This document shows positions 1-64,000 of a stretch of DNA of 64,000 bases, in pieces. The position numbers were made by a program, and so were the translations under genes. This DNA comes from Paracoccaceae bacterium (GTDB lineage Bacteria > Pseudomonadota > Alphaproteobacteria > Rhodobacterales > Rhodobacteraceae), in the NCBI GenBank assembly GCA_014879735.1, contig JACSRN010000132.1:17102-81101 (forward strand), given 5' to 3'. The stretch's first letter is position 1. Each line of letters begins with the position of its first letter. The notes beneath the pieces are model-generated. The model searched no databases, was not told the origin of the DNA, and saw only the letters and a program-made list of their open reading frames with translations.

Positions 1-733
1 GGGAAATGATCCGCCCGATTTCGCCACTTCCGGTGAACGAAAGCTTGCTGACGCCGGGATGGGCGGTCAGGGCGGCACCCGCTTCATGGCCATATCCCGG
101 AACGATGTTCACAACCCCAGGCGGGAAGATTTCGGCAATGTGCCGCGCCAGTTCCATGGTGGAAAGCGAGGCGTTCTCATCGGGTTTCAGCACCACCGTA
201 TTCCCGGCGGCAAGCGCAGGCGCAAGTTTGAACGCCGCCATGATCGCGGGCACGTTCCACGGGATGATCTGGCCGCAAACGCCGATCGGCTCGCGCCGTG
301 CCACAAAATAGCCGTTGGGGATCGGCCGACCGTAATCCTCATATGTCAGGATCGCCCCGGCAAAGTAGCGAAATTGCGAGATCGCCTTCAGATGATCGCC
401 ACGCACCTCGCTGCGGGCACGCCCTACGTCGAGCGTGTCGATGATGGTCAGGCGTTCCAGATCCCGTTCGATCGCATCCGCCAGTTTGAGAAGAAGGGCC
501 GACCGCACCTCGACCGAGGTGGCTTTCCAGGCCGGGAAAGCGGCACGCGCCGCCCTTACGGCCTCATCGACCTCGGCTGCCCCGCAGCGGGCGACATCGG
601 CCAGATGCTCGCCCGTTGCGGGATCAATCGCCGGAAAGGTGCCATTCGGCGCACTGTCTCGAAATGTCCCGCCGATGAATGGGCCATAGATCGGCATCAG
701 CCCCAGATTGGAAATCGAAACAGAGATGTTCAT
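1..733 (-). CDS. NAD(P)-dependent aldehyde dehydrogenase, C-terminus beyond window edge
   Basis: The first 244 residues of an aldehyde dehydrogenase are present; the gene runs off the left edge, which is why the ORF track does not list it. Visible family signatures are the N-terminal 'IDPATGE' segment, the Rossmann-fold stretch 'GQIIPWNVP' and 'GNTVVLKPDE' and the 'LSFTGSGEIGR' cofactor loop; the catalytic Cys/Glu lie outside the window. Start chosen at the ATG preceded by AGGAGA at good spacing. It is the last visible gene of the importer/enolase-superfamily operon (39 bp after the preceding stop), so it probably oxidises an aldehyde intermediate of that pathway to an acid. The substrate cannot be told from this fragment. 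Confidence 0.93.
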   Translation of the reverse strand, partial: MNISVSISNLGLMPIYGPFIGGTFRDSAPNGTFPAIDPATGEHLADVARCGAAEVDEAVRAARAAFPAWKATSVEVRSALLLKLADAIERDLERLTIIDTLDVGRARSEVRGDHLKAISQFRYFAGAILTYEDYGRPIPNGYFVARREPIGVCGQIIPWNVPAIMAAFKLAPALAAGNTVVLKPDENASLSTMELARHIAEIFPPGVVNIVPGYGHEAGAALTAHPGVSKLSFTGSGEIGRIIS

Positions 734-772
734 GGCTGTCTCCTAGCTGTTGATTGTGGAATGAACGGCGGC

Positions 773-1927
773 TCAGCTGGCTTGCCGCTGTTCGAAGCTG
801 GTCGCCGACTGGCCGGAGATGATCTCGTCCAGCCGGACATCGACGCCAAGGCCCGGCCGGGTCGGGCGAACCAGGTTGCCGTCCTTCACGGTCAGTTCGC
901 CCGTCATCAGATGATCATCCAGCCGGCAGAATCCATTCATTTCGCCAGGCAGCTTGAGGTTGGGCAACGAGAAGGCAAAATGCGCTTCGGCGGCATTGGC
1001 GACGTAGCCGGCAAGGCCATTGCCCACCGTCACCGGAATGCCCGCCGCCTGAAGGATGGCCGCGATCTTGCGGGCCGGCAGGATGCCACCGACCTTCATC
1101 AGCTTGATCTTGACGGCATCGGCCGCCCGCCGGTCCACAATGCGCAGGGCGTCTTCGGGTGTGCGCACGCCTTCGTCCGCGATCACGGGGGCGTCGATGG
1201 CTGCCGCGATCCGGGCCATTCCCTCGATATCCCAGCCTGCGACCGGTTGCTCGAACGCCGATGCTCCAGCCTTTTCAAGCGCACGGATATGCGGGATCGC
1301 TGTATCCGCCCGATAGCCGATGACATGCAGCGACTGGCTGAAATCGACCGAAATCGAAACGTCGTTCCCCACGGCCTCGCGGACGGCAGAGACGTTCTCG
1401 ATATCCTGCCGCAGGCTTGCGCCGACCCGAAGGTTGATGAACCTGAAACCCTGATCCACATAGCCGCGGGCCTGTGCGGCCAGCTCGGCAGAGGGCAGGA
1501 TGCCAAGATGCGGCGCACACAATGGAATGCTCTCGCGGACCGCGCCGCCGATCATGTCGAAGACCGGCCGATCCGCGATCTTTCCCATGATATCGTGGCA
1601 GGCAAGGTCGATGGTCGCATGGGCATAGAGATGGCCGCGTGCGACGCGCTGCATCCGCTCATGGATCGCTTCCAGATCATAGGGATCCGCGCCGATCAGG
1701 ACGGGGGCAAGCTTGTTGTCGACCACCGCGATGATCGACTCCTGGAACTCCTCGAAGGGGGAGTAGAGCGCCGCGCTTGTCGTGCTCTGGCCAAAGCCCA
1801 CGACGCCGGCGTCGGTTTCAACAACGGTCAGCACCGAAGTGGAGACCCGCCGGTCCACCAGCGCGGTGATATAGGGAATCAGCATGGGCGCTTGCACCGC
1901 ATAGGCGCGCACGGATGTGATCTTCAT
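773..1927 (-). CDS. Enolase-superfamily (mandelate racemase/muconate lactonizing type) enzyme with altered KxK motif
   Basis: A 384-residue protein with the N-terminal capping domain and C-terminal TIM barrel of the mandelate racemase/muconate lactonizing group. These enzymes abstract an alpha proton of a carboxylate bound to Mg2+ and catalyse dehydration, racemisation or cycloisomerisation. The three metal ligands look present (Asp195 in 'SVDFSQ', Glu226 in 'FEQP', Asp251 in 'IADEG'), as does Lys273/Lys275 in 'VKIKLMKVGG' on the opposite face. The usual second-strand KxK is replaced by Asn165-Leu-Arg167 ('FINLRVG'), so the usual general-base lysine is missing. It sits between the ABC transporter and an aldehyde dehydrogenase on one strand, indicating a sugar-acid catabolic role. 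Substrate unknown. Confidence 0.9.
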   Translation of the reverse strand: MKITSVRAYAVQAPMLIPYITALVDRRVSTSVLTVVETDAGVVGFGQSTTSAALYSPFEEFQESIIAVVDNKLAPVLIGADPYDLEAIHERMQRVARGHLYAHATIDLACHDIMGKIADRPVFDMIGGAVRESIPLCAPHLGILPSAELAAQARGYVDQGFRFINLRVGASLRQDIENVSAVREAVGNDVSISVDFSQSLHVIGYRADTAIPHIRALEKAGASAFEQPVAGWDIEGMARIAAAIDAPVIADEGVRTPEDALRIVDRRAADAVKIKLMKVGGILPARKIAAILQAAGIPVTVGNGLAGYVANAAEAHFAFSLPNLKLPGEMNGFCRLDDHLMTGELTVKDGNLVRPTRPGLGVDVRLDEIISGQSATSFEQRQAS

Positions 1928-1977
1928 CTGGAGTTCTCCATTCGTTTCATGTGAATTTCAGTACAGCCGCCTGACGG

Positions 1978-4506
1978 TCAAACGTGACCTGTCCGGCGCC
2001 TGAAGTGCGAGTAGAGGGCAACCGCGCTGATGGTCAGGGCACCCAGCAGCAGGTATTGCCAGGCCGGCGGCAATTTCAGGAAGGTGGTGACGTTGAAGAC
2101 CTGCTGAACCAGTAGCGCGCCCAGCAATGCGCCGACATAAGAGCCGCGTCCGCCAAACAGGCTGGCCCCGCCAAGCACGACAGCCGTCACGCTCATCATC
2201 GTGTAGTCGACGCCGGCCGTTGGGTCGCCGATCCCGATCTGAGCCATCAGCATCAATGCGCCGAGATAGGCAAACAGCGCCGCAATGGCATAGGCCGAGA
2301 ACAGCACGGCCCCGACCGGAACCCCGATACGCCGGGCGTTTGCCATGTGAGAGCCCACCGCCCGCAGGGACAGGCCCCAACGGGTCCGCCGCGTCGCCCA
2401 TTCCATTCCGATCGCCAGCAGGATGACGATCACGAAGGCGACGGGAACAAAGCCGATCCTTGTGCCGATGGCCGCAGTCACCGAGCTGTTGATCAGCCCG
2501 CCGGGTATGTCGCGCAAGAACAGCGACAGGCCGCGCAAGGCCATGAAGGTTGACAATGTGGCGACGACCGGAACGATCCCGACCCAGCGGATCAGCGCGA
2601 AATTGACAGTTCCGACCAGCAGCGAGGCCAGCAGTGCCAGGAAAAACCCCAGTGCGATCCCGGCCGGGCCGACATCATCGAGGATGAAGAACGAGGCGAC
2701 AACAACGGCAAACCCCGTAAGCGGCCCCAGTGACAGATCGATACCGGCGGTCAGCATGACGGTCAGCTGCCCCAGGACGACAAAGGACAGCGCCGTTGCA
2801 AGGGTCAGCACATTGCCGAAATTCCCGGCCGTCAGATAGTAGGGATTGACGCTTGCGACATAGGCCGCCAGCACCAGCATGGAAAATGCAAGGAACAGTC
2901 CCGGTGCGAAGTCGCCGGTCAGGAAGCGGGCCAGGGACGACACCTGTTTCCGCGTCGAAGCTTGCGTGCGCAGGGTGGTTGCGGTCAGCGCGGCATGGGT
3001 AATGTTATGTTCGGTCAACTCGTCGCCTGCAAGGTCCCGCACGACGCGGCCGCGCGAGAAGACAAGTACCCGATCACACAGCCCCTGCAGCTCGATGGCA
3101 TCTGCCGAGGCGATGATCACGGCGCGTCCCTGATCTGCCGCCGCGCGCAGGATCTGATAGATTTCAAGCCTGGCCCCGGCATCCACGCCCTGGCTTGGCT
3201 CGTCGGCCAGCACGACCGCCGGTTCATTCGCCAGGACCCTGGCAATGACGACCTTCTGCTGGTTCCCGCCGGAAAGGGTGCTGACGGGCACCTCCGGTCC
3301 GCCCGCCTTGATGCCGAGGCTTGCCATGCTGCCGGCAACAAGATCGCCTTCGCGCCGGCTTGAGACGACGCCAAGCGTGCTGTTTCTTGCCAGGCTGGAC
3401 AGGCCGATGTTCTTGAAGACCGACAGGGGCCGCAGCAAGGCCTCTGTTTGGCGGTCGCGCGAAATATAGGCGATACGGGCGCGTCCGGCAGCGACCGGGG
3501 TATCGATCCTTGCCGTCTTGCCAGCAACCTCGACCTCTCCACGACTGGCCTCAAGACCAGCCAGCGCCCGCAGGAATTCCCGTTGGCCGTTACCTTCGAT
3601 TCCGGCGAGGCCAATGATCTCGCCGCGCCGGATCGAGAGGCTGACATCCTCGAAGGCCTTGCCGGACAGGCCGCCGGTCTTGAAGATCGGCGTGTAATCC
3701 CTGCCAATCGCGACCGATTTCGGCGGAAAGGCAGAGGCCAGCGTGCGACCGACGACAAGGTCGACGATTCCCTTTTCGGTGACAGAGGCTGCGTCGAATG
3801 TTCCGCGGATTTCACCATCCCGCAGCACCGTCACCTGATCGGCAATCGCCTTTACCTCATGGATCCGGTGAGAGATGTAGACGATGGCGGTGCCGCCGGC
3901 GGCCAGGTCCCGGATCTTGCGGAACAGACGCGCCACCTCGCTGGCGTTCATGTGTTCTGTCGGCTCATCGAGAATCAGGACCTTTGGCGAAAGGGCCAGC
4001 ACCCTGACGACCTCGATAAGGTGCTGGTGGGCCAGCGGTACATCCTCGACCCGCGCCAGAGGATCGATTTCCGCCCCCCAGTACCGGATCTGCTCTCGGA
4101 ACCACGCCGGCAGATCGCGCCGCTTTGGCCGAATGGCACGGGGCAGCGACAGGGCCAGGTTCTCGACCACCGTAAGATCGGGAATAAGCACGGGATGCTG
4201 CGAGACAATGCCAAGGCCATGGTCGCGCGCCGCTGTCGGGTTGTCAGTCTGGACCGGCGATCCGCCGATCGTCACGCTGCCTTCATCGGGCCCAAGCATG
4301 CCGGACGCCACGGCCATCAACGTCGATTTTCCGGCGCCATTCTCGCCGACAAGCGCGCGGATTTCACCGGGATAGGCCGCAAAGTCCACCGCCTTCAAAG
4401 CCCTCACCGAACCGAAGGACTTCGAGACCCCATGCATCGACAGAGCCGCAGGAACCGAGGCAGAGTCGTTGATAGGGGCAATCTGTCTCTGGCCGCTCAG
4501 GCGCAT
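1978..4506 (-). CDS. CUT2-type ABC importer: tandem ATPase fused to permease
   Basis: An 842-residue chain that joins what are normally two proteins. Residues about 20-500 are an RbsA-like tandem ATPase. Domain 1 has a normal Walker A ('GENGAGKST', residues 54-62) and Walker B ('LILDEP') but a degenerate signature. Domain 2 has the degenerate 'GIEGNGQRE' P-loop usual for the second domain and a good 'LSGGNQQ' signature with 'VLADEP'. Residues about 530-842 are an RbsC-like permease with many hydrophobic helices. The linker is uninterrupted. Start preceded by GAGGAAA. Its partners are the binding protein and a second, separate permease upstream, so the translocation pore is probably a heterodimer. 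Family knowledge points to a monosaccharide, polyol or nucleoside substrate. Confidence 0.93.
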   Translation of the reverse strand: MRLSGQRQIAPINDSASVPAALSMHGVSKSFGSVRALKAVDFAAYPGEIRALVGENGAGKSTLMAVASGMLGPDEGSVTIGGSPVQTDNPTAARDHGLGIVSQHPVLIPDLTVVENLALSLPRAIRPKRRDLPAWFREQIRYWGAEIDPLARVEDVPLAHQHLIEVVRVLALSPKVLILDEPTEHMNASEVARLFRKIRDLAAGGTAIVYISHRIHEVKAIADQVTVLRDGEIRGTFDAASVTEKGIVDLVVGRTLASAFPPKSVAIGRDYTPIFKTGGLSGKAFEDVSLSIRRGEIIGLAGIEGNGQREFLRALAGLEASRGEVEVAGKTARIDTPVAAGRARIAYISRDRQTEALLRPLSVFKNIGLSSLARNSTLGVVSSRREGDLVAGSMASLGIKAGGPEVPVSTLSGGNQQKVVIARVLANEPAVVLADEPSQGVDAGARLEIYQILRAAADQGRAVIIASADAIELQGLCDRVLVFSRGRVVRDLAGDELTEHNITHAALTATTLRTQASTRKQVSSLARFLTGDFAPGLFLAFSMLVLAAYVASVNPYYLTAGNFGNVLTLATALSFVVLGQLTVMLTAGIDLSLGPLTGFAVVVASFFILDDVGPAGIALGFFLALLASLLVGTVNFALIRWVGIVPVVATLSTFMALRGLSLFLRDIPGGLINSSVTAAIGTRIGFVPVAFVIVILLAIGMEWATRRTRWGLSLRAVGSHMANARRIGVPVGAVLFSAYAIAALFAYLGALMLMAQIGIGDPTAGVDYTMMSVTAVVLGGASLFGGRGSYVGALLGALLVQQVFNVTTFLKLPPAWQYLLLGALTISAVALYSHFRRRTGHV

Positions 4507-4560
4507 GGTTTCCTCGTCTGTTTGCTTGTGATGGGGCCTTCACGATTGGTCGGAGGAGCA

Positions 4561-4579
4561 CCCGCCGCTGTGTGGCGGG
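4561..4579 (-). terminator. Intercistronic stem-loop after the binding-protein gene
   Basis: CCCGCC and GGCGGG pair across a 7-nt loop, 17 nt downstream of the binding-protein stop codon and before the next gene of the same operon. There is no U-tract, so it is more likely an mRNA-stabilising or partially terminating hairpin. Such elements often keep binding-protein levels above those of the membrane subunits (inference). Confidence 0.5.
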
Positions 4580-4595
4580 CGCTCGGATCGCATCG

Positions 4596-5696
4596 TTACT
4601 TGAAAAGCTCCGCCAGCTTTTCGATGCCGAGGCCCGACGACAGCATTGCATCTGCAGGCAGCGAGGGCTCGCATTTTGGCTCCATGCCGGTCACCGTGCT
4701 GTCCTCGATGATCGGCATCTCGATGATCGAGGGTTCGGGATTCTCGATGCCTTGCGCATGGGCAACGGCCTTGCGCAGGGCAAGCCGGACCAGCCAGGTC
4801 CGCGAGCTGACCGTCATCAGTTGAAAGTCCGGATTGGCAGCCTTGTTCTCATACCAGAGGCAAGCAAGTTCGTTGACGTCCTGGGCCGCCCAGGGAACCA
4901 GCGGTTTCTGCGCCGCGACGAAGGCTCTCAGCCCGCCGACGGATCCGCCGCCATAATCCGAGATGATGCCGTCGATCTCGCCCTGCGCCAGCAACCCGGC
5001 AACCACTTTCTGCGTCTCGGCCGGATCCCAATTCGTATCCAGCGCACGATCGCCGATGATTTCCATCTCGGGATACTGCGAAAGCGCCTCCTTGATTCCT
5101 TCGTATTCGGTTTTGCTTTGCAGATTGCCCGGCGTGCCGCCGAGGAATGCGACCCGGCCCTTGTGATCGAGTTGCTCCGCGATCCATGCGCCCCAGGTCA
5201 GCCCATCATGGAAGGCGTCGGAGGCAACGAATTCCACATAGTCCTTGCCAGGCTCACCGCCCGGCGACGCCGCATAGGGAACCACGGAAATACCCGCGGC
5301 GAAGGCCTGGCGGATCGTCGGAAGCATTGCCGGCCCGGCATCGGGCAGCACCACGATTACCTCGACCCCCTGCGCAACAAGACCCTGAAGATCAGAGATC
5401 GTCTTTTGCGGGTTGCCCTGGCCATCGACATAGAACGTTTCGGTGATCGTGTCACACTTGCTGGCTTCGTCCTCGAACTCGGCACGGGCGGTCCGCCGCC
5501 AGGAATTGCCACCGAAACCGTCGACCAGCGCGACACGAATGGGTTTGGTGCCGCAAAACTGCTCGATAGACAACAGCTCATCAACGGTGCCGGTGCGGCC
5601 GAGATCTGCAGACCACGCTGCACTTGTCGTCGCCAGCACCCCGATCATCGTAAGACAGGATATCCTGAACTTGCCGATATTTGACTTCATTTTCAC
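4596..5696 (-). CDS. Periplasmic sugar-binding protein of the ABC importer (RbsB-like)
   Basis: A 366-residue protein with a Sec signal peptide ending near 'TSAAWSA', followed by a type I periplasmic-binding fold. The opening strand 'IRVALVDGFGGNSW', the 'LVAQGVEVIVVLPDAG' segment and 'GISVVPYAA' are typical of the RbsB/Peripla_BP_4 group. It would capture the ligand in the periplasm and deliver it to the two permease domains. It sits between the separate permease gene (28 bp upstream) and the ATPase-permease fusion (89 bp downstream, with a hairpin between). The ligand cannot be read from sequence; the group covers pentoses, hexoses, polyols and autoinducer-like molecules. Confidence 0.92.
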   Translation of the reverse strand: MKMKSNIGKFRISCLTMIGVLATTSAAWSADLGRTGTVDELLSIEQFCGTKPIRVALVDGFGGNSWRRTARAEFEDEASKCDTITETFYVDGQGNPQKTISDLQGLVAQGVEVIVVLPDAGPAMLPTIRQAFAAGISVVPYAASPGGEPGKDYVEFVASDAFHDGLTWGAWIAEQLDHKGRVAFLGGTPGNLQSKTEYEGIKEALSQYPEMEIIGDRALDTNWDPAETQKVVAGLLAQGEIDGIISDYGGGSVGGLRAFVAAQKPLVPWAAQDVNELACLWYENKAANPDFQLMTVSSRTWLVRLALRKAVAHAQGIENPEPSIIEMPIIEDSTVTGMEPKCEPSLPADAMLSSGLGIEKLAELFK

Positions 5697-5724
5697 TTTC
5701 TCCTCCGCTGCTATGCCGGGCCGA

Positions 5725-6702
5725 TTATGTTCTGGCCCCGCCTTTTGTTCCCCGCATCCGGCCGATGCCCTCGGCCATTGATTTCAGCGACATGCCGATG
5801 ATGATCGTTGCCGACTGGATCAGAAGCTGCACGGATGTCGGCGCTCCGATCGACAGGACGATTTGGCCAAGCTGGGTCAGAAACAGGGCGGCAATTGCGC
5901 TGGCAACAATGTTGGCCACCCCCCCGGTCAGCGCCGTCCCACCCAAAACCACCGCAGCGACCGTCGGCAACAGCAGGGTATCGCCGACGAAAATTCCCGG
6001 TGTCTTCAGAAAGGCCGCAAGAAGGATTCCGGCGACTGCGTAGAGGATCGCCGCAATCACGTAGGATGCGATGGTGTAGAATGGGACCCGGATCCCGACC
6101 GCATGGGCGGCGACCGGATTGGCACCTGCCGCCTCGAACCGACGCCCCATCACCGTGCGGTTCAGGGCAAATGCCGTCACCGCGATGATGCCGATTGCCA
6201 CCAGCAGGGTATTCGGCAGTCCAGCCACCGTTCCCAGCGCCCACAGGCTCAGTGCATCCGCGGCAGTCGATGGTATTCCGCCAGACAGCCACTGGACCAG
6301 GCCAAGCGCAAAGGCGTTGACGGCCAGCGTCGCCACCAGCGGCGTAACCGAGAGCAAGCTCACACAAAGCCCGCTTACAAGACCGGCCAGGGCACAGGCC
6401 AGAATGGCAAGCGCCATCGCCTCCAGGATCAGCCTGTCATCCAGCCCCGGATATTTCGTGATGATCAGGGCGGACAGCGAAACGATGCCGGGAACGGACA
6501 GGTCCAGCCCGCGTTGCTGGATCACCAATGTCTGTCCCACAGCCGTAAGCGCCAGCACGCCGGCAAATGGCAACATAGAGACCAGTGCCGTCCAGGACAG
6601 CGACCCCGGGGCGATCAGATAGCTGACCAGAAACAGGGCGCCCGTGGCGGCATAGATCGCCGGATATCTGTCGGGCCGGATGCTCGGAAACCTCACACGC
6701 AT
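5725..6702 (-). CDS. CUT2-type ABC importer permease (RbsC-like)
   Basis: A 325-residue inner-membrane protein with about eight to ten hydrophobic helices and the CUT2 permease pattern ('DLSVPGIVSL', 'VVLGGTALTGG'). The ORF track starts 22 codons earlier, but the ATG at 6702 has GGAGG six bases upstream and begins a plausible N-terminus ('MRVRFPS'), so that start is used. It is the first gene of the importer operon and lies about 105 bp downstream of a strong LacI-type operator. It probably pairs with the permease domain fused to the ATPase downstream. Confidence 0.92.
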   Translation of the reverse strand: MRVRFPSIRPDRYPAIYAATGALFLVSYLIAPGSLSWTALVSMLPFAGVLALTAVGQTLVIQQRGLDLSVPGIVSLSALIITKYPGLDDRLILEAMALAILACALAGLVSGLCVSLLSVTPLVATLAVNAFALGLVQWLSGGIPSTAADALSLWALGTVAGLPNTLLVAIGIIAVTAFALNRTVMGRRFEAAGANPVAAHAVGIRVPFYTIASYVIAAILYAVAGILLAAFLKTPGIFVGDTLLLPTVAAVVLGGTALTGGVANIVASAIAALFLTQLGQIVLSIGAPTSVQLLIQSATIIIGMSLKSMAEGIGRMRGTKGGART

Positions 6703-7264
6703 CTGGCACCTCCGACCCGCAAACGCGAATGCGTGCACTTGCCGCCCTGCTCCATGCCCGCCTCCCAAGCTGGCCCCGATCTTTGCTAACGCTACCGCAG
6801 TTCATACTATATTGCAACCGCGTGCAATATTTGCGATTTTGCTGTTTAATGGAATGATTTTATTGTATTTTTATGACCGCAAGCGTAGATCAATTCTGGT
6901 GTTGAAAAAATTTCAGCCTGCGTGTTGCCCACGAATCAAAGGGAATCTGGCGGTTGTCTCGCCCGCACACCTTCAGAATTGGCTTGTGGCGCGTGGTGGA
7001 CGCCCACTTCTTGCAAGCGCTGGCAAATAGATCGTTGATGGATCAGGGTGCGCCTGGACGTGGTGACGTTCAGGCCCGCCGCATGGCGGACACTTCAAGC
7101 CCATCGTTGCGATTGCCCTGGGATGCCGGGAAACGCCAGATCCTTCCGGCGCTCGCCCCGACAGGGCGTCGGGCATAGCCGCCCGCCTTCAGCAACGCTT
7201 GCCAACCCAGCCCGCGATCGCCGCCTGGATCTTTCCTCTGGAATGCTGGTCAAGGCGGCCGGCG
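6703..7264. other. Intergenic region: promoter/operator of the importer operon plus a possible decayed small ORF
   Basis: The part nearest the permease (6703-6905) carries the operator described separately and an AT-rich promoter stretch unlike the surrounding GC-rich DNA. The remainder (about 6906-7264) holds no convincing gene. On the minus strand, 7107-6950 reads like a small zinc-ribbon protein split over two frames (see findings). No terminator with a clear U-tract was found. Confidence 0.5.
6809..6830 (-). promoter_or_regulatory. LacI-family operator of the ABC importer operon
   Basis: A perfect inverted repeat, ATATTGCA-accgcg-TGCAATAT, with the central CG typical of LacI-family sites. 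It overlaps TATAGT on the minus strand (6811-6806), a good -10 hexamer, so a bound repressor would block the promoter. The inner 16 bases match the crotonase-gene site at 8110-8125 at all but two positions. The likely ligand is the LacI-family protein encoded at 8346-9371 (inference). Confidence 0.75.
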
Positions 7265-8065
7265 CTATCGTCCGGTGAACCGCGCCGCCCGCCCTTCCAT
7301 ATGTGCGGCGGCCCCCTCGTCGGCATCAGCGGTCCATTCAAATTCAGCGCGCAGCTGGTCGGACAGTCGGCGCGCGGCGGCAAAGCCCGGCTCCAACCGC
7401 GCCTGCATGATCCGTTTTGCGCCGCGCAAAGCCAGCGGGCCATTGGCCAGAAAACCGGCGGCCATGGCGGTCAATGCGCCGGGAATGTCACCCTTGGGCA
7501 CAACGGACTGCACGAAACCGATACGCTCCATTTCTGCGGCATCGATCTCGCGTGCCGAACAGATCAGCTCAAGCGCACGTGCATGCCCCACCACCATCGG
7601 CAGCCGAACGGGCGCGCCCGCACCGGGAAAGCCGCCCCATTTCGCCTCGGGCAGCGACAGCCGGCTGTGTTCTGCGGCGATGCGGATGTCGCAGGCCAGC
7701 ACCAGTTCAACCGCACCGGCGCACACATAGCCATTGATGCCGGCGATCACCACCTGCGGAAGCGCCTCAATCGCATCAAAGGTGCGATTGGCCAGCCGGA
7801 CCACGTCCAGCACACCATCCTTCCCGAGTGCAAGCTTGATGCCGGGCGTCAGGATCCCCTTTGAAAACCAGTCGCTCCCCGCACCGCTCAGCGTGACGAC
7901 ATGAACCGAACCGTCTGCGGCAAGGCGGCTGCAGAGGTCAAGCAGGGTCTGCAGCACGGCCGGTGCAAGCAGGTTGTCCTCGGGCTGGTTATCGATGACG
8001 ATGTCCGCCCGGCCCGCGCCCAGCGACAAGCGGACGCCAGGGCCAGCCTCTTCAGGGTTGCTCAT
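7265..8065 (-). CDS. Enoyl-CoA hydratase/isomerase (crotonase) family protein
   Basis: A 266-residue crotonase-fold protein. Glu in 'GAVELVLACD' and Glu in 'SLPEAKWGGFPGAGA' match the two acid/base glutamates of enoyl-CoA hydratases, and the surrounding glycine-rich oxyanion-hole region is recognisable. It probably acts on a CoA thioester, but hydratase, isomerase and hydrolase members share this pattern, so the reaction is not assigned. The ORF track begins 25 codons upstream; the ATG at 8065 has GAGGTG just ahead and is preferred. A strong promoter and LacI-type operator sit 33-60 bp upstream, shared in sequence with the importer operon. That ties the gene to the same regulon. Confidence 0.88.
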   Translation of the reverse strand: MSNPEEAGPGVRLSLGAGRADIVIDNQPEDNLLAPAVLQTLLDLCSRLAADGSVHVVTLSGAGSDWFSKGILTPGIKLALGKDGVLDVVRLANRTFDAIEALPQVVIAGINGYVCAGAVELVLACDIRIAAEHSRLSLPEAKWGGFPGAGAPVRLPMVVGHARALELICSAREIDAAEMERIGFVQSVVPKGDIPGALTAMAAGFLANGPLALRGAKRIMQARLEPGFAAARRLSDQLRAEFEWTADADEGAAAHMEGRAARFTGR

Positions 8066-8097
8066 CTTCACCTCGCATGGATCCGTCCGATCCGGCG

Positions 8098-8125
8098 AGC
8101 ATAGCAAGTATGCAAGCGCGTGCAA
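8098..8125 (-). promoter_or_regulatory. Promoter with embedded LacI-type operator for the crotonase-family gene
   Basis: On the minus strand, TTGCAC (8125-8120), a 16-bp spacer and TATGCT (8103-8098) form a good sigma-70 promoter. ATGCAAGCGCGTGCAA at 8110-8125 covers the -35 box and half of the spacer. It differs from the importer-operon operator core TTGCAACCGCGTGCAA at two positions only. Confidence 0.72.
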
Positions 8126-8345
8126 AGTGACCACATGCAAAGGTCAACACGTTCCGCCAGCCCTGCGCCGGCCACGACCTTCGAGCCTGGGTCGCACCAG
8201 TTGCTATCCCAGGAGCGGCTTAAATCCACCGATCCCGGTCATTTTATCGGCCGTCGCTCGTTTTGTGGGTAGATACTGGCCATCCAGTTGTGCCATGGTC
8301 ATTGCAATCGGTATCACTCATAGTGCGAACCATCGAAAGCCCAAT

Positions 8346-9371
8346 ATGGCGAACGCCCCCCGCGATGCGACACGAATCCTGAGAGCCCGCGACGTGGCGG
8401 ATCTTCTGGGCGTGTCCACCTCGATGATCTCGCGGGCGTTCAACCCGCAAGCCAGCATCTCGCCTGCGATGCGCAAACGGATCATGGAGGCGGCAGAGGC
8501 GCTGGGCTACCGGCCGAATGTCATTGCCAGCAGCCTGTCGACCCGACGCAGCAAGATCGTCGCAGTGATCCTCGGCACCCTGGAGAACCCGTTCTACGCC
8601 CAGGTTCTGGAAAGGCTGAGCCGCGAACTGCAGGGCGCCGGCTACCAGTCTCTGCTGTTCAACCTTGCCCCGGGGCAGGATGTCGACAGCCAGTTGCCCT
8701 ATCTGCTGCAGTATAATGTCGACGCGGTCATCATCGTTTCCGCCAGCATCTCGTCGGGTATCGCGAACGACTGGACGAACAGCGGCCGCAAGGTGATCCT
8801 GTTCAACCGCACCCTGCCGAACATGCCGGTGCCCAGCGTCTGCTGCGACAACCAGCAGGGCGCGCGGCTGGCGGTGGATCATTTCGTCGCAACGGGGCGC
8901 GAACGGCTGGCGTTTGCCGCGGGGCGGCGCGACACCTCGACCAATGCCGAGCGCGAACTCGGTTTTCTCGCCCGGCTGGCCGAAGTCGGGACAAAGCTGG
9001 CCGCCAAGGTCGACAATCCGCACTGCTCGTTTCGCGACGGATACAATGCCGCGCTCAAGCTTGCACCCGCACAACCCGATGCGATCTTCTTTGCCAATGA
9101 CGTGATGGCGCTGGGCGGGGTCGAGGCAATCGAGAAGGAACTGAAGCTGCGAGTGCCCGAGGATATCGCGGTGATCGGTTTCGACGATATTCCGATGGCC
9201 GCATGGCCCACCTATTCCCTGACGACGATCCACCCGCCCCTGGACGAGATGGTTGCGAGCGCGGTGAAGCTGCTGTCGGTGCCAGAGGGGAGCACCGAGG
9301 ATACCCGCATCATCCACCCCGTCACGCTGGTCGTCCGCGACTCGACCCAGCCACGCGAAATCACCGGGTGA
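8346..9371 (+). CDS. LacI-family transcriptional repressor (regulator 1)
   Basis: A 341-residue LacI/GalR-type repressor. The N-terminal helix-turn-helix and hinge are 'ARDVADLLGVSTSMISRAF' followed by 'EAAEALGYRPN', then a type I periplasmic-binding-like effector domain ('AVILGTLENPFYAQVLERL', 'FDDIPMAAWPTYSLTTI'). The ORF track extends upstream; the ATG at 8346 places the helix-turn-helix about 12 residues in, as in the family. It is divergent from the crotonase gene. It is the best candidate to bind the two TTGCA-n6-TGCAA operators on this island; the effector is probably a catabolite of the imported compound (inference). Confidence 0.92.
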   Translation: MANAPRDATRILRARDVADLLGVSTSMISRAFNPQASISPAMRKRIMEAAEALGYRPNVIASSLSTRRSKIVAVILGTLENPFYAQVLERLSRELQGAGYQSLLFNLAPGQDVDSQLPYLLQYNVDAVIIVSASISSGIANDWTNSGRKVILFNRTLPNMPVPSVCCDNQQGARLAVDHFVATGRERLAFAAGRRDTSTNAERELGFLARLAEVGTKLAAKVDNPHCSFRDGYNAALKLAPAQPDAIFFANDVMALGGVEAIEKELKLRVPEDIAVIGFDDIPMAAWPTYSLTTIHPPLDEMVASAVKLLSVPEGSTEDTRIIHPVTLVVRDSTQPREITG

Positions 9372-9377
9372 TGGCCG

Positions 9378-10142
9378 CTACTCTGCGGTCCATCCGCCAT
9401 CGACCATCAGCGCACTTCCCGTAACCATGGCGGAGGCGTCGGAGGCGAGAAAGATGACGGGACCCATGATGTCCTCGATCTCGCCGACGCGGCCAAGCTT
9501 GATCTTCGACAGGATCCAGCTGCGCCGGGCGTGGTCGCGCAGGGTTTGCTCACCCAAGGGAGTACGGATGAAGGTAGGGCAGAGCGTGTTGACGCGGATG
9601 CCCTTTGACCCCCATTCGATCGCCATCGCCTTGGTCATGCCCTCCAAGGCATGTTTGCTGGCGCAATAGACCGCACGGTCCGGGCCGCCGACATGCCCCA
9701 TCTGCGACGAGATGTTGATCAGGCTGCCCGGCTTTCCCGCCGCCGCCAGCCCGCGCGCCACCTCGCGCGTCAGGAAATAGGCGGCGCGCAGGTTCAGCGC
9801 CATCACGGCGTCATAGTCGGCAGATGTGGTCTCCAGCGCCGGCGCATGCCGCGCCAGCCCGGCCGAATTCACCAGCACGTCGAACGGCCCGCTTGCCGCA
9901 ACTGCCGCAGCCGTTCTCGCCAGGTCGGTGATGTCGAGCGCCATCGCCTCGGCGCGCCCGCCTGCCGCCCGGATCGCGTCACGGGCGGCCATCAGTTCTT
10001 CGTCCCGCCTGGCGACCAGCCAGACCTCGGCCCCGGCTTCGGCCAGCGCGGCCGCCGCCGCAAGACCGATGCCCGAAGAAGCCCCGGTGACAAGTGCACG
10101 GCGACCGTCCAGCCGGAACGACGGCGATTGTGGCAGCCTCAT
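9378..10142 (-). CDS. Short-chain dehydrogenase/reductase
   Basis: A 254-residue classical SDR: cofactor motif 'TGASSGIG' near residue 20, 'NSAG', catalytic Ser in 'INISSQMG' and 'YCASK' with the catalytic Tyr and Lys, ending in the usual 'GSALMVDGG'. It would oxidise or reduce a hydroxyl/carbonyl with NAD(P). The gene begins 5 bp after the HisD-like gene's stop, so the two are cotranscribed, and it is convergent with the first LacI gene. Gluconate 5-dehydrogenase-like and polyol dehydrogenase roles fit the context, but no substrate can be assigned. Confidence 0.9.
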   Translation of the reverse strand: MRLPQSPSFRLDGRRALVTGASSGIGLAAAAALAEAGAEVWLVARRDEELMAARDAIRAAGGRAEAMALDITDLARTAAAVAASGPFDVLVNSAGLARHAPALETTSADYDAVMALNLRAAYFLTREVARGLAAAGKPGSLINISSQMGHVGGPDRAVYCASKHALEGMTKAMAIEWGSKGIRVNTLCPTFIRTPLGEQTLRDHARRSWILSKIKLGRVGEIEDIMGPVIFLASDASAMVTGSALMVDGGWTAE

Positions 10143-10147
10143 GCCCG

Positions 10148-11458
10148 CTACTCCGCCGCCATGCCATAACCGACATCACGATGCCCATAGCGGCGGACGC
10201 GGAGGTTGCATTGTTCGGCATGGCCGACGAAACCTTCCAGCATGCACAGCCGGCTGCCATAGGCGCCGACCAGCGCCGCCGCATTGTCGGTATCGATACG
10301 CTGGTAGGAATGGGTCTTCAGGAACTTGCCGACCCAAAGCCCGCCGGTATAGCGCCCGGCCTTGCGGGTCGGCAACGTGTGGTTGGTGCCGATCACCTTG
10401 TCGCCATTGGCGACATTGGTGCGCGGCCCAAGGAACAATGCGCCATAGCTGTTCATGTTCTCAAGGAACCAGCCGTCGCGGTCGGTCATCACCTGAACAT
10501 GTTCCGAGGCGATGGTGTTGGCCTGCTCCAGCATCTCGTCATAGCTGTCGCACAGGATGACCTCGCCATAGTCGCGCCAGCTTGCCGCGGCGGTTTCGGC
10601 GGTGGGAAGTATTGTCAGCAAGCGGTCGATTTCGGCCATGGTGGCCTCGGCAAGGCGGCGGCTGTTGGTGATCAGGATGGCGGGCGAGTTGTAACCATGC
10701 TCGGCCTGGCCCAGAAGATCCGTCGCGCATAGTTCGGCATCCACCGTCTCATCCGCAATCACCATGGTTTCTGTCGGACCGGCAAACAGGTCGATCCCCA
10801 CCCGGCCGTAAAGCTGGCGCTTGGCCTCGGCGACATAGGCATTGCCCGGACCGACCAGCATGTCGACCGGCTTGATCGTTTCGGTGCCGATGGCCATGGC
10901 GCCCACCGCCTGCATCCCGCCCAGCACATAGATCTCATGCGCGCCGCCCATATGCATCGCGGCCACGATCGCGGAGTGCGGGGCGCCCTTGACGGGTGGC
11001 GCCGAGGCCACGATGCGCGGAACTCCGGCTACATTGGCTGTCAGTACCGACATATGCGCCGAGGCGACCATGGGAAACTTGCCGCCGGGCACATAGCAGC
11101 CCACCGACTGCACCGGAATGTTGCGGTGGCCCAGAAAGACGCCGGGCAGGGTTTCCACCTCGATATCGGTCATGCTGGCACGTTGCGCCTCCGCAAAGCG
11201 GCGGATCTGGTCTTGGGCAAAGCGGATGTCTTCCATGTCGCGCAAGCTGACCTGCTGCATCGCGGCCTCGATCTCGCTGGCAGTCAGGCGGAATGAGGGC
11301 GGATCATATTTGTCGAACCGCAGCGAAAGATCACGCACCGCTGCATCGCCCCGCAGTTCGATATCCTTGAGCACATCCTCAACCACCACCCGAACCCGCG
11401 CATCATCTTCTGCACGAGCGGCTTCCGGCCGGCCAACCTTCAGATTGCTAATCGACAT
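10148..11458 (-). CDS. Histidinol-dehydrogenase-family zinc dehydrogenase (non-histidine context)
   Basis: A 436-residue member of the HisD family. Likely zinc ligands are present (Gln and His of 'GQAEHG', Asp of 'NGDKVIG', His of 'FVGHAEQ'), as is the active-site 'SEHVQV' where HisD has Glu-His. '[15 protein letters not shown]' and 'AGPTET' are family signatures. The start at 11458 is preferred because GGGAGG lies six bases upstream, whereas it abuts the ATG at 11464. No his gene is nearby; instead the gene heads an operon with an SDR and diverges from a LacI repressor. Family members outside histidine synthesis include sulfopropanediol 3-dehydrogenase (HpsN), so an alcohol-to-acid oxidation in carbon catabolism is likely (inference). 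Confidence 0.88.
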
Positions 11459-11514
11459 GCGCATCCTCCCTTTTCCAGTCGGGATCTACTGTGCTAGTCC
11501 CGATTCAAGCAAGT

Positions 11515-11533
11515 TTTCAATACCGTGGTGAAA
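11515..11533. promoter_or_regulatory. Candidate operator in the HisD-like/LacI-2 divergent region
   Basis: TTTCAATACCGTGGTGAAA is an imperfect palindrome: seven of nine positions pair about a central C, in the form TTTCAnnAC-C-GTnnTGAAA. It lies 18 bp upstream of the LacI-2 start codon and 57 bp upstream of the HisD-like start, suited to control both genes. It does not resemble the TTGCA operators of the neighbouring regulator. Confidence 0.4.
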
Positions 11534-11550
11534 TTCTTTCAAGGATCGCG

Positions 11551-12531
11551 ATGAAACCCACCGCAAAACAGGTCGCCCATGCCGCTGGCGTGTCGCTCTC
11601 GGCGGTCTCGCGCGCTTTCGCACCTGACGGATCGCTCGACCCCGACAAGAAGAAGCGCATTCTCGCCCTGGCCCATGCCATGGGCTATGTCAGCCCGGCG
11701 CGCCGCACGGCAGAGGCGATTGCACGCAATACCATCACCCTTGTGACCGGCGATCTGCTCAACCCCTTCTATCCCATGGTGCTGGACATGCTGGCGCGGC
11801 AGTTGCAGGCCGTCGGCCGGCAATTGCTCGTCTATGCCTTGCCCGGCGGGGTTGGCGTGGACGCGGTTACGGATCAGATTCTAGCTGCCCGGCCTTCGGG
11901 AATCATTGTCACCTCGGCACAGCTTACCTCGCGCATGACGCGCGCCTGCCACCAGCATCGCATCCGGGTCGTGCTGATGAACCGCATCCAGCGCGATATC
12001 CGCATTCCCGCTGTAACCTGCGACAATTATGGCGGGGGTCGGGATGCCGCAGCGCTGCTGCTGTCCCGTGGCCGACAGCGGATCGGTTTTGTGGCTGGCC
12101 TGGCCGACACCTCGACCCACACCGAGCGCGCGCGCGGATTTCGGGACATGCTGAACGAGGCTGGTCAAAGCCCCTATCTCCAGGCGGACGGCGCGTTCAG
12201 CTATCAGGCCGCACATACGGCGGTTTCCGAGATGATCGCCGGGCAGCGCCAGCCCGATGCCCTGTTCTGTTGCAACGACATCATGGCCCTTGGCGCCATC
12301 GATGCCGTAAAGGCGCGCGGAATGCGCCCGGGCGAAGATATTGCCATTGTCGGCTTTGACGATATTCCCATGGCCGCCTGGGGGGCATATCGGCTGTCGA
12401 CAATCCGGCAACCCGTCGAGACCATGGTGCGTGAAACGGTCAACCTTCTGCTTGACGAGGCAGACACCCCACCGGAGGAGGGCGGGCTGCGGATCGTACC
12501 GGGCAAACTGATCATCCGCGCCAGCGCCTGA
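11551..12531 (+). CDS. LacI-family transcriptional repressor (regulator 2)
   Basis: A 326-residue LacI/GalR-type protein with N-terminal helix-turn-helix ('AKQVAHAAGVSLSAVSRAF') and effector domain ('GDLLNPFYPMVLDML', 'FDDIPMAAWGAYRLSTI'). It is visibly a paralogue of regulator 1: both carry 'DTST.(A/T)ER', 'CNDIMALG'-type and 'VGFDDIPMAAW'-type segments. Start at the ATG preceded by AAGGA; the longer ORF-track start would add an unrelated tail. It diverges from the HisD-like/SDR operon with 92 bp between start codons, so that operon and itself are the likely targets. Confidence 0.92.
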   Translation: MKPTAKQVAHAAGVSLSAVSRAFAPDGSLDPDKKKRILALAHAMGYVSPARRTAEAIARNTITLVTGDLLNPFYPMVLDMLARQLQAVGRQLLVYALPGGVGVDAVTDQILAARPSGIIVTSAQLTSRMTRACHQHRIRVVLMNRIQRDIRIPAVTCDNYGGGRDAAALLLSRGRQRIGFVAGLADTSTHTERARGFRDMLNEAGQSPYLQADGAFSYQAAHTAVSEMIAGQRQPDALFCCNDIMALGAIDAVKARGMRPGEDIAIVGFDDIPMAAWGAYRLSTIRQPVETMVRETVNLLLDEADTPPEEGGLRIVPGKLIIRASA

Positions 12532-12558
12532 TCCGCGTCAGGCGGCATCCGCACCGTC

Positions 12559-12580
12559 GGACATGGGCGATGCCATGTCC
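12559..12580. terminator. Hairpin between convergent LacI-2 and RND genes
   Basis: GGACATGG-gcgatg-CCATGTCC is a perfect 8-bp stem 27 bp after the LacI-2 stop. A second, very GC-rich palindrome (GCCCCCCGGG/CCGGGGGGC) follows at 12635-12655. Neither has a U-tract, but both sit in the 234-bp convergent gap where termination in both directions is expected. Confidence 0.45.
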
Positions 12581-12765
12581 ATGCGCCATTTCTTCGGATC
12601 GCAACGCGCCCGATGGATGTCATCTTCTGCCGCGGCCCCCCGGGCCCCGGGGGGCATCGACCTCACTCAATCGCTGTCCGGAAATCATGCTGAATGCGTG
12701 GCAGGATCGTCCTGCAGCCGGCCCTGCGCCAGACTGGCCGCGCCCATGAATGATTGCCCGGTGGC

Positions 12766-15700
12766 TCAAATGGCCCTGTCACCAGGTTCATCGGCCGGTG
12801 CAACGCAGAAGACGGCGCAGTACAGCGCGGGGGCGAACAGCAGCGTGATCAGCGTGCCGGCGATGATGCCACCCATCATCGCGAATGCCATCGGACCCCA
12901 GAATACCTGCCGCGAGATCGGGATCAGCGCCAGGCTGGCCGCCGCTGCCGTCAAGAGGATCGGCCGGGCACGGCTGTCTGACGCCTCGAACACCGCATCC
13001 CATCTTGAGCGGCCGTGCTCGATCAGCACCTGAATTTCATGCACAAGGATGATCGAGTTGCGGATCAGGATGCCGACCAGCGCCAGCACTCCCAAAATGG
13101 CGACGAACCCCAGGGGCGCACCGCTGGCCAGCAAGGCGCCGACCACGCCGATCAGCCCCAGCGGCGCTACGGCGAGGACAATGAACATCAGCCGGAAGCC
13201 CTGCATCTGGACCATGACCAGCAGCATGATGGCCAGGATCATGACCGGAACCACGGCAATGATCGGCGCCTGGCTTTCGCCGCTGGTTTCATCGGCACCG
13301 CCGGCCACGATGGCATAGCCGGCCGGCAGGTCGGCGCGGATCGCGTCGATCCCCGATGCCAGCGCGCGGGTGATGGTGGCGGGGGTGTCCTTGCCGGCGA
13401 CCGCCGCCTTGACGGTGATCGTCGCCACGCGGTCGCGTCGGTGCAGAAGAGGGGGCTCCAGATCCCACTGGATCGTCGCAAAGGCGCTGATCGGGATCGG
13501 AATGCCGGTCGGGCTGCCGAATTGCAGCGATTGCAGCGCCGCGATGGAGGAACGGTCTTCCTTGCGACCCACGGCCACCACGTCGACCAGCGTCTTGCCA
13601 TCAGCCAGTTCGGTGATCGTCGCGCCATCGAACAGCGTATACAGGCTTTGTGCCACGTCGCGTTGGGTCAGCCCCAAGTGGCGCAATTGCTCCTGATCCA
13701 GCACCACGCGGGCGACGCGGTAAGGTTCGCCCTGGTCGATGGTAATCGCTTCAAGCCGGTCATCCTGGCTAAGGACAGCGGCAATGTCGCGCGCGCGTGC
13801 CAGCAGCAGGTCGGGGTCGGCACCGCTGACGCGATACTGCACCGGCTTGCCCACCGGCGGCCCCAGTTCCAGCGACTTGGCAAAAAGTTCGATCCCGGCA
13901 AGGCCGTCGCCATAGGCCTTGATCGCGGCCCGCAGGCTTTCACGCGCCTCGATGCTGTCGGTCATCACCACGACCTGCCCCATATAGGGCGCGGGTGTGG
14001 GCGCATCCAGCGCCAGGAGGAAGCGCGGGGCCGAGCGGCCGACATAGGTGGACCAGAACACCGGCTCTTCCCGGCCATCCAGCCAAAGCTCAAGCTCGCG
14101 GATGGCCGCATCGGTGGCGGTGATGTTCGAGTTCTGCCGCAGGTTCACGTCGATCAGCAGTTCCGGCCGGTCGGAGGATGGGAAGAACTGCTGCTGCACA
14201 TAGCCCATGCCAAAGACCGACAGCGCGAACAGGCCCACCGTCAGCGCAATGGTCGCCCATTTGAACCGCATCGCCGCCTTGAGGCTGCGCCGGAACGTCC
14301 GCCGCAGCCGGCTCGGCTCGGCCGAGTGATGCTTCAGCTTGGCCGGCAGCACGGTCACGCCCAGCAGCGGCGTAAACAGCACCGCCACCAGCCAGGACAG
14401 CACCAGCGAGACCGCGATCACATAGAACAGCGACTGGGTATATTCCCCCGCCATCGAGTTGTTGAAGCCGATGGGAATGAAGCCCGCCACCGTGACCAGC
14501 GTGCCCGACAGCATCGGAAAGGCAATCGAGGTCCAGGCATAGGAGGCGGCCTTGCCCAGGCTTTCCCCCATCTCCAGCCGGGAAATCATGGTTTCGATGG
14601 CGATCATCGCATCATCGACCAGCAGTCCCAGCGCAATGATCAGCGCACCCAGCGAGATGCGCTGCAGCGTGATGCCCATCTGGTCCATGATGACAAAAGT
14701 CAGCGCCAGCGTCAGCGGGATGGCCATCGTCACCACCAGGCCGGCGCGAATGCCCAGCGACACGAAAGACACCACAAGCACGATGATCACGGCCTCGATC
14801 AGCGCCCGGATGAAGTGGTTGACCGATTCCTCCACCACATGCGGCTGGTCGGCAACCTTGTGCAGGTCGATGCCGATGGGCAGGCGGGTCTCGACCCCGG
14901 CCATCATCCCGTCAAGCTCGGCGCCGAATTCCAGGATATTGGCGCCTTCGCGCATGCCGACGATCAGGGCGATGGCATCCTTGCCGTCATAGCGGAACAG
15001 GGTGGTCGGCGGGTCGGCATAACCCTCTGTCACCGTCGCCACATCGGCCAGGGTGAAATAGGCATCCCCCACGCGCAGCGGCGCACGGGCCAGTTCCTCG
15101 GCGGTGGCAAAGCGGCCGCTGACGCGGACGGCGATCTGTTCATCGGCCGTGCGGATTACGCCGGAAGACACGATGGCATTCTGCGCCGTCAGCGTATCAA
15201 GGACCGAGGCCCGGTCCAGCCCCAGTGCCGCCAGCCGCCGGGTGGAAAACTCGATATGGATCTGGCGGTCGCGGGTGCCGACAAGGTCAACCTTGCCGGC
15301 GTCCTTCAGCGTCATCACCAGATCGCGCACATCCTCAACCTTGTCGCGCATTTCCTGCGGGGAAAAGCCGTCGCTGGTGAAGGCATAGACATTGCCGTAG
15401 ACATCGCCAAAATTGTCGTTGAACTGGAAGCCTGCGAATTCGCTGGGAAATTCGCCGCGGATATCGGCCATCATGTTGCGGATGCGCAGCCAGGTCTGGC
15501 GCACCGCATCACCGCGCACGGTTGCCTCAAGCTCGACATTCACCACAGCGCGGCCGGGGAAGGATTCCGACCGGGTGGATTTCAGCGAATCCAACTCCAT
15601 CAGCTTGTGTTCGATGCGCCGCGTCACCTGATCTTCGGTTTCCTGCGCGGTGGCACCGGGCAAGGCCGCACTGATCACCATCTGCTTGATGGTGAAGGCG

Positions 15701-15822
15701 GGGTCTTCCTCGCGCCCGAGGTTGAAATAGGCCAGGCCGCCGGCGATGATCGAGATGATGATCAGGAACCAGACGAAGGATCGGTGGTGCAATGCCCAGT
15801 CCGACAGGTTGAAGCCCTTCAA
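12766..15822 (-). CDS. RND-family efflux pump, inner-membrane transporter subunit
   Basis: A 1018-residue AcrB/HAE-type proton-driven exporter: N-terminal transmembrane helix, two large periplasmic porter/docking regions, and two blocks of transmembrane helices. The paired aspartates of the proton relay are visible in 'GLLVDDAMIAIE' near residue 400. Length and layout are those of a complete subunit. It is the last gene of a three-gene operon with two adaptor proteins, overlapping the upstream one by four bases (ATGA). No TolC-type channel is encoded here, so it probably uses a channel encoded elsewhere. Substrates are unknown. Confidence 0.95.
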   Translation of the reverse strand: MKGFNLSDWALHHRSFVWFLIIISIIAGGLAYFNLGREEDPAFTIKQMVISAALPGATAQETEDQVTRRIEHKLMELDSLKSTRSESFPGRAVVNVELEATVRGDAVRQTWLRIRNMMADIRGEFPSEFAGFQFNDNFGDVYGNVYAFTSDGFSPQEMRDKVEDVRDLVMTLKDAGKVDLVGTRDRQIHIEFSTRRLAALGLDRASVLDTLTAQNAIVSSGVIRTADEQIAVRVSGRFATAEELARAPLRVGDAYFTLADVATVTEGYADPPTTLFRYDGKDAIALIVGMREGANILEFGAELDGMMAGVETRLPIGIDLHKVADQPHVVEESVNHFIRALIEAVIIVLVVSFVSLGIRAGLVVTMAIPLTLALTFVIMDQMGITLQRISLGALIIALGLLVDDAMIAIETMISRLEMGESLGKAASYAWTSIAFPMLSGTLVTVAGFIPIGFNNSMAGEYTQSLFYVIAVSLVLSWLVAVLFTPLLGVTVLPAKLKHHSAEPSRLRRTFRRSLKAAMRFKWATIALTVGLFALSVFGMGYVQQQFFPSSDRPELLIDVNLRQNSNITATDAAIRELELWLDGREEPVFWSTYVGRSAPRFLLALDAPTPAPYMGQVVVMTDSIEARESLRAAIKAYGDGLAGIELFAKSLELGPPVGKPVQYRVSGADPDLLLARARDIAAVLSQDDRLEAITIDQGEPYRVARVVLDQEQLRHLGLTQRDVAQSLYTLFDGATITELADGKTLVDVVAVGRKEDRSSIAALQSLQFGSPTGIPIPISAFATIQWDLEPPLLHRRDRVATITVKAAVAGKDTPATITRALASGIDAIRADLPAGYAIVAGGADETSGESQAPIIAVVPVMILAIMLLVMVQMQGFRLMFIVLAVAPLGLIGVVGALLASGAPLGFVAILGVLALVGILIRNSIILVHEIQVLIEHGRSRWDAVFEASDSRARPILLTAAAASLALIPISRQVFWGPMAFAMMGGIIAGTLITLLFAPALYCAVFCVAPADEPGDRAI

Positions 15823-16883
15823 GATGCGATCCTTTCGCCCACAACCTGCCCTTCGCTGACCGAATTGATGCCGCGCACCAGCACCTCGTCGCCCATGTTC
15901 AACCCCGATGTCACCACCTGACGGCCACCGATGTCCTCGCCCAGCGTCACGGCGACCTTCTCGATCTTGCGCCCGGCCCCAACCCGCCAGACCGTGCCAT
16001 CGGCCATGATCGCCGAATGCGGCAGCGTCAGGACCGGGTTCTCCGCCTGCCGTTCCACCGCCACCCGCACCAGAGAGCCCAAGCGCAGCCCGCTGCCCGC
16101 GGCCAGGGTGATGCGCAGGCGATGGGTGCGCGAGGCGGCATTGGCAACCGGCTCGATCAGCCGCAGCGTACCGGCGAAGTCCGTCGCCTCCTGTCCGTCC
16201 CGGCGGCGGATCACAAAGCTGGTCCCCGGCTCCAGATAGGCGGCAAGCTGCGCGGGCACGTCGATCACGGCTTCAAGGCCGGAATCGGTGGCAAGGGTGA
16301 TGACCGGCGATCCGGCGGAAACCACGCTGCCCGGCTCGGCCTGCGTGGCCACCACCACGCCGTCGGCAGGGACAAGAAGCGTGCCGTTGCTGGCCGCATC
16401 ATACGCCCGCGCCAGATCAGCCTCGGCGGCGGTAACGGCGGCGGCGGTGGCATCGCGGCCGGCGGTGGCCTGTTCCAGTTGCGCCGCGGTGGCCACATTG
16501 CGCCGGACGAGTTCTTCGATACGCGCATGGGTTTCCCGTGCCAGATCGGCCTCGGCCCTGGCCGCACGCAGCTTGGCCTCGGCAGCATCGACATCGGCAT
16601 TCAACGCAATCCGGTCAAGCGTGGCAATCACATCGCCGGCCTTGACCACATCGCCGACATCGACAGGCCGGGTTTCGATCCGTCCTGCCGCCAGAAAGCC
16701 TAGCGCGGTTTCCACCTGCGGCATGATCGTTCCGGGAAAGTCGCGCAGTCGCGTCGCCTCGCCGGCGATGATCTCGGTCACGACCGGGCGCGGCGCCGCG
16801 GTCTCGCCAGGGGGTGCGGGGTCTTCGGCAACAGTGACCTGTGCCAGCATCACCAGAATTGCAGCCAGAAAGAGCGGCTTCAT
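15819..16883 (-). CDS. RND efflux periplasmic adaptor subunit (second of two)
   Basis: A 354-residue membrane-fusion protein. A Sec signal peptide (cleavage after 'QVTVA') precedes the barrel-sandwich lipoyl-like halves ('RIETRPVDVGDVVKAGDVIATLD', 'LLVPADGVVVATQAEPGSVV') flanking an alpha-helical hairpin rich in Ala/Glu, then a beta-barrel domain. It bridges the RND transporter to an outer-membrane channel. Four-base overlaps with both neighbours show tight translational coupling. Confidence 0.93.
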   Translation of the reverse strand: MKPLFLAAILVMLAQVTVAEDPAPPGETAAPRPVVTEIIAGEATRLRDFPGTIMPQVETALGFLAAGRIETRPVDVGDVVKAGDVIATLDRIALNADVDAAEAKLRAARAEADLARETHARIEELVRRNVATAAQLEQATAGRDATAAAVTAAEADLARAYDAASNGTLLVPADGVVVATQAEPGSVVSAGSPVITLATDSGLEAVIDVPAQLAAYLEPGTSFVIRRRDGQEATDFAGTLRLIEPVANAASRTHRLRITLAAGSGLRLGSLVRVAVERQAENPVLTLPHSAIMADGTVWRVGAGRKIEKVAVTLGEDIGGRQVVTSGLNMGDEVLVRGINSVSEGQVVGERIAS

Positions 16884-17974
16884 TGACCTTCCCCAACTGC
16901 CCGGACAATGCGGCCGGGGTACAGCAGCTGCGACCCCGCCGCCACGACCAGATCACCATCCTTCAGCCCGGCGGCGATATCCACCATCGCCGAGGTATAG
17001 CGCGTGACCTCAACCTCGGTCAGGGCCACGGCCCCGCTGGCCGGATCGACAGTCCAGACCGCGGGGTTCGCGCCGCCCGCCACCAGCGCCGACCATGGCA
17101 CAGCGAAAGCCGGTTCGGTCTCGACCGTGACATGGCTTGTCACCGGCTCGCCCAGTCCCGGCTCGCCCGACCCCGGCTCAAGCCGCGCCTTGACGGCAAC
17201 GGTCCCGGTCCGGATATCGGCCAGCGGCGAGATTTCCGACACCACCGCCACCATTCTGCGCCCCGGCTCATTGATCGGGATCAAAGTCACCCGGTCGCCA
17301 AGCAGGCTGTCCAGCAACCTGTGGTTTGGCGCATAGAATACCGCCTCGCGCTGCTTTTCCGGTGCGAGGGTCAGCACCGGCTGCCCCGCGCCAATCACCT
17401 GGCCCGGCTCGGCGCTGCGCTCTGTCACAATCCCGTCGAAGGGGGCGGTGATCTCCGTATCCGCCACCGCCTGCCGCGCCGTCTTCAGCGCCGCCTCGAC
17501 CTGATCCCGCGATGCCATCGCTGCAAGCAGCGCCTCGTCGGCATCCAGCAACTCGGCACGGGTGCTGGCACCGCGGCCCAGAAGTTCGGAGACCCGGTCC
17601 CGCGCCAGCCGGGCCTGTGTCAGGCCGGCTTCGGCGGCAACAAGCTGCGCCAGTGCCGCCTGCAAGGCCGCATTGGGCTGGACATCCTCCACGCTGGCCA
17701 GAACCTGACCGGCCAGGACATTGTCGCCGACATCGACGACAAGGGTGACGATGCGCCCGCCATTGCGAAACGACACTGGCACGGAATGGGTTGCCTCGAT
17801 CGTGCCGGTCAACTCGTAGGTTATTTGTGCGGGTCGCTTTTCAACCGTGACAATCTCGACGGCCAGGATCTGATCGGCGCTGGCCGGCGAGGGCAGAGCC
17901 TGGATGAATATCGGGGCCACAGCCAGCCCGGCAATCTGCAACAAGCGCGCCATGCTTCGGGTCACTTCTGTCAT
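16880..17974 (-). CDS. RND efflux periplasmic adaptor subunit (first of two)
   Basis: A membrane-fusion protein of about 364 residues with signal peptide ('LLQIAGLAVAPIF...PASA'), paired lipoyl-like halves ('RIVTLVVDVGDNVLAGQVLA', 'ITAPFDGIVTERSAEPGQVI') and a helical hairpin. It heads the efflux operon. Start is uncertain: an ATG at 18004 has no ribosome-binding site, the ATG at 17974 has AAGG four bases ahead, and a third at 17953 would still leave a complete signal peptide. The two adaptors are diverged paralogues, so they may form a heteromeric ring, as proposed for other pumps with paired adaptors. Confidence 0.9.
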   Translation of the reverse strand: MTEVTRSMARLLQIAGLAVAPIFIQALPSPASADQILAVEIVTVEKRPAQITYELTGTIEATHSVPVSFRNGGRIVTLVVDVGDNVLAGQVLASVEDVQPNAALQAALAQLVAAEAGLTQARLARDRVSELLGRGASTRAELLDADEALLAAMASRDQVEAALKTARQAVADTEITAPFDGIVTERSAEPGQVIGAGQPVLTLAPEKQREAVFYAPNHRLLDSLLGDRVTLIPINEPGRRMVAVVSEISPLADIRTGTVAVKARLEPGSGEPGLGEPVTSHVTVETEPAFAVPWSALVAGGANPAVWTVDPASGAVALTEVEVTRYTSAMVDIAAGLKDGDLVVAAGSQLLYPGRIVRAVGEGQ

Positions 17975-18244
17975 CCAACCTTGGTTAGGAGAGGGAAAAT
18001 GCATTGAACACGGTGCGTTGCCTGCATGCGATGGTGATCATTCACGGCCACGATTCTGTCAATGCCCACAGAACAGGGCCAAAGTCTCGCCCCCCAAGGC
18101 CGGGACCAGGGGCCATTCGGCCGAGCGGTCCGCAAGGCGGACAAGGCCGGGGCCGACGCCGCAGGGACAATCCAGTCCCTCAAGCAGATTGACGAATCCT
18201 GACCCCGGACCACAGGGCGCTCCACGGCAGGCCGGCCGGCAGGT

Positions 18245-18973
18245 TCAGCCAGGTCGGAACCCGGCCTCGGCGATCAGCCGGTTCGAGGTGCCTTCGATAT
18301 CGGCTTCCAGCCGGGCCATGAATTCAGGCACCGGCAGGCCGGGGGCGATCGGCGGCAGGAACTCTACCACGGCAAGCCCCGGTTTGCGCAGGATACCGCG
18401 CTTGGGCCAGAACACGCCAACATTCGTCGCGGCCGGAACGCAGGGCTGGCCGAGTTGCGCGTAGATCAGCCCCGTGCCCACCTTGTACGGCTTGCTGGTG
18501 CCGGGCGCCACGCGGGTGCCCTGCGGGTAGATCACCAATTGCCCCGGATCCGCGGTGCCGCGGATCACATCCTCCTTCATCTTCGCGATGGCCGCGCCGC
18601 GCTTGCCGCGGTCAACCGGAATGCAGCCGATCTTCAGCGCATACTGACCCAGAAAGGGCGCGTAGATCAGTTCCCGCTTCATGATGAAGCGCGGCCGCGG
18701 CAGGCTGCCGAAGATCATGATGATGTCAAAGAAGCTTTGATGCTTGGCAGCGACGACGACCTCGCCCTGCGGGATCGGCCCGCGCACCTCTGAATGCAGG
18801 CCGCACAGGATGCGGGCGGTAAACCGCACCCAGCGGCAATAGCTATGCGCTGCAAACAGCGCGCCTTCGCGCGAGAACAGCGCCCACGGCGCGAAGGCCA
18901 CGGCCATCACCGCCATGGCAAGATACATCTGCACGACGAAAACCAGCGAAAGCAGCCAGCGAATGACGATCAT
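18245..18973 (-). CDS. plsC: 1-acyl-sn-glycerol-3-phosphate acyltransferase
   Basis: A 242-residue PlsC-type acyltransferase that converts lysophosphatidic acid to phosphatidic acid at the inner membrane. An N-terminal hydrophobic segment is followed by the catalytic HX4D motif ('KHQSFFDII') and the substrate-binding 'PQGTR' block (usually EGTR). The ORF track starts far upstream inside ftsX; the start at 18973 gives the normal family length and a four-base ATGA overlap with ftsX. It is the third gene of the ftsE-ftsX-plsC operon, an arrangement known in related alphaproteobacteria. Confidence 0.93.
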   Translation of the reverse strand: MIVIRWLLSLVFVVQMYLAMAVMAVAFAPWALFSREGALFAAHSYCRWVRFTARILCGLHSEVRGPIPQGEVVVAAKHQSFFDIIMIFGSLPRPRFIMKRELIYAPFLGQYALKIGCIPVDRGKRGAAIAKMKEDVIRGTADPGQLVIYPQGTRVAPGTSKPYKVGTGLIYAQLGQPCVPAATNVGVFWPKRGILRKPGLAVVEFLPPIAPGLPVPEFMARLEADIEGTSNRLIAEAGFRPG

Positions 18974-19893
18974 GTCAGCTCCTTCAGCTTTTTGAACGCC
19001 GCGCGGCGGGTCGCGGCAAAGGCGACCAGCGCCGCAAGGGGCGGCAGGATGAAGGGCCAGAGCCAACCGGCCCCCGAAAAGCCCAGCCCGGTCAGAAAGC
19101 CCCCCGCGGCATCGGCCGCAGGCAGCAGCAGCACGCCGGCCAGCCCTGCCAGCGCACCCGCCGCCGATCCAGTCAGCGCGCGCAGGGTGAAACGGCGGAC
19201 GAAGGCGCGGGCGATGTAGCTGTCCTGCGCGCCGATCAGCCGCAGAACCTTTACCACCTGGGCATTGGCGGCCAGCGAGGCATTGGCGGCCAGGGTGATC
19301 ATCGCGGCCATCGTGGCCCCGATCAGCACGATCGACAGCCAGCCCAGCAGCCGCAACCGCGCGGCTGCCTCGGCCAGCGGCCGCCGCCAACGGGTATGGT
19401 CGTCAAGGATCGCACCCGGCGCCTCGGCGGCCAGGCGCTGGCGAAGACCCTCGCCATCATAGCCCTGCCCATCCTCGACCACCTCGATCAGCCGGGGCAG
19501 CGGCAGGTCCTGCACCGGAAGATCGGGACCAAACCACGGCTCCAGCAGCCGGCGGTTCTCTTCATCGGTCAGCGCACGGGCCGAGGCGATGCCGGGCGTG
19601 GTCGACAGCAGCGCCAGCACGGCGTCGGTCTGGGCCTGCATCTGCTGCGGTGGCGCCGAAAGACGGATCGTCGCCGTGCGGGCCAGCGCATCCGACCATC
19701 GGTCCGCCAGGCGCCCCGAGGCCAGCGACAGCGCCAGCGCGAAGACGCAGAGGAAGGTCATGGCACCGGCGGTAAAGGTGGTGAGCCAGGCCGTCGGCCC
19801 CGAGGGCGGCACCACGCGGTCGGCCTGCCGGTCAGGGACCATCAGCGCCACGAACGGATCAGCCAGGCGGGACAGCAGCGGGGGCAGGGTCAC
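18970..19893 (-). CDS. ftsX: Cell division protein FtsX
   Basis: A 307-residue FtsX-like permease: one N-terminal transmembrane helix, a periplasmic domain of about 120 residues, then three transmembrane helices in the C-terminal half (from 'WLSIVLIGATMAAMITLA' onward). With FtsE it forms the ABC-type complex that activates septal peptidoglycan hydrolysis. It overlaps ftsE and plsC by four bases on either side. Confidence 0.92.
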   Translation of the reverse strand: MTLPPLLSRLADPFVALMVPDRQADRVVPPSGPTAWLTTFTAGAMTFLCVFALALSLASGRLADRWSDALARTATIRLSAPPQQMQAQTDAVLALLSTTPGIASARALTDEENRRLLEPWFGPDLPVQDLPLPRLIEVVEDGQGYDGEGLRQRLAAEAPGAILDDHTRWRRPLAEAAARLRLLGWLSIVLIGATMAAMITLAANASLAANAQVVKVLRLIGAQDSYIARAFVRRFTLRALTGSAAGALAGLAGVLLLPAADAAGGFLTGLGFSGAGWLWPFILPPLAALVAFAATRRAAFKKLKELT

Positions 19894-20561
19894 AGATCCG
19901 CCCCCGCCAGTTGGATGCGCCGTTTCGAGATGCGCAGGACACGCGCCGGGACCTGGTTCTTGGCCTGCCGGATCAGGTTCAGGTCGTGGGTGGCAATGAC
20001 GATGGTCTTGCCCATGCGGTTCAGCTCCACCAGCAAGGTCAGCAACCGCAGCGACATCTCCCAGTCGACATTGCCGGTCGGCTCGTCGGCCAGGATCACG
20101 TCCGGCCCCATGATGATGGCCCGCGCCAGCGCAGCGCGCTGCCGTTCGCCCCCCGACAGCGAGGGCGGCAGCGCATCCGACAGATGCTTCAGCCCCACCC
20201 AGGCCAGCAGCGCGCCAAGATCCTCGGCATTGCCGCGCCGCTCGGCCACCATCAGCGGCAGCATCACATTGGTGGCCAGCGGCAGATGGTCAAGGAACTG
20301 GCCGTCCTGGTGCACCACCCCGATCCGCCGTCGCGTCCGGGCAATATCGTCCCGCGACAGGCTTTTCACCTCGCGGTCGAAGATCGTGACGTGGCCGGCC
20401 GTCGGCATCAGTTCGGCATAGGCCATCTTCAGGAAGGTGGTCTTGCCCGAGCCCGACGGGCCGGTCAGGAAGTGGAACGATCCCGGCGCAAGACGCAGCG
20501 AGACCTCGGACAGCAACTCGCCCCCGCCATAGTTGTAGGCCGCATTCTCGAAGGCAATCAC
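19890..20561 (-). CDS. ftsE: Cell division ATP-binding protein FtsE
   Basis: A 223-residue ABC ATPase: Walker A 'GPSGSGKTT', Q-loop 'VVHQDGQFLDHLPL', signature 'LSGGERQR', Walker B 'VILADEP' and H-loop 'IATHD'. The start used is a GTG at 20561, eight bases after GGGGA; this gives the normal FtsE length and N-terminus ('IAFENAAYNYGGG'), while the ORF-track start adds 31 residues not seen in the family. It drives FtsX during division. It is divergent from the zinc-ribbon gene, with 173 bp between starts. Confidence 0.93.
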   Translation of the reverse strand: MIAFENAAYNYGGGELLSEVSLRLAPGSFHFLTGPSGSGKTTFLKMAYAELMPTAGHVTIFDREVKSLSRDDIARTRRRIGVVHQDGQFLDHLPLATNVMLPLMVAERRGNAEDLGALLAWVGLKHLSDALPPSLSGGERQRAALARAIIMGPDVILADEPTGNVDWEMSLRLLTLLVELNRMGKTIVIATHDLNLIRQAKNQVPARVLRISKRRIQLAGADL

Positions 20562-20671
20562 CGCCTGTATCCCCTGCCCCTGTGCGCTCGTCCCGCACGA
20601 ATTGGCCGCGTTTCCCCTGTGCCTTCCATCGCACGCGCCTTGCGGATCCCACAAGAGCAGGACACAAAGTC

Positions 20672-20700
20672 TTGGATGGTCTTGGGTTCGTTGCTACAAC
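20672..20700 (+). promoter_or_regulatory. Sigma-70 promoter of the zinc-ribbon gene
   Basis: TTGGAT, a 17-bp spacer and TACAAC precede the start codon by 34 bp, giving a predicted leader of about 28 nt. Confidence 0.55.
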
Positions 20701-20734
20701 AGCACCGGGCGAATGCCTAGACGGGGTGGAATTG

Positions 20735-21499
20735 ATGCGTTTGGCCTGCCCAAACTGCGATGCCAGATACGAGATTCCCGACGACGCGATTCCTGAGGCC
20801 GGTCGCGACGTGCAATGCTCGAATTGCGGGCATGCCTGGTTCCAGACACGCCCTGCCACTGACGCAGGCGCGGATATCCCGGCGCCGCGCGCCGCCGCGC
20901 AGGAAGGCCCGGCGCCCGCACTTTCGGCGCCCGCCCCCGAAGCGGCACGGAACACCATCGACAATTCGGTCCTGTCCATCCTGCGCGAAGAGGCCGACCG
21001 CGAGGCTGAGGCACGCAGGGCCGAGGCACGGCGCAGCGCCTCGCGTCGGGCAGAAGCGGAGGAGCAGTTTCGCACCCAGCCCGATCTGGGTATCGCTTTG
21101 CCCCCCGCGGCTTCGGCGGGCGGGCAGCGGCTGAAGCCCCTGACAGGTGAAGATGCCGAGACGGCCGCCGCCAAACCGGCCGCCCGGCGCGACCTTCTGC
21201 CAAATGTCGACGACATCAACTCCACGCTGCAGCCCGACAGCACAGACGGGGAGGAGGAGGAGGACGAGGCCGCGTCCGAACTGACGCGAGGCACCGCTTT
21301 CCGCATCGGCTTTCTGATTGCGCTATCAGTTCTGGTGGCGGCTGCCGTGGTCTATCTGGCGGCGCCCGCCATTCAGAAGACGGTGCCGGCACTGGAAACC
21401 CCGCTCGCCTCCTATGTCGGTTTTGTCGACGGGCTGCGCCACCGGCTTGACGCGCTGATGGACAGCGCGACCGACAAGCTGAACGGCGATGGCGGCTGA
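20735..21499 (+). CDS. Zinc-ribbon (MJ0042-type) single-span membrane protein
   Basis: A 254-residue protein of the type found next to ftsE in Rhodobacterales. The N-terminus is a four-cysteine zinc ribbon ('CPNCDARYEIP' ... 'CSNCGHAW') of the MJ0042 kind. It is followed by a long acidic, Ala/Glu/Arg-rich low-complexity region and one transmembrane helix near residue 195 ('FRIGFLIALSVLVAAAVVYLAA'), then a short periplasmic tail. Start at the ATG just before 'RLACPNC'. Function unknown; the fold suggests cytoplasmic binding of metal, protein or nucleic acid at the membrane. Confidence 0.85.
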   Translation: MRLACPNCDARYEIPDDAIPEAGRDVQCSNCGHAWFQTRPATDAGADIPAPRAAAQEGPAPALSAPAPEAARNTIDNSVLSILREEADREAEARRAEARRSASRRAEAEEQFRTQPDLGIALPPAASAGGQRLKPLTGEDAETAAAKPAARRDLLPNVDDINSTLQPDSTDGEEEEDEAASELTRGTAFRIGFLIALSVLVAAAVVYLAAPAIQKTVPALETPLASYVGFVDGLRHRLDALMDSATDKLNGDGG

Positions 21500-21502
21500 C
21501 GC

Positions 21503-23974
21503 TCAGAACAGGTCCAGCAGACGCTTGAGGTAGTCGAGTTCCTCTTGCGGCCGTTCCGCTTCGCCTGAGCGGCGGCGGATTTCGTCCAGCAGTTCCTGCG
21601 CGCGGGTGTCGGGGTCGTTCTGCACCATGTTCTGGTCCGAACCGATCCGCGCCGCATCGCCAGTCTCGCGACCCAGCGGATCCTTGCCGTTCGGATCGGC
21701 ACGGCCGGCCTGACGCTGGTCGCCGCCGGTGCCCTGCTCGTCGCGCTGTTCCTGCGCCAGAGCATCGCCGAATTCCTTCATGCCTTCACGCATGGCCTGC
21801 ATCGCTTCGGCCTGTCGGTCGAGCGCGCCGTCCAGGTCGCCCTCCTCCAGCGCCCGCTCGGCCTGGCGCATCGCCTCTTCGGCGCGGTCCAGCGCATCGC
21901 GACCGGCCTCGCCATCTTCCGTACCGTCGCCGGGCAGCCGGCCCGACTGCAGGTCGTTCAGCCGCTGGCGCAACTCGCCCTGCCGCTCGGCCAACTCGTC
22001 CGGATCCTGCGCGCCCGGCTCGCCGTTGCGGTCGCGCTGCATGTCGCGATAGGCGTCATCGGACAGGCCCTGCTGATCTTGCAGCGTTTGGCCCAGTTCC
22101 TTCATCGACGGATTGCCCTGGCCTTCGCCCTGACCCTCGCCCTGCGTGACCTGCAGGTTTTCCATCAGCTGGCGCAACTGCTCCATCAGCGCCATCGCCT
22201 CGGCGGTCTTGCCCTCGTTCATCAGCCGCTCGATCTCGTCCAGCATCTGCTGCAACTGGTCGCCGGTGATTTCCTGGCCACCCTCCTGCGGCGGCTGGGG
22301 GTTGCGCATGGCCTCTTCGCCAAGCTCGCGCGTATAATCGCGCATCGCCTGCTGCATATCCTTCATCAACTGGTCGATTTCCTCGGGCGAGGCGCCGTTG
22401 CGGATCGCCTCTTCCAGTCGGTCCTGCGCGCGCTGCAGCCGGTCCATCGCAGAACCGAGATCGCCCTCCTCGAACATGAAGGCGATCTGCCACAATTCCT
22501 CGGCAATCGCGTCGCGCTGTTCGGTGGTCAGCGGTAGTGCCATGGCGTCCAACTCGCGGATCAGCACCCGCAACCGCTTCGCGGCACTGGCCGAGCGCGA
22601 CAGATCCTCGGGCCGGTACATCATCGCCTTCAGGATTGGCAGCGCCCGCGACAGGTTCTCGCGGTTCCAGAGCAGATCGCGCCGCATCTCGATCACGGCC
22701 GCAGCCATCGGATCGAAGAACCGCCGGCCGGGCAGGGTAACGGCATAGGCCGGCGCCTCGCCCGCATTGGCACCGGCATCGGTCACGGAAAACACCATGC
22801 TGACCGGCATGTTCGCCAGCACCGATTGCGATACGTCATCGACCAGCGTCTCGTCGATCTTCGCGCGATCGCCCTTCACCGGCATGGGCAAGTCCAGAAC
22901 CAGCGGTGCGATGGGCTCGGGTTCGATCGACAGGCCGAAGCGGCGGTCGACCCCGGCAAGATCAAGCGTGATCGACACCTGCCCGCCGGTGACGCCATAG
23001 TCGTCCTCGGCGGCGAAGCCCTGCTTGAACTTGCCATCCGCCTCGCGCCCCATCTCGCCCGAGACCTGAACCGTCGGCGCCAGATCGGGGATCGCCATCA
23101 CTTGCCATTCGCGACCGCCGCGGCCGGCAATGGCCAGCCGGCCCGATTGGCTGACGGTCAGGTCGGTCAGACCCGCCAGCCCCTGTGGCACCGCGGCCGT
23201 AGCACCATCGGCCGTGGCCGGCGCGGGTGGAGCGACCTGCGCGATGTCCTGTTCCACGGTCAGCCCACCCTCGGGGCCGTAAAGCCGGATCTGGATGCGG
23301 GTCCCGACCGGCACCTCGATTGTGTCGCCGGCGATCTCGTTCAGGTAGAGGGTGGGTTTGCCGGTATAGGCGGGAGGTTTGGCCCAGCCCTCCCAGACCG
23401 GGCCGCCGGGCATCGCCTCGGCCGGGCCGGGCGCGATGCCGGTCACTTCCGTCACCCGCCAGAGCGAGCCGAACAGCGCCGCCATGACCGCCGCCGTCAG
23501 CGCCACATAGCGCAGAGAATAGGGATCGCGGGCGGAAAGCTGCAGGTTGGGCTGCACGGGCCGGGCCGCACGCGCCCGTTCGGCCATGCGGGCAAGATGC
23601 ACCCGCCAGACCGCGACCGAGGCCGGATCGGCAGAGCCGACGATCTGGGTGTCGCGCAGCGCAGCGATCGGGCGGCCGGGCAGCGCGGCATCAAGACGGG
23701 CGAGCGCCTCGTCCATGGTGGGGCGACGAAACCGATAGAGACCCCACGCCAGCGCGATCAGGGTCAGCAGCGCCAGAAGCCCGGCGCCGATCTGCACCCA
23801 GAGCAGCGGCCCGTGGTCATGCGCACCGAAGGCTATGGCTGCAAAAGCGAAAAGCAGGATCGTCCAGAGCGGCCAGAAAGCCTGGGTCAGACGCTCGGCC
23901 CACAACCCCGCCAGCGTCAGCCTGCGGGGCCATTTCAGTGCGTCGAGGGCCGTCTCGGGCGCGGGATCCGCCAT
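21503..23974 (-). CDS. TIGR02302/DUF4175 family membrane protein
   Basis: A protein of about 823 residues of the alphaproteobacterial TIGR02302 (DUF4175) family, whose function is not established. Two hydrophobic helices lie near residues 25-75 and another near 150, then a long soluble part. The C-terminal third is rich in Gln, Glu, Met and Arg with predicted coiled coil and low-complexity stretches such as 'GEGQGEGQG'. A GTG at 24013 inside the end of lysA is an alternative start; the ATG at 23974 was chosen because it gives a plain cytoplasmic N-terminus. It follows lysA closely on the same strand and converges with the zinc-ribbon gene, leaving 3 bp. Confidence 0.88.
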   Translation of the reverse strand: MADPAPETALDALKWPRRLTLAGLWAERLTQAFWPLWTILLFAFAAIAFGAHDHGPLLWVQIGAGLLALLTLIALAWGLYRFRRPTMDEALARLDAALPGRPIAALRDTQIVGSADPASVAVWRVHLARMAERARAARPVQPNLQLSARDPYSLRYVALTAAVMAALFGSLWRVTEVTGIAPGPAEAMPGGPVWEGWAKPPAYTGKPTLYLNEIAGDTIEVPVGTRIQIRLYGPEGGLTVEQDIAQVAPPAPATADGATAAVPQGLAGLTDLTVSQSGRLAIAGRGGREWQVMAIPDLAPTVQVSGEMGREADGKFKQGFAAEDDYGVTGGQVSITLDLAGVDRRFGLSIEPEPIAPLVLDLPMPVKGDRAKIDETLVDDVSQSVLANMPVSMVFSVTDAGANAGEAPAYAVTLPGRRFFDPMAAAVIEMRRDLLWNRENLSRALPILKAMMYRPEDLSRSASAAKRLRVLIRELDAMALPLTTEQRDAIAEELWQIAFMFEEGDLGSAMDRLQRAQDRLEEAIRNGASPEEIDQLMKDMQQAMRDYTRELGEEAMRNPQPPQEGGQEITGDQLQQMLDEIERLMNEGKTAEAMALMEQLRQLMENLQVTQGEGQGEGQGNPSMKELGQTLQDQQGLSDDAYRDMQRDRNGEPGAQDPDELAERQGELRQRLNDLQSGRLPGDGTEDGEAGRDALDRAEEAMRQAERALEEGDLDGALDRQAEAMQAMREGMKEFGDALAQEQRDEQGTGGDQRQAGRADPNGKDPLGRETGDAARIGSDQNMVQNDPDTRAQELLDEIRRRSGEAERPQEELDYLKRLLDLF

Positions 23975-24003
23975 TCCGCCATCGCTTTCCGGGCTGCCGA
24001 AGA

Positions 24004-25269
24004 TCACAGCCACCGCGGCAGCTTATCTCGGGCGATCATTTCGTCAAAGGTCGGCCTTTCGCGAATGACAGCGAATTGATCCCCATGGACCAGAACCTCG
24101 GGCACCAGCGGCCGGCTGTTGTATTCGCTGGCCATCACCGCACCATAGGCCCCCGCGCTGCGAAACGCGACCAGATCGCCCTCGGCCAGCAGCGGCAGTT
24201 CCCGGCCCCGCGCGAAAGTGTCGCCGGTTTCGCAGACCGGGCCCACCACGTCGAACGGCCGGGTCGGCTCGCCGGGCGCCGTCTCGATCACGGGCAGGAT
24301 GTCGTGATGCGCCTCGTACATCGCGGGACGGATCAGATCGTTCATCGCGGCATCGAGGATCAGGAAATCGCGCCCCTCGCCATTCTTCACATAGATCACC
24401 TGGGCAACCAGAAGGCCCGAGTTGCCCGAAATCAGCCGGCCCGGCTCGATCTCGATCTCGCAATCCAGATGACCGAGCGTCCGCTTGATCATCGCGCCAT
24501 AATCGGTGGGCAGCGGCGGCGCCTCGTTCGAACGGGCGTAGGGAATGCCGAGCCCGCCGCCGAGATCCAGCCGCTCGATGCGGTGGCCCTGGGCGCGCAG
24601 GGTTTCGGTCAGATCCGCGACCTTGCGAAAGGCCATCTCAAAGGGGGAAAGTTCGGTCAGCTGGCTGCCGATGTGGACATCGATCCCGACGACCCGCAGC
24701 CCGGGCAGGCGCGCGGCCTCGGCATAGGCGGGAACGGCCCTGGAGATGGGGATGCCGAACTTGTTCTCGCTTTTTCCGGTGGCAATCTTGGCGTGGGTCT
24801 GGGCGTCGACATCAGGGTTCACCCGGATCGCGATGGGCGCAGTGGTACCCAGCGACACCGCCACCTCGGAAATCGCCCGCATCTCGGGTTCGGATTCCAC
24901 GTTGAACTGGCGGACACCGCCCTCCAGCGCGGCGCGAATTTCAGCCCGCGTCTTGCCGACACCGGAAAAGACGATGCGATCCCCTGGCACACCTGCCGCC
25001 CGGGCCCGCAGATATTCGCCGATGGAGACCACATCCATCCCGGCGCCAAGATCGCCCAGCGTCTTCAGCACGGCCACATTCGACAGCGACTTGATCGCAA
25101 AGCAGACCAGATGCGGCAGCGGCGTCAATGCCTCGGTGAACAGGCGGAAATGCCGGGCCAGCGTTGCGGAGGAATAGATGTAGAACGGGGTGCCGACCGC
25201 AGCCGCGATCTCGGTCAGCGCGACATCCTCGGCATGCAGAATGCCGCCCCTGTAAAGGAAATGATCCAT
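24004..25269 (-). CDS. lysA: Diaminopimelate decarboxylase
   Basis: A 421-residue fold-III PLP enzyme that decarboxylates meso-diaminopimelate to lysine, the last step of lysine synthesis. The PLP lysine is Lys60 in 'CFAIKSL'; the phosphate-binding 'DLGGGLGIPY', the 'EPGRLIS' block and the partner-subunit cysteine region 'GPVCETGD' are present. The ORF-track start adds 89 residues of non-homologous sequence; the ATG at 25269 with GAGGGG upstream is preferred. It follows the two small lipoprotein genes and argH on the same strand. Confidence 0.96.
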   Translation of the reverse strand: MDHFLYRGGILHAEDVALTEIAAAVGTPFYIYSSATLARHFRLFTEALTPLPHLVCFAIKSLSNVAVLKTLGDLGAGMDVVSIGEYLRARAAGVPGDRIVFSGVGKTRAEIRAALEGGVRQFNVESEPEMRAISEVAVSLGTTAPIAIRVNPDVDAQTHAKIATGKSENKFGIPISRAVPAYAEAARLPGLRVVGIDVHIGSQLTELSPFEMAFRKVADLTETLRAQGHRIERLDLGGGLGIPYARSNEAPPLPTDYGAMIKRTLGHLDCEIEIEPGRLISGNSGLLVAQVIYVKNGEGRDFLILDAAMNDLIRPAMYEAHHDILPVIETAPGEPTRPFDVVGPVCETGDTFARGRELPLLAEGDLVAFRSAGAYGAVMASEYNSRPLVPEVLVHGDQFAVIRERPTFDEMIARDKLPRWL

Positions 25270-25360
25270 CGCCCCCTCGCCGCCCGTGACCGCGCCGCTA
25301 TAGCATGCCTCGCGCTCCGTGCAATTGGCGGCAACGGCCCTCCGGGCTGAAGGCCGGCGC

Positions 25361-25558
25361 TCAGAACCCCGCGGACAACCCAACCGGCCCCAGCCGGGTG
25401 CCGACCGTTCCGCCGGCGCCACTCGCGCCCACCGTGACCGGGCCCAGCGTGGTGGCCAGCGATGGCCTGACATGGCCGGTTGCCGTGTCAAGATGCAGCC
25501 CCATCTGCGGCGTCGAACAGCCGCCCGCCAGCACAAGAAGCAGCAGGAACCGCCTCAC
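25361..25558 (-). CDS. Small lipoprotein, 65 residues, GTG start
   Basis: A 65-residue predicted lipoprotein: 'RRFLLLLVLAGGC' is a compact signal peptide with a lipobox (LAGGC), followed by a Gly/Thr/Val-rich mature part without recognised domain. The GTG start overlaps the preceding gene's stop (GTGA), indicating translational coupling with the LptM-like gene. The ORF track buries it in a longer frame. Function unknown; the position between argH and lysA suggests co-expression with an envelope-assembly lipoprotein. Confidence 0.7.
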   Translation of the reverse strand: MRRFLLLLVLAGGCSTPQMGLHLDTATGHVRPSLATTLGPVTVGASGAGGTVGTRLGPVGLSAGF

Positions 25559-25692
25559 AACTCGCCTGCCACCCCGAACCGGGCCGTGCCTGTGACAGTC
25601 AGTCCCGGTTTTTCGGTCGGCGGCTGGGGGGCGCCGTCCACGCCGCAGGCGGCAAAAAGCGACACAAGGGCAAGGGCAAGGATCAGACGCAT
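25555..25692 (-). CDS. LptM/YifL-like small lipoprotein
   Basis: A 45-residue lipoprotein: signal peptide and lipobox 'LFAAC', then 'GVDGAPQPPTEKPG'. That matches the short 'CG.xG.L..P' pattern of LptM-type lipoproteins, which assist assembly of the LPS translocon LptD/E at the outer membrane. Genes of this type commonly sit between argH and lysA in proteobacteria, which supports the call. GGAG lies seven bases before the ATG. It starts 34 bp after argH. Confidence 0.72.
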   Translation of the reverse strand: MRLILALALVSLFAACGVDGAPQPPTEKPGLTVTGTARFGVAGEL

Positions 25693-25726
25693 CGAAGAAC
25701 TCCACTCGGCTCCGGCCGAACCTGCC

Positions 25727-27130
25727 TTAGCCCAGCGCGGCTTGCCAGCGGGCGATCTGTTCGCGCACCCGCACCGGCGCGGTTCCGCCGTAGGACATCC
25801 GCGAATTGACCGAATTCTCGACCCCCAGCACATCGAAGATCTCGTCCGTGATCCCGGCATGAACGGACTGCATCTCGGCCAGCGTCAGACCGGGCAGATC
25901 AACACCCTTCTTCTCGGCCATTGCCACCAGCGTTCCGGTTACATGATGCGCCTCGCGGAAGGGCAGGCCCAGGCGGCGTACCAGCCAGTCGGCCAGATCG
26001 GTCGCGGTGGAAAACCCCGAGGCGGCTGCAGCGCGCAGCGCCTCGCGGTTGGCCGTCATGTCGCCGACCATGCCGGTCATCGCAGCAAGGCCCAGCATCA
26101 GGCTGTCGGCGGCGTCGAAGGCCTGTTCCTTGTCTTCCTGCATGTCCTTGGAATAGGTCAGCGGCAGGCCCTTCATTACCGTGAACAGCGCAACCGTGGC
26201 GCCAAGGATGCGGCCAAGCTTGGCCCGCAAAAGCTCTGCCGCATCGGGATTCTTCTTTTGCGGCATGATGGAGGAGCCGGTCGTCCAGCGGTCTGACAGC
26301 CGCACGAAGCGGAACTGCGCGCTGGACCAGATCACCAGTTCTTCGGCAAAGCGCGACAAGTGCATGGCGCAGATCGAGGCGGCCGACAGGAATTCCAGCG
26401 CAAAATCGCGGTCGGAAACCGAATCGAGGCTGTTGGCCGTAGGCCGGTCGAAGCCCAGCGCTGCCGCGGTCATTTCCCGGTCGATGGCAAAGGAGGTCCC
26501 GGCCAGCGCGGCGGCACCCAAGGGGCATTCGTTCATCCGCGCCCGGGCATCGACAAAACGTGCGCGGTCGCGCGCGAACATCTCGACATAAGCCATCATG
26601 TGATGGCCCCAGGTCACGGGCTGCGCGGTCTGCAGATGGGTAAAGCCCGGCATCACCCAATCCGCCCCGGCCGCTGCCTGCGCCACGAAGGCGCGCATCA
26701 GCGCGGTCAGCCCGGCGATGGCGGCATCGCACTGGTCACGCACCCAAAGCCGGAAATCCACCGCCACCTGATCGTTGCGCGACCGTGCCGTGTGCAGCCT
26801 TTTGCCAGCCTCGCCCACGATCTCGGTCAGCCGCGCCTCGACATTCATGTGAATGTCCTCGCGGTCGGCGCGGAAATCGAACCGGCCGGCCTCGATCTCT
26901 GACAAGACCGTGAGCAGGCCTTCCCCGATGGCATCGGCATCGGTAGGGTTCAGAATGCCCGTTGCCGCCAGCATGGCGGCATGGGCGCGCGATCCGGCGA
27001 TATCCTGCGCGTAAAGCCGCTTGTCGAATCCGATCGAGGCGTTGATCGCCGTCATGATCGCATCCGGCCCCTCGGCGAAACGCCCGCCCCACATCTGGTT
27101 GGCGGCCTGGGTCTGGTCGGAAGCGGTCAT
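25727..27130 (-). CDS. argH: Argininosuccinate lyase
   Basis: A 467-residue fumarase/aspartase-superfamily enzyme that splits argininosuccinate into arginine and fumarate. The superfamily signature '[12 protein letters not shown]' carries the catalytic Ser; the '[12 protein letters not shown]' and '[13 protein letters not shown]' blocks are also typical of ArgH. The ORF-track start is 238 codons too long; the ATG at 27130 begins the normal N-terminus ('[11 protein letters not shown]'). It is divergent from the TlpA-like gene, with only 21 bp between the start codons. Confidence 0.97.
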
Positions 27131-27151
27131 GTCGGGGCCTCGGGGGTGAAG

Positions 27152-27754
27152 ATGGCGGTGCGGACAGGTCTGGCGGTGCTCTACACGGCCTTGGCGCTTG
27201 GTGCAAATCTCGGTGCGACTCCGGCGCTGGCCGAGGAACCCACCGCAGTGGCGGACACGGCGGCGGCCACCGGGGCCGATCCGGCCGCCTTGCGCGAAGG
27301 ATCGATGAAGAAGCTTGCAATCCACGAGGCACCGCAGCCGGTGCCGACTGCCGAGCTTGTGACCATGGAGGACGCCCCGGCCAGCCTGGAGGCCTATCGC
27401 GGCAAATGGGTGGTGCTGAACTTCTGGGCAACCTGGTGCGCACCCTGCCGGGCCGAGATGCCGGCGCTGGACCGGCTGCAGGTGGCCATGCCGGACTTGG
27501 TCGTTTTGCCCCTTGCCACCGGCCGCAACCCGCCCGAGGGAATCGGCCGATTCTTTGAAGAGGCCGGAATCACCAGGCTGCAGACGCTGCGCGACCCCAA
27601 GTCCGCGCTGGCACGGCAGATGGGCGTCCTCGCCCTGCCGGTAACGGTGATCCTGAACCCCGAAGGGCAGGAAGTGGCCCGTATGATCGGCGATGCCGAA
27701 TGGGACAGTGACAGTGCCCGCGCCGTGCTGGCGGCGTTGATGGCCGGCAGTTGA
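27152..27754 (+). CDS. TlpA-type periplasmic thioredoxin/disulfide reductase
   Basis: A 200-residue exported thioredoxin-fold protein: signal peptide ending near 'ATPALA', active site 'WCAPC' within '[15 protein letters not shown]', and cis-Pro region 'ALPVTVILN'. TlpA/CycY-type proteins reduce periplasmic disulfides, for example in apocytochrome c or the copper site of cytochrome oxidase. Start at the ATG after GGGGGTGAAG. It is divergent from argH, an arrangement known in Rhodobacteraceae, and followed by the FecR/cyclase cluster on the same strand. Confidence 0.92.
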
Positions 27755-27759
27755 ACCGC

Positions 27760-27789
27760 TTGCCGCAGGTGCCCCGCTGCGGCTAGCCT
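27760..27789 (+). promoter_or_regulatory. Promoter placing transcription start at the first FecR start codon
   Basis: TTGCCG, an 18-bp spacer and TAGCCT end six bases before the ATG of the first FecR-domain gene, which has no Shine-Dalgarno sequence. If used, the mRNA would be leaderless. An overlapping inverted repeat (CCGCAG/CTGCGG) follows the TlpA stop and could act as its terminator. Confidence 0.4.
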
Positions 27790-27795
27790 GCGGGC

Positions 27796-28452
27796 ATGCA
27801 GCGCCGAGTCTTCCTCGCCGGTCTCTCGCTTCCCCTTGCGCCATGGTCGGCGGCGGCGACGGGAGGGGATTCGGTCGTGGTCGCCATCGAAGGCGGGGGC
27901 GAGGCGCAGATTTCCGGCGGCGATAGCGTTGCCCTGACGCCGGGTTTGCGGCTGCCGCCCGGAAGCCGGATCGTCACCGGACCGGGCGCGCGGGCCGAAC
28001 TGGCGCTGGCCAGCGGTGGAAGCCTGCATGCCGGAAGCGAAACTTCCGTCGGGCTTGCCAGCGGCAGCGGGAACGAAAGCCTGAATATCTCGGGTGTCGC
28101 AGTGATCGACCGCCGCGGGACGCCCGGCGAGGTCACGGTCGATATTGCAAGCTTCGAGGTCCTGCTCGCCGATGCGCGGGTGTTTATCGACAGCGTCCAG
28201 GGCGGTTCGGTCTTCGTCAAGGACGGCACGGCCGAGGTCGTGCTGCCTGACACCCGCCTTGCCCTGCTCGAGGGCCAGGGCGTCGACCTGCCCGGTCGGG
28301 CCGAACCCACAGGCGGCGGTCTGCCGCCCGTCACCGGAACGCGGCCGGCACCGAGCCCACCCTTGCCCGGTGCGGATGCGCCACTTCTGCCGCAGGTCTG
28401 GGGCGAGCGCCGGATCGAGGCCGCTTTCGCCAGCGTCGGCCTGATCGCCTGA
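27796..28452 (+). CDS. Exported FecR-like protein 1
   Basis: A 218-residue protein with an N-terminal signal ('[19 protein letters not shown]') and a beta-rich FecR-like domain: '[29 protein letters not shown]' resembles the start of FecR periplasmic domains, where glycine/alanine turns alternate with short strands. The C-terminal part is proline-rich. There is no transmembrane helix after the signal and no cytoplasmic anti-sigma region, so it is probably a free periplasmic or surface protein. No Shine-Dalgarno precedes the ATG. It is the first gene of the FecR-FecR-CRP-CHASE2 cluster and shares the C-terminal 'RIxxAFAxVGL' ending with the second FecR protein. Confidence 0.75.
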
Positions 28453-28536
28453 TCGGTCCGGGGCGGCCTTGCCCGACTAGGCAGATCCGGGTGCGGCTGC
28501 TAGGCTGCGGCAATTGCCCTGTTCCGCGAGGCTGCC

Positions 28537-29151
28537 ATGATCCGACTGACCCGCCGCCATACCCTTCTGGGCGCCGGCCTTCTGCCGTTCTTACCCGGCC
28601 CGGTGCTGGCCAATACGCCGATCGGGACGGCGGCCGAGGTGACGGGCGACGCCTCGCTGACGCATGAGGGCGCCGTCGCGGCGATGGCGCCCGGCGCGGC
28701 GCTGGCCGAGGGCGATCTTGCCGAAACCGGCACCGACGGGCTGGCGCTGCTCATCCTCGAAACCGACACCAGGCTAAACATGGGGCCGGTTACATCGGTC
28801 GTGCTGGCAAAATACCTGGCGGATGTGGGCGGCACGATCACCCTCGGCGGCGCCGACGGCGGGGCGCTGGTCTTCGACCGGCCCGAGGACCTGCCGCCGA
28901 TCGACCTGACCTTCGACACCGCCTTCGGTCAGATCGGCGTGCGCGGCACCCGGTTCTTCGCCGGGCCAAGCCGCGGCACCTTTGCCGTCTTCTGCCAGCG
29001 CGGCCGGGTGACGGTGGTCAATGCCGGAACCACGCGCGACCTTGGCCCCGGCGACGGGGTGAACCTGTCGGACGGCGCGCCGTCTGAGGTGGCGCAGTGG
29101 AAGCCCGAACGCATCGCCGAGGCTTTTGCCCTGGTCGGCCTGGCGCCCTGA
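28537..29151 (+). CDS. Exported FecR-domain protein 2
   Basis: A 204-residue protein. A twin-arginine-like signal ('RLTRRHTLLGAGLLP' with cleavage near 'PVLA') is followed by a FecR domain: 'GDLAETGTDGLALLILETDTRLNMGP' and 'TAFGQIGVRGTRFFAGPSRGTFAVFCQRG' are characteristic. GCGAGG stands six bases before the ATG. Like its neighbour it lacks the cytoplasmic anti-sigma half of true FecR. It ends 'RIAEAFALVGLAP', close to the end of FecR-like protein 1, so the two are probably diverged duplicates. Its position directly before CRP-like and CHASE2 cyclase genes suggests a periplasmic partner of the CHASE2 sensor (inference). Confidence 0.82.
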   Translation: MIRLTRRHTLLGAGLLPFLPGPVLANTPIGTAAEVTGDASLTHEGAVAAMAPGAALAEGDLAETGTDGLALLILETDTRLNMGPVTSVVLAKYLADVGGTITLGGADGGALVFDRPEDLPPIDLTFDTAFGQIGVRGTRFFAGPSRGTFAVFCQRGRVTVVNAGTTRDLGPGDGVNLSDGAPSEVAQWKPERIAEAFALVGLAP

Positions 29152-29211
29152 CCCCTTGCCGAGGCGGGCCGCTTGCGCGCAGCATGGCGGTGAATATGTG
29201 CGGGAGGCAGC

Positions 29212-29901
29212 ATGGCCGGACGTGGGTTCTGGAAATCGTTCCGCATGTTCGCGCCACTCGCACCCGAGGCGCTGGACGCGGTCGAGGCGGTGGCCCGGAC
29301 CCGGATCTGGGCGCCGGGCGAGCTGATCTTCCAGCGCGGAGACGATGGCGACTGGCTGGTCGCACTGGCCAAGGGCCGGGTGAAGATCTCGCTTCTGTCC
29401 GCGGCCGGGAAGGAACTGGTGCTACGGCAGGCCGAGGCGGGCGAAATGCTCGGGGAACTGGCGCTGTTCGATGCCCGTCCCCGCTCGGCCGACGCGACGG
29501 CCGTGACACCCGTCCAGGGCCGGGTGCTGACCCGAGGCGCCTTTCGCGCTGTCGCCGCGCAGCATCCGTCGCTGAGCGAAGCCGCATTGGCGCATCTGAG
29601 CGCGATGCTGCGCGACACCACGGCCCAGCTCGAATCCATCGCGCTCTACCAGTTGCGGGCCCGTGTGGCGCGGTTCTTCCTCTACGCCCTGACACAGCTG
29701 AACGGCGACGACATTCCCGACGAGGCGCGGCTGGCACCGGGGTTGAACCAGGGTGAACTGGCCGCACTTCTGGGTGCCAGCCGGCCGAAGGTGAACCGCG
29801 TGCTGCAGGATTTCCGCGACGAGGGTGTCCTGACCGATGCCGGCGGTATTTGGCTCTGCAACCTGGCGCTGTTGCGGGCCGAGGCCGCGGCGGATGACTA
29901 G
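29212..29901 (+). CDS. CRP/FNR-family transcriptional regulator with intact cAMP pocket
   Basis: A 229-residue regulator: cyclic-nucleotide-binding domain (residues about 10-130), dimerisation helix, and C-terminal helix-turn-helix ('LNQGELAALLGASRPKVNRVLQDF'). By alignment to E. coli CRP by eye, the cAMP contacts are kept: Glu82 in 'GELALF', Arg91-Ser92 in 'RPRSADA', and Thr136-Thr137 at the position of Thr127-Ser128. There are no FNR-type N-terminal cysteines. It therefore probably responds to a cyclic nucleotide, and its stop overlaps the start of a CHASE2 cyclase by eight bases. Target promoters are unknown. Confidence 0.9.
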   Translation: MAGRGFWKSFRMFAPLAPEALDAVEAVARTRIWAPGELIFQRGDDGDWLVALAKGRVKISLLSAAGKELVLRQAEAGEMLGELALFDARPRSADATAVTPVQGRVLTRGAFRAVAAQHPSLSEAALAHLSAMLRDTTAQLESIALYQLRARVARFFLYALTQLNGDDIPDEARLAPGLNQGELAALLGASRPKVNRVLQDFRDEGVLTDAGGIWLCNLALLRAEAAADD

Positions 29902-31720
29902 CCTGGGCCCCAGGCTGCGACGCGCACAGGCGGCAATCGTCTCGGCGGCGCTGTCGCTGGCCCTTGCTGCGGGTCTGGCGCTGTCGCCGGACGGGCTGCG
30001 CAACGCACGGGAACGCGCGCTGGATGTGATGATCCGGCTTTCGCCCGCGCCGGCGCCCACCAGCCCTGCAGTCGTGATTGTCGACATCGGCGCAGCGGAC
30101 GAGGCTGGCCGGCCGTGGAACCGGGTCGCCTCGGGGCGCCTTGCCGCGGCGCTGGCCGCTGCTGCACCCGCCGCCATGGCATGGGACATCGTCTTTGCCG
30201 GGGATTGCGCTGCCGGCACCGGCAAGGACCTTGCCGCCGGTCTGGCAGCGGCGCCGGCCGTCCTTGGCATGCTGCTCTCCGCCCTGCCCACGCCGGCACC
30301 CCGGCCTTTGCCGGTCTTCGGCACCGCCGAGGGCGCGGGCGCCGGCCTCTGGTCCGCGCCGGGGCTGGAGGCCCCCTGCCCCGCCTTCACCGCGGACGGC
30401 GCCACGCTGGGGTCGATCTCGCTGCCCGGCGACAGTACGGCGCGGGTGCGGATGGTGCCGGCCGCGGTCGCAGCCGCCGGCGAGATCTGGCCCGCGTTGC
30501 CGGTCGAACTTCTTCGCAGGGGCGGGGCGGCACCGCTGCCGGTTCTGGATGCTGCCCCGGCATTGCACCTGGGCCGCGCGATCTTTCCGCTGGATCCCGG
30601 CGCCATGCTGCGCTTTCGCCCCTCAAGCCGCGAGGAACGGCTGGCGCGCACCGTTCCGGCCGAAGCGGTTTTGCAGGGTCTGGTCGCGCAGGACCGTTTT
30701 CGGGATGCGCTGGTCCTGGTCGGCTCGTCCCTGCCCCAGCGCGGCGGGCTGCGGCCCACCGCGGCCGATCCGCTCTATCCTTCCGTCCAGATCGCCGCCG
30801 ACGTGGCCGTTGGGCTGCTGGCGGATCGCCTGCCCTGGCGGCCCGCAGGCGCCGCTTGGGTCGAGGCGAGCAGTCTGGCACTGGCCGGCCTTGTGCTGGC
30901 GCTGGCGCTGATGCACCTGCCACCCCTTGCCACGGCGGGGCTGGCGCTGGTGGCCGGCGGGCTGTGGGCGGCGGGGGCGGTTGCGATACATCTGCTGACC
31001 GGGCGGCTTTACGACCCGCTGTTTCCCGCCCTTGGCCTGGTCATGCCAGTGCTGGCGGGGCTGATCCTGCGGGCCGCCGCCCATGCGCGCGCCGAACGCG
31101 CCCTGCGCCGGCGGATGGGCCAACTGCTGCCCGGCGCCGTGGTCGCCCGGCTGGCCGACGACCCCCACCTTCTGCGCCTTGCCGGCGAACGGCGCGAGAT
31201 CACCGCGCTGTTCACCGACATCGAAGGCTTTTCGGCGATGGCAAACCGGCTGCCGCCCGAGATCCTGATCGCCACGCTGGACCGCTATTTCGCCACCGTC
31301 ACCACCATCGTGCTGCGCCATGGCGGGATGGTCGACAAGATTGTCGGCGATGGCTTGCATGCATTGTTCAACGCGCCGCTCGACCAGCCCGGCCATGTCG
31401 ACGCCGCCCTCGCCGCCGCAGGCGAGATCGTGCGGGAGACCGAGGTCCTGCGTCCGGTGCTCGGCCTTGGCCGCACCCGCATCGGGGTGGAAACCGGGCC
31501 GGTGATTCTGGGTGACGTGGGCGGCGGCGCGCGCATCGACTATACTGCGCACGGGCCGGCGGTGAACCTGGCCGCGCGGCTGCAGGAGATGGGCAAGACC
31601 CTCGGCCCCGCAGTGATCGTCGGTCCCGCGGCCGCAACTCGCGCCACGCTGCCTCTGCGCCCGCTGCAGACCATCGAGATCCGCAGCTTTGGCCCTCTGC
31701 CGCTTTTCACCCTCGGCTGA
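29894..31720 (+). CDS. CHASE2-domain membrane adenylate/guanylate cyclase
   Basis: A 608-residue sensor cyclase. One transmembrane helix (residues about 12-30), a periplasmic CHASE2 domain (about 35-300), a block of three helices (about 320-400) and a class III cyclase catalytic domain at the C-terminus. Both metal aspartates ('FTDIEGFSAM', 'KIVGDGLHALF') and the transition-state Asn/Arg ('VNLAARL') are present; Thr in 'DYTAHG' occupies the base-recognition position usual in bacterial adenylate cyclases. The ORF track start is 19 codons too early; ATG at 29894 overlaps the crp-like gene by eight bases. It would convert a periplasmic signal into cyclic nucleotide for the adjacent regulator. 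Confidence 0.9.
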   Translation: MTSLGPRLRRAQAAIVSAALSLALAAGLALSPDGLRNARERALDVMIRLSPAPAPTSPAVVIVDIGAADEAGRPWNRVASGRLAAALAAAAPAAMAWDIVFAGDCAAGTGKDLAAGLAAAPAVLGMLLSALPTPAPRPLPVFGTAEGAGAGLWSAPGLEAPCPAFTADGATLGSISLPGDSTARVRMVPAAVAAAGEIWPALPVELLRRGGAAPLPVLDAAPALHLGRAIFPLDPGAMLRFRPSSREERLARTVPAEAVLQGLVAQDRFRDALVLVGSSLPQRGGLRPTAADPLYPSVQIAADVAVGLLADRLPWRPAGAAWVEASSLALAGLVLALALMHLPPLATAGLALVAGGLWAAGAVAIHLLTGRLYDPLFPALGLVMPVLAGLILRAAAHARAERALRRRMGQLLPGAVVARLADDPHLLRLAGERREITALFTDIEGFSAMANRLPPEILIATLDRYFATVTTIVLRHGGMVDKIVGDGLHALFNAPLDQPGHVDAALAAAGEIVRETEVLRPVLGLGRTRIGVETGPVILGDVGGGARIDYTAHGPAVNLAARLQEMGKTLGPAVIVGPAAATRATLPLRPLQTIEIRSFGPLPLFTLG

Positions 31721-31819
31721 GCCTGTTCCCCGGGAAACAGCGCGCATCGCGCCATCGGCCTAATCTTGGACCATCAAGACCGGCGGGTAGGCCCCGGTCA
31801 CAATCCAAGGAGAAACCCG

Positions 31820-32095
31820 ATGTTCCGCAAGTTCCTGACCGCCGCCCTGATCGTTGCCGCCCTGCCCGCCGCCGCCCTTGCCGGCAATGGCTGGACCACC
31901 GGCGGCGTCAAGTTCCGCAGTGGCCCCGGCACCCAGTACAATGCGATTGCCACCCTGCCGAAATGCGCCGCCGTCACCACCTATGGCAGCAAAGGCGGCT
32001 GGGTCGAGATTGCATGGCAGGGCCAGCGCGGCTGGATCTCGGCGAAATACCTCGCCCATTCGAACGCCCATTGCGCCTACGGCTACGATTACTGA
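31820..32095 (+). CDS. Small secreted bacterial SH3-domain protein
   Basis: A 91-residue exported protein: signal peptide (cleavage near 'AAALAG') followed by one SH3b domain ('VKFRSGPGTQYNAIATLPKC' to 'GWISAKYL'). The domain binds peptidoglycan or protein partners in the periplasm. The two cysteines (in 'LPKCAAV' and 'AHCAYG') could form a disulfide. AAGGAGA at seven bases fixes the ATG at 31820. A monocistronic accessory gene by its flanks. Confidence 0.85.
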   Translation: MFRKFLTAALIVAALPAAALAGNGWTTGGVKFRSGPGTQYNAIATLPKCAAVTTYGSKGGWVEIAWQGQRGWISAKYLAHSNAHCAYGYDY

Positions 32096-32196
32096 GCCGG
32101 CCGAGACGATTTCGGCGCATTTTCGGGCCGCCGCCGCCTGCGCGCGCTCATCCGCCCCTGCCCGGTGCCGCCTCCCGCGGCCCGGGCAATTTCGCG

Positions 32197-32985
32197 TCAA
32201 AGGTCGAAGGTTGCGAAGACCGGCACATGGTCGGACGGCTGCTCCCATCCCCGGACCGGGCGCAGGATACGGCTGGAATGGCCCGCATTGGCGATATCGG
32301 GCGTGGCCCAGATGTGATCCAGCCGACGGCCCTTGTCGGCGGCATCCCAGTCGGGGCTGCGATAGCTCCACCAGCTGTAAAGCAGCCCCTGCGGCAGATC
32401 CTTGCGGGTGATGTCGACCCAGGCCCCCGCCTCCTGTGCGGCGCCGAGGTGATCCACCTCGACCGGGGTGTGCGAGACGATCTTCAGCAACGCCTTGTGG
32501 TTCCAGACGTCATCCTCGCGCGGGGCGATGTTCAGATCGCCGACCAGGATCGCGCGCTCCGGCCGCTCTGCCAGAAAGACATCGCGCATTTCGGTCAGGA
32601 AATCGAGCTTCTGGCCAAATTTCTCGTTCTGTGCACGGTCGGGAATGTCTCCGCCAGCCGGGACGTAAAAATTGTGGATCGTGACGCCATTCTCCAGCCG
32701 CGCCGCCACATGGCGGGCATGGCCCAGACCGGCATAGTCGCGATCCCCGCTATCCTCGAGCGGCAGCTTCGACAGGATGGCGACGCCGTTGTAGCCCTTC
32801 TGCCCCCGCGCCACGAGATGGCGATATCCCAGCGCGGCAAAGCCCTCGAGCGGGAACTTGTCGATCGGAGTCTTGATCTCCTGCAGGCACAGGATGTCGG
32901 GCGCTTCTTCGCGCAGCAGGCGTTGCACCAATCCTTCACGCAGCCGGACCGAATTGATGTTCCAGGTGGCAAGGGTGAAAGGCAT
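32197..32985 (-). CDS. xthA: Exodeoxyribonuclease III
   Basis: A 262-residue AP endonuclease/3'-5' exonuclease of the EEP family, acting in base-excision repair. Signature blocks: 'ATWNINSVR' at the N-terminus, metal-binding Glu in 'CLQEIKT', 'GDLNIAP' and the C-terminal 'PSDHVPV' with the catalytic His. The ATG at 32985 gives the normal family N-terminus; the ORF-track start adds 26 unrelated residues. It lies downstream of the two sRNA-like modules on the same strand. Confidence 0.95.
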   Translation of the reverse strand: MPFTLATWNINSVRLREGLVQRLLREEAPDILCLQEIKTPIDKFPLEGFAALGYRHLVARGQKGYNGVAILSKLPLEDSGDRDYAGLGHARHVAARLENGVTIHNFYVPAGGDIPDRAQNEKFGQKLDFLTEMRDVFLAERPERAILVGDLNIAPREDDVWNHKALLKIVSHTPVEVDHLGAAQEAGAWVDITRKDLPQGLLYSWWSYRSPDWDAADKGRRLDHIWATPDIANAGHSSRILRPVRGWEQPSDHVPVFATFDL

Positions 32986-33059
32986 CGCGGTCTCCTCTGC
33001 TGCGGGCCGAGAGCCTAGGGTGCCACGCCCGGCACGACAAGGGCAGCCCTCGTCTCCGG

Positions 33060-33111
33060 ACAAAAGAAAGCCCGGGACTAAGAAGTACCGGGCCTAAGTC
33101 CAACAGGGAGG
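33060..33111 (-). ncRNA. 3' module of a candidate small RNA (copy B)
   Basis: Minus strand: CCTCCCTGTTGGAC, then stem GCCCGG/CCGGGC with a 12-nt loop containing CTTCTT, then TTTCTTTTG. The layout is anti-Shine-Dalgarno-like single strand followed by an intrinsic terminator, the usual 3' end of a trans-acting sRNA. The 5' end is not defined and no clear promoter was found upstream. It may instead be just a terminator of an upstream RNA. Confidence 0.35.
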
Positions 33112-33386
33112 TGAGAATACATATCACGATATCCGGACTTCTTGCAGCCCTGTGGCCGCTCTGCCTGATCGGCGCATCAGACCGTGACTTTTTGACCACA
33201 ACCGCAGATCGCCGGCGCCGCCAGTCAGCTCGCGTTCGACAAGGTCGCATCGCGCAATGATCGGCAATGGCAAGGAGACCGGCCTGTCCCGCAGCGGTGG
33301 GCAGAAGGCCCTGCGGCCTTGCCGCCATCAGGCGACCGCGGGCCGCGCAGCGATTGACGGGCCTGCGCAGAAACGGCCGATCGGAC

Positions 33387-33456
33387 AAAAAAAGGCCGGG
33401 CAAGAAGCCCGGCCAGGTCCAACAGGGAGGATGCCGTGTCATAACCCCGGCACGGC
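33387..33456 (-). ncRNA. 3' part of a candidate small RNA or terminator of the response-regulator gene (copy A)
   Basis: Minus strand: stem GCCGTG/CACGGC (33456-33433), then CCTCCCTGTTGGAC, then a perfect 8-bp stem GGCCGGGC-ttctt-GCCCGGCC followed by seven Ts (33393-33387). This is a textbook intrinsic terminator with a CCUCCCU stretch exposed between the two hairpins. It lies about 70-140 bp after the response-regulator stop, so the RNA could be a processed 3' UTR or an independent transcript. A weak TTGGCG/TATTAA pair with only a 14-bp spacer is the best upstream promoter seen. Confidence 0.45.
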
Positions 33457-33527
33457 AAGGGGGTTCGATGGAAACATTCTGCGCCCGAGCCCCTTAATAC
33501 AGGCTGAATCGGGCGCCAATGCGGCTG

Positions 33528-34214
33528 TCAGGCGACCAGGCAATAACCGCCACTTTCCGTGACCAGAAGGCGGGCATTCGAGGGATCCGGCTCGATCTTC
33601 TGGCGCAGGCGGTAGATATGGGTTTCCAGCGTATGGGTGGTGACGCCGGCGTTGTAACCCCAGACCTCGTGCAGAAGCACATCCCGCGCCACGACACCTT
33701 GTTGTGCGCGGTAGAGGAACTTCAGGATGTTGGTTTCCTTCTCGGTCAGGCGGATCTTCTTGTCCTTCTCGCCCACCAGCATCTTCTGCGCGGGGCGGAA
33801 GGAATAGGGGCCCAGCTGGAAAACCGCATCTTCCGATTGTTCATGCGTGCGCAACTGCGCCCGGATCCGCGCCAGAAGGACCGGAAACTTGAACGGCTTC
33901 GTCACATAGTCGTTCGCGCCCGAATCAAGGCCCAGAATCGTATCGCTGTCGGTATCGTGGCCGGTCAGCATCATGATCGGGCATTTCACCCCGGCCTTGC
34001 GCATCCGCTTGCACAGTTCCCGCCCGTCGGTATCGGGCAGGCCCACATCCAGAATGACCAGGTCATAAAGTCCGGCCCGGGCCTTCTCCATGCCCTCGGC
34101 TCCGGTCCTGGCCTCGAACACGTCGAAATCCTCGGTCATCACCAGTTGTTCCGAGAGCGCCTCACGCAGGTCGTCATCGTCGTCTACAAGCAGGATCTTG
34201 CGAAGCTGTGCCAT
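33528..34214 (-). CDS. OmpR/PhoB-family response regulator (orphan)
   Basis: A 228-residue two-domain regulator. The receiver has the acidic pocket 'VDDDDD', phospho-acceptor Asp56 in '[12 protein letters not shown]', Thr in 'MLTGHD' and Lys in 'VTKPFKF'. The C-terminal winged helix ends in '[11 protein letters not shown]' and 'GGYCL'. No histidine kinase is adjacent, so its partner is encoded elsewhere. The 148-bp gap to ribA is a divergent regulatory region. Confidence 0.93.
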
Positions 34215-34362
34215 CTTGGCCTCCGTTTTCCGTGTGGATCAGATGCGCCGGGGTGCCGCATCCGGCAAGGGATGTGACGGAAGGCTCACGCGCTCGTGTC
34301 GAAGGGTCGGGATATGTTTCAATCCTGTCATCCCGCAACTAGATAAGGGACAGGAGAACAAC

Positions 34363-35463
34363 ATGATCCCCCATCCGTCCCTAGGCCCCGGCGCCGTCGA
34401 AAACCTGTCCCGCGCGCGGGGTGATCTGCGCATGGGCGTCCCCGTGGCGCTGGTGGGCGATGGCGGCGGTGTGCTTGCCGCGGCCGTCGAGACGCTGGAC
34501 CCCGCACGGCTGGCGGCCCTGCAGGCGCTGGGCGCGCCGGAACTGGCGCTGACTGCGCGGCGGGCCGAAACGCTGAAGGCGCGCGCCTATGACGGCGATC
34601 TGGCACGGATCGAGGTTCCGCCTGGCACCGATGCCGGCTGGCTTCGCGCGCTGGCCGATCCGGCAGACGATCTGCGTGTGCCGATGAAGGGACCGCTGCG
34701 ATCCCTGCGCGAGGGCAGTGCGGCGCTGCACCGCGCCGCCATTCTGCTGGCCAAATCGGCCCGGCTTCTGCCCGCGGCACTGCTGGTGCGCGTGCCCGAT
34801 GCATTTGCGCTGGCGGCTGCGAATGGCCTCACCCTGCTTCGACTGGACGAGATTGCCCCCGAACTCGCCCGCCTTTCGCCGATGGACGAGGTGGTTTCGG
34901 CTCGTCTGCCGATGGCCGCCGCCGGTGCTGGCCGCGTCCATATCTTCCGCCCCGAAGATGGTGGCGACGAACATTACGCCATCGAGGTCGGTCGACCCGA
35001 CCGCACCCTTCCGGTGCTGGCGCGGTTGCATTCGGCCTGTTTCACCGGCGACGTGCTCGGCAGTTTGAAATGCGACTGCGGCCCGCAGCTGCATGCCGCG
35101 CTGGCGCAGATGGGCGAGGAGGGCGCGGGCGTCCTGCTCTATCTAAACCAGGAAGGCCGCGGCATCGGCCTGGCCAACAAGATGCGCGCCTATTCGTTGC
35201 AGGACCAGGGCTTCGATACGGTCGAGGCCAATCATCGGCTCGGCTTTGAGGATGACGAACGCGATTTTCGCATTGGTGCTGCGATCCTGCGGCAGATGGG
35301 TTTCTCCGACGTGCGGCTCCTGACCAACAACCCGAGAAAGGTCGCCATGCTGGAAAGCAGCGGGCTGAAGGTTGTGGAACGGGTCCCGCTGAAGGTGGGC
35401 CGGACCGCTGAAAATGCTGCCTATCTTGCGACAAAAGCCGCGAAATCCGGGCACCTTCTGTGA
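34363..35463 (+). CDS. ribA: GTP cyclohydrolase II with long N-terminal domain
   Basis: A 366-residue enzyme that opens GTP to start riboflavin synthesis. The C-terminal about 190 residues are canonical: zinc ligands '[14 protein letters not shown]', '[10 protein letters not shown]' and 'LLTNNPRK'. The first 165 or so residues have no catalytic motif and weakly resemble a degenerate DHBP-synthase (RibB) domain, beginning '[15 protein letters not shown]' but without its acidic active-site run. Start at 34363 with CAGGAGA upstream; the ORF track start is too early. It overlaps the L,D-transpeptidase gene by four bases. Confidence 0.93.
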
Positions 35464-35954
35464 GGGACGACCTGGTCCTCACCCCTACCGGCGTGTTGTT
35501 TCTCGGCCGTCGCTTCCCCTGCACCATCGGCCGCAGCGGCGTGACCCGGAACAAACGCGAAGGCGACGGTGCCACGCCCGCCGGGCTGCACCGGATCGTC
35601 GGCATGCTCTATCGCCCGGACCGGATGCCGCCGCCCGCCGCCTGGGCGGTCCCCATCCGGCCGGGCGATCTGTGGTCGGACGATCCCGAAGACCCCGGCT
35701 ACAACACGATGGTCCGCGCACCGCATGGATTTTCCCACGAAAGCCTGCGCCGTGCCGATCCGCTGTATGATCTGGTCCTGATCACCGACTGGAACTGGCC
35801 CAGAGCCACGCCCGGCCGCGGCTCGGCAATCTTCCTGCATCGCTGGCGTCGGCCCTGTGCTGCAACCGCGGGTTGCTTGGCCTTCGCCCCCGGCGATCTG
35901 CTCTGGATCGCCCGCCACCTGCGACCCGAAGCCCGGGTGATCATTTCCGGCTGA
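35460..35954 (+). CDS. L,D-transpeptidase catalytic-domain (YkuD-like) protein
   Basis: A 164-residue protein of the YkuD/ErfK superfamily. The catalytic His and Cys lie in '[18 protein letters not shown]', where TAGC takes the place of the usual S-x-G-C; '[12 protein letters not shown]' is another family block. No signal peptide or transmembrane helix is visible, which is unusual for a peptidoglycan cross-linking enzyme but typical of this short proteobacterial subgroup. The GTG start overlaps the ribA stop (GTGA). Confidence 0.85.
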
Positions 35955-35983
35955 ACCTTTCCAAACCGCTTTGAATGACGTAG

Positions 35984-36008
35984 TCTCCGCGCGTGAGATC
36001 AGCGGAGA
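35984..36008 (+). promoter_or_regulatory. Hairpin touching the ribosome-binding site of the amylosucrase-like gene
   Basis: TCTCCGC pairs with GCGGAGA across an 11-nt loop. The 3' arm overlaps the first bases of the AGAAGGA ribosome-binding site, six bases from the ATG at 36018, so folding could reduce translation initiation. Confidence 0.4.
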
Positions 36009-36017
36009 AGGACTGCC

Positions 36018-37904
36018 ATGACCAAAGCGGCCGCCATGCCCGGGGAAGAGATTTTCGCGTTGCGCCTCGCCCGGTCGGCGCCCGACCTCTGGCCAATGCT
36101 GGAAACGCTGTATGGCGGGCATCCCGACTACGCCGCCTTCCGCACCCGCCTGTTGAAGGCGCTGCGCAAGGCCTGGGAGGATCGGCCCGACGACCTCAAA
36201 CATCTCGATCTGAAACGCGACCTCGAACCCGACTGGTTTCAGCGGCCGGGCATGGCGGGCTATGTGCTCTACATCGACCGTTTCGCGGAGAACCTGACCA
36301 ATATACTGGAAAAACTGGATTATCTTCAGGACCTCGGCATCACCTACGCCCATTTCATGCCGTGCCTGAAACCCCGGGCCGGCGACAGCGACGGCGGCTA
36401 TTCGGTGATGGACTACCGCCGGATCAACCCGGCCTATGGCACGATGGCGGATTTCGAGACCGTCGCCCGCGCCCTGCGCGAACGCGGCATCTCGCTTTGC
36501 ATCGATCTCGTGCTGAACCACACCGCCAAGGAGCACAGCTGGGCCAAGAAGGCGGCGAAAGGCGATCCGAAATATCGCGACTATTACCTCATGTTCGATT
36601 CGTCCGAGATTCCAAAACGCTTTGAAGAAAGCTTGGTCGAGGTCTTTCCTGACAATGCCCCCGGCAATTTTACCCATTACCCCGAGATCGGGAAATGGGT
36701 CTGGACCACCTTTAACGAACACCAATGGGATCTGAACTGGGCCAATCCACAGGTCTTTCTGGAAATCGTCGGGATCATGCTTTTCCTCGCCAACCGTGGG
36801 GTCGACGTGCTGCGCCTCGACGCCGTGGCCTTCATGTGGAAGCGCATGGGCACCCGCTGCCAGTCGGAGCCCGAGGTGCACATGATCCTGCAGGCCCTGC
36901 GCGCCTGTTCGCGCATCGCCGCCCCGGCCGCGATCCACCTGGAGGAAGCGATCGTCGCGCCGGCCGAGATGCTGCCCTACCTCGGCCGCGGGCGGCACGA
37001 CGGGAAAGAGGGCAACCTTGCCTATCACAACAGCCTGATGGTGCAGTTCTGGTCATCGCTCGCCACCCGCGACACAAGACTGATGACACATGTGCTACGC
37101 GGCCACTTTCCGACACGGCTAACCAACGCCACCTATGCCACCTATATCCGCTGCCATGACGACATCGGCTGGGCCGTCACCGACGAGGATGCCGGCGCGC
37201 TCGGCTTCTCCGGGTCGGCGCATCGGGCCTTCCTGTCGGATTTCTACGACGGCACCTTTCCGGGCAGCTTTGCCCGCGGCACGCTGTTTCAGGTGAACGA
37301 GGCGACGGGCGACAAACGGATCTCCGGCAGCTTTGCATCGCTTGCCGGGCTGGAAAAGGCGGTGTCCGCCGCCGATGCGGCGGGAACGGAGGCGGCGGTG
37401 CAGCGGATATTGCTGGGCCATGCGCTGATTGCCAGTTTCGGGGGCATCCCGCTGATCTACATGGGCGACGAACTGGCGCAGCTGAACGACTGGTCCTATG
37501 CGGATGTGCCGGCGCATGCCCATGACAGCCGCTGGATTCACCGCCCGCAGATGGACTGGACGGCCGCAACCCAGGGCGAAGCCGATGCGACCCCGGCCGG
37601 CCTTGTCTTCCGGGGCACGCGGCACATCCTGGCCCGCCGGGCTGCAACCGCCGGGCTGCACGCCGGTAATCCGACCGAAATCCTCTCGCCACCGGGCGCC
37701 GGCCTGTTCGCCTTTCGCCGCGCAGCACCGGAGGGGCCGATACTCTGTTTGTTCAACTTTACCGAAGGTTGGCAAAATCTGCCGGAGACCTGGGCGCGCC
37801 ATATGGGCGCGCGGGGCTTCCATGATGCGCTGTCCGACACCCCGGTCACGGCACATCACGGCGTGGTCGCCCTGCCGCCCTATGCACGGCTCTGGCTGCT
37901 CTAG
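36018..37904 (+). CDS. Amylosucrase-like glycoside hydrolase family 13 enzyme
   Basis: A 628-residue GH13 enzyme of amylosucrase type (known members are about 630-650 residues), which uses sucrose to extend alpha-glucans and release fructose. The helical N-terminal domain precedes the barrel; catalytic residues are Asp in 'VDVLRLDAVAF', Glu in 'HLEEAIV' and Asp in 'CHDDIGW', and 'DLVLNHTAKEHSW' is the first conserved GH13 region. No signal peptide is visible, so it is cytoplasmic. It ends 3 bp from the convergent YggS gene. Sucrose hydrolase activity is the main alternative. Confidence 0.9.
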   Translation: MTKAAAMPGEEIFALRLARSAPDLWPMLETLYGGHPDYAAFRTRLLKALRKAWEDRPDDLKHLDLKRDLEPDWFQRPGMAGYVLYIDRFAENLTNILEKLDYLQDLGITYAHFMPCLKPRAGDSDGGYSVMDYRRINPAYGTMADFETVARALRERGISLCIDLVLNHTAKEHSWAKKAAKGDPKYRDYYLMFDSSEIPKRFEESLVEVFPDNAPGNFTHYPEIGKWVWTTFNEHQWDLNWANPQVFLEIVGIMLFLANRGVDVLRLDAVAFMWKRMGTRCQSEPEVHMILQALRACSRIAAPAAIHLEEAIVAPAEMLPYLGRGRHDGKEGNLAYHNSLMVQFWSSLATRDTRLMTHVLRGHFPTRLTNATYATYIRCHDDIGWAVTDEDAGALGFSGSAHRAFLSDFYDGTFPGSFARGTLFQVNEATGDKRISGSFASLAGLEKAVSAADAAGTEAAVQRILLGHALIASFGGIPLIYMGDELAQLNDWSYADVPAHAHDSRWIHRPQMDWTAATQGEADATPAGLVFRGTRHILARRAATAGLHAGNPTEILSPPGAGLFAFRRAAPEGPILCLFNFTEGWQNLPETWARHMGARGFHDALSDTPVTAHHGVVALPPYARLWLL

Positions 37905-37907
37905 CTT

Positions 37908-38576
37908 CTAGCCATCCGCCCGGGTGGAATAGTCCCTTGCACCGAAGATCGCACTTCCAACCCGGATATGGGTGGCGCCCTGCGCGATGGCGGCTTCGAA
38001 ATCCGAACTCATGCCCATCGACAGGCCTTTCAACCCGTTTCGGGCGGCCATTCCCGCCAGAGCCGAAAAATGCGGCACCGGATCCTCGCTTTCCGGGGGA
38101 ATGCACATCAAGCCGCAGAGCGGCAGGCCCAGCCCGCGGCAGGCGGTCACGAAACCGTCCACCGCATCGGGCAGCACCCCGGCCTTCTGCGCCTCTGCCC
38201 CGGTATTCACCTGTATGAACAGCGCCGGGCAGGCGCCGCGCGCCTGGGCCAGACGAGCAAGCCTTTCGGCCAGCGACGGCCGGTCAAGCGTATGGATCGC
38301 CTCGAACAGATCCAGCGCGACCTTGGCCTTGTTGGTCTGCAACGGGCCGATCATGTGCAGCCCCACCCCGGGGAAGCGCGCCTTCCAGGCCGGCCATTTG
38401 CCCTGCGCTTCCTGCACGTAATTTTCGCCAAAGATCCGCTGGCCGGCGGCCAGCACCGCCTCGACCCGTTCGGCCGGCTGCACTTTCGACACCGCGATCA
38501 GCGTGACCGCACCCGTATCGCGGCCTGCGGCCCGCTCTGCCGCCCGGACTCGCGCGGTGATCTCTTGCAATGCCAT
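37908..38576 (-). CDS. YggS/PLPBP-family pyridoxal phosphate homeostasis protein
   Basis: A 222-residue single-domain PLP-binding barrel protein. Lys31 in 'LIAVSKVQP' is the PLP lysine; 'FGENYVQEAQGKW', 'HMIGPLQTNK' and 'LSMGMSSDFEAAI' are family signatures, followed by 'RVGSAIFGAR'. These proteins have no known catalytic activity but buffer PLP and amino-acid pools. Convergent with the amylosucrase-like gene and upstream of leuS-lptE-holA in the usual Rhodobacteraceae neighbourhood. Confidence 0.95.
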   Translation of the reverse strand: MALQEITARVRAAERAAGRDTGAVTLIAVSKVQPAERVEAVLAAGQRIFGENYVQEAQGKWPAWKARFPGVGLHMIGPLQTNKAKVALDLFEAIHTLDRPSLAERLARLAQARGACPALFIQVNTGAEAQKAGVLPDAVDGFVTACRGLGLPLCGLMCIPPESEDPVPHFSALAGMAARNGLKGLSMGMSSDFEAAIAQGATHIRVGSAIFGARDYSTRADG

Positions 38577-38650
38577 GTCCTGCCTCCGTCTTGCCGCGGC
38601 AAGGCTAACGGCCGGCGCACGGAAGGAAAAGACACCGCGGAAAATGAAAA

Positions 38651-38670
38651 GAGCGGGCCGGAGCCCGCTC
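38651..38670 (-). terminator. Intrinsic terminator of the porin gene
   Basis: On the minus strand, GAGCGGGC-tccg-GCCCGCTC is followed by TTTTCATTTT, 24 bp after the porin stop codon. The opposite strand also has a short T run, so it may serve both directions. Confidence 0.8.
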
Positions 38671-38694
38671 TTTCCGTTTCGCCTGATCGTCAGA

Positions 38695-39639
38695 TCAGAA
38701 CGAGAACTTCACGCCGAGGTCGGCGTAGGTGGTCTTGCTGTACGAACGGTGCACAGCGCCGGTCAGCGTCGCGCCGCCGAGGTCGTAGGACGCGCCGATA
38801 CCATAGGCGGTGTCGGTCTGGTTCGCGTTGGCGTCGTTGTTGGCAACATAGCCAGCCAGCGTGGTCGCGCCGAAGGCATACGAGCCGTAGACCACGATGG
38901 TGCGGTCGCCGGTCGCATCAGCCTTCTCACCGGTTTCGTCGATGTAGTTCAGGCCGATGGTGGCAGCGTCGTTGATGGTGTAGGCAGCGCCGAGGAACCA
39001 CATGTCGGCGTCTTTCACGCCGGCAGCGTTCTGGGCAACAGCCGCCGAGACCGCGAACGGACCCGAAGCGTAGTCGACCGAGACCGAGAGTTCGTCATCC
39101 ATGCCAGCCGGCAGGGTGCTGAGACGCTGGTCGGGCTGGATGTAGGAGATGCGGCCCGTGAAGTCGCCCATCGAGTAGGAGGCGAAGACGCCTTCATAGC
39201 CCGAATACGGCGCCGCCAGGCTGCCCTGCGACTTGTAGCCGTAGAAGTTCGACTGCGGGTCGCCATAGGACGACGCGGTCAGGCCGATTTCCGAATTCCA
39301 GATCAGGCCGGCCGAGTCGATCGCGGTGTTCGCGTTGCCGACTTCGAGACGCAGGCCCATGTATTCGGCGAACAGCAGCGCCTGGTTGCCGGCGGTGATG
39401 TTCTCACCATCGTTGTTCCGCAGGCGGAACTTGCCACCGAAGGTCACGCCGGCATCGGTTTCTTTGGTGCCGGTGATATCGAACTGCAGACGGTGATCGA
39501 TGATGGTTTTCGACATGCCGGCGCCCGGCTTGCTGTAATAGACCAGACCGAAACGGCCCGAGCCCGACACCGTCACGTCAGCGGCAGCGATACCAGCGCC
39601 AGCGACGATCATGGTGGTCGCGAGAAGGATCTTTTTCAT
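38695..39639 (-). CDS. General porin (Rhodobacter type)
   Basis: A 314-residue outer-membrane beta-barrel protein: signal peptide ending at 'AGIAAA', amphipathic alternating strands throughout, aromatic-rich loops and the C-terminal 'LGVKFSF' whose terminal Phe is the BAM recognition residue. The codon choice is less GC-extreme than its neighbours, as expected for a highly expressed gene. It lies between the YggS and DUF3576 genes, a conserved Rhodobacteraceae position. The 285-bp upstream gap contains the palindrome TTCAATTGAA (39728-39737), a possible regulatory site. Confidence 0.94.
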   Translation of the reverse strand: MKKILLATTMIVAGAGIAAADVTVSGSGRFGLVYYSKPGAGMSKTIIDHRLQFDITGTKETDAGVTFGGKFRLRNNDGENITAGNQALLFAEYMGLRLEVGNANTAIDSAGLIWNSEIGLTASSYGDPQSNFYGYKSQGSLAAPYSGYEGVFASYSMGDFTGRISYIQPDQRLSTLPAGMDDELSVSVDYASGPFAVSAAVAQNAAGVKDADMWFLGAAYTINDAATIGLNYIDETGEKADATGDRTIVVYGSYAFGATTLAGYVANNDANANQTDTAYGIGASYDLGGATLTGAVHRSYSKTTYADLGVKFSF

Positions 39640-39924
39640 CGTTTTCCCTCGTTGAATTCCAGGTTCTGCCCAGGCCAGGGGAATCCGGTCTGGGGATGGC
39701 GCCTATTTCATGCCGCACGCCGGTAATTTCAATTGAAGCTTCCGCTCCGGCGGCAAACGGGCGGGCGATGGTGCAGCAAAGCCACACCAAAGCCACATTG
39801 CCGCCGACAGGCCGGGGCGACGGGCGCCCGATTTTGCCGGCAGGGCCGGATATGTGGCGCCGAAGACCCTTGTTCCACCTGTTCCGCTCGGCTAGACAAC
39901 GACGAGACGCTGCTGGAGATCGCG

Positions 39925-40404
39925 ATGCCCTTGCCGCAACTGGCCAAATTCGTGCTTTTCGGTGGGATTTGCGTGGCACTGGGCGCCTGCTCGGGCAGCA
40001 AACCCCCGTCCGAGGCGGATTCGCTGACCTCGACGTCCGAGATCCGCGAGCAGAAGGGCACGACGCTGCGCGATCTTTTCACCAGCAGCGCCGACCCCAA
40101 CACCACGGTGGAAGTGAACAAATACCTCTGGCAGGCCAGCCTTGAGGTGCTGAATTTCCTGCCCATCGAGTCGGTCGATCCCTTCACCGGGGTCATCGTG
40201 ACGGGCTATGGCGTGCCGCCGGGTGGCGGGCGTGCCTATCGCGCGACGATCTATGTGCAGGATCCCGCGCTTGAGGCGCGCAGCCTGAAGATTGCACTGC
40301 AGGGCCGCGGTGGCGGGGCTGTGGCCCCCGAGACCGTCCGCGCGGTCGAGGATGCGATCCTGACCCGCGCCCGCCAGCTGCGTATTCGCGACAGCCGGAT
40401 GTAG
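39925..40404 (+). CDS. DUF3576 lipoprotein
   Basis: A 159-residue predicted lipoprotein (lipobox 'ALGAC') with the DUF3576 domain: 'LWQASLEVLNFLPIESVDPFTGVIVTGYG' is characteristic. The family is restricted to alphaproteobacteria and is nearly always next to leuS/lptE/holA, which suggests a part in outer-membrane assembly, but the function is unproven. The ATG at 39925 has GGAG upstream. It converges with holA. Confidence 0.9.
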   Translation: MPLPQLAKFVLFGGICVALGACSGSKPPSEADSLTSTSEIREQKGTTLRDLFTSSADPNTTVEVNKYLWQASLEVLNFLPIESVDPFTGVIVTGYGVPPGGGRAYRATIYVQDPALEARSLKIALQGRGGGAVAPETVRAVEDAILTRARQLRIRDSRM

Positions 40405-40428
40405 GCCGGACCTGCCGCCGCGCCGGAC

Positions 40429-41442
40429 CTACCGCCGTGTCAGTGCAATCCTGAGAAGCGCGCGCTCCAAAAGCGCCATCGTCGGCGCGCGGCTGGACGA
40501 GCGCAGGGTCAGATCGGTATCGAGCAGCAGGCCGATCGCCGTTTCAAGCCGGTCGCGGCCCCAATCAGATGCCTGGCGCTGCATTCTGTCCCGACGGGGG
40601 CCGAAGACCCGCGCACGGGCAAGGCCCGAGGCGATGCCGCCCGGATCGCTTGCCGCCACATGCAGCGCACGGAAATGGCGAAGGGCGGCGATGCAGATGG
40701 TAACGGCCAGCACGCCCTGCCCCTCCAGCCGGCGCATCAGCAGGCCCACCGCCTTGCCGTCATGCTCGGCCACGGCATGCAGCAGATCGTCGACCTCGGC
40801 TTCGATGGTAGCGGGGGCCAGCGCGGCAACCTCGGCCGACACCAGCGGCGTGGCATCGCCGAACTTGTAAAGCCCGATCTTTTCGACCGTCTGGCGAAAA
40901 TCACCGGGGTCGAGCGCACGCGACAATGTGACGAGATCGGTCATGGCCGCGGGGTCGATCCGGTCCAGCCCGGCACGGCGGACGTCGGCCTCGATTTCCT
41001 CGCGCGAGGGCGGGTCGTCGTAAAGACCGATGCAGACGGCGGCGGGGTGCTTTTCAAACAGCGCCTTCAGCGACGACTTGCCGGCCAGTGCACCGGCGGT
41101 GACGACAATGGTTGCATCGCCCGGCCGCCACAGCTTCAGCGCCGCGGCGATGGTGTCGACCAGCCCGTCGGTCGCATCCTCGACAAAGGCGATGCGCGGG
41201 CCGGGAAAGAAGCCGACCTCCCGGATCGAATCGGCCAGAATCGCCGGGTCCTTGCGCAGATCGCCCGCCGCAATGCGGGAAAGGCGCATCTCGGCCTCTC
41301 CGCCAGAGCCAAGCAATGCGGCAATCGCCTCCTGCCGTTTCAGAGCCACCCGCATGGGATCGGCGCCGAAGATCAGCAGGCCCGGACGCGCAGGGTCGGG
41401 CCTGGCGCAATAGCGGCCGGCCTCGGTGCCGCGCAGGATCAT
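40429..41442 (-). CDS. holA: DNA polymerase III subunit delta
   Basis: A 337-residue HolA-like subunit of the clamp loader that opens the beta clamp. The N-terminal AAA-like domain shows 'LLIFGADPMRVALKRQEAI' and 'PGPRIAFVEDATD'; the helical C-terminal region ends in 'ALLRIAL'. Like other delta subunits it lacks a functional ATP-binding site. It overlaps lptE by four bases in the leuS-lptE-holA operon. Confidence 0.92.
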   Translation of the reverse strand: MILRGTEAGRYCARPDPARPGLLIFGADPMRVALKRQEAIAALLGSGGEAEMRLSRIAAGDLRKDPAILADSIREVGFFPGPRIAFVEDATDGLVDTIAAALKLWRPGDATIVVTAGALAGKSSLKALFEKHPAAVCIGLYDDPPSREEIEADVRRAGLDRIDPAAMTDLVTLSRALDPGDFRQTVEKIGLYKFGDATPLVSAEVAALAPATIEAEVDDLLHAVAEHDGKAVGLLMRRLEGQGVLAVTICIAALRHFRALHVAASDPGGIASGLARARVFGPRRDRMQRQASDWGRDRLETAIGLLLDTDLTLRSSSRAPTMALLERALLRIALTRR

Positions 41443-41924
41443 CCGCCTGCAGCCATGACCGCCATCAGCCGGGCGACCACATCGTCGGCAAGAAGACGCA
41501 TCAGCCGCAGCCCGGCATCGGCTTCCGCCGCCAGCCCTGCGACGGTAGAGCCGGTCGCGGCATAGGCGGTAAAGCTCTGCACCCGGCCCTTCGCAACCTC
41601 GGCGCCGGTCGTGGCATCTGTCAGCCGGTAGTCGATGGCGCCCTTCAGGTTGTAGCGCGTGGTCCGGCTGTCGGCGGTGATGCCGACGCCCACGGTCTCG
41701 GTGACGATCCGGTAGGTCAGATCATAGCCGGTGGTTTCCGGCCGGCCCAGCCGCTCTTCGATCCGCTCGACAAAGTCGAAGTCGTTCCTGGTCGTCGGAT
41801 CGGCGGCACGGACCTTGCCGAGCAGCCGGGTTGCCCCGGCGCCGGGCGCCAATGCCGGCGTGAAACCGCAGGCGGCCAGCGCCAGCGGCAGAAAAAGCAA
41901 GGTGCGGCGTTCAAGCGACGACAT
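41439..41924 (-). CDS. lptE: LPS assembly lipoprotein LptE
   Basis: A 161-residue lipoprotein (lipobox 'LALAACGF') with the LptE signature 'GFTPAL' after the cysteine and a two-layer alpha/beta body. It plugs the LptD barrel that inserts lipopolysaccharide in the outer membrane. It overlaps leuS by 14 bases and holA by four, the conserved gene order in alphaproteobacteria. Confidence 0.92.
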
Positions 41925-44466
41925 TGACGATGCGGCCCGGCACGACGATGATCTTCTTCACCGGCTGGCCGGCAAGGAAGTGCTGCACATCTTCGTTCGC
42001 AAGCGCGATCTTTTCAACTTCGGCCACCGGCAGATCCTTGGCCACGCGGATTTCGGCCCGCCGCTTGCCATTGATCTGGATCGGCAGGGTGACGGTATCG
42101 TCCACCAGCAGCGCCGGGTCGGCCTTGGGCCATTGCGCCAAAGCACAGAGGCCCGCGCCGCCCTGATAGCTCCAGATCGATTCGGCGATATGCGGGGTCA
42201 TCGGCGACATCAGCTTCGCCAGCGTGCGGATCGCCTCTTTCATCACGGGGGTGGAGGCCGTGGCGCGGCTGAGCGTATTGGTGAAGGCATAAAGCGCCGC
42301 GATGGCCTTGTTGAAGGCAAAGCCCTCGATTCCGCGCGTCACCTCGTCAATCGCCCGTGCCGTGGCGCGACGCAGGTCATCGTCGCCTTCGCCCATATGA
42401 TCCGCCGGCATCTGGCCGATGCGCGAGCACAGCGCCCAGACACGGGTCAGGTGCTTGTGGGTGGCGTCCGCCCCGGCCGCCGTCCATTCGACATCGCGTT
42501 CGGGCGGGCTGTCCGACATCACGAACCAACGCGCAGTATCGGCACCATAGGCGGTGATGATGTTCACCGGATCGACGACGTTCTTCTTCGATTTCGACAT
42601 CTTGGCCGAGGGGATGACCTCGACCTTCGTGCCGTCCTGCAGCGTGGCACCGGTATCGCTGCGGATCACATCCTCGGGCAGGTGATAGACCGGGCGGCCC
42701 TGGGCATCCCGCGTCATGTAGATCTCATGCGTCACCATGCCCTGGGTGAACAGCGCATTGAACGGCTCCACTGCCTTGGACGGCAGGTGGCCGGTCACGT
42801 TCATCGCCCGGGCGAAGAAGCGCGAGTACAGCAGGTGCAGGATCGCATGTTCGATGCCACCGATATACTGATCAACGTTCATCCAGTAATCGGCGTCATG
42901 CGGCACGGTCGGCGTCGGCGCGCGGGGTGCGGTGAAGCGGGCGTAGTACCAGGACGAATCGACGAAAGTATCCATCGTATCCGTCTCGCGCTTGGCCGGC
43001 TGGCCGCAACGCGGGCAGGGCACGTCGCGCCAGGTCGGGTGGCGGTCCAGCGGGTTGCCCGGTTTGTCAAAGCTGACGTCATAGGGCAGGCGGACCGGCA
43101 AGTTTTCCTTCTTTTCCGGCACCACGCCACAGGTGGCGCAATGCACCACCGGAATCGGGCAGCCCCAATAGCGTTGCCGCGAAATCCCCCAGTCGCGCAG
43201 GCGGAACTTGGTCACGCCCTGGCCAAAGCCCATGTCCTCGGCGATGGCGATGGCCTGTGCCACGCCCTCATCGCCGGTCATCACGCTGTCGCCCCGGATG
43301 CCGCGCAGGTAATGCACGCGCTCGGATTTCATCGGCGTATAGGCTTCGGCCAGGGGGGCCTCGCCGGCGCCTTCCGCCACGAAGACCGGCGGGATGGGTA
43401 GGTGATACTTCGTGGCAAAGTCGAAATCGCGCTGGTCATGCGCGGGGCAGCCAAAGATCGCGCCGGTGCCGTAATCCATCAGGATGAAGTTGGCGATCCA
43501 GACCGGCAGTTCCACCGACGCATCCAGCGGATGCCTGACGCGGATGCCGGTATCGATGCCGACCTTCTCGGCCGTCTCGATTTCCTCGGCCGAGGTGCCG
43601 CCCCGCCGCGCCTCGGCCACAAAGGCCGCGACCTTGGGGTTGCCCTCCAGCGCCTTGGCCAGCGGGTGATCGGGGCTGATCGCGGCAAAACTTGCCCCCA
43701 TCAGCGTATCGGGCCGCGTGGTATAGACCTCAAGCTTTTCAAAGCCTTCCGGCGCCCCCGCTGTCTGGAACGCGAATTGCAGCCCCCGCGACTTGCCGAT
43801 CCAGTTGGCCTGCATCAGCCGCACCTTCTCGGGCCAATGCGCCAGCCCGTCCAGCGCATCCAAAAGCTCCTCGGAGTAATCCGAGATGCGGAAGAACCAT
43901 TGCGTCAACTCGCGCCGTTCCACTGCCGCGCCGGAACGCCAGCCCTTGCCGTCGATCACCTGTTCGTTTGCCAGCACGGTCATGTCGACCGGATCCCAGT
44001 TCACCACCGCCGCCTTGCGGTAGACGAGGCCCGCTTCCATCATGTCGATGAACATGGCCTGCTGCTGGCCGTAATATTCCGGGTCGCAGGTCGCCAGTTC
44101 GCGCGACCAGTCGATCGACAGACCCAGGGGCCGCATCTGCGCCTTCATGTCGGCGATGTTGCCATAGGTCCAGTCCTGCGGATGGCCGCCGCGTTCCATC
44201 GCGGCATTTTCCGCAGGCATGCCAAAGGCATCCCAGCCCATCGGGTGCAGCACCGCATAGCCCTGCGCCAGCTTGGTCCGCGCCACCACATCACCCATGG
44301 TGTAGTTGCGCACATGGCCCATGTGGATGCGCCCCGAAGGGTAGGGGAACATCTCAAGCACATAATACTTGGGCTTCGCCGCATCCATCCGCGCCGTGAA
44401 GGCGCCTGCCTCGTCCCAGGCTTGCTGCCATCTGGGTTCGATTGCCGAAGGTTCATAGCGCGACAT
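41911..44466 (-). CDS. leuS: Leucyl-tRNA synthetase
   Basis: An 851-residue class I aminoacyl-tRNA synthetase. The HIGH-type motif appears in '[15 protein letters not shown]', the KMSKS motif in '[14 protein letters not shown]', and the CP1 editing domain and zinc site ('[11 protein letters not shown]', '[10 protein letters not shown]') lie in between. The start at 44466 ('MSRYEPS') is the family start; the ORF track begins ten codons earlier. Confidence 0.98.
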
Positions 44467-44559
44467 GGGAAGCCTCTTGATCCAGCCCCAAGGCACTTAG
44501 CGCTCCGGCGGCAAGAGGTAAAGCGCCGCATGGGCGGCGGCGTGGCGCGCAATCGCGCC

Positions 44560-44598
44560 GGCGGACGCTCCGCGGGGGGTATTTGGATCAAGAGGAAG
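44560..44598 (+). repeat. Rhodobacterales-type intergenic repeat element
   Basis: 'ggcggacgctccgcggggggtatttggatcaagaggaag' has the form GC-rich inverted segment (GGACGCTCCGC) followed by GGGGTATTTGGA-n-CAAGAGGAAG. I recall close variants ending in 'tatttggaacaagaagaag' as common intergenic elements in this family; only this one copy was seen here. Its GAGGAAG tail mimics a ribosome-binding site for the ATG at 44604. Confidence 0.4.
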
Positions 44599-44687
44599 CA
44601 GCCATGCCGCGGCGATGCCGGCGATTGGCCCCGGGGGGCGCCACGTCAGCCCTTGCGTCCGCCGCCGGCCTGCCGCAAGCCTGCGCC

Positions 44688-45728
44688 ATGGCCGACCAGA
44701 TCCACCACCCTTTCCCCGAACCACCGACCGAAGGCGAGGCGATTGAAGTCGCGCCCGGCATCCTGTGGCTGCGGCTGCCGCTGCCGATGGTGCTGGATCA
44801 TGTGAACATCTATGCGCTGGACGACCCCGACGGATGGACGGTGATCGACACCGGCTTTCGTGGCCGCCGCAGTCTGGCGCTGTGGGAGCGGATACTTGCC
44901 GGGCCGCTGGCGGGGCGACGGGTGGCGCGGGTGATCGGCACCCATCACCACCCCGACCATATCGGCCTGGCCGGCTGGTTCCAGGACCGGGGGGCCGAGC
45001 TTCTGATGACCCAGACCGCCTGGCTCTATGCGCGGATGCTGGTTCTTGACGTGCAAGAGCAGCCGACATCCCAGACCATGACCTTCTGGCGCCGCGCCGG
45101 GCTACCGCCCGACCGACTGGCACAGCGTGCCGCGGAGCGGCCGTTCAACTTTGCCGATTCCGTGGCTCCGATGCCGGTGGGCTTCACCCGCCTGGACGAG
45201 GGCCAGGTGCTGCACATGGCCGGCCGCGACTGGACGATACATCTGGGAAACGGCCATGCGCCGGCCCATGCCACCTTCTGGAGCGAGGGGCTGGTGATTG
45301 GCGGCGACCAGCTTCTGCCCGGCATCTCGGCCAATATCGGGGTCTACCCGACCGAGCCCGAGGCCGATCCGCTGACCGAATGGCTGGACAGCTGCGCGCG
45401 CCTTGCAGCCTTCGCCCGCGACGACCAGCTTGTCCTGCCCGGGCACAAGCTGCCCTATACCGGCCTGCCCTTCCGGCTGTGGCAGATGGCGGAAAACCAC
45501 CGTACCATTCTTGACCGGCTGGCGCTGCATCTGTCCAGCCCGCGGACCGCGATCGACTGCTTTCCCGTGCTGTTTCGCCGTGAGATCGACCACGGCACCG
45601 AGGGGATGGCACTGGTCGAGGCGGTGGCGCATCTGAACCACCTGCTGCGCGCGGGCCGCATCGGCCGCCACCTGTCGCCCGAAGGCGCCTGGATCTGGCA
45701 GGCCTGCGACCACCGCCCGGTCACGTGA
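44688..45728 (+). CDS. Metallo-beta-lactamase-fold hydrolase
   Basis: A 346-residue MBL-fold hydrolase: metal-binding 'THHHPDHIGL', further ligands in 'GNGHAPAHA', 'GGDQLLPG' and 'VLPGHKLPY'. Such proteins cleave thioester, lactone or phosphoester bonds; the substrate is not predictable here. Start at 44688 gives the N-terminus expected for relatives ('ADQIHHPFPEPP'); an in-frame ATG at 44604 has a better ribosome-binding site but that lies in a repeat element and would add 28 residues of atypical composition. Divergent from leuS. Confidence 0.85.
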   Translation: MADQIHHPFPEPPTEGEAIEVAPGILWLRLPLPMVLDHVNIYALDDPDGWTVIDTGFRGRRSLALWERILAGPLAGRRVARVIGTHHHPDHIGLAGWFQDRGAELLMTQTAWLYARMLVLDVQEQPTSQTMTFWRRAGLPPDRLAQRAAERPFNFADSVAPMPVGFTRLDEGQVLHMAGRDWTIHLGNGHAPAHATFWSEGLVIGGDQLLPGISANIGVYPTEPEADPLTEWLDSCARLAAFARDDQLVLPGHKLPYTGLPFRLWQMAENHRTILDRLALHLSSPRTAIDCFPVLFRREIDHGTEGMALVEAVAHLNHLLRAGRIGRHLSPEGAWIWQACDHRPVT

Positions 45729-45797
45729 CCGCGTGACAGCCGGAGATGAATCGGATAACAATCGGGCGAAGCGTACGAAACTAGGGAATTTGCGACG

Positions 45798-45941
45798 ATG
45801 GCCAACCACCCCCAGCACAGCCACGGCTCGATGGATGTCCGCGAGCACGAGCGGACATTCGCGAACTTTGTCCGCTTTGTCGGCTGGTCCCTCGTGGTGA
45901 TTTTTGCCGTCCTGATCTTCCTGGCGCTCGCCGATTCCTGA
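45798..45941 (+). CDS. aa3-type cytochrome c oxidase subunit IV (small)
   Basis: A 47-residue single-span protein too short for the ORF track: 'HGSMDVREHERTFANFVRF' followed by one transmembrane helix ('LVVIFAVLIFLALA'). This is the alphaproteobacterial aa3 oxidase subunit IV family, an accessory subunit of cytochrome c oxidase not needed for catalysis. A weak AGGGAA precedes the ATG. The core oxidase genes are not in this window. Confidence 0.85.
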   Translation: MANHPQHSHGSMDVREHERTFANFVRFVGWSLVVIFAVLIFLALADS

Positions 45942-45963
45942 TCCTGACCTGCCGAGACATCCG

Positions 45964-46593
45964 ATGCTTCGCGCCCTCCTTGCCCTGGCATGCGTCTCGA
46001 CGCTGGCTGCCTGTGGCGCAGATCGCACCTGGGCGCCCGACGACCAGATCGCCGCTGCGCGTTATGTCGCGGGGCCGCCGCCCTCGATCACGCTTTTCAC
46101 CGTGATCAACGACCGCAACGGTTCTGGCGCGCATTCCGGGCTGATGATCAACGGGTCGGAGCGCATTCTCTTCGATCCGGCCGGCACCTTCGAAATGCCG
46201 CGCACGCCAATCCGGAACGATGTGCATTTCGGTATTTCCGACCGGGTGCTGGCCTTCTATCGCGACTATCACGCCCGCGATTCGGAGACGGAGAAGTTCC
46301 ATATCGTCGAGCGGACGGTTATCGTCTCGCCCGAGGTGGCGCAGATCGCAATGCAGCGGGCGCTGGATTACGGTGCCGTGCCGAAGGCCTTCTGCGCCAA
46401 TTCGATCTCGGCGATCCTGCGCGGCGTTCCGGGATTCGAGGCGATGCCGTCGACCATGTTCCCGATCAAGCTGGGCGATGCCTTCGGCACGCTGCCGGGC
46501 GTCCAGACCCAGATCATTACCGAGGAAAACGACAATCCGGGCCTTGGCCACGGCGTCGTTATGGTCGACAAGAAGGGCAACCGGATCAACTGA
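45964..46593 (+). CDS. Lipoprotein with possible permuted papain-like (NlpC/P60-type) fold
   Basis: A 209-residue predicted lipoprotein (lipobox 'TLAACG') of a family seen in Rhodobacteraceae without established function. His57 in 'GAHSGLMI', with 'ILFDPAG' after it, and Cys144 in 'KAFCANSISAIL' follow the His-before-Cys order of permuted papain-like hydrolases (YiiX/LRAT relatives), whose members cut peptide or ester bonds. The pattern is only motif-level, so a peptidoglycan or lipid hydrolase role is inference. It starts 22 bp after the COX subunit IV gene. Confidence 0.65.
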   Translation: MLRALLALACVSTLAACGADRTWAPDDQIAAARYVAGPPPSITLFTVINDRNGSGAHSGLMINGSERILFDPAGTFEMPRTPIRNDVHFGISDRVLAFYRDYHARDSETEKFHIVERTVIVSPEVAQIAMQRALDYGAVPKAFCANSISAILRGVPGFEAMPSTMFPIKLGDAFGTLPGVQTQIITEENDNPGLGHGVVMVDKKGNRIN

Positions 46594-46630
46594 TCGCCCG
46601 CCGTCCGGCGGGGCCCGAGGGAATTGGCCG

Positions 46631-47212
46631 TTGCAGATCGATGCCGTCATCCTTGCCGGGGGCGAGGGCCGCCGTATGGGCGGGGCTGACAAAGCCCTGC
46701 TGGTGCTGGAGGGGCGGTCGCTTCTGGCGCATGTTGCGGGCCGCCTGCGCCCGCAGGTCGGGCGAACAGCGCTTTCGGCCAATGGCGATCCGGCCCGGTT
46801 CGCCGCCTTCGATCTGCCCGTCTTGCCGGATGCCCGACCGCTCGGCCCGCTGGCCGGCATCCTTTCGGGCCTGGGCTGGGGCCTGGCGAACGGGGTCGAT
46901 GCGATTCTCTCCTGCCCGGTCGATGCGCCCTTTCCCCCGGCCGACCTGGCGGCGCGACTGGCCGCAGCCTCGGGCGGCAGCCACCCGGCCCATGCCACGG
47001 CCGGCGGCAGGATGCATGCCGCCACGGCGCTCTGGCCGGTGGCGCTCGCCCCGGCGCTGGCGGCATTTCTTGCTTCAGGCGCCAACCCGCGGATCGCCGA
47101 TTTCGCGGCCGCCCATGGCAGCATCGCCGTGGAATTTCCCGATGCGGCCGCCTTCGTCAACCTCAATACCACCGGCGATCTTGCCGCCGCCACAGCGGGC
47201 CGCGTCCGATGA
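46631..47212 (+). CDS. mobA: Molybdenum cofactor guanylyltransferase MobA
   Basis: A 193-residue nucleotidyltransferase that attaches GMP to molybdopterin to make the MGD cofactor. The signature 'VILAGGEGRRMGGADKAL' opens the protein and 'SCPVDAPFPP' carries the metal aspartates. No suitable ATG or GTG exists near the conserved N-terminus, so a TTG at 46631 is used. It overlaps mobB by four bases. Confidence 0.92.
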   Translation: MQIDAVILAGGEGRRMGGADKALLVLEGRSLLAHVAGRLRPQVGRTALSANGDPARFAAFDLPVLPDARPLGPLAGILSGLGWGLANGVDAILSCPVDAPFPPADLAARLAAASGGSHPAHATAGGRMHAATALWPVALAPALAAFLASGANPRIADFAAAHGSIAVEFPDAAAFVNLNTTGDLAAATAGRVR

Positions 47213-47706
47213 AGGTCTATGGCATCATGGGCTGGTCGGCATCGGGCAAGACCACGCTGATCGAGCGGCTGATTCCCCTGTTCGTCGCCCGCGGATTGCG
47301 CGTGTCCACCGTCAAGCACGTCCACCACGAGGTCGACCTCGACAGCCCCGGCAAGGACAGCTGGCGGCATCGCAACGCCGGCGCGGAAGAGGTGATTCTG
47401 GCGTCGCGCCAGCGGCTGGCGCTGATGCGGGAACATCGGGGCGCCGAACCGCCGCTGACCGAGGTGCTGGCACGGCTGGCGCCGGTCGATCTGGTGCTGG
47501 TCGAGGGGTACAAGCGCGATACCCACCCCAAGGTGGAACTCTGGCGCGCCGCCGTCGGCCAGCCGCCCCTGCAGCCCGGCGACCCTACGGTGCGCGCTTT
47601 CGCCACCGATGGTGCCGCCCCGCCCGGCATCACGGTGCCGGTGCTGGATCTGAACGATCCCGGCACCATCGCGGCCTTCATCGCGCGGGATCTCGGCCTT
47701 GACTGA
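47209..47706 (+). CDS. mobB: Molybdopterin-guanine dinucleotide biosynthesis adaptor MobB
   Basis: A 165-residue P-loop protein ('GWSASGKTTLIE') with the 'VKHVHHEVDLD' and 'LVLVEGYK' blocks of MobB. It binds GTP and assists MobA. It overlaps mobA by four bases and the GNAT gene by eight. Confidence 0.94.
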   Translation: MKVYGIMGWSASGKTTLIERLIPLFVARGLRVSTVKHVHHEVDLDSPGKDSWRHRNAGAEEVILASRQRLALMREHRGAEPPLTEVLARLAPVDLVLVEGYKRDTHPKVELWRAAVGQPPLQPGDPTVRAFATDGAAPPGITVPVLDLNDPGTIAAFIARDLGLD

Positions 47707-48292
47707 GTCCGGATTCACCCTGCGCCGCGGCTTTCCCGAAAGCCAGCGCGAGACCGCGGCCCGCATCTACTGGGAGGCGTTCGGCGGCAAGCTTGGCCCC
47801 GTTCTCGGACCCGAGGCGCGGGCAATCGCCTTCCTGCGCGCCGTGTTATGCCCCGACCATTGCTTTGCTGCGCTGAATCCAGAGGGCCGGTTGGTCGGAA
47901 TTGCCGGATTCAAGACGCCCACCGGCAGTTTCGCCGGCGGCAGTTCCAGCGACCTGCGCCGGATCTACGGGCGCTGGGGGGCCGGCTGGCGGCAGGCAGT
48001 GCTGTGGCTGTTGTCGCATGAGATCGACAACAGCCGGTTTCTGGTCGATGGCATCGCCGTCACCCGGCCGGCGCGCGGACAGGGCATCGGCTCGGCGCTG
48101 CTGCGCCTGCTGTGCGACGAGGGGCGTGCGCGCGGCTATGGCGCAATCCGGCTGGAGGTGATCGACACAAACTGGCGCGCAAGGGCGCTGTACGAACGTG
48201 CAGGCTTTCTGCCGGCCCGGACCGAACGGATCGGGCCCTTGCGCTTTCTCTTCGGTTTCACCTCGGCCACCACCATGGTGCGCCCGCTGTAA
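47699..48292 (+). CDS. GNAT-family N-acetyltransferase
   Basis: A 197-residue acetyltransferase with the acetyl-CoA loop 'ARGQGIGSALL' and a following 'RLEVIDTNWRARALYERAGF' segment typical of the family. The start is a TTG within the end of mobB (8-bp overlap), suggesting coupling. The acceptor is unknown. Confidence 0.85.
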   Translation: MTESGFTLRRGFPESQRETAARIYWEAFGGKLGPVLGPEARAIAFLRAVLCPDHCFAALNPEGRLVGIAGFKTPTGSFAGGSSSDLRRIYGRWGAGWRQAVLWLLSHEIDNSRFLVDGIAVTRPARGQGIGSALLRLLCDEGRARGYGAIRLEVIDTNWRARALYERAGFLPARTERIGPLRFLFGFTSATTMVRPL

Positions 48293-48325
48293 CCCGCAGC
48301 GGCCGGCCACCGGGCAGGCTGCCGG

Positions 48326-49327
48326 TCAGTCGAAGACCCCTGCAACCCGGCCAAACAGCATGAAGGCCCGCGCGGTCCGGGTATCGGCCAGTTCAGCCAG
48401 TTCGACATCCGTCGCATTCTTCTCGAACGCCTGAAAGACCTTGTCGAAGGTGCGCAGAAAATGGTGCGCGGCATCGCGGAAGATCGTGTCCTCGCGCATC
48501 CGCGCTGCGGTCAGCGCCAGCGACGAGCGGTCACGGATCCCGCCCATGCCGGCCACGCCGCGCCCGCGCTCGCCCGCGGCAAAGCGGCGCCACAGATCGG
48601 GACGCGACAGCTCCGGCTTCAGGTCATCCATGTAGATGCCCTCCTGGCTGAGCAGCGTCAGCACATCCTGCGCCGCGCGGATCAGCCGGGCCGTCTCGCG
48701 ATCTTCCAGCGCCAGCCGGAGGGCGCGAAAGCCCTCCTTGTCATCCGGCGTTTCGGGAAACTGCAGCGCACGGATGAAATCGGCAACAGAGACCGGCGGG
48801 CGCAAGGCCTCGGCCGGGGTGCCCAGCGCAAGCACGGGCTGTTCCGCCTCGGGCTCGATCTTCGGTGGCGCAAGCGCCGCCTTGCGGTCCGCCGAGGGGA
48901 TGGAAAGGTTGCTGTCCCGGCGCGAGATGAAAGTGGCGGCGATCTCGTCGAGCTTGCGCTCCACCTTGTCGACCTGCGGCCGCGACGTCGCCGCCTGGAC
49001 CTGTGCCGAGGTCTGCACATATTGCGCCCGCATCGCATCGACCGCAGCCTGCAGCCGCGCCGCCTCGGCCCGAAGATCGCGGATCGACCGCAGCGTGATG
49101 ATGGCAACCCAGATCAGCGCAAGGGGCAGGAAGACAACCAGAAGCGTCATCACCAGGCCCAGCGTCTGCACATCATCGCCCGGTGGCGAGACCAGCAGAT
49201 AGGCCAGAACGGCAATCACCCAGACGATGCTGAGCAGGCCGGCAATCGCCTCCACCGCCCGGCCGCCACGGACCGGGGCAGGATCGTCTTGCGACCCGAT
49301 TGCAGCATGATCCTCGGGCGCGGGCAT
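48326..49327 (-). CDS. Conserved membrane protein of unknown function
   Basis: A 333-residue protein without a recognised domain. Two transmembrane helices lie in the first 85 residues ('AGLLSIVWVIAVLAYLLVS' and 'VMTLLVVFLPLALIWVAII'), then a short predicted coiled coil (about 85-130) and a soluble, mainly helical C-terminal part. It follows greA on the same strand (11-bp gap), so cotranscription is likely. The layout resembles a cytoplasmic coiled-coil scaffold anchored in the inner membrane. Confidence 0.75.
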   Translation of the reverse strand: MPAPEDHAAIGSQDDPAPVRGGRAVEAIAGLLSIVWVIAVLAYLLVSPPGDDVQTLGLVMTLLVVFLPLALIWVAIITLRSIRDLRAEAARLQAAVDAMRAQYVQTSAQVQAATSRPQVDKVERKLDEIAATFISRRDSNLSIPSADRKAALAPPKIEPEAEQPVLALGTPAEALRPPVSVADFIRALQFPETPDDKEGFRALRLALEDRETARLIRAAQDVLTLLSQEGIYMDDLKPELSRPDLWRRFAAGERGRGVAGMGGIRDRSSLALTAARMREDTIFRDAAHHFLRTFDKVFQAFEKNATDVELAELADTRTARAFMLFGRVAGVFD

Positions 49328-49338
49328 GATGCCGAACC

Positions 49339-49809
49339 TCAGACGTAGCGGACCGACAACACTTCGTAACTGCGCTGTCCCCCGGGGGTGGCAACATCAA
49401 CGCTGTCGCCCTCTTCCTTGCCGATCAGAGCGCGGGCAAGCGGGGAGCGGATGTTCAGCAGCCCCGCCTCGATATTCGCCTCTACCTCGCCGACGATCTG
49501 GTAGGTCTTTTCCTCGCCGCTGTCCTCGTCGACGATCTGCACGGTGGCACCGAACTTGATCGGCCCCGACAGGCGCGCGGTGTCGATCACATCGGCGCGT
49601 GACAGAACACCTTCCAGTTCCTTGATGCGTCCCTCAACGAAGGCCTGCTTCTCGCGGGCGGCGTGGTATTCGGCATTTTCCGAAAGGTCGCCATGGGCGC
49701 GGGCTTCGGCGATGTCCTTGATGATCGCCGGGCGGTCGACGGTCTTCAATTGCTTCAGCTCGGAATCGAGAGCGTCGAAGCCGCGCCGCGTCATCGGAAT
49801 CTTGTCCAT
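49339..49809 (-). CDS. greA: Transcription elongation factor GreA
   Basis: A 156-residue GreA: N-terminal coiled coil with the acidic tip 'GDLSENAEYHAA' that stimulates transcript cleavage by RNA polymerase, then the FKBP-like C-terminal domain ('SPLARALIGKEEGDSV'). The ATG at 49809 gives the family start 'MDKIPMT'; the ORF track extends 74 codons upstream into non-coding sequence. Confidence 0.95.
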   Translation of the reverse strand: MDKIPMTRRGFDALDSELKQLKTVDRPAIIKDIAEARAHGDLSENAEYHAAREKQAFVEGRIKELEGVLSRADVIDTARLSGPIKFGATVQIVDEDSGEEKTYQIVGEVEANIEAGLLNIRSPLARALIGKEEGDSVDVATPGGQRSYEVLSVRYV

Positions 49810-50005
49810 GGCCGTACCGTTCAGTCCAAAATAAGAAGTCACGGACCGGCCCCGCCGATCCATGACTTCACACTGCGTCAGGGGCACCCTTGCCGCACAT
49901 GCGGGAAAATGCAAGAGGCACGCCGCGCAGAAACGGCGGGTCGCCGCTTGCGGGCAAGAATGTTGCTGCGGTGCGGCGCCCTGCGGACGTGATGTTGCGT
50001 AATGG

Positions 50006-50034
50006 TTGACCTTGCCCGGCACCTCGGGCAATCA
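50006..50034 (+). promoter_or_regulatory. Candidate promoter of the ETF-QO gene containing an inverted repeat
   Basis: TTGACC (50006-50011), a 17-bp spacer and CAATCA (50029-50034) form a moderate promoter. Between them TTGCCCG-gcacct-CGGGCAA (50012-50031) is a perfect 7-bp inverted repeat placed where a repressor would block it. Confidence 0.4.
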
Positions 50035-50097
50035 CGGTGCCGTGCCAGCCATGCAAGCCGACGCCTTCGCGCGCCCAAGGATCGAAAGGATCGTCCG

Positions 50098-51747
50098 ATG
50101 ACCGAGATTACCCGCGAGTCGATGGAATACGATGTGGTGATCGTGGGCGCGGGTCCTTCGGGTCTTGCCGCCGCGATCCGGCTGAAACAGCTTGACCCGG
50201 AACTTTCGGTTGTCGTGCTGGAAAAGGGCTCGGAGGTCGGCGCGCACATCCTGTCGGGCGCCGTGCTCGATCCCTCGGGCCTCGACGCGCTTTTGCCCGA
50301 CTGGCGCAAGATGGACGCACCGATCAAGGTGCCGGTCAAGCACGACAATTTCTACATCCTCGGACCGGCCGGCCAGATGCGCGTGCCGAACTGGCCGATG
50401 CCTCCCCTGATGTCGAACCACGGCAACTACATCGTCTCGATGGCCAATGTCTGCCGCTGGATGGCCGGGGTGGCCGAGGGGCTGGGCGTGGAGATCTTCC
50501 CGGGCATGTCGTGCAGCGAGATCGTCTATGACGGCGACCGCGTGGCCGGCGTCGTGGCCGGCGAATTCGGCCTCGACCCCGCGACGGGCGAACCGGGCCC
50601 GTCCTACGAGCCGGGGATGGAGCTGCGCGGCAAATATGTCTTCCTGTCGGAAGGCGTGCGCGGCAGCCTGGCCAAGCAGGTGATCGAGAAATACCGCCTG
50701 TCCGATGGCCATTGCCCGCAGAAATTCGGCCTCGGCATGAAGGAAATCTGGGAGATCGACCCCGCGAAACACCGCGAAGGCACCGTGACCCATACGATGG
50801 GCTGGCCGCTGGGTGGAAATGCCGGCGGCGGCAGCTTTATCTACCATCTTGAAAACAATCAGATCTACATCGGGTTCGTGGTTCACCTGAACTACCAGAA
50901 TCCCTATCTCTACCCCTATATGGAGTTCCAGCGCTTCAAGCATCACCCGATGGTGGCCGAGCTTCTGCAGGGCGGCAAGCGCGTGGCCTATGGCGCGCGG
51001 GCGATTTCCGAGGGCGGCCTCCAGTCGCTGCCGAAACTGGTCGCGCCGGGGGTGGCGCTGCTGGGATGTTCGGCTGGCATGGTGAACGTGCCGCGCATCA
51101 AGGGCAACCACAACGCCATGCTCTCGGGCAAGGCGGCGGCAGAGGCGGCCCATGCCGCGATCAAGGCCGGCCGCATGGGCGATGAACTGGCCGACTACGA
51201 AGCCGAAGTGCGCGGCGGGGCCATCGGCAAGGATCTGAAGACCGTCCGCAACATCAAGCCGATGTGGTCGAAATGGGGCCTGCTGGCCAGCCTCTCGCTG
51301 GGTGGCTTCGACATGTGGACCAACAACCTCTTCGGCGTCAGCCTGTTCGGCACGCTGAAACATGGCAAGACCGACGCCGCTGCCACCGGCAAGGCAAAGG
51401 ACTTTGCCGCCATCGACTATCCCAAGCCCGACGGCAAGATCAGCTTTGACCGGCTGACCAATGTCGCCTTCTCCTTCACCAACCATGACGAGAACCAGCC
51501 GGCCCACCTGAAGCTGAAGGATCCGTCGATTCCGATCAGGGTGAACCTGCCCGAATATGCCGAGCCGGCGCAACGGTACTGCCCGGCCGGCGTTTACGAA
51601 GTGCTGGGCGAAGGCGCCGAGGCGACCTTCCGCATCAACTTCCAGAACTGCGTCCACTGCAAGACCTGCGACATCAAGGACCCTAGCCAGAACATCACCT
51701 GGACCACTCCGATGGGCGGCGGCGGCCCGAACTATCCAAACATGTGA
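50098..51747 (+). CDS. Electron transfer flavoprotein-ubiquinone oxidoreductase
   Basis: A 549-residue inner-membrane flavoprotein that passes electrons from ETF (fatty and amino acid oxidation) to ubiquinone. The FAD motif 'VVIVGAGPSGLAAAIR' is near the N-terminus, and the C-terminal [4Fe-4S] cysteines are seen in 'CPAGVYEV' and 'CVHCKTCDI'. GAAAGGA seven bases upstream fixes the ATG. Confidence 0.97.
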   Translation: MTEITRESMEYDVVIVGAGPSGLAAAIRLKQLDPELSVVVLEKGSEVGAHILSGAVLDPSGLDALLPDWRKMDAPIKVPVKHDNFYILGPAGQMRVPNWPMPPLMSNHGNYIVSMANVCRWMAGVAEGLGVEIFPGMSCSEIVYDGDRVAGVVAGEFGLDPATGEPGPSYEPGMELRGKYVFLSEGVRGSLAKQVIEKYRLSDGHCPQKFGLGMKEIWEIDPAKHREGTVTHTMGWPLGGNAGGGSFIYHLENNQIYIGFVVHLNYQNPYLYPYMEFQRFKHHPMVAELLQGGKRVAYGARAISEGGLQSLPKLVAPGVALLGCSAGMVNVPRIKGNHNAMLSGKAAAEAAHAAIKAGRMGDELADYEAEVRGGAIGKDLKTVRNIKPMWSKWGLLASLSLGGFDMWTNNLFGVSLFGTLKHGKTDAAATGKAKDFAAIDYPKPDGKISFDRLTNVAFSFTNHDENQPAHLKLKDPSIPIRVNLPEYAEPAQRYCPAGVYEVLGEGAEATFRINFQNCVHCKTCDIKDPSQNITWTTPMGGGGPNYPNM

Positions 51748-51776
51748 TCCGCTCACGCAGTTGTCAGTCACCGGGA

Positions 51777-51800
51777 CCGCCGCAGCATCGCCTGCGGCGG
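51777..51800 (+). terminator. Hairpin downstream of the ETF-QO gene
   Basis: CCGCCGCAG-catcgc-CTGCGGCGG, a perfect 9-bp stem 29 bp after the stop codon, followed only by CCTTGTCATT rather than a clear U-tract. Confidence 0.55.
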
Positions 51801-51883
51801 CCTTGTCATTGCGAAGCCCCGGCGGCACCGCTAGCCTTGCGGCTGCGACCGCTGCCCGCGGCCACCCGAGGAGACTGCCGCCG

Positions 51884-53632
51884 ATGACCTCTGCCCTTCT
51901 GCGCCTGACCCTGGCGTTCGGCCTTGCCCTTGCCGCGCCTGTCGCCGCCGAGGAACCCGCTGCCGCACCCCCGGCCGAACTGTTGCCACCGCCCGGCAAG
52001 GCCGATCCCGGTGCCTATCTTGCCGGCCGCAGCGCCGAGGCCCATGGCGATTTTCGCGCCGCCGCCGCCTGGTTCGCACAGGCCGCCGCCATCGACCCCG
52101 ACAACATGATGATCCGCGACGGCGCGCTGTTCGCCAACCTGAACCTCGGCAACGTCGACGAGGCCGCGCGCATTGCGCGCGAGATGCGCGGGCGTGGTGC
52201 GGGCGGTCAGCTGGTAGACTTCGCCCTTATCGCCGCCGATGCGCTGCACGAGGATTATGGCGCGCTCGACAAGGCGCTTTCGTCTGGGCAGGCCATCGGT
52301 CCGCTGTTCGACAAGCTGGCCCTCGGCTGGGCAAGGGTCGGCGAGGGCCAGATGACCGAGGCGCTGGCCACGTTCGACGAGGTGGCCAAGACCCGCGGCT
52401 TCGAAAGCTTCGGGCTTTACCACAAGGCGCTCGCGCTGGCGCTGGCTGGCGACTACGAAGGCGCGAACCGCATCTTTTCCGGCGAGGAAGCCGGCGTGAT
52501 AGATCTGAGCCAGCGTGGCGTGATCGCGAATATCCAGGTGCTTTCGCAGCTGGAGCGCAATGCCGATGCCCTTGCCCTGCTTGACCGCGCCTTCGGGACC
52601 CAGCCGAACCCGGTGATCGACGCGCTGCGCGAGCAGCTTCAGGCCGGCGCGCCCCTTGCCTTCGACAGCGTCAACAGCGCCCGCGACGGCATTGCCGAGG
52701 TGTTCTTCACCATCGCAACGCTGCTGTCCGCCGATGCCGATCCGGCGCTGACACTGATGAATGCCCGCACTGCGGCCGTGCTGCGCCCGGATCATACCCA
52801 GGCCCTGCTTATGAGCGCCGGCTCGCTTGAGGCCCTGCAGCAATACGACCTGGCGGTCGAGGCCTATGGCGCGATCAAGCCCGAGGATCCCGCCTTCTAT
52901 TCGGCAGAGATCGGCCGTGCCGATGCGCTTTACGCCGCGGGCCGAAAGGATGCAGCAATCGAGGCGCTGCAGAACCTGGCACGTCGGCATCCCGACCTGC
53001 TTGTCGTGCCGGCCTCGCTGGGCGACATGCTGCGGCGCGAGGAGCGCTGGACCGATGCGCTGGCCGCCTATGATGCCGCCATCGGTCTGGTTGCCGAACC
53101 GAGGGATCAGCACTGGTCGCTGTTCTTCAGCCGTGGCATCGCCGAGGAACGGCTTGGTCGCTATGACGCGGCCGATGCCGATTTCCGCAAGGCGCTGAGC
53201 CTGAACCCGGGGCAGCCACAGGTGCTGAACTACCTTGGCTACAGCCTGATCGAGCGGCGCCAGAACCTGGACGAGGCGCTGGCAATGATCAACGAGGCGG
53301 TCGCGGCCGAACCCGAGGCCGGCTATATCATTGACAGCCTTGCCTGGGCCTATTTCACCCTCGGCCGCTATGAAGAGGCGCTGGCACCGATGGAACAGGC
53401 CTCGCTGCTGGAACCCGTCGACCCGACCGTGACCGACCATCTGGGCGACGTCTACTGGATGAACGGCCGCAAGCGCGAGGCAGAGTTCCAGTGGCGGCGC
53501 GCCTTGTCGTTCAACCCCGCCGAAAAGGATGCCACGCGCATCCGCAAGAAGCTGGAACTGGGCCTCGATGCCGTTCTGGGCGAGGAAGATACGTCGCCGG
53601 ACGCCGTGAAAGCGGCCGGAAATGGTAATTGA
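51884..53632 (+). CDS. Exported tetratricopeptide-repeat protein
   Basis: A 582-residue protein with a signal peptide ('[15 protein letters not shown]') and many TPR-like helical repeats across its length ('[21 protein letters not shown]', '[19 protein letters not shown]', '[18 protein letters not shown]'). It is a periplasmic or membrane-associated scaffold without recognised partner. The start has GAGGAGA nine bases ahead. Its end overlaps ispE by 11 bases, an arrangement common in this family of bacteria. Confidence 0.85.
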
Positions 53633-54446
53633 CCCCGGCGAATTCGCGCCAGCCAAGGTGAATCTCGCGCTGCATGTGACCGGGCAGCGCGACGATGGCT
53701 ATCACCTTCTCGACAGCCTGGTGGTCTTTGCCGGCGCAGGCGACCGGGTGACGGTGGCGCCCGGAACCGGCCTTGCCATCACCGGGCCCGGTGCGGCAAG
53801 CCTGCCCGTTGGCTGCGACAATCTTTGTCTGGCGGCGGCCCGTGCCATGGGGGGTGGGGTTCGCATCACGCTGGACAAGCACCTGCCGGTCGCGTCGGGC
53901 ATCGGTGGCGGCTCGGCGGATGCTGCGGCAACCCTGCGCGCCATCGCCCGCCTTGGCCGCCCGCTGCCCCGACCCGAGGCGATCCTTGCCCTTGGCGCCG
54001 ACGTGCCGGTCTGCCTCGCCGGCCGACCGGCCCGCATGACCGGCGTGGGCGAGGAGTTGCAGCCCGTCGTCCTGCCACCATTCTGGCTGGTTCTGGCCAA
54101 TCCCGGCGTGGCGGTGCCAACCCCGGCCGTGTTCCGCGCGCTGGCCCGCAAGGACAACCCGCCGCTGCCACCGCTGCCGCCGCTGCCGGATGCCATGGCG
54201 CTGGCCGGCTATCTTGCCGCCACCAGAAACGACCTTGAACCCCCGGCTATGGCCCTTGCCCCGGCCATTGCCGAGGCGCACGCGGCACTGGCTGCCACCG
54301 CCGGCTGCCTGCTCGCCCGGATGTCGGGCAGCGGTGCCACCACGTTCGGAGTTTTTGCCACCGCCGACGCTGCGCGCGCCGCAGCCTCCCGCCTCGCCCG
54401 CGAGCGTCCCGACTGGTGGGTCGTCGCGGCGCCGTCGCTCGGCTGA
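53622..54446 (+). CDS. ispE: 4-diphosphocytidyl-2-C-methyl-D-erythritol kinase
   Basis: A 274-residue GHMP kinase of the non-mevalonate isoprenoid pathway. '[10 protein letters not shown]' is the first conserved block, '[17 protein letters not shown]' the glycine-rich ATP loop and '[13 protein letters not shown]' the third motif. Overlaps the TPR gene by 11 bases and converges with the polyprenyl synthase gene, which consumes the products of the same pathway. Confidence 0.95.
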
Positions 54447-54465
54447 CGGCGGCCGGCGGCGCGGG

Positions 54466-55479
54466 TCAGGCGATCCGCGCCACCACGAAATCGGCAAGAT
54501 CGTCCAGCATCCCGCGCAGCGGCTGATCGGGAAACACCGACAGCGCCGCGCGCGCCCGCGCCGACCAGCCCATCGCATCGGTCCGGGCCGCCTCCAGCGC
54601 GCCATGCCGGGCCATGATCTCCTGCGCACGTTCCAGATCGCCATCGCGCTGGTCGCCTTTTTCGATCACCCGCACCCAGAAGGCCCGCTCCTCGGCATTG
54701 GCCTTCGCCACCGCCTTGATCACCGGCAGCGTCAGCTTGCGTTCGCGGAAATCGTCGCCGACATTCTTGCCGGTCGCGGCACTGGTGCCACCATAGTCCA
54801 GCAGGTCGTCTGCGATCTGGAAGGCGATCCCCAGCGCATCGCCATAGTTGTAAAGCGCCCGCACGGCCGCATCCGCAGCCCCTGCAATCACCGCCCCCGA
54901 CTCTGTCGCCGCGGAAAACAGCGCCGCTGTCTTGCCCCGGACCACCTTGAGATAGATCTCTTCGCTCGTCGCCAGATCCTGCGCCGCTGTCAGTTGCAGC
55001 ACCTCTCCCTCGGCGATCGTCGCACTGGCATTGGCCAGGATGTCGAGCACCCGCAGGTTTCCCGGTTCCACCATCAACTGGAAGGCGCGGGCGAAAAGAT
55101 AATCACCCACAAGAACGCTGGATTTGTTGTCCCAGAGCAGATTCGCCGTCGGGCGGCCACGGCGTTGCCGGCTTTCATCCACCACATCGTCATGCAGCAG
55201 CGTCGCGGTATGGATGAACTCCACGGTTGCCGCCAGCTTGCGGTGATCCTCGCCGCCGGCGATCCCGCACAGATGCGCCGCCGCCAGCACCAGCATCGGC
55301 CGCAGCCGCTTGCCGCCCGCCTCGATCAGATGGGCCGTCACTTCGGGAATTCGCGGCGCATGCTCGCTGGCCATCCGCGTGCGGATGATGCGGTTGACCG
55401 CGGCCATATCCTCGGCCAAGGCCTCGGCCAGCCGGTCCTGCGGCCCTTTTGCCTGTTCCGCCGCGCCGTCCATCGTCAT
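54466..55479 (-). CDS. Polyprenyl diphosphate synthase (ubiquinone side-chain type)
   Basis: A 337-residue trans-prenyltransferase. Both aspartate-rich Mg motifs are present: 'LLHDDVVD' and 'QIADDLLDY', with 'GGKRLRP' for substrate binding. Small residues ahead of the first motif ('EFIHTATLLHDD') fit a long-chain (octa- to decaprenyl) product. ATG at 55479 or 55473 are both possible starts. Confidence 0.93.
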   Translation of the reverse strand: MTMDGAAEQAKGPQDRLAEALAEDMAAVNRIIRTRMASEHAPRIPEVTAHLIEAGGKRLRPMLVLAAAHLCGIAGGEDHRKLAATVEFIHTATLLHDDVVDESRQRRGRPTANLLWDNKSSVLVGDYLFARAFQLMVEPGNLRVLDILANASATIAEGEVLQLTAAQDLATSEEIYLKVVRGKTAALFSAATESGAVIAGAADAAVRALYNYGDALGIAFQIADDLLDYGGTSAATGKNVGDDFRERKLTLPVIKAVAKANAEERAFWVRVIEKGDQRDGDLERAQEIMARHGALEAARTDAMGWSARARAALSVFPDQPLRGMLDDLADFVVARIA

Positions 55480-55545
55480 CCCCCAGTTCCCGCACCGCCC
55501 GGTGCCGCCCTTGCCTGCAAGGCCTCGGCCCGCTACGTCATTGCC

Positions 55546-55761
55546 ATGAGAGAGCTTCTGCGCACGACCGACCCCACGGTGATCGCCTTCGCCACGGCCC
55601 TACTTGAAGGCGAGGGTATAGCCGCCTTCCCGCTCGACGTCCACATGAGCATCCTCGATGGCGGCATCGGTGCATTGCCGCGCCGGCTGATGGTGGCGGA
55701 CCGCGATCTCTTCATGGCTTGCGCCATCCTGCGCGACAACGGGCTGGAGCCCAGCACGTGA
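55546..55761 (+). CDS. DUF2007 small protein
   Basis: A 71-residue protein with the DUF2007 pattern: 'DPTVIAFATALLEGEGIAAFPLD' followed by 'PRRLMVADRDLFMACAIL'. The family is described as putative signal-transducing but has no proven role. Its stop overlaps the GTG start of the next methyltransferase gene (GTGA), so the two are coupled. It begins 66 bp from the divergent polyprenyl synthase gene. Confidence 0.82.
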   Translation: MRELLRTTDPTVIAFATALLEGEGIAAFPLDVHMSILDGGIGALPRRLMVADRDLFMACAILRDNGLEPST

Positions 55762-56519
55762 CCTTCACCGAGGACGCGCTGTCCGACGACAAGTTCCTCT
55801 GCGGCCGGCTGCGCCTGCTGCAACCGGAAAAGGGCTATCGCGCGGCAACCGATGCGGTGCTTCTGGCGGCCGCCTGCCCGGCCAAGCCCGGCGAAAGCAT
55901 CCTCGACATCGGATGCGGCGCGGGGGCGGCAACGCTGTGCCTGGCGGCGCGGGTGCCGGATCTGCGGCTGGCCGGGCTGGAGCTGCAGCCGGAATATGCC
56001 GACCTCGCCCGCCGGAACGCCGCCCGCAACAATATGGCCATCGAGGTGCATGAGGGCGATCTGGCGCGAATGCCCGCGGCATTACGCCGCGATTTCGATC
56101 AGGTGATTGCCAACCCGCCCTGGTATCCGCCGGGGGGCACGCCCTCGCCCGTCGCAATACGGGCCACGGCAATGCAGATCGACCTGCCGGTTTCGGTCTG
56201 GGTCGCCGCCGCCGCCCGGCGGCTGGTGCCCGGCGGCTGGCTGACGCTGATCGCCGGCGCCGACAGCCTGCCGGAAATGCTGGGCGCGCTTGCACCAAAG
56301 CTCGGCTCCGCCGCCGTCCTGCCGCTTGCCGCGCGATCTGGCCGGCCGGCGCTGCGTGTGATCCTGCGTGCGCGCAAGGGTGGCCGCGCGGCCTTCCGCC
56401 TGCTGGCCCCGCTGATCATCCACGAAGGCGCCACGCATCTGGGCGATCGCGAACATTACACAACCGAAGCCAATGCAATTTTGCGCGATGGCGCGTCGCT
56501 TTCGGCTCGATTCGGCTGA
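55758..56519 (+). CDS. Class I SAM-dependent methyltransferase (TrmN6/YfiC-like)
   Basis: A 253-residue methyltransferase: SAM-binding 'ILDIGCGAGAATLCLA' and the N6-adenine/amine-type catalytic 'IANPPWYPPG' (NPPY/W). This combination is that of tRNA1(Val) adenine-N6 methyltransferases and relatives. The GTG start at 55758 overlaps the DUF2007 stop; the ORF-track start lies inside that gene. Confidence 0.85.
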   Translation: MTFTEDALSDDKFLCGRLRLLQPEKGYRAATDAVLLAAACPAKPGESILDIGCGAGAATLCLAARVPDLRLAGLELQPEYADLARRNAARNNMAIEVHEGDLARMPAALRRDFDQVIANPPWYPPGGTPSPVAIRATAMQIDLPVSVWVAAAARRLVPGGWLTLIAGADSLPEMLGALAPKLGSAAVLPLAARSGRPALRVILRARKGGRAAFRLLAPLIIHEGATHLGDREHYTTEANAILRDGASLSARFG

Positions 56520-56630
56520 TTTTCAGCAGTTCCTTGGCCGATTTCGCCTGTGCTTCATGAAAGGCAAGTGACACGACTCAAGTTCCGTGATGCACTGGCC
56601 CGGTGGATGTCACGAAACAGGAGGACGAAC

Positions 56631-56801
56631 ATGACGATGGCTTCGCATCTTGCGGAACTTCGGAAGAAGCACGAAACCCTCTCGGACATGGTCGAAAAGG
56701 CGCAACGCAGTCCCGGCATGGATGATCTGCAGATCGCTGAATGGAAAAAGCAGAAACTGAAGCTCAAGGAAGAAATCGCAAGGCTGAGCCAGACACACTA
56801 A
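56631..56801 (+). CDS. DUF465/YdcH-family small coiled-coil protein
   Basis: A 56-residue protein, helical and lysine/glutamate-rich, matching the YdcH/DUF465 family ('HLAELRKKHETLSDMV', 'KKQKLKLKEEIARL'). AGGAGGA is an excellent ribosome-binding site six bases before the ATG; the ORF-track start is upstream of it. Function unknown. It converges with the DMT transporter gene, sharing four bases. Confidence 0.88.
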   Translation: MTMASHLAELRKKHETLSDMVEKAQRSPGMDDLQIAEWKKQKLKLKEEIARLSQTH

Positions 56802-57646
56802 CCCTTTCGTGCCGCCAACGCCGCACCGCCGGTAATCAGCAGCGCCGCCACAGCCAGAGACAGGCTGGGCTTCGCGATCCCGGCCAGAACCAGGGCGAAG
56901 GTGGACAACAAGGGCGCAGCATAGGAGGCGACACCCAGCAGCTGGATGTCGCCTTTCTTCATCCCGATATCCCAAGTGAAGAAAGCGGCGCCAACCGGGC
57001 CAAGCCCCAGCAACAACACGGAAATCCAGCCTACCGCCCCGCTGGGCCACAGGGTCGGCTCCAGCGCCAGATGCGCCAGCAGCGACAGGACCGCGGTTGC
57101 CAGGCAGAAGACGGTCACGCTTTCGGTCGGCACATCGCCCAGCCGCCGCGACAGGACGGAATAGGCCGCCCAGGTCAGCGCACAGCCGAAGGCCAGCACC
57201 AGCCCCAGGGGGGATGCCGCTGCCTCTCCGCCCCGCCCCAGCACGATCAGTGCCGCGCCGGCAAAAGCGATCAGCGCGCCAATCACATGGCGGGGCAGCA
57301 GGCGTTCTCCCGGCAGAAAACCCGAGAACAGCACGATGAACAATGGCCAGAGATAGGCGATAAGCCCGGTCTCGGCGGCCGGTGCGATGCGGAAGGCCGT
57401 GAAATAGAGGAAGTGATAGCCGAACAGCCCCGCCGTGCCGAAGGCATAAACCTTCCAGGACACCGTCCGCAGCACGGCCAGCCCGTTGCGGGCCGTCCAG
57501 ACCAGCCCGATCAGCCCGCCCACGCCGAAACACAGGGCGGTCAGAAGAAACGGCGGCACAGGATCCGATCCGATCGTCAAAAGCGCCAGAAGCGCCCACA
57601 TCAGGATGGCCGTACCGCCGATGATCGTCGCCCGGTTGCGTGTCAT
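56798..57646 (-). CDS. DMT-superfamily (EamA) transporter
   Basis: A 282-residue inner-membrane protein with about ten transmembrane helices in two EamA repeats; 'AAETGLIAYLWPLFIVLFSGFLPGE' and the second-half 'LLGLGPVGAAFFTWDIGMKKGDIQLLG' resemble YddG-type aromatic amino-acid exporters. The ATG at 57646 has GGAGGG upstream; the ORF-track start is 16 codons earlier. The substrate is not established. Confidence 0.88.
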   Translation of the reverse strand: MTRNRATIIGGTAILMWALLALLTIGSDPVPPFLLTALCFGVGGLIGLVWTARNGLAVLRTVSWKVYAFGTAGLFGYHFLYFTAFRIAPAAETGLIAYLWPLFIVLFSGFLPGERLLPRHVIGALIAFAGAALIVLGRGGEAAASPLGLVLAFGCALTWAAYSVLSRRLGDVPTESVTVFCLATAVLSLLAHLALEPTLWPSGAVGWISVLLLGLGPVGAAFFTWDIGMKKGDIQLLGVASYAAPLLSTFALVLAGIAKPSLSLAVAALLITGGAALAARKG

Positions 57647-57799
57647 GAAACCCTCCGCTGCGCCCTGACTGACGCAAGCCAGCACCCGGCGCAACCCCGG
57701 CGAAACCGTGCCCGACGCCGAGACGCCAGATTCCGAAAAGAAGCAGGGGCGGACCCCGCCGAGGACCGCCCCTTACCGCAATCTGGCCGAGATCGTGAC

Positions 57800-58525
57800 C
57801 TAGACGAAAAACTGTCCGCCGTTTGCCGAAATGGTCGATCCGGTGATGAAGCCGGCATCGTCGGCGGCAAGGAACACCACGCAGCGGGCGATCTCTTCCG
57901 GCTCGCCCAGGCGACCCACAGGGATCAGCGGGATGATACGTTCGTTCAGCACCTTCTCGTCGATGGCTTTCACCATTTCGGTGCCGATATAGCCGGGGCA
58001 GATCGCGTTCACGGTGATCCCGGCCCGGGCGCCTTCCTGTGCCAGGGCCTTGGTGAAGCCCAGATCGCCGGCCTTGGCCGCGGAATAGTTCGTCTGGCCG
58101 GCCTGCCCCTTCTGGCCGTTGATCGAACTGATGTTGATGATCCGTCCGAACTTGCGGTCACGCATGCCCGACCAGAGCGGATGGGTCATGTTGAACAGGC
58201 CGGAAAGGTTGGTGTCGATGACCTCTTTCCACTGCTGCGGCGTCATCTTGTGGAACATCGAGTCGCGGGTGATGCCGGCATTGTTCACCAGAACCCCGAC
58301 CGGACCCAGCTCGGCCTCGACCTTCGCGATGCCGGCCTTGCAGGCGTCATAGTCGGCGACCGACCATTTGTAGGTCGGGATGCCGGTCTCGGCCGTGAAC
58401 GCGGCCGCGGCCTCGTCGTTGCCCGCGTAGTTGGCCGCCACGCTGTAGCCAGCCGCCTTCAGCGCAACCGAAATTGCGGCGCCAATCCCGCGCGACCCCC
58501 CGGTGACAAGTGCAACCCTCGACAT
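57800..58525 (-). CDS. phbB: Acetoacetyl-CoA reductase
   Basis: A 241-residue SDR that reduces acetoacetyl-CoA to (R)-3-hydroxybutyryl-CoA with NADPH for polyhydroxybutyrate. 'TGGSRGIG' binds the cofactor, 'INISSINGQKGQAGQTNYSAAK' is the PhaB/PhbB signature with the catalytic Ser, Tyr and Lys. GGAGG precedes the ATG. It is downstream of phbA on the same strand but separated by 354 bp with a terminator and its own regulatory region. Confidence 0.96.
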   Translation of the reverse strand: MSRVALVTGGSRGIGAAISVALKAAGYSVAANYAGNDEAAAAFTAETGIPTYKWSVADYDACKAGIAKVEAELGPVGVLVNNAGITRDSMFHKMTPQQWKEVIDTNLSGLFNMTHPLWSGMRDRKFGRIINISSINGQKGQAGQTNYSAAKAGDLGFTKALAQEGARAGITVNAICPGYIGTEMVKAIDEKVLNERIIPLIPVGRLGEPEEIARCVVFLAADDAGFITGSTISANGGQFFV

Positions 58526-58576
58526 GATTCCCTCCTCGAAGTCTATATCGACCTTGCTAACGAACGCTGTTTTCAG

Positions 58577-58619
58577 GCGCAATATTATTGCGCGAACTAT
58601 TTTGCGACAGCAGCAAAAT
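58577..58619 (-). promoter_or_regulatory. Two inverted repeats upstream of phbB (candidate regulator sites)
   Basis: GCGCAATA-t-TATTGCGC (58577-58593) is a perfect 8-bp inverted repeat, and ATTTTGC-gacagca-GCAAAAT (58599-58619) a perfect 7-bp one. They lie 52-94 bp upstream of the phbB start codon. The TGC/GCA half-sites are of the kind reported for PhaR, the polyhydroxybutyrate regulator of related bacteria, but no PhaR gene is in this window. Confidence 0.5.
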
Positions 58620-58827
58620 TACTCTTACTCGACCATTGAAACACTGCGGCACGATGATGCCAAATTCAGCATAACGCCCGTCGGCGGTCGCGCATAGCTC
58701 CCTTCGGCGGCGCCGTGGTCGCAGATCCGCGGCGCCATCGCCGGCCGCCATGGCGATGTCGCCCGGGGGTCAATGCCCTGCGGTGGCCGGCTCTCGTCGC
58801 CGGTGTCCCTTGCGTTCTGACGGCAGC

Positions 58828-58864
58828 AAAAAGGGCGCACGCAACCCCGCGCGCGCCCCTTTTT
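58828..58864 (-). terminator. Intrinsic terminator of phbA
   Basis: On the minus strand AAAAAGGGGCGCGC pairs with GTGCGCCCTTTTT (one bulged G) across a GC-rich loop, beginning about 16 bp after the phbA stop. The A and T runs make it usable in both directions. Confidence 0.75.
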
Positions 58865-58879
58865 GATCCGGATTCGGGG

Positions 58880-60055
58880 TTACAGCCCCTCGACGCACAT
58901 GGCCACGCCCATGCCGCCACCGATGCAAAGCGTGGCGAGGCCCTTCTTCGCGCCCGAACGGTTCATTTCGAACAGCAGCGTGTTCAGGATGCGCGCGCCG
59001 CTGGCGCCGATCGGATGGCCGATGGCGATGGCGCCGCCGTTCACATTCACCCGGGCCGGATCCCAACCCATGTCCTTGTTCACTGCGCAGGCCTGGGCGG
59101 CAAAGGCCTCGTTCGCCTCGATCAGATCGAGGTCGGCAGCCTTCCAGCCGGCCTTCTCCAGCGCCTTGCGGCTGGCGAAGATCGGACCGACACCCATGAT
59201 CGCGGGGTCGAGCCCGGCCGTCGCGTAGGAGGCGATCCGCGCAAGCGGCTTCAGCCCGCGTTTCGCCGCCTCTTCCTCGGTCATCAGCAGAACGGCTGCC
59301 GCGCCATCGTTGATGCCGCTGGCATTGCCGGCCGTGACGGTGCCGTCCTTGGCAAAAGCCGGCTTCAACTTCTGCATCCCTTCCAGCGTCGCGCCGTGGC
59401 GGATGTATTCATCGGCATCGACCACGGTGTCACCCTTGCGCGACTTCACCGTGAAGGGGATGATCTCGTCCTTGAACTTTCCGGCCTTCTGGGCGGCCTC
59501 GGCCTTGTTCTGGCTGGCAAGCGCAAATTCATCCTGCTGCTCGCGAGTGATCTGCCACTGGGCCGCGACGTTCTCGGCGGTCTGGCCCATATGATAGCCG
59601 TTGAAGGCGTCCCACAGGCCGTCCTTGATCATCGAGTCGATCATCTTCATGTCGCCCATCTTGGTGCCGCTGCGCAGATGCGCAACATGGGGCGACAGCG
59701 ACATGGATTCCTGGCCGCCGGCGACGACAATCCTCGCATCGCCCAGCTGCACATGCTGCGCACCCAATGCGACCGTCCGCAGGCCGGAGCCGCAGACTTG
59801 GTTGATGCTCCAGGCGCTGGCCTCTTTCGGCAGGCCGGCAAGGATTGCGGCCTGGCGGGCGGGGTTCTGGCCCTGACCGGCGGTCAGCACCTGGCCGAGG
59901 ATCGCTTCCTCGACTTCGGCCTTGTCCACACCTGCGCGGGCACAGACGGCCGCGATCACGCTGGCGCCGAGTTCATGCGCCGGGGTGTTGGCGAACGACC
60001 CGTTGAAGTTGCCCACGGCGGTCCGCCCCGCCGAAACGATTACGACATTGGTCAT
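58880..60055 (-). CDS. phbA: Acetyl-CoA acetyltransferase (beta-ketothiolase)
   Basis: A 391-residue thiolase. The acyl-enzyme Cys lies in '[13 protein letters not shown]', the base His in '[14 protein letters not shown]' and the second Cys in 'LCIGGGMG'. It condenses two acetyl-CoA to acetoacetyl-CoA, the first step of polyhydroxybutyrate synthesis. The ATG at 60055 has GGGAGAG upstream; the ORF-track start is five codons earlier. On the minus strand TTGCGA-17 bp-TAGGCC about 55-85 bp upstream is a plausible promoter. Confidence 0.97.
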
Positions 60056-60189
60056 GTGATGCTCTCCCAAACGGCAGCGCGCCCGCGCGCCGTATCCGGC
60101 CTAGGCGATCAGGGGCAGAATCGCAAGTTTGTTGCGTTGGGAATTGCTGCGGCGCAGCCAGGTTTTGCCGCCGCGGCGACGGCGCGGTC

Positions 60190-61038
60190 TCAGACGGCCT
60201 CTCTCCCGCGCCGGAACAGGCTGAAATCGGGGGTCACTTCCGGCCGGCCGAACAGGTAGCCCTGCAGGCACCCCACGCCCTGTGCCGCCAGCCAGTCTGC
60301 CTCGGCCATGGTCTCCACCGCCTCGGCCACCAGAAACATGTTGAACTCGCGCGCAAGGGCACCGGCCGCGCGGACGATCGGCTGCGCCGCAGGATCATAG
60401 TCGCAGCCGCGGATGAACTGACCGTCGATCTTGGCAATGTCGAAGCCGAAATCGCGCAGCAGCGTCAGCGAGGTAACCGAGGCGCCGAAATCATCCAGCG
60501 TGAACGCCAGCCCGGCACCGCGCCATTCCTCGATGAAGGGGATCAGAACATCCGGCATCTGCATGGCCGAAGCCTCGTTGATCTCCAGGATCAGGCCGCG
60601 GCCCAGTTCGGGATAGGCCCGCAGCGCATCGGCCAGAAGCTGGGTCCAGGGCGGATAGCCCACGGATCGCGCCGAGATATTCACCGCCACGCGGATGTCG
60701 GGATTGCGGCGCAGGCAGGACAGGCCCAGCCGCAGCGCAGCAACGTCGATCTCGCGCCCGATCTCGCGCGTTTCCGAGATGCCGACGAAATCGCGGGCCG
60801 GAATCACCCGCCCCACCGGGTCGAGAAATCGGATATATCCTTCGTAAAAGCCGATGATCGATGGGTCGGCGGCATAGACCGCCGGCTGAAAGGCCAGCCG
60901 CATCCGCCCTTGGTCCAGCGCGTCACGCAGCAGGGACAGCGTCGCACGTTCCTCTTCGGTCGCTGCAACGGCGAAAGGCGAGGCAACCTCTGGGTCGACG
61001 TCGAAATGCGGCCTGCGCGGCCCCGGCAGAAAGCTCAT
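60190..61038 (-). CDS. Stand-alone EAL-domain cyclic-di-GMP phosphodiesterase (EGY variant)
   Basis: A 282-residue protein with a short N-terminal tail and one EAL domain. Most catalytic residues look intact: Asn120 ('AVNISA'), Glu152 ('LEINE'), the 'LDDFGAS' pair Asp182-Asp183, Lys203 ('IAKIDGQ'), Glu239 ('VAEAVE') and Gln259 ('CLQGYLFGRP'). The name-giving EAL is EGY (66-68): the metal Glu is kept but its neighbours differ. It may hydrolyse or only bind c-di-GMP. It has no transmembrane or sensor domain. Divergent from tag. Confidence 0.88.
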   Translation of the reverse strand: MSFLPGPRRPHFDVDPEVASPFAVAATEEERATLSLLRDALDQGRMRLAFQPAVYAADPSIIGFYEGYIRFLDPVGRVIPARDFVGISETREIGREIDVAALRLGLSCLRRNPDIRVAVNISARSVGYPPWTQLLADALRAYPELGRGLILEINEASAMQMPDVLIPFIEEWRGAGLAFTLDDFGASVTSLTLLRDFGFDIAKIDGQFIRGCDYDPAAQPIVRAAGALAREFNMFLVAEAVETMAEADWLAAQGVGCLQGYLFGRPEVTPDFSLFRRGREAV

Positions 61039-61143
61039 CCCGGACCCCCCGGCAGTCGGACTCTGGCAATCCTGTGGCAAAGCGGTAAACATCCGCTGAA
61101 CGAATGGCATTTGCCGATAATCCGAAACGTTTTCCTGGCCGAG

Positions 61144-61725
61144 ATGACCGAAACACCCCAAGCGCGCTGCCCCTGGTGCGGCACCGATCCGCTCTATGTC
61201 CAGTACCACGACACCGACTGGGGTGTGCCCGAGCGCGATCCCAGGGCACTGTGGGAAAAGCTGGTGCTCGACGGGTTTCAGGCCGGGCTGTCCTGGATCA
61301 CCATCCTGAAAAAGCGCGAGAATTTCCGCTTGGCCTTCCGCGGCTTTTACCCCGGGGAAATTGCCGGCTGGGGCGAGGACGAGGTGATCCGGCTGCTGGC
61401 CGATGCCGGCATCGTCCGGCACCGCGGCAAGATCGAGGGCACCATCCGCTCGGCCCGGGCCTATCTTGACATTGAGGCGAACGGCGGGTTCTCGGCCTTT
61501 CTGTGGTCCTTCGTCGGCGGCCAGCCGATCCAGACCCGCCGCATCGCCATGGCCGAGGTGCCGACCGAAACCGCCGAATCGCGGGCGATGTCGAAGGCGC
61601 TGAAAGCCCGCGGATTTGCCTTCTGCGGCCCGACAATCACCTATGCCTTCATGCAGGCCACCGGGATGGTGAACGATCACCTCGTCACCTGCCCGCGCCA
61701 TGCCGCTTGCGCCGCGCTCGCCTGA
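61144..61725 (+). CDS. tag: DNA-3-methyladenine glycosylase I
   Basis: A 193-residue Tag-type base-excision repair glycosylase. The family blocks 'RCPWCGTDPLYVQYHDTDWGVP', 'FQAGLSWITILKKRENFR' and the zinc-linked C-terminus ('HLVTCPRH') are present. ATG at 61144 is the only good start near the conserved N-terminus. Confidence 0.95.
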   Translation: MTETPQARCPWCGTDPLYVQYHDTDWGVPERDPRALWEKLVLDGFQAGLSWITILKKRENFRLAFRGFYPGEIAGWGEDEVIRLLADAGIVRHRGKIEGTIRSARAYLDIEANGGFSAFLWSFVGGQPIQTRRIAMAEVPTETAESRAMSKALKARGFAFCGPTITYAFMQATGMVNDHLVTCPRHAACAALA

Positions 61726-61834
61726 GGCTAGGCCCTCCGGATCATTGGCGTCGGAACGCATCGGCCAAGCGCCCCCTTGGCGTTTCGGCCCGAAAGCCTC
61801 ATATACGGGCGAAAGCTGAACAAGAGGACCCCCA

Positions 61835-62743
61835 ATGCTTGGACTTGGCGAAAATTTCGCGCCGCCGGCGGCCTCCGACCTGATCAAGGAGGGCACCGAG
61901 GCCAGCTTCATGGCCGATGTGATCGAAGCCTCGCGCGAGGTGCCGGTCATCGTCGATTTCTGGGCCACCTGGTGCGGCCCCTGCAAACAACTTGGCCCGA
62001 ACCTTGAAGCGGCCGTCACCGCCGCCAAGGGCAAGGTCAAGCTGGTGAAGATCGACGTCGACCGCAATCAGGCGATCGCCGCGCAGATGCGCGTCCAGTC
62101 GATCCCGACCGTCTATGCCTTCTGGCAGGGCCAGCCGGTCGACGGCTTCCAGGGCGCGCTCCCGGCATCGCAGATCAAGGCCTTCATCGACAAGCTGACC
62201 GGGCTTGCCGGCGATGGCGGACTGGCCGATGCCATTGCCGCCGCTGAGGAAATGCTGGCCGAAGGCGCTGCGGCCGACGCAGCCGAGACCTTTGCGGCGA
62301 TCCTGGGTGAAGATCCGGAGAATGCACCCGCCTATGCCGGCCTGGCGCGCGCGCATATCGCGGCCGGCGACCTCGATCAGGCCGAAGCCTTTCTGAACGG
62401 CGCACCGGCCGCGCTGGCCAGGACGAAGGAGATCGAAGCGGCGCGTGCACAGCTGGAACTGGCCCGGCAAGCCGCCAATGCCGGCCCCGAGGCCGAGCTG
62501 CGCGCCGCGGTCGAGGCCGATCCGGCGAACCATCAGGCCCGGTTCGATCTGGCCGTTGCCCTGAATGCCAGCGGCAAGGTGGACGAGGCGGTCGACCAAT
62601 TGCTGGAACTGTTCCGCCGCGACCGCGAGTGGAACGACGGCGCGGCCAAAGCGCAGCTGACGACGATCTTCGACGCGCTGAAACCTCAGGATCCCGTCGC
62701 TCTGAAGGGACGCCGCCGCCTGTCCTCGATGATTTTCGCCTGA
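61835..62743 (+). CDS. Thioredoxin-TPR protein (CnoX/YbbN-like)
   Basis: A 302-residue fusion: an N-terminal thioredoxin domain with active site 'WCGPC' (about residues 45-50), and a C-terminal helical region of TPR-like repeats ('AAAEEMLAEGAAADAAETFAAIL', 'ARFDLAVALNASGKVDEAV'). This is the layout of the CnoX/YbbN chaperedoxin family, which protects proteins from oxidation in the cytoplasm. It is followed by the LON-domain and Trm112 genes on the same strand. Confidence 0.94.
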   Translation: MLGLGENFAPPAASDLIKEGTEASFMADVIEASREVPVIVDFWATWCGPCKQLGPNLEAAVTAAKGKVKLVKIDVDRNQAIAAQMRVQSIPTVYAFWQGQPVDGFQGALPASQIKAFIDKLTGLAGDGGLADAIAAAEEMLAEGAAADAAETFAAILGEDPENAPAYAGLARAHIAAGDLDQAEAFLNGAPAALARTKEIEAARAQLELARQAANAGPEAELRAAVEADPANHQARFDLAVALNASGKVDEAVDQLLELFRRDREWNDGAAKAQLTTIFDALKPQDPVALKGRRRLSSMIFA

Positions 62744-62753
62744 GGGTCGGGCG

Positions 62754-63419
62754 ATGCCCGCCTGGCGCCCCGGACTGGCCGATCTGCCCGGACGGATCCC
62801 GCTTTTCCCGCTGCCCGGGGCGCTTTTGCTGCCCCGGGCCAGGATCCCGCTCTTCATCTTCGAACCGCGCTATTTGGCGATGGTCGAGGATTGCATGAAG
62901 ACATCGCATCGGTTGATCGGCATGATCTCGGCCCGCGAGGCCATCGGTCTGCCGCAACCCGGCCCCCCACAGTTGGCGGCCGTCGGCTGTGCCGGGCGGC
63001 TGACGGAATTCGCCGAGGCCGAAGATGGCCGGCTGATGATCGCGCTATCCGGTGTCTCGCGCTTTCACCTGCGCGAGGAGGTGTCCGGCTTCACCCCCTA
63101 TCGCCGCGCCGAGGTGGATTGGGCGCCGTTCGCCCGCGACCTCGGCCCGGCCGACGAGGACCCCGGCTTCAACCGGACCAGCTTTGTTTCGCTGCTGCAG
63201 CGGTTTCTCGACTCGCACGGGCTTTCCGCCCCCGCGACCGAGTTGCGCGACGCCCCGGTCGGGCGGTTGATCGACGATGCCGCGATGCTGCTGCCGCTGC
63301 CACCCGAGGACAAACAGGCGCTGCTCGAGGCGCCGGGCCTTGCCTCCCGGCGCGAAACGCTGGTGACGCTGATGGAATTCGCCCTGCGGGGCGGCAACCC
63401 GAAGGATCCCCGCCAATGA
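62754..63419 (+). CDS. LON substrate-binding-domain protein
   Basis: A 221-residue protein consisting of the N-terminal domain of Lon protease alone ('[26 protein letters not shown]', the family start). It has no ATPase or protease part. These stand-alone LON-domain proteins are widespread and their function is unsettled. Overlaps the Trm112 gene by four bases. Confidence 0.92.
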
Positions 63420-63595
63420 CCGATACCGCCGCCGACCGCCGCATGCTGGAGGCCCTGGTCTGCCCCGTGACCCATGCCGTCCTGACCTGGGACCCCGAGC
63501 GTCGGGAGCTCATCTCCAAGGCAGCGCACCTGGCCTTTCCGGTGCGTGACGGCATTCCGGTCATGCTGGTTTCGGAAGCGCGCAAGCTCGACTGA
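63416..63595 (+). CDS. Trm112/UPF0434-family small protein
   Basis: A 59-residue protein with the Trm112-like pattern '[17 protein letters not shown]' and '[17 protein letters not shown]'. Of the usual zinc cysteines only one (Cys16) is seen. Such proteins activate methyltransferases in other organisms. The ATG overlaps the preceding stop (ATGA). Confidence 0.88.
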
Positions 63596-63598
63596 GCC

Positions 63599-64000
63599 TC
63601 AGCCCGCCCGCCCGCGCCAACGGCCCAGAATATAGGCCGCCGTCATCAGGTCGAGATGCGCGCCGCCGCCGTTCTTGGCGATGGTGATCTCGTCCTGCGA
63701 CCGGCGGGCATACCGCCCCGAGGCCAGATCGTAGAAATCGGCAATGATCGACTCCTCGGTCAATGCGCCCGAGGCGATCGGCTGCATGATTTCGCCGATC
63801 TGGTGGACCGTCGTGACCCGCGCATCGACAAAGACCCGCGCACGGGACACGGCGTCATCGTCCACCTCGCGCATGTCGGGCAGATAGGCGCCGATCAGGT
63901 CGAGATGCTGGCCCGGCTGCAGCCAGTCGCCCCGGATCAACGGCTCGGTCGACATGGTGCAGGTGCAGATCACCTCGGCCCAGCGCACCGCCGGCTCCAG
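63599..64000 (-). CDS. Ornithine cyclodeaminase/mu-crystallin family protein, N-terminus beyond window edge
   Basis: The last about 133 residues of the coding region, open to the right edge. The segment 'ADVICTCT'-like ('AEVICTCTMSTEPLI'), 'HLDLIGAYLPDMREVD' and 'ITIAKNGGGAHLDLMTAAYIL' is the C-terminal Rossmann part of the ornithine cyclodeaminase/mu-crystallin family, NAD(P)-dependent enzymes that form or reduce cyclic imines. The substrate cannot be assigned from this fragment. Confidence 0.88.
   Translation of the reverse strand: MEPAVRWAEVICTCTMSTEPLIRGDWLQPGQHLDLIGAYLPDMREVDDDAVSRARVFVDARVTTVHQIGEIMQPIASGALTEESIIADFYDLASGRYARRSQDEITIAKNGGGAHLDLMTAAYILGRWRGRAG

Follow-up and report, generated by a model that had tools for sequence, protein, structure and literature searches.

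Organization of the locus

The 64-kb stretch of DNA that we analysed (the window) carries four genes in the same orientation, followed by a predicted promoter and a gene for a small exported protein:

27796-28452, plus strand: fecR1, 218 aa, exported FecR-like protein, a diverged paralogue
28537-29151, plus strand: fecR2, 204 aa, exported stand-alone FecR domain protein, SMc02177 orthologue
29212-29901, plus strand: Clr-type CRP/FNR regulator (predicted cAMP receptor), 229 aa
29894-31720, plus strand: predicted CHASE2 membrane class III adenylate cyclase, CyaD1-like, 608 aa
31724-31739, no strand assigned: predicted Clr box, TGTTCCCCGGGAAACA, a match to the consensus
31761-31766, plus strand: predicted -10 hexamer TAATCT, 21 nt 3' of the Clr box
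31820-32095, plus strand: small exported bacterial SH3 protein (SH3_3, 46.5 bits), predicted direct Clr target

An initial annotation had described the first four open reading frames as a self-contained cyclic-nucleotide signalling unit, and all four are present at the positions it gave, with the regulator and cyclase genes sharing the 8-bp overlap that it reported (ATGACTAG, 29894-29901). It had overlooked the Clr box at 31724-31739, the SH3 target gene and the existence of a counterpart in Sinorhizobium meliloti.

The regulator and the cyclase

The regulator combines a cNMP_binding domain (63.9 bits) with an HTH_Crp_2 domain (51.4 bits) in Pfam, and its best relative of solved structure is S. 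meliloti Clr, a Crp/Fnr cluster G receptor for cAMP and cGMP (7pza, 217 bits; the runner-up scores 89) (PMC10127613). The five cAMP-contact positions named in the initial annotation (Glu82, Arg91, Ser92, Thr136 and Thr137) are conserved and equal E86, R95, S96, T140 and T141 of Clr, so that the protein carries the Glu, Arg-Ser, Thr-Thr pocket of Clr. It is likewise identical to Clr at seven of seven DNA-reading residues (L152, Q184, S194, R195, K197, N199 and R200).

The cyclase consists, as first proposed, of a CHASE2 domain (89.5 bits) and a class III catalytic domain (Guanylate_cyc, 45.7 bits) with its catalytic residues kept: D442, D486, T551 and R562 are invariant in our comparison, and K482 and N558 are also present. 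As usual for class III cyclases, we take D442 and D486 to be the metal aspartates, K482 and T551 to specify adenine, and N558 and R562 to serve the transition state. In the source genome (98.9% complete, 201 contigs), the class III cyclase family and CHASE2 each have a single match. Three of the genome's proteins have a cNMP fold, and the window regulator alone has a full cAMP pocket; the other two are an FNR-like protein with a cysteine cluster and a DNR-like protein without the Arg-Ser/Thr-Thr pocket. With no second class III cyclase and no other full cAMP pocket found in this genome, the two proteins form the dedicated pair that had been suggested. The cyclase would produce cAMP and the regulator would be activated by it; the identity of the second messenger is not certain, because Clr also accepts cGMP.

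A predicted Clr-dependent promoter

The Clr consensus HGTYHCNNNNGRWACA occurs at a single site in the 64-kb window, a count that 0 of 100 shuffles reach. This site (31724-31739) lies just 3' of the cyclase stop codon; aligned with the box of S. meliloti smc02178, it has one mismatch in 16 bases. A perfect box follows the cyclase at the equivalent place in Rhodobacter sp. Har01 and in a Fuscovulum MAG, and Clr boxes stand upstream of crp in Gemmobacter fulvus and genomes G034, G078 and G133, and before fecR in G399, which belongs to another family. Upstream of fecR1 and fecR2 in the window, no Clr box was found.

The window box ends exactly 21 nt before the hexamer TAATCT, which would centre it at the class II position, near -41.5. 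Most published Clr boxes lie at -42 to -76. The gene behind this predicted promoter encodes the exported SH3 protein of 91 aa, whose Har01 homologue is 68% identical and has a box of its own. The N21 spacing between box and hexamer is seen again at a second promoter of the source genome, in Har01, and before smc02178 of S. meliloti and fecR of G399. A TAnnnT hexamer stands at exactly N21 in 5 of 11 boxes examined, against about 0.04 expected from hexamer frequency.

We searched 20 genomes for the box-N21-TAnnnT pattern, with the reversed pattern as a control. Three members of the genus with the regulator gave five matches, every one 5' of a gene for a protein with a signal-like N-terminus, and none for the control; eleven members without the regulator gave two matches, both apparently within coding frames, and three for the control. 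The second promoter of the source genome lies on contig C118, before the gene for a 136-aa exported acidic protein. That the predicted targets are exported agrees with the S. meliloti Clr regulon, in which small exported proteins abound. Genome-wide, a relaxed Clr consensus matched 18 times, mostly inside genes, against 41 times for its reversed control; given this lack of enrichment, the regulon must be small. The local readout envisaged in the initial annotation is supported by the box beside the cluster but is incomplete, and the term self-contained was too strong, since the second predicted target sits on another contig.

Several boxes outside the window are worth recording. In the Fuscovulum MAG (L032, 10500-10663), the box after the cyclase is kept, the SH3 gene is undetectable and there is no -10 hexamer at N21, so that the box resembles a remnant left by the loss of its target. 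In G. fulvus (L079, 4244-6285), crp and a gene encoding a calcium-binding protein of the RTX type diverge from either side of a Clr box, and a likely RTX-type gene is placed in the same way in G034 (L040, around 8475-8575), suggesting that a secreted RTX-type protein is a Clr target there. G253, which belongs to another family and has the FecR and CHASE2 cyclase genes, contains two adjacent genes for exported proteins of TPR-like type, each behind a box-N21-TAnnnT promoter (contig C9, 1042402-1043144; L147, L150). Two perfect palindromes on contig C89 were rejected as Clr boxes because their sequence, TGTTTCACGTGAAACA, is that of parS, which we take to be the chromosomal site; these copies (G000, 15732-15747 in L012 and 21086-21101 in L013) lie beside rph/rdgB-like and gidA-like genes and fit the Clr consensus by coincidence.

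The FecR proteins

Pfam scores for the FecR domain are weak (13.9 bits for FecR1 and 23.8 bits for FecR2, with a cut-off of 24), and close relatives of FecR2 exceed the cut-off. The AlphaFold model of FecR2 (pLDDT 84.6) matches the C-terminal cell-surface signalling domain of PupR in a fold search (6ovk_R, E 7e-6, TM about 0.5); a search of PDB sequences with the FecR profile retrieved no FecR structure, and the fold search alone gave one. Despite its weak Pfam score, FecR2 is, on the evidence of these relatives and of the model, a true FecR domain, and we consider the assignment firm because orthology and fold match concur. FecR2 further has both attributes of an SMc02177-type protein, sequence orthology and linkage to clr and cyaD1. 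FecR1, which is 28% identical to FecR2 and 30% identical to the SMc02177 orthologue and has lost the RGTxFFAGPSRG motif, is by sequence a diverged paralogue of FecR2. It has a homologue in Har01 (39% identity), and no fecR1 was detected in any other relative that we examined.

Both proteins begin with a twin-arginine-like signal sequence, as read from the sequence (MQRRVFLAG at the start of FecR1), and together they are the sole genome matches to the FecR subfamily profile. Each consists of the signal sequence and the FecR-like domain alone, in keeping with the earlier observation that neither has an anti-sigma half. They differ in this respect from the anti-sigma FecR of the FecIRA system, which has a cytoplasmic anti-sigma half and a transmembrane helix and is accompanied by an adjacent sigma factor and TonB receptor; no sigma factor was found among the adjacent genes examined.

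Distribution and genomic site

Of 199 genomes in the family, 8 have relatives of the regulator, and 3 of 14 genus members have the cyclase; the class-wide CRP search, in which 7 candidates were scored per genome, was insensitive. The gene order, whose conservation the initial annotation had proposed to look for, extends beyond the source genome: Har01, the Fuscovulum MAG, G167 and G399 all have fecR2-crp-cyc, and the cyclase and regulator stay together across several families. The FecR gene of G034 is convergent, as in S. meliloti, and fecR1 and the SH3 gene are common to the source genome and Har01 only. Eleven genus members lack the cluster, and in every one of them argH-tlpA directly adjoins xth; these are the neighbours that flank the cluster here. 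The cluster is therefore a cassette that is present or absent at one site (3 occupied and 11 empty among 14 genus members), since the genomes with an empty site have its flanking neighbours joined.

Relation to the S. meliloti pathway

On sequence grounds, the cluster is the Clr-CyaD1-SMc02177 module already described in S. meliloti (PMC5498481), because its proteins are orthologous (47% identity for the regulator, 44% for the cyclase with CyaD1 and 42% for FecR2 with SMc02177), their genes are linked and the best structure match of the regulator is Clr itself. S. meliloti uses this circuit to sense its plant host, and the Clr pathway and box have been characterized there (PMC5498481, PMC10127613). 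Three tblastn searches of 72,556 plasmid records, with the regulator, FecR2 and the CHASE2 half of the cyclase as queries, returned six records apiece; Sinorhizobium (four records) and G. fulvus were common to all three sets. The S. meliloti gene order, on a 3.7-Mb record, is smc02178-like, FecR, cyaD1, clr. That record (CP090106.1, L078) is titled S. meliloti plasmid pSymB and is probably a mislabelled chromosome, as it bears chromosomal genes such as clr and cyaD1.

The likeness between the systems covers the orthologous regulator, cyclase and FecR protein, a near-identical box and an equal spacing of the target promoter. The arrangement differs, in that the S. meliloti FecR gene is convergent to cyaD1 whereas the window genes are co-directional and include two tandem FecR genes, and the neighbouring target is smc02178 in S. 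meliloti but the SH3 protein gene in the window. S. meliloti also has 28 class III cyclases and the receptor NsrA (PMC13001267, PMC7529298), whereas the source genome has one cyclase. The system is thus a tidy example of a known circuit in a Rhodobacter-like bacterium rather than a new one. The initial annotation described more than a chance grouping of genes and interpreted it correctly in outline, with the proposed FecR step as the tentative part. What is new is the example with a single cyclase, the tandem FecR duplication, the predicted SH3 target with its conserved promoter geometry, the site at which the cassette is present or absent and a quantified association of FecR with CHASE2.

Proposed mechanism and alternatives

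The locus very probably encodes a cassette of the Clr-CyaD1-SMc02177 kind that would pass an envelope cue from the CHASE2 cyclase through cAMP and the Clr-type regulator to class II promoters. An envelope or surface cue would be sensed by the periplasmic CHASE2 domain of the membrane cyclase, and the cAMP made by this enzyme would be bound by the neighbouring Clr-type regulator. The regulator would then recognise TGTTCC-N4-GGAACA boxes and activate class II promoters of small exported proteins, foremost that of the SH3 gene directly downstream. The FecR proteins would act in the periplasm, as adaptors on the CHASE2 input side or as outputs. The gene set, orthology, binding pocket, DNA-reading residues, box and promoter spacing behind this scheme can be read directly from the DNA and its translation.

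Two roles for the FecR proteins have about equal odds. They may constitute the signal input, binding CHASE2 in the periplasm and controlling the cyclase, as the initial annotation supposed; this possibility, which we put a little below an even chance, would fit the position of the fecR genes upstream of crp on the same strand, the absence of further matches to the subfamily profile in the genome and the cell-surface signalling fold predicted for FecR2. Communication between FecR and CHASE2 in general is supported because neighbours are in excess and NsrA, which is needed for CHASE2 cyclase signalling (PMC7529298), has an N-terminal FecR domain. In a class-wide set of 385 genomes, counting only those with a listed FecR match, 27 of 109 CHASE2 places among the matches listed have a FecR-profile match within 5 kb, against 0.65 expected if placement were random in 4-Mb genomes; such neighbours have been noted earlier (PMC9239204, PMC5192318). 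Against an input role for these particular proteins, the FecR2 orthologue SMc02177 is dispensable for plant-signal perception (PMC5498481). The same study found smc02177 to be a Clr target needed for the infection phenotype, which favours the other role, equally tentative, in which both proteins would be produced under Clr control as outputs or effectors and act at the cell envelope or surface. The class II-spaced box before fecR in G399 and the exported nature of the predicted targets in the source genome point the same way, and the lack of a box before either fecR gene in the window argues against it.

The palindrome after the cyclase might instead be a terminator or mRNA-stabilising hairpin, given that it is a perfect or near-perfect inverted repeat close behind the stop codon in three genomes. 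We reject this explanation as very improbable: no T run follows the palindrome, its letters fit the Clr consensus, it keeps a fixed spacing to a -10 hexamer and the motif also occurs upstream of crp or fecR in the five genomes named above. It is more improbable still that the regulator reads a ligand other than the cyclase product and that their adjacency is incidental, in view of the full cAMP pocket, the orthology to Clr and the pairing of cyclase and regulator across several families.

FecR domains and CHASE2 proteins in other systems

In S. meliloti, cyaK is immediately preceded by a gene that, from this position, we take to be nsrA; its product combines a FecR domain (66-160) and TPR repeats with a C-terminal part that resembles a barrel. 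Perception through CyaK and CyaD1/D2 depends on NsrA (PMC7529298). The nsrA-cyaK pair resembles the window in that a gene for a FecR domain protein stands beside a CHASE2 cyclase gene, but NsrA is a 1190-aa FecR-TPR-beta-barrel outer-membrane protein whereas each FecR protein of the window is an exported domain on its own. CHASE2 adenylate cyclases also accompany a FecR-domain protein in Campylobacterota clusters, which add a phosphodiesterase and a TPR protein and for which a Clr-type regulator has not been reported in the cluster (PMC9239204). The Burkholderia BiofilmReg operon places a FecR-domain protein beside a CHASE2 sensor (PMC5192318), there a histidine kinase with a response regulator rather than a cyclase with a CRP-type protein. 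FecR domains could conceivably be a general periplasmic partner of CHASE2, with the two stand-alone FecR proteins here replacing the FecR domain of NsrA and setting cyclase activity, though we lean towards doubting it.

The S. meliloti circuit is hard to dissect, with 28 cyclases feeding one regulator. Because there are here one cyclase, one receptor and very few predicted promoters, input, messenger and output could each be followed separately. The frequent proximity of FecR and CHASE2 genes across Alphaproteobacteria and the FecR domain of NsrA also make the question of what CHASE2 senses, and by way of which partner, directly testable. A further arrangement is seen in Ensifer sp. PDNC004 (L178, 2439-9079), where the neighbours of FecR, TPR and CHASE2 cyclase genes are an NHLP bacteriocin export system and a gene with a cNMP-binding domain.
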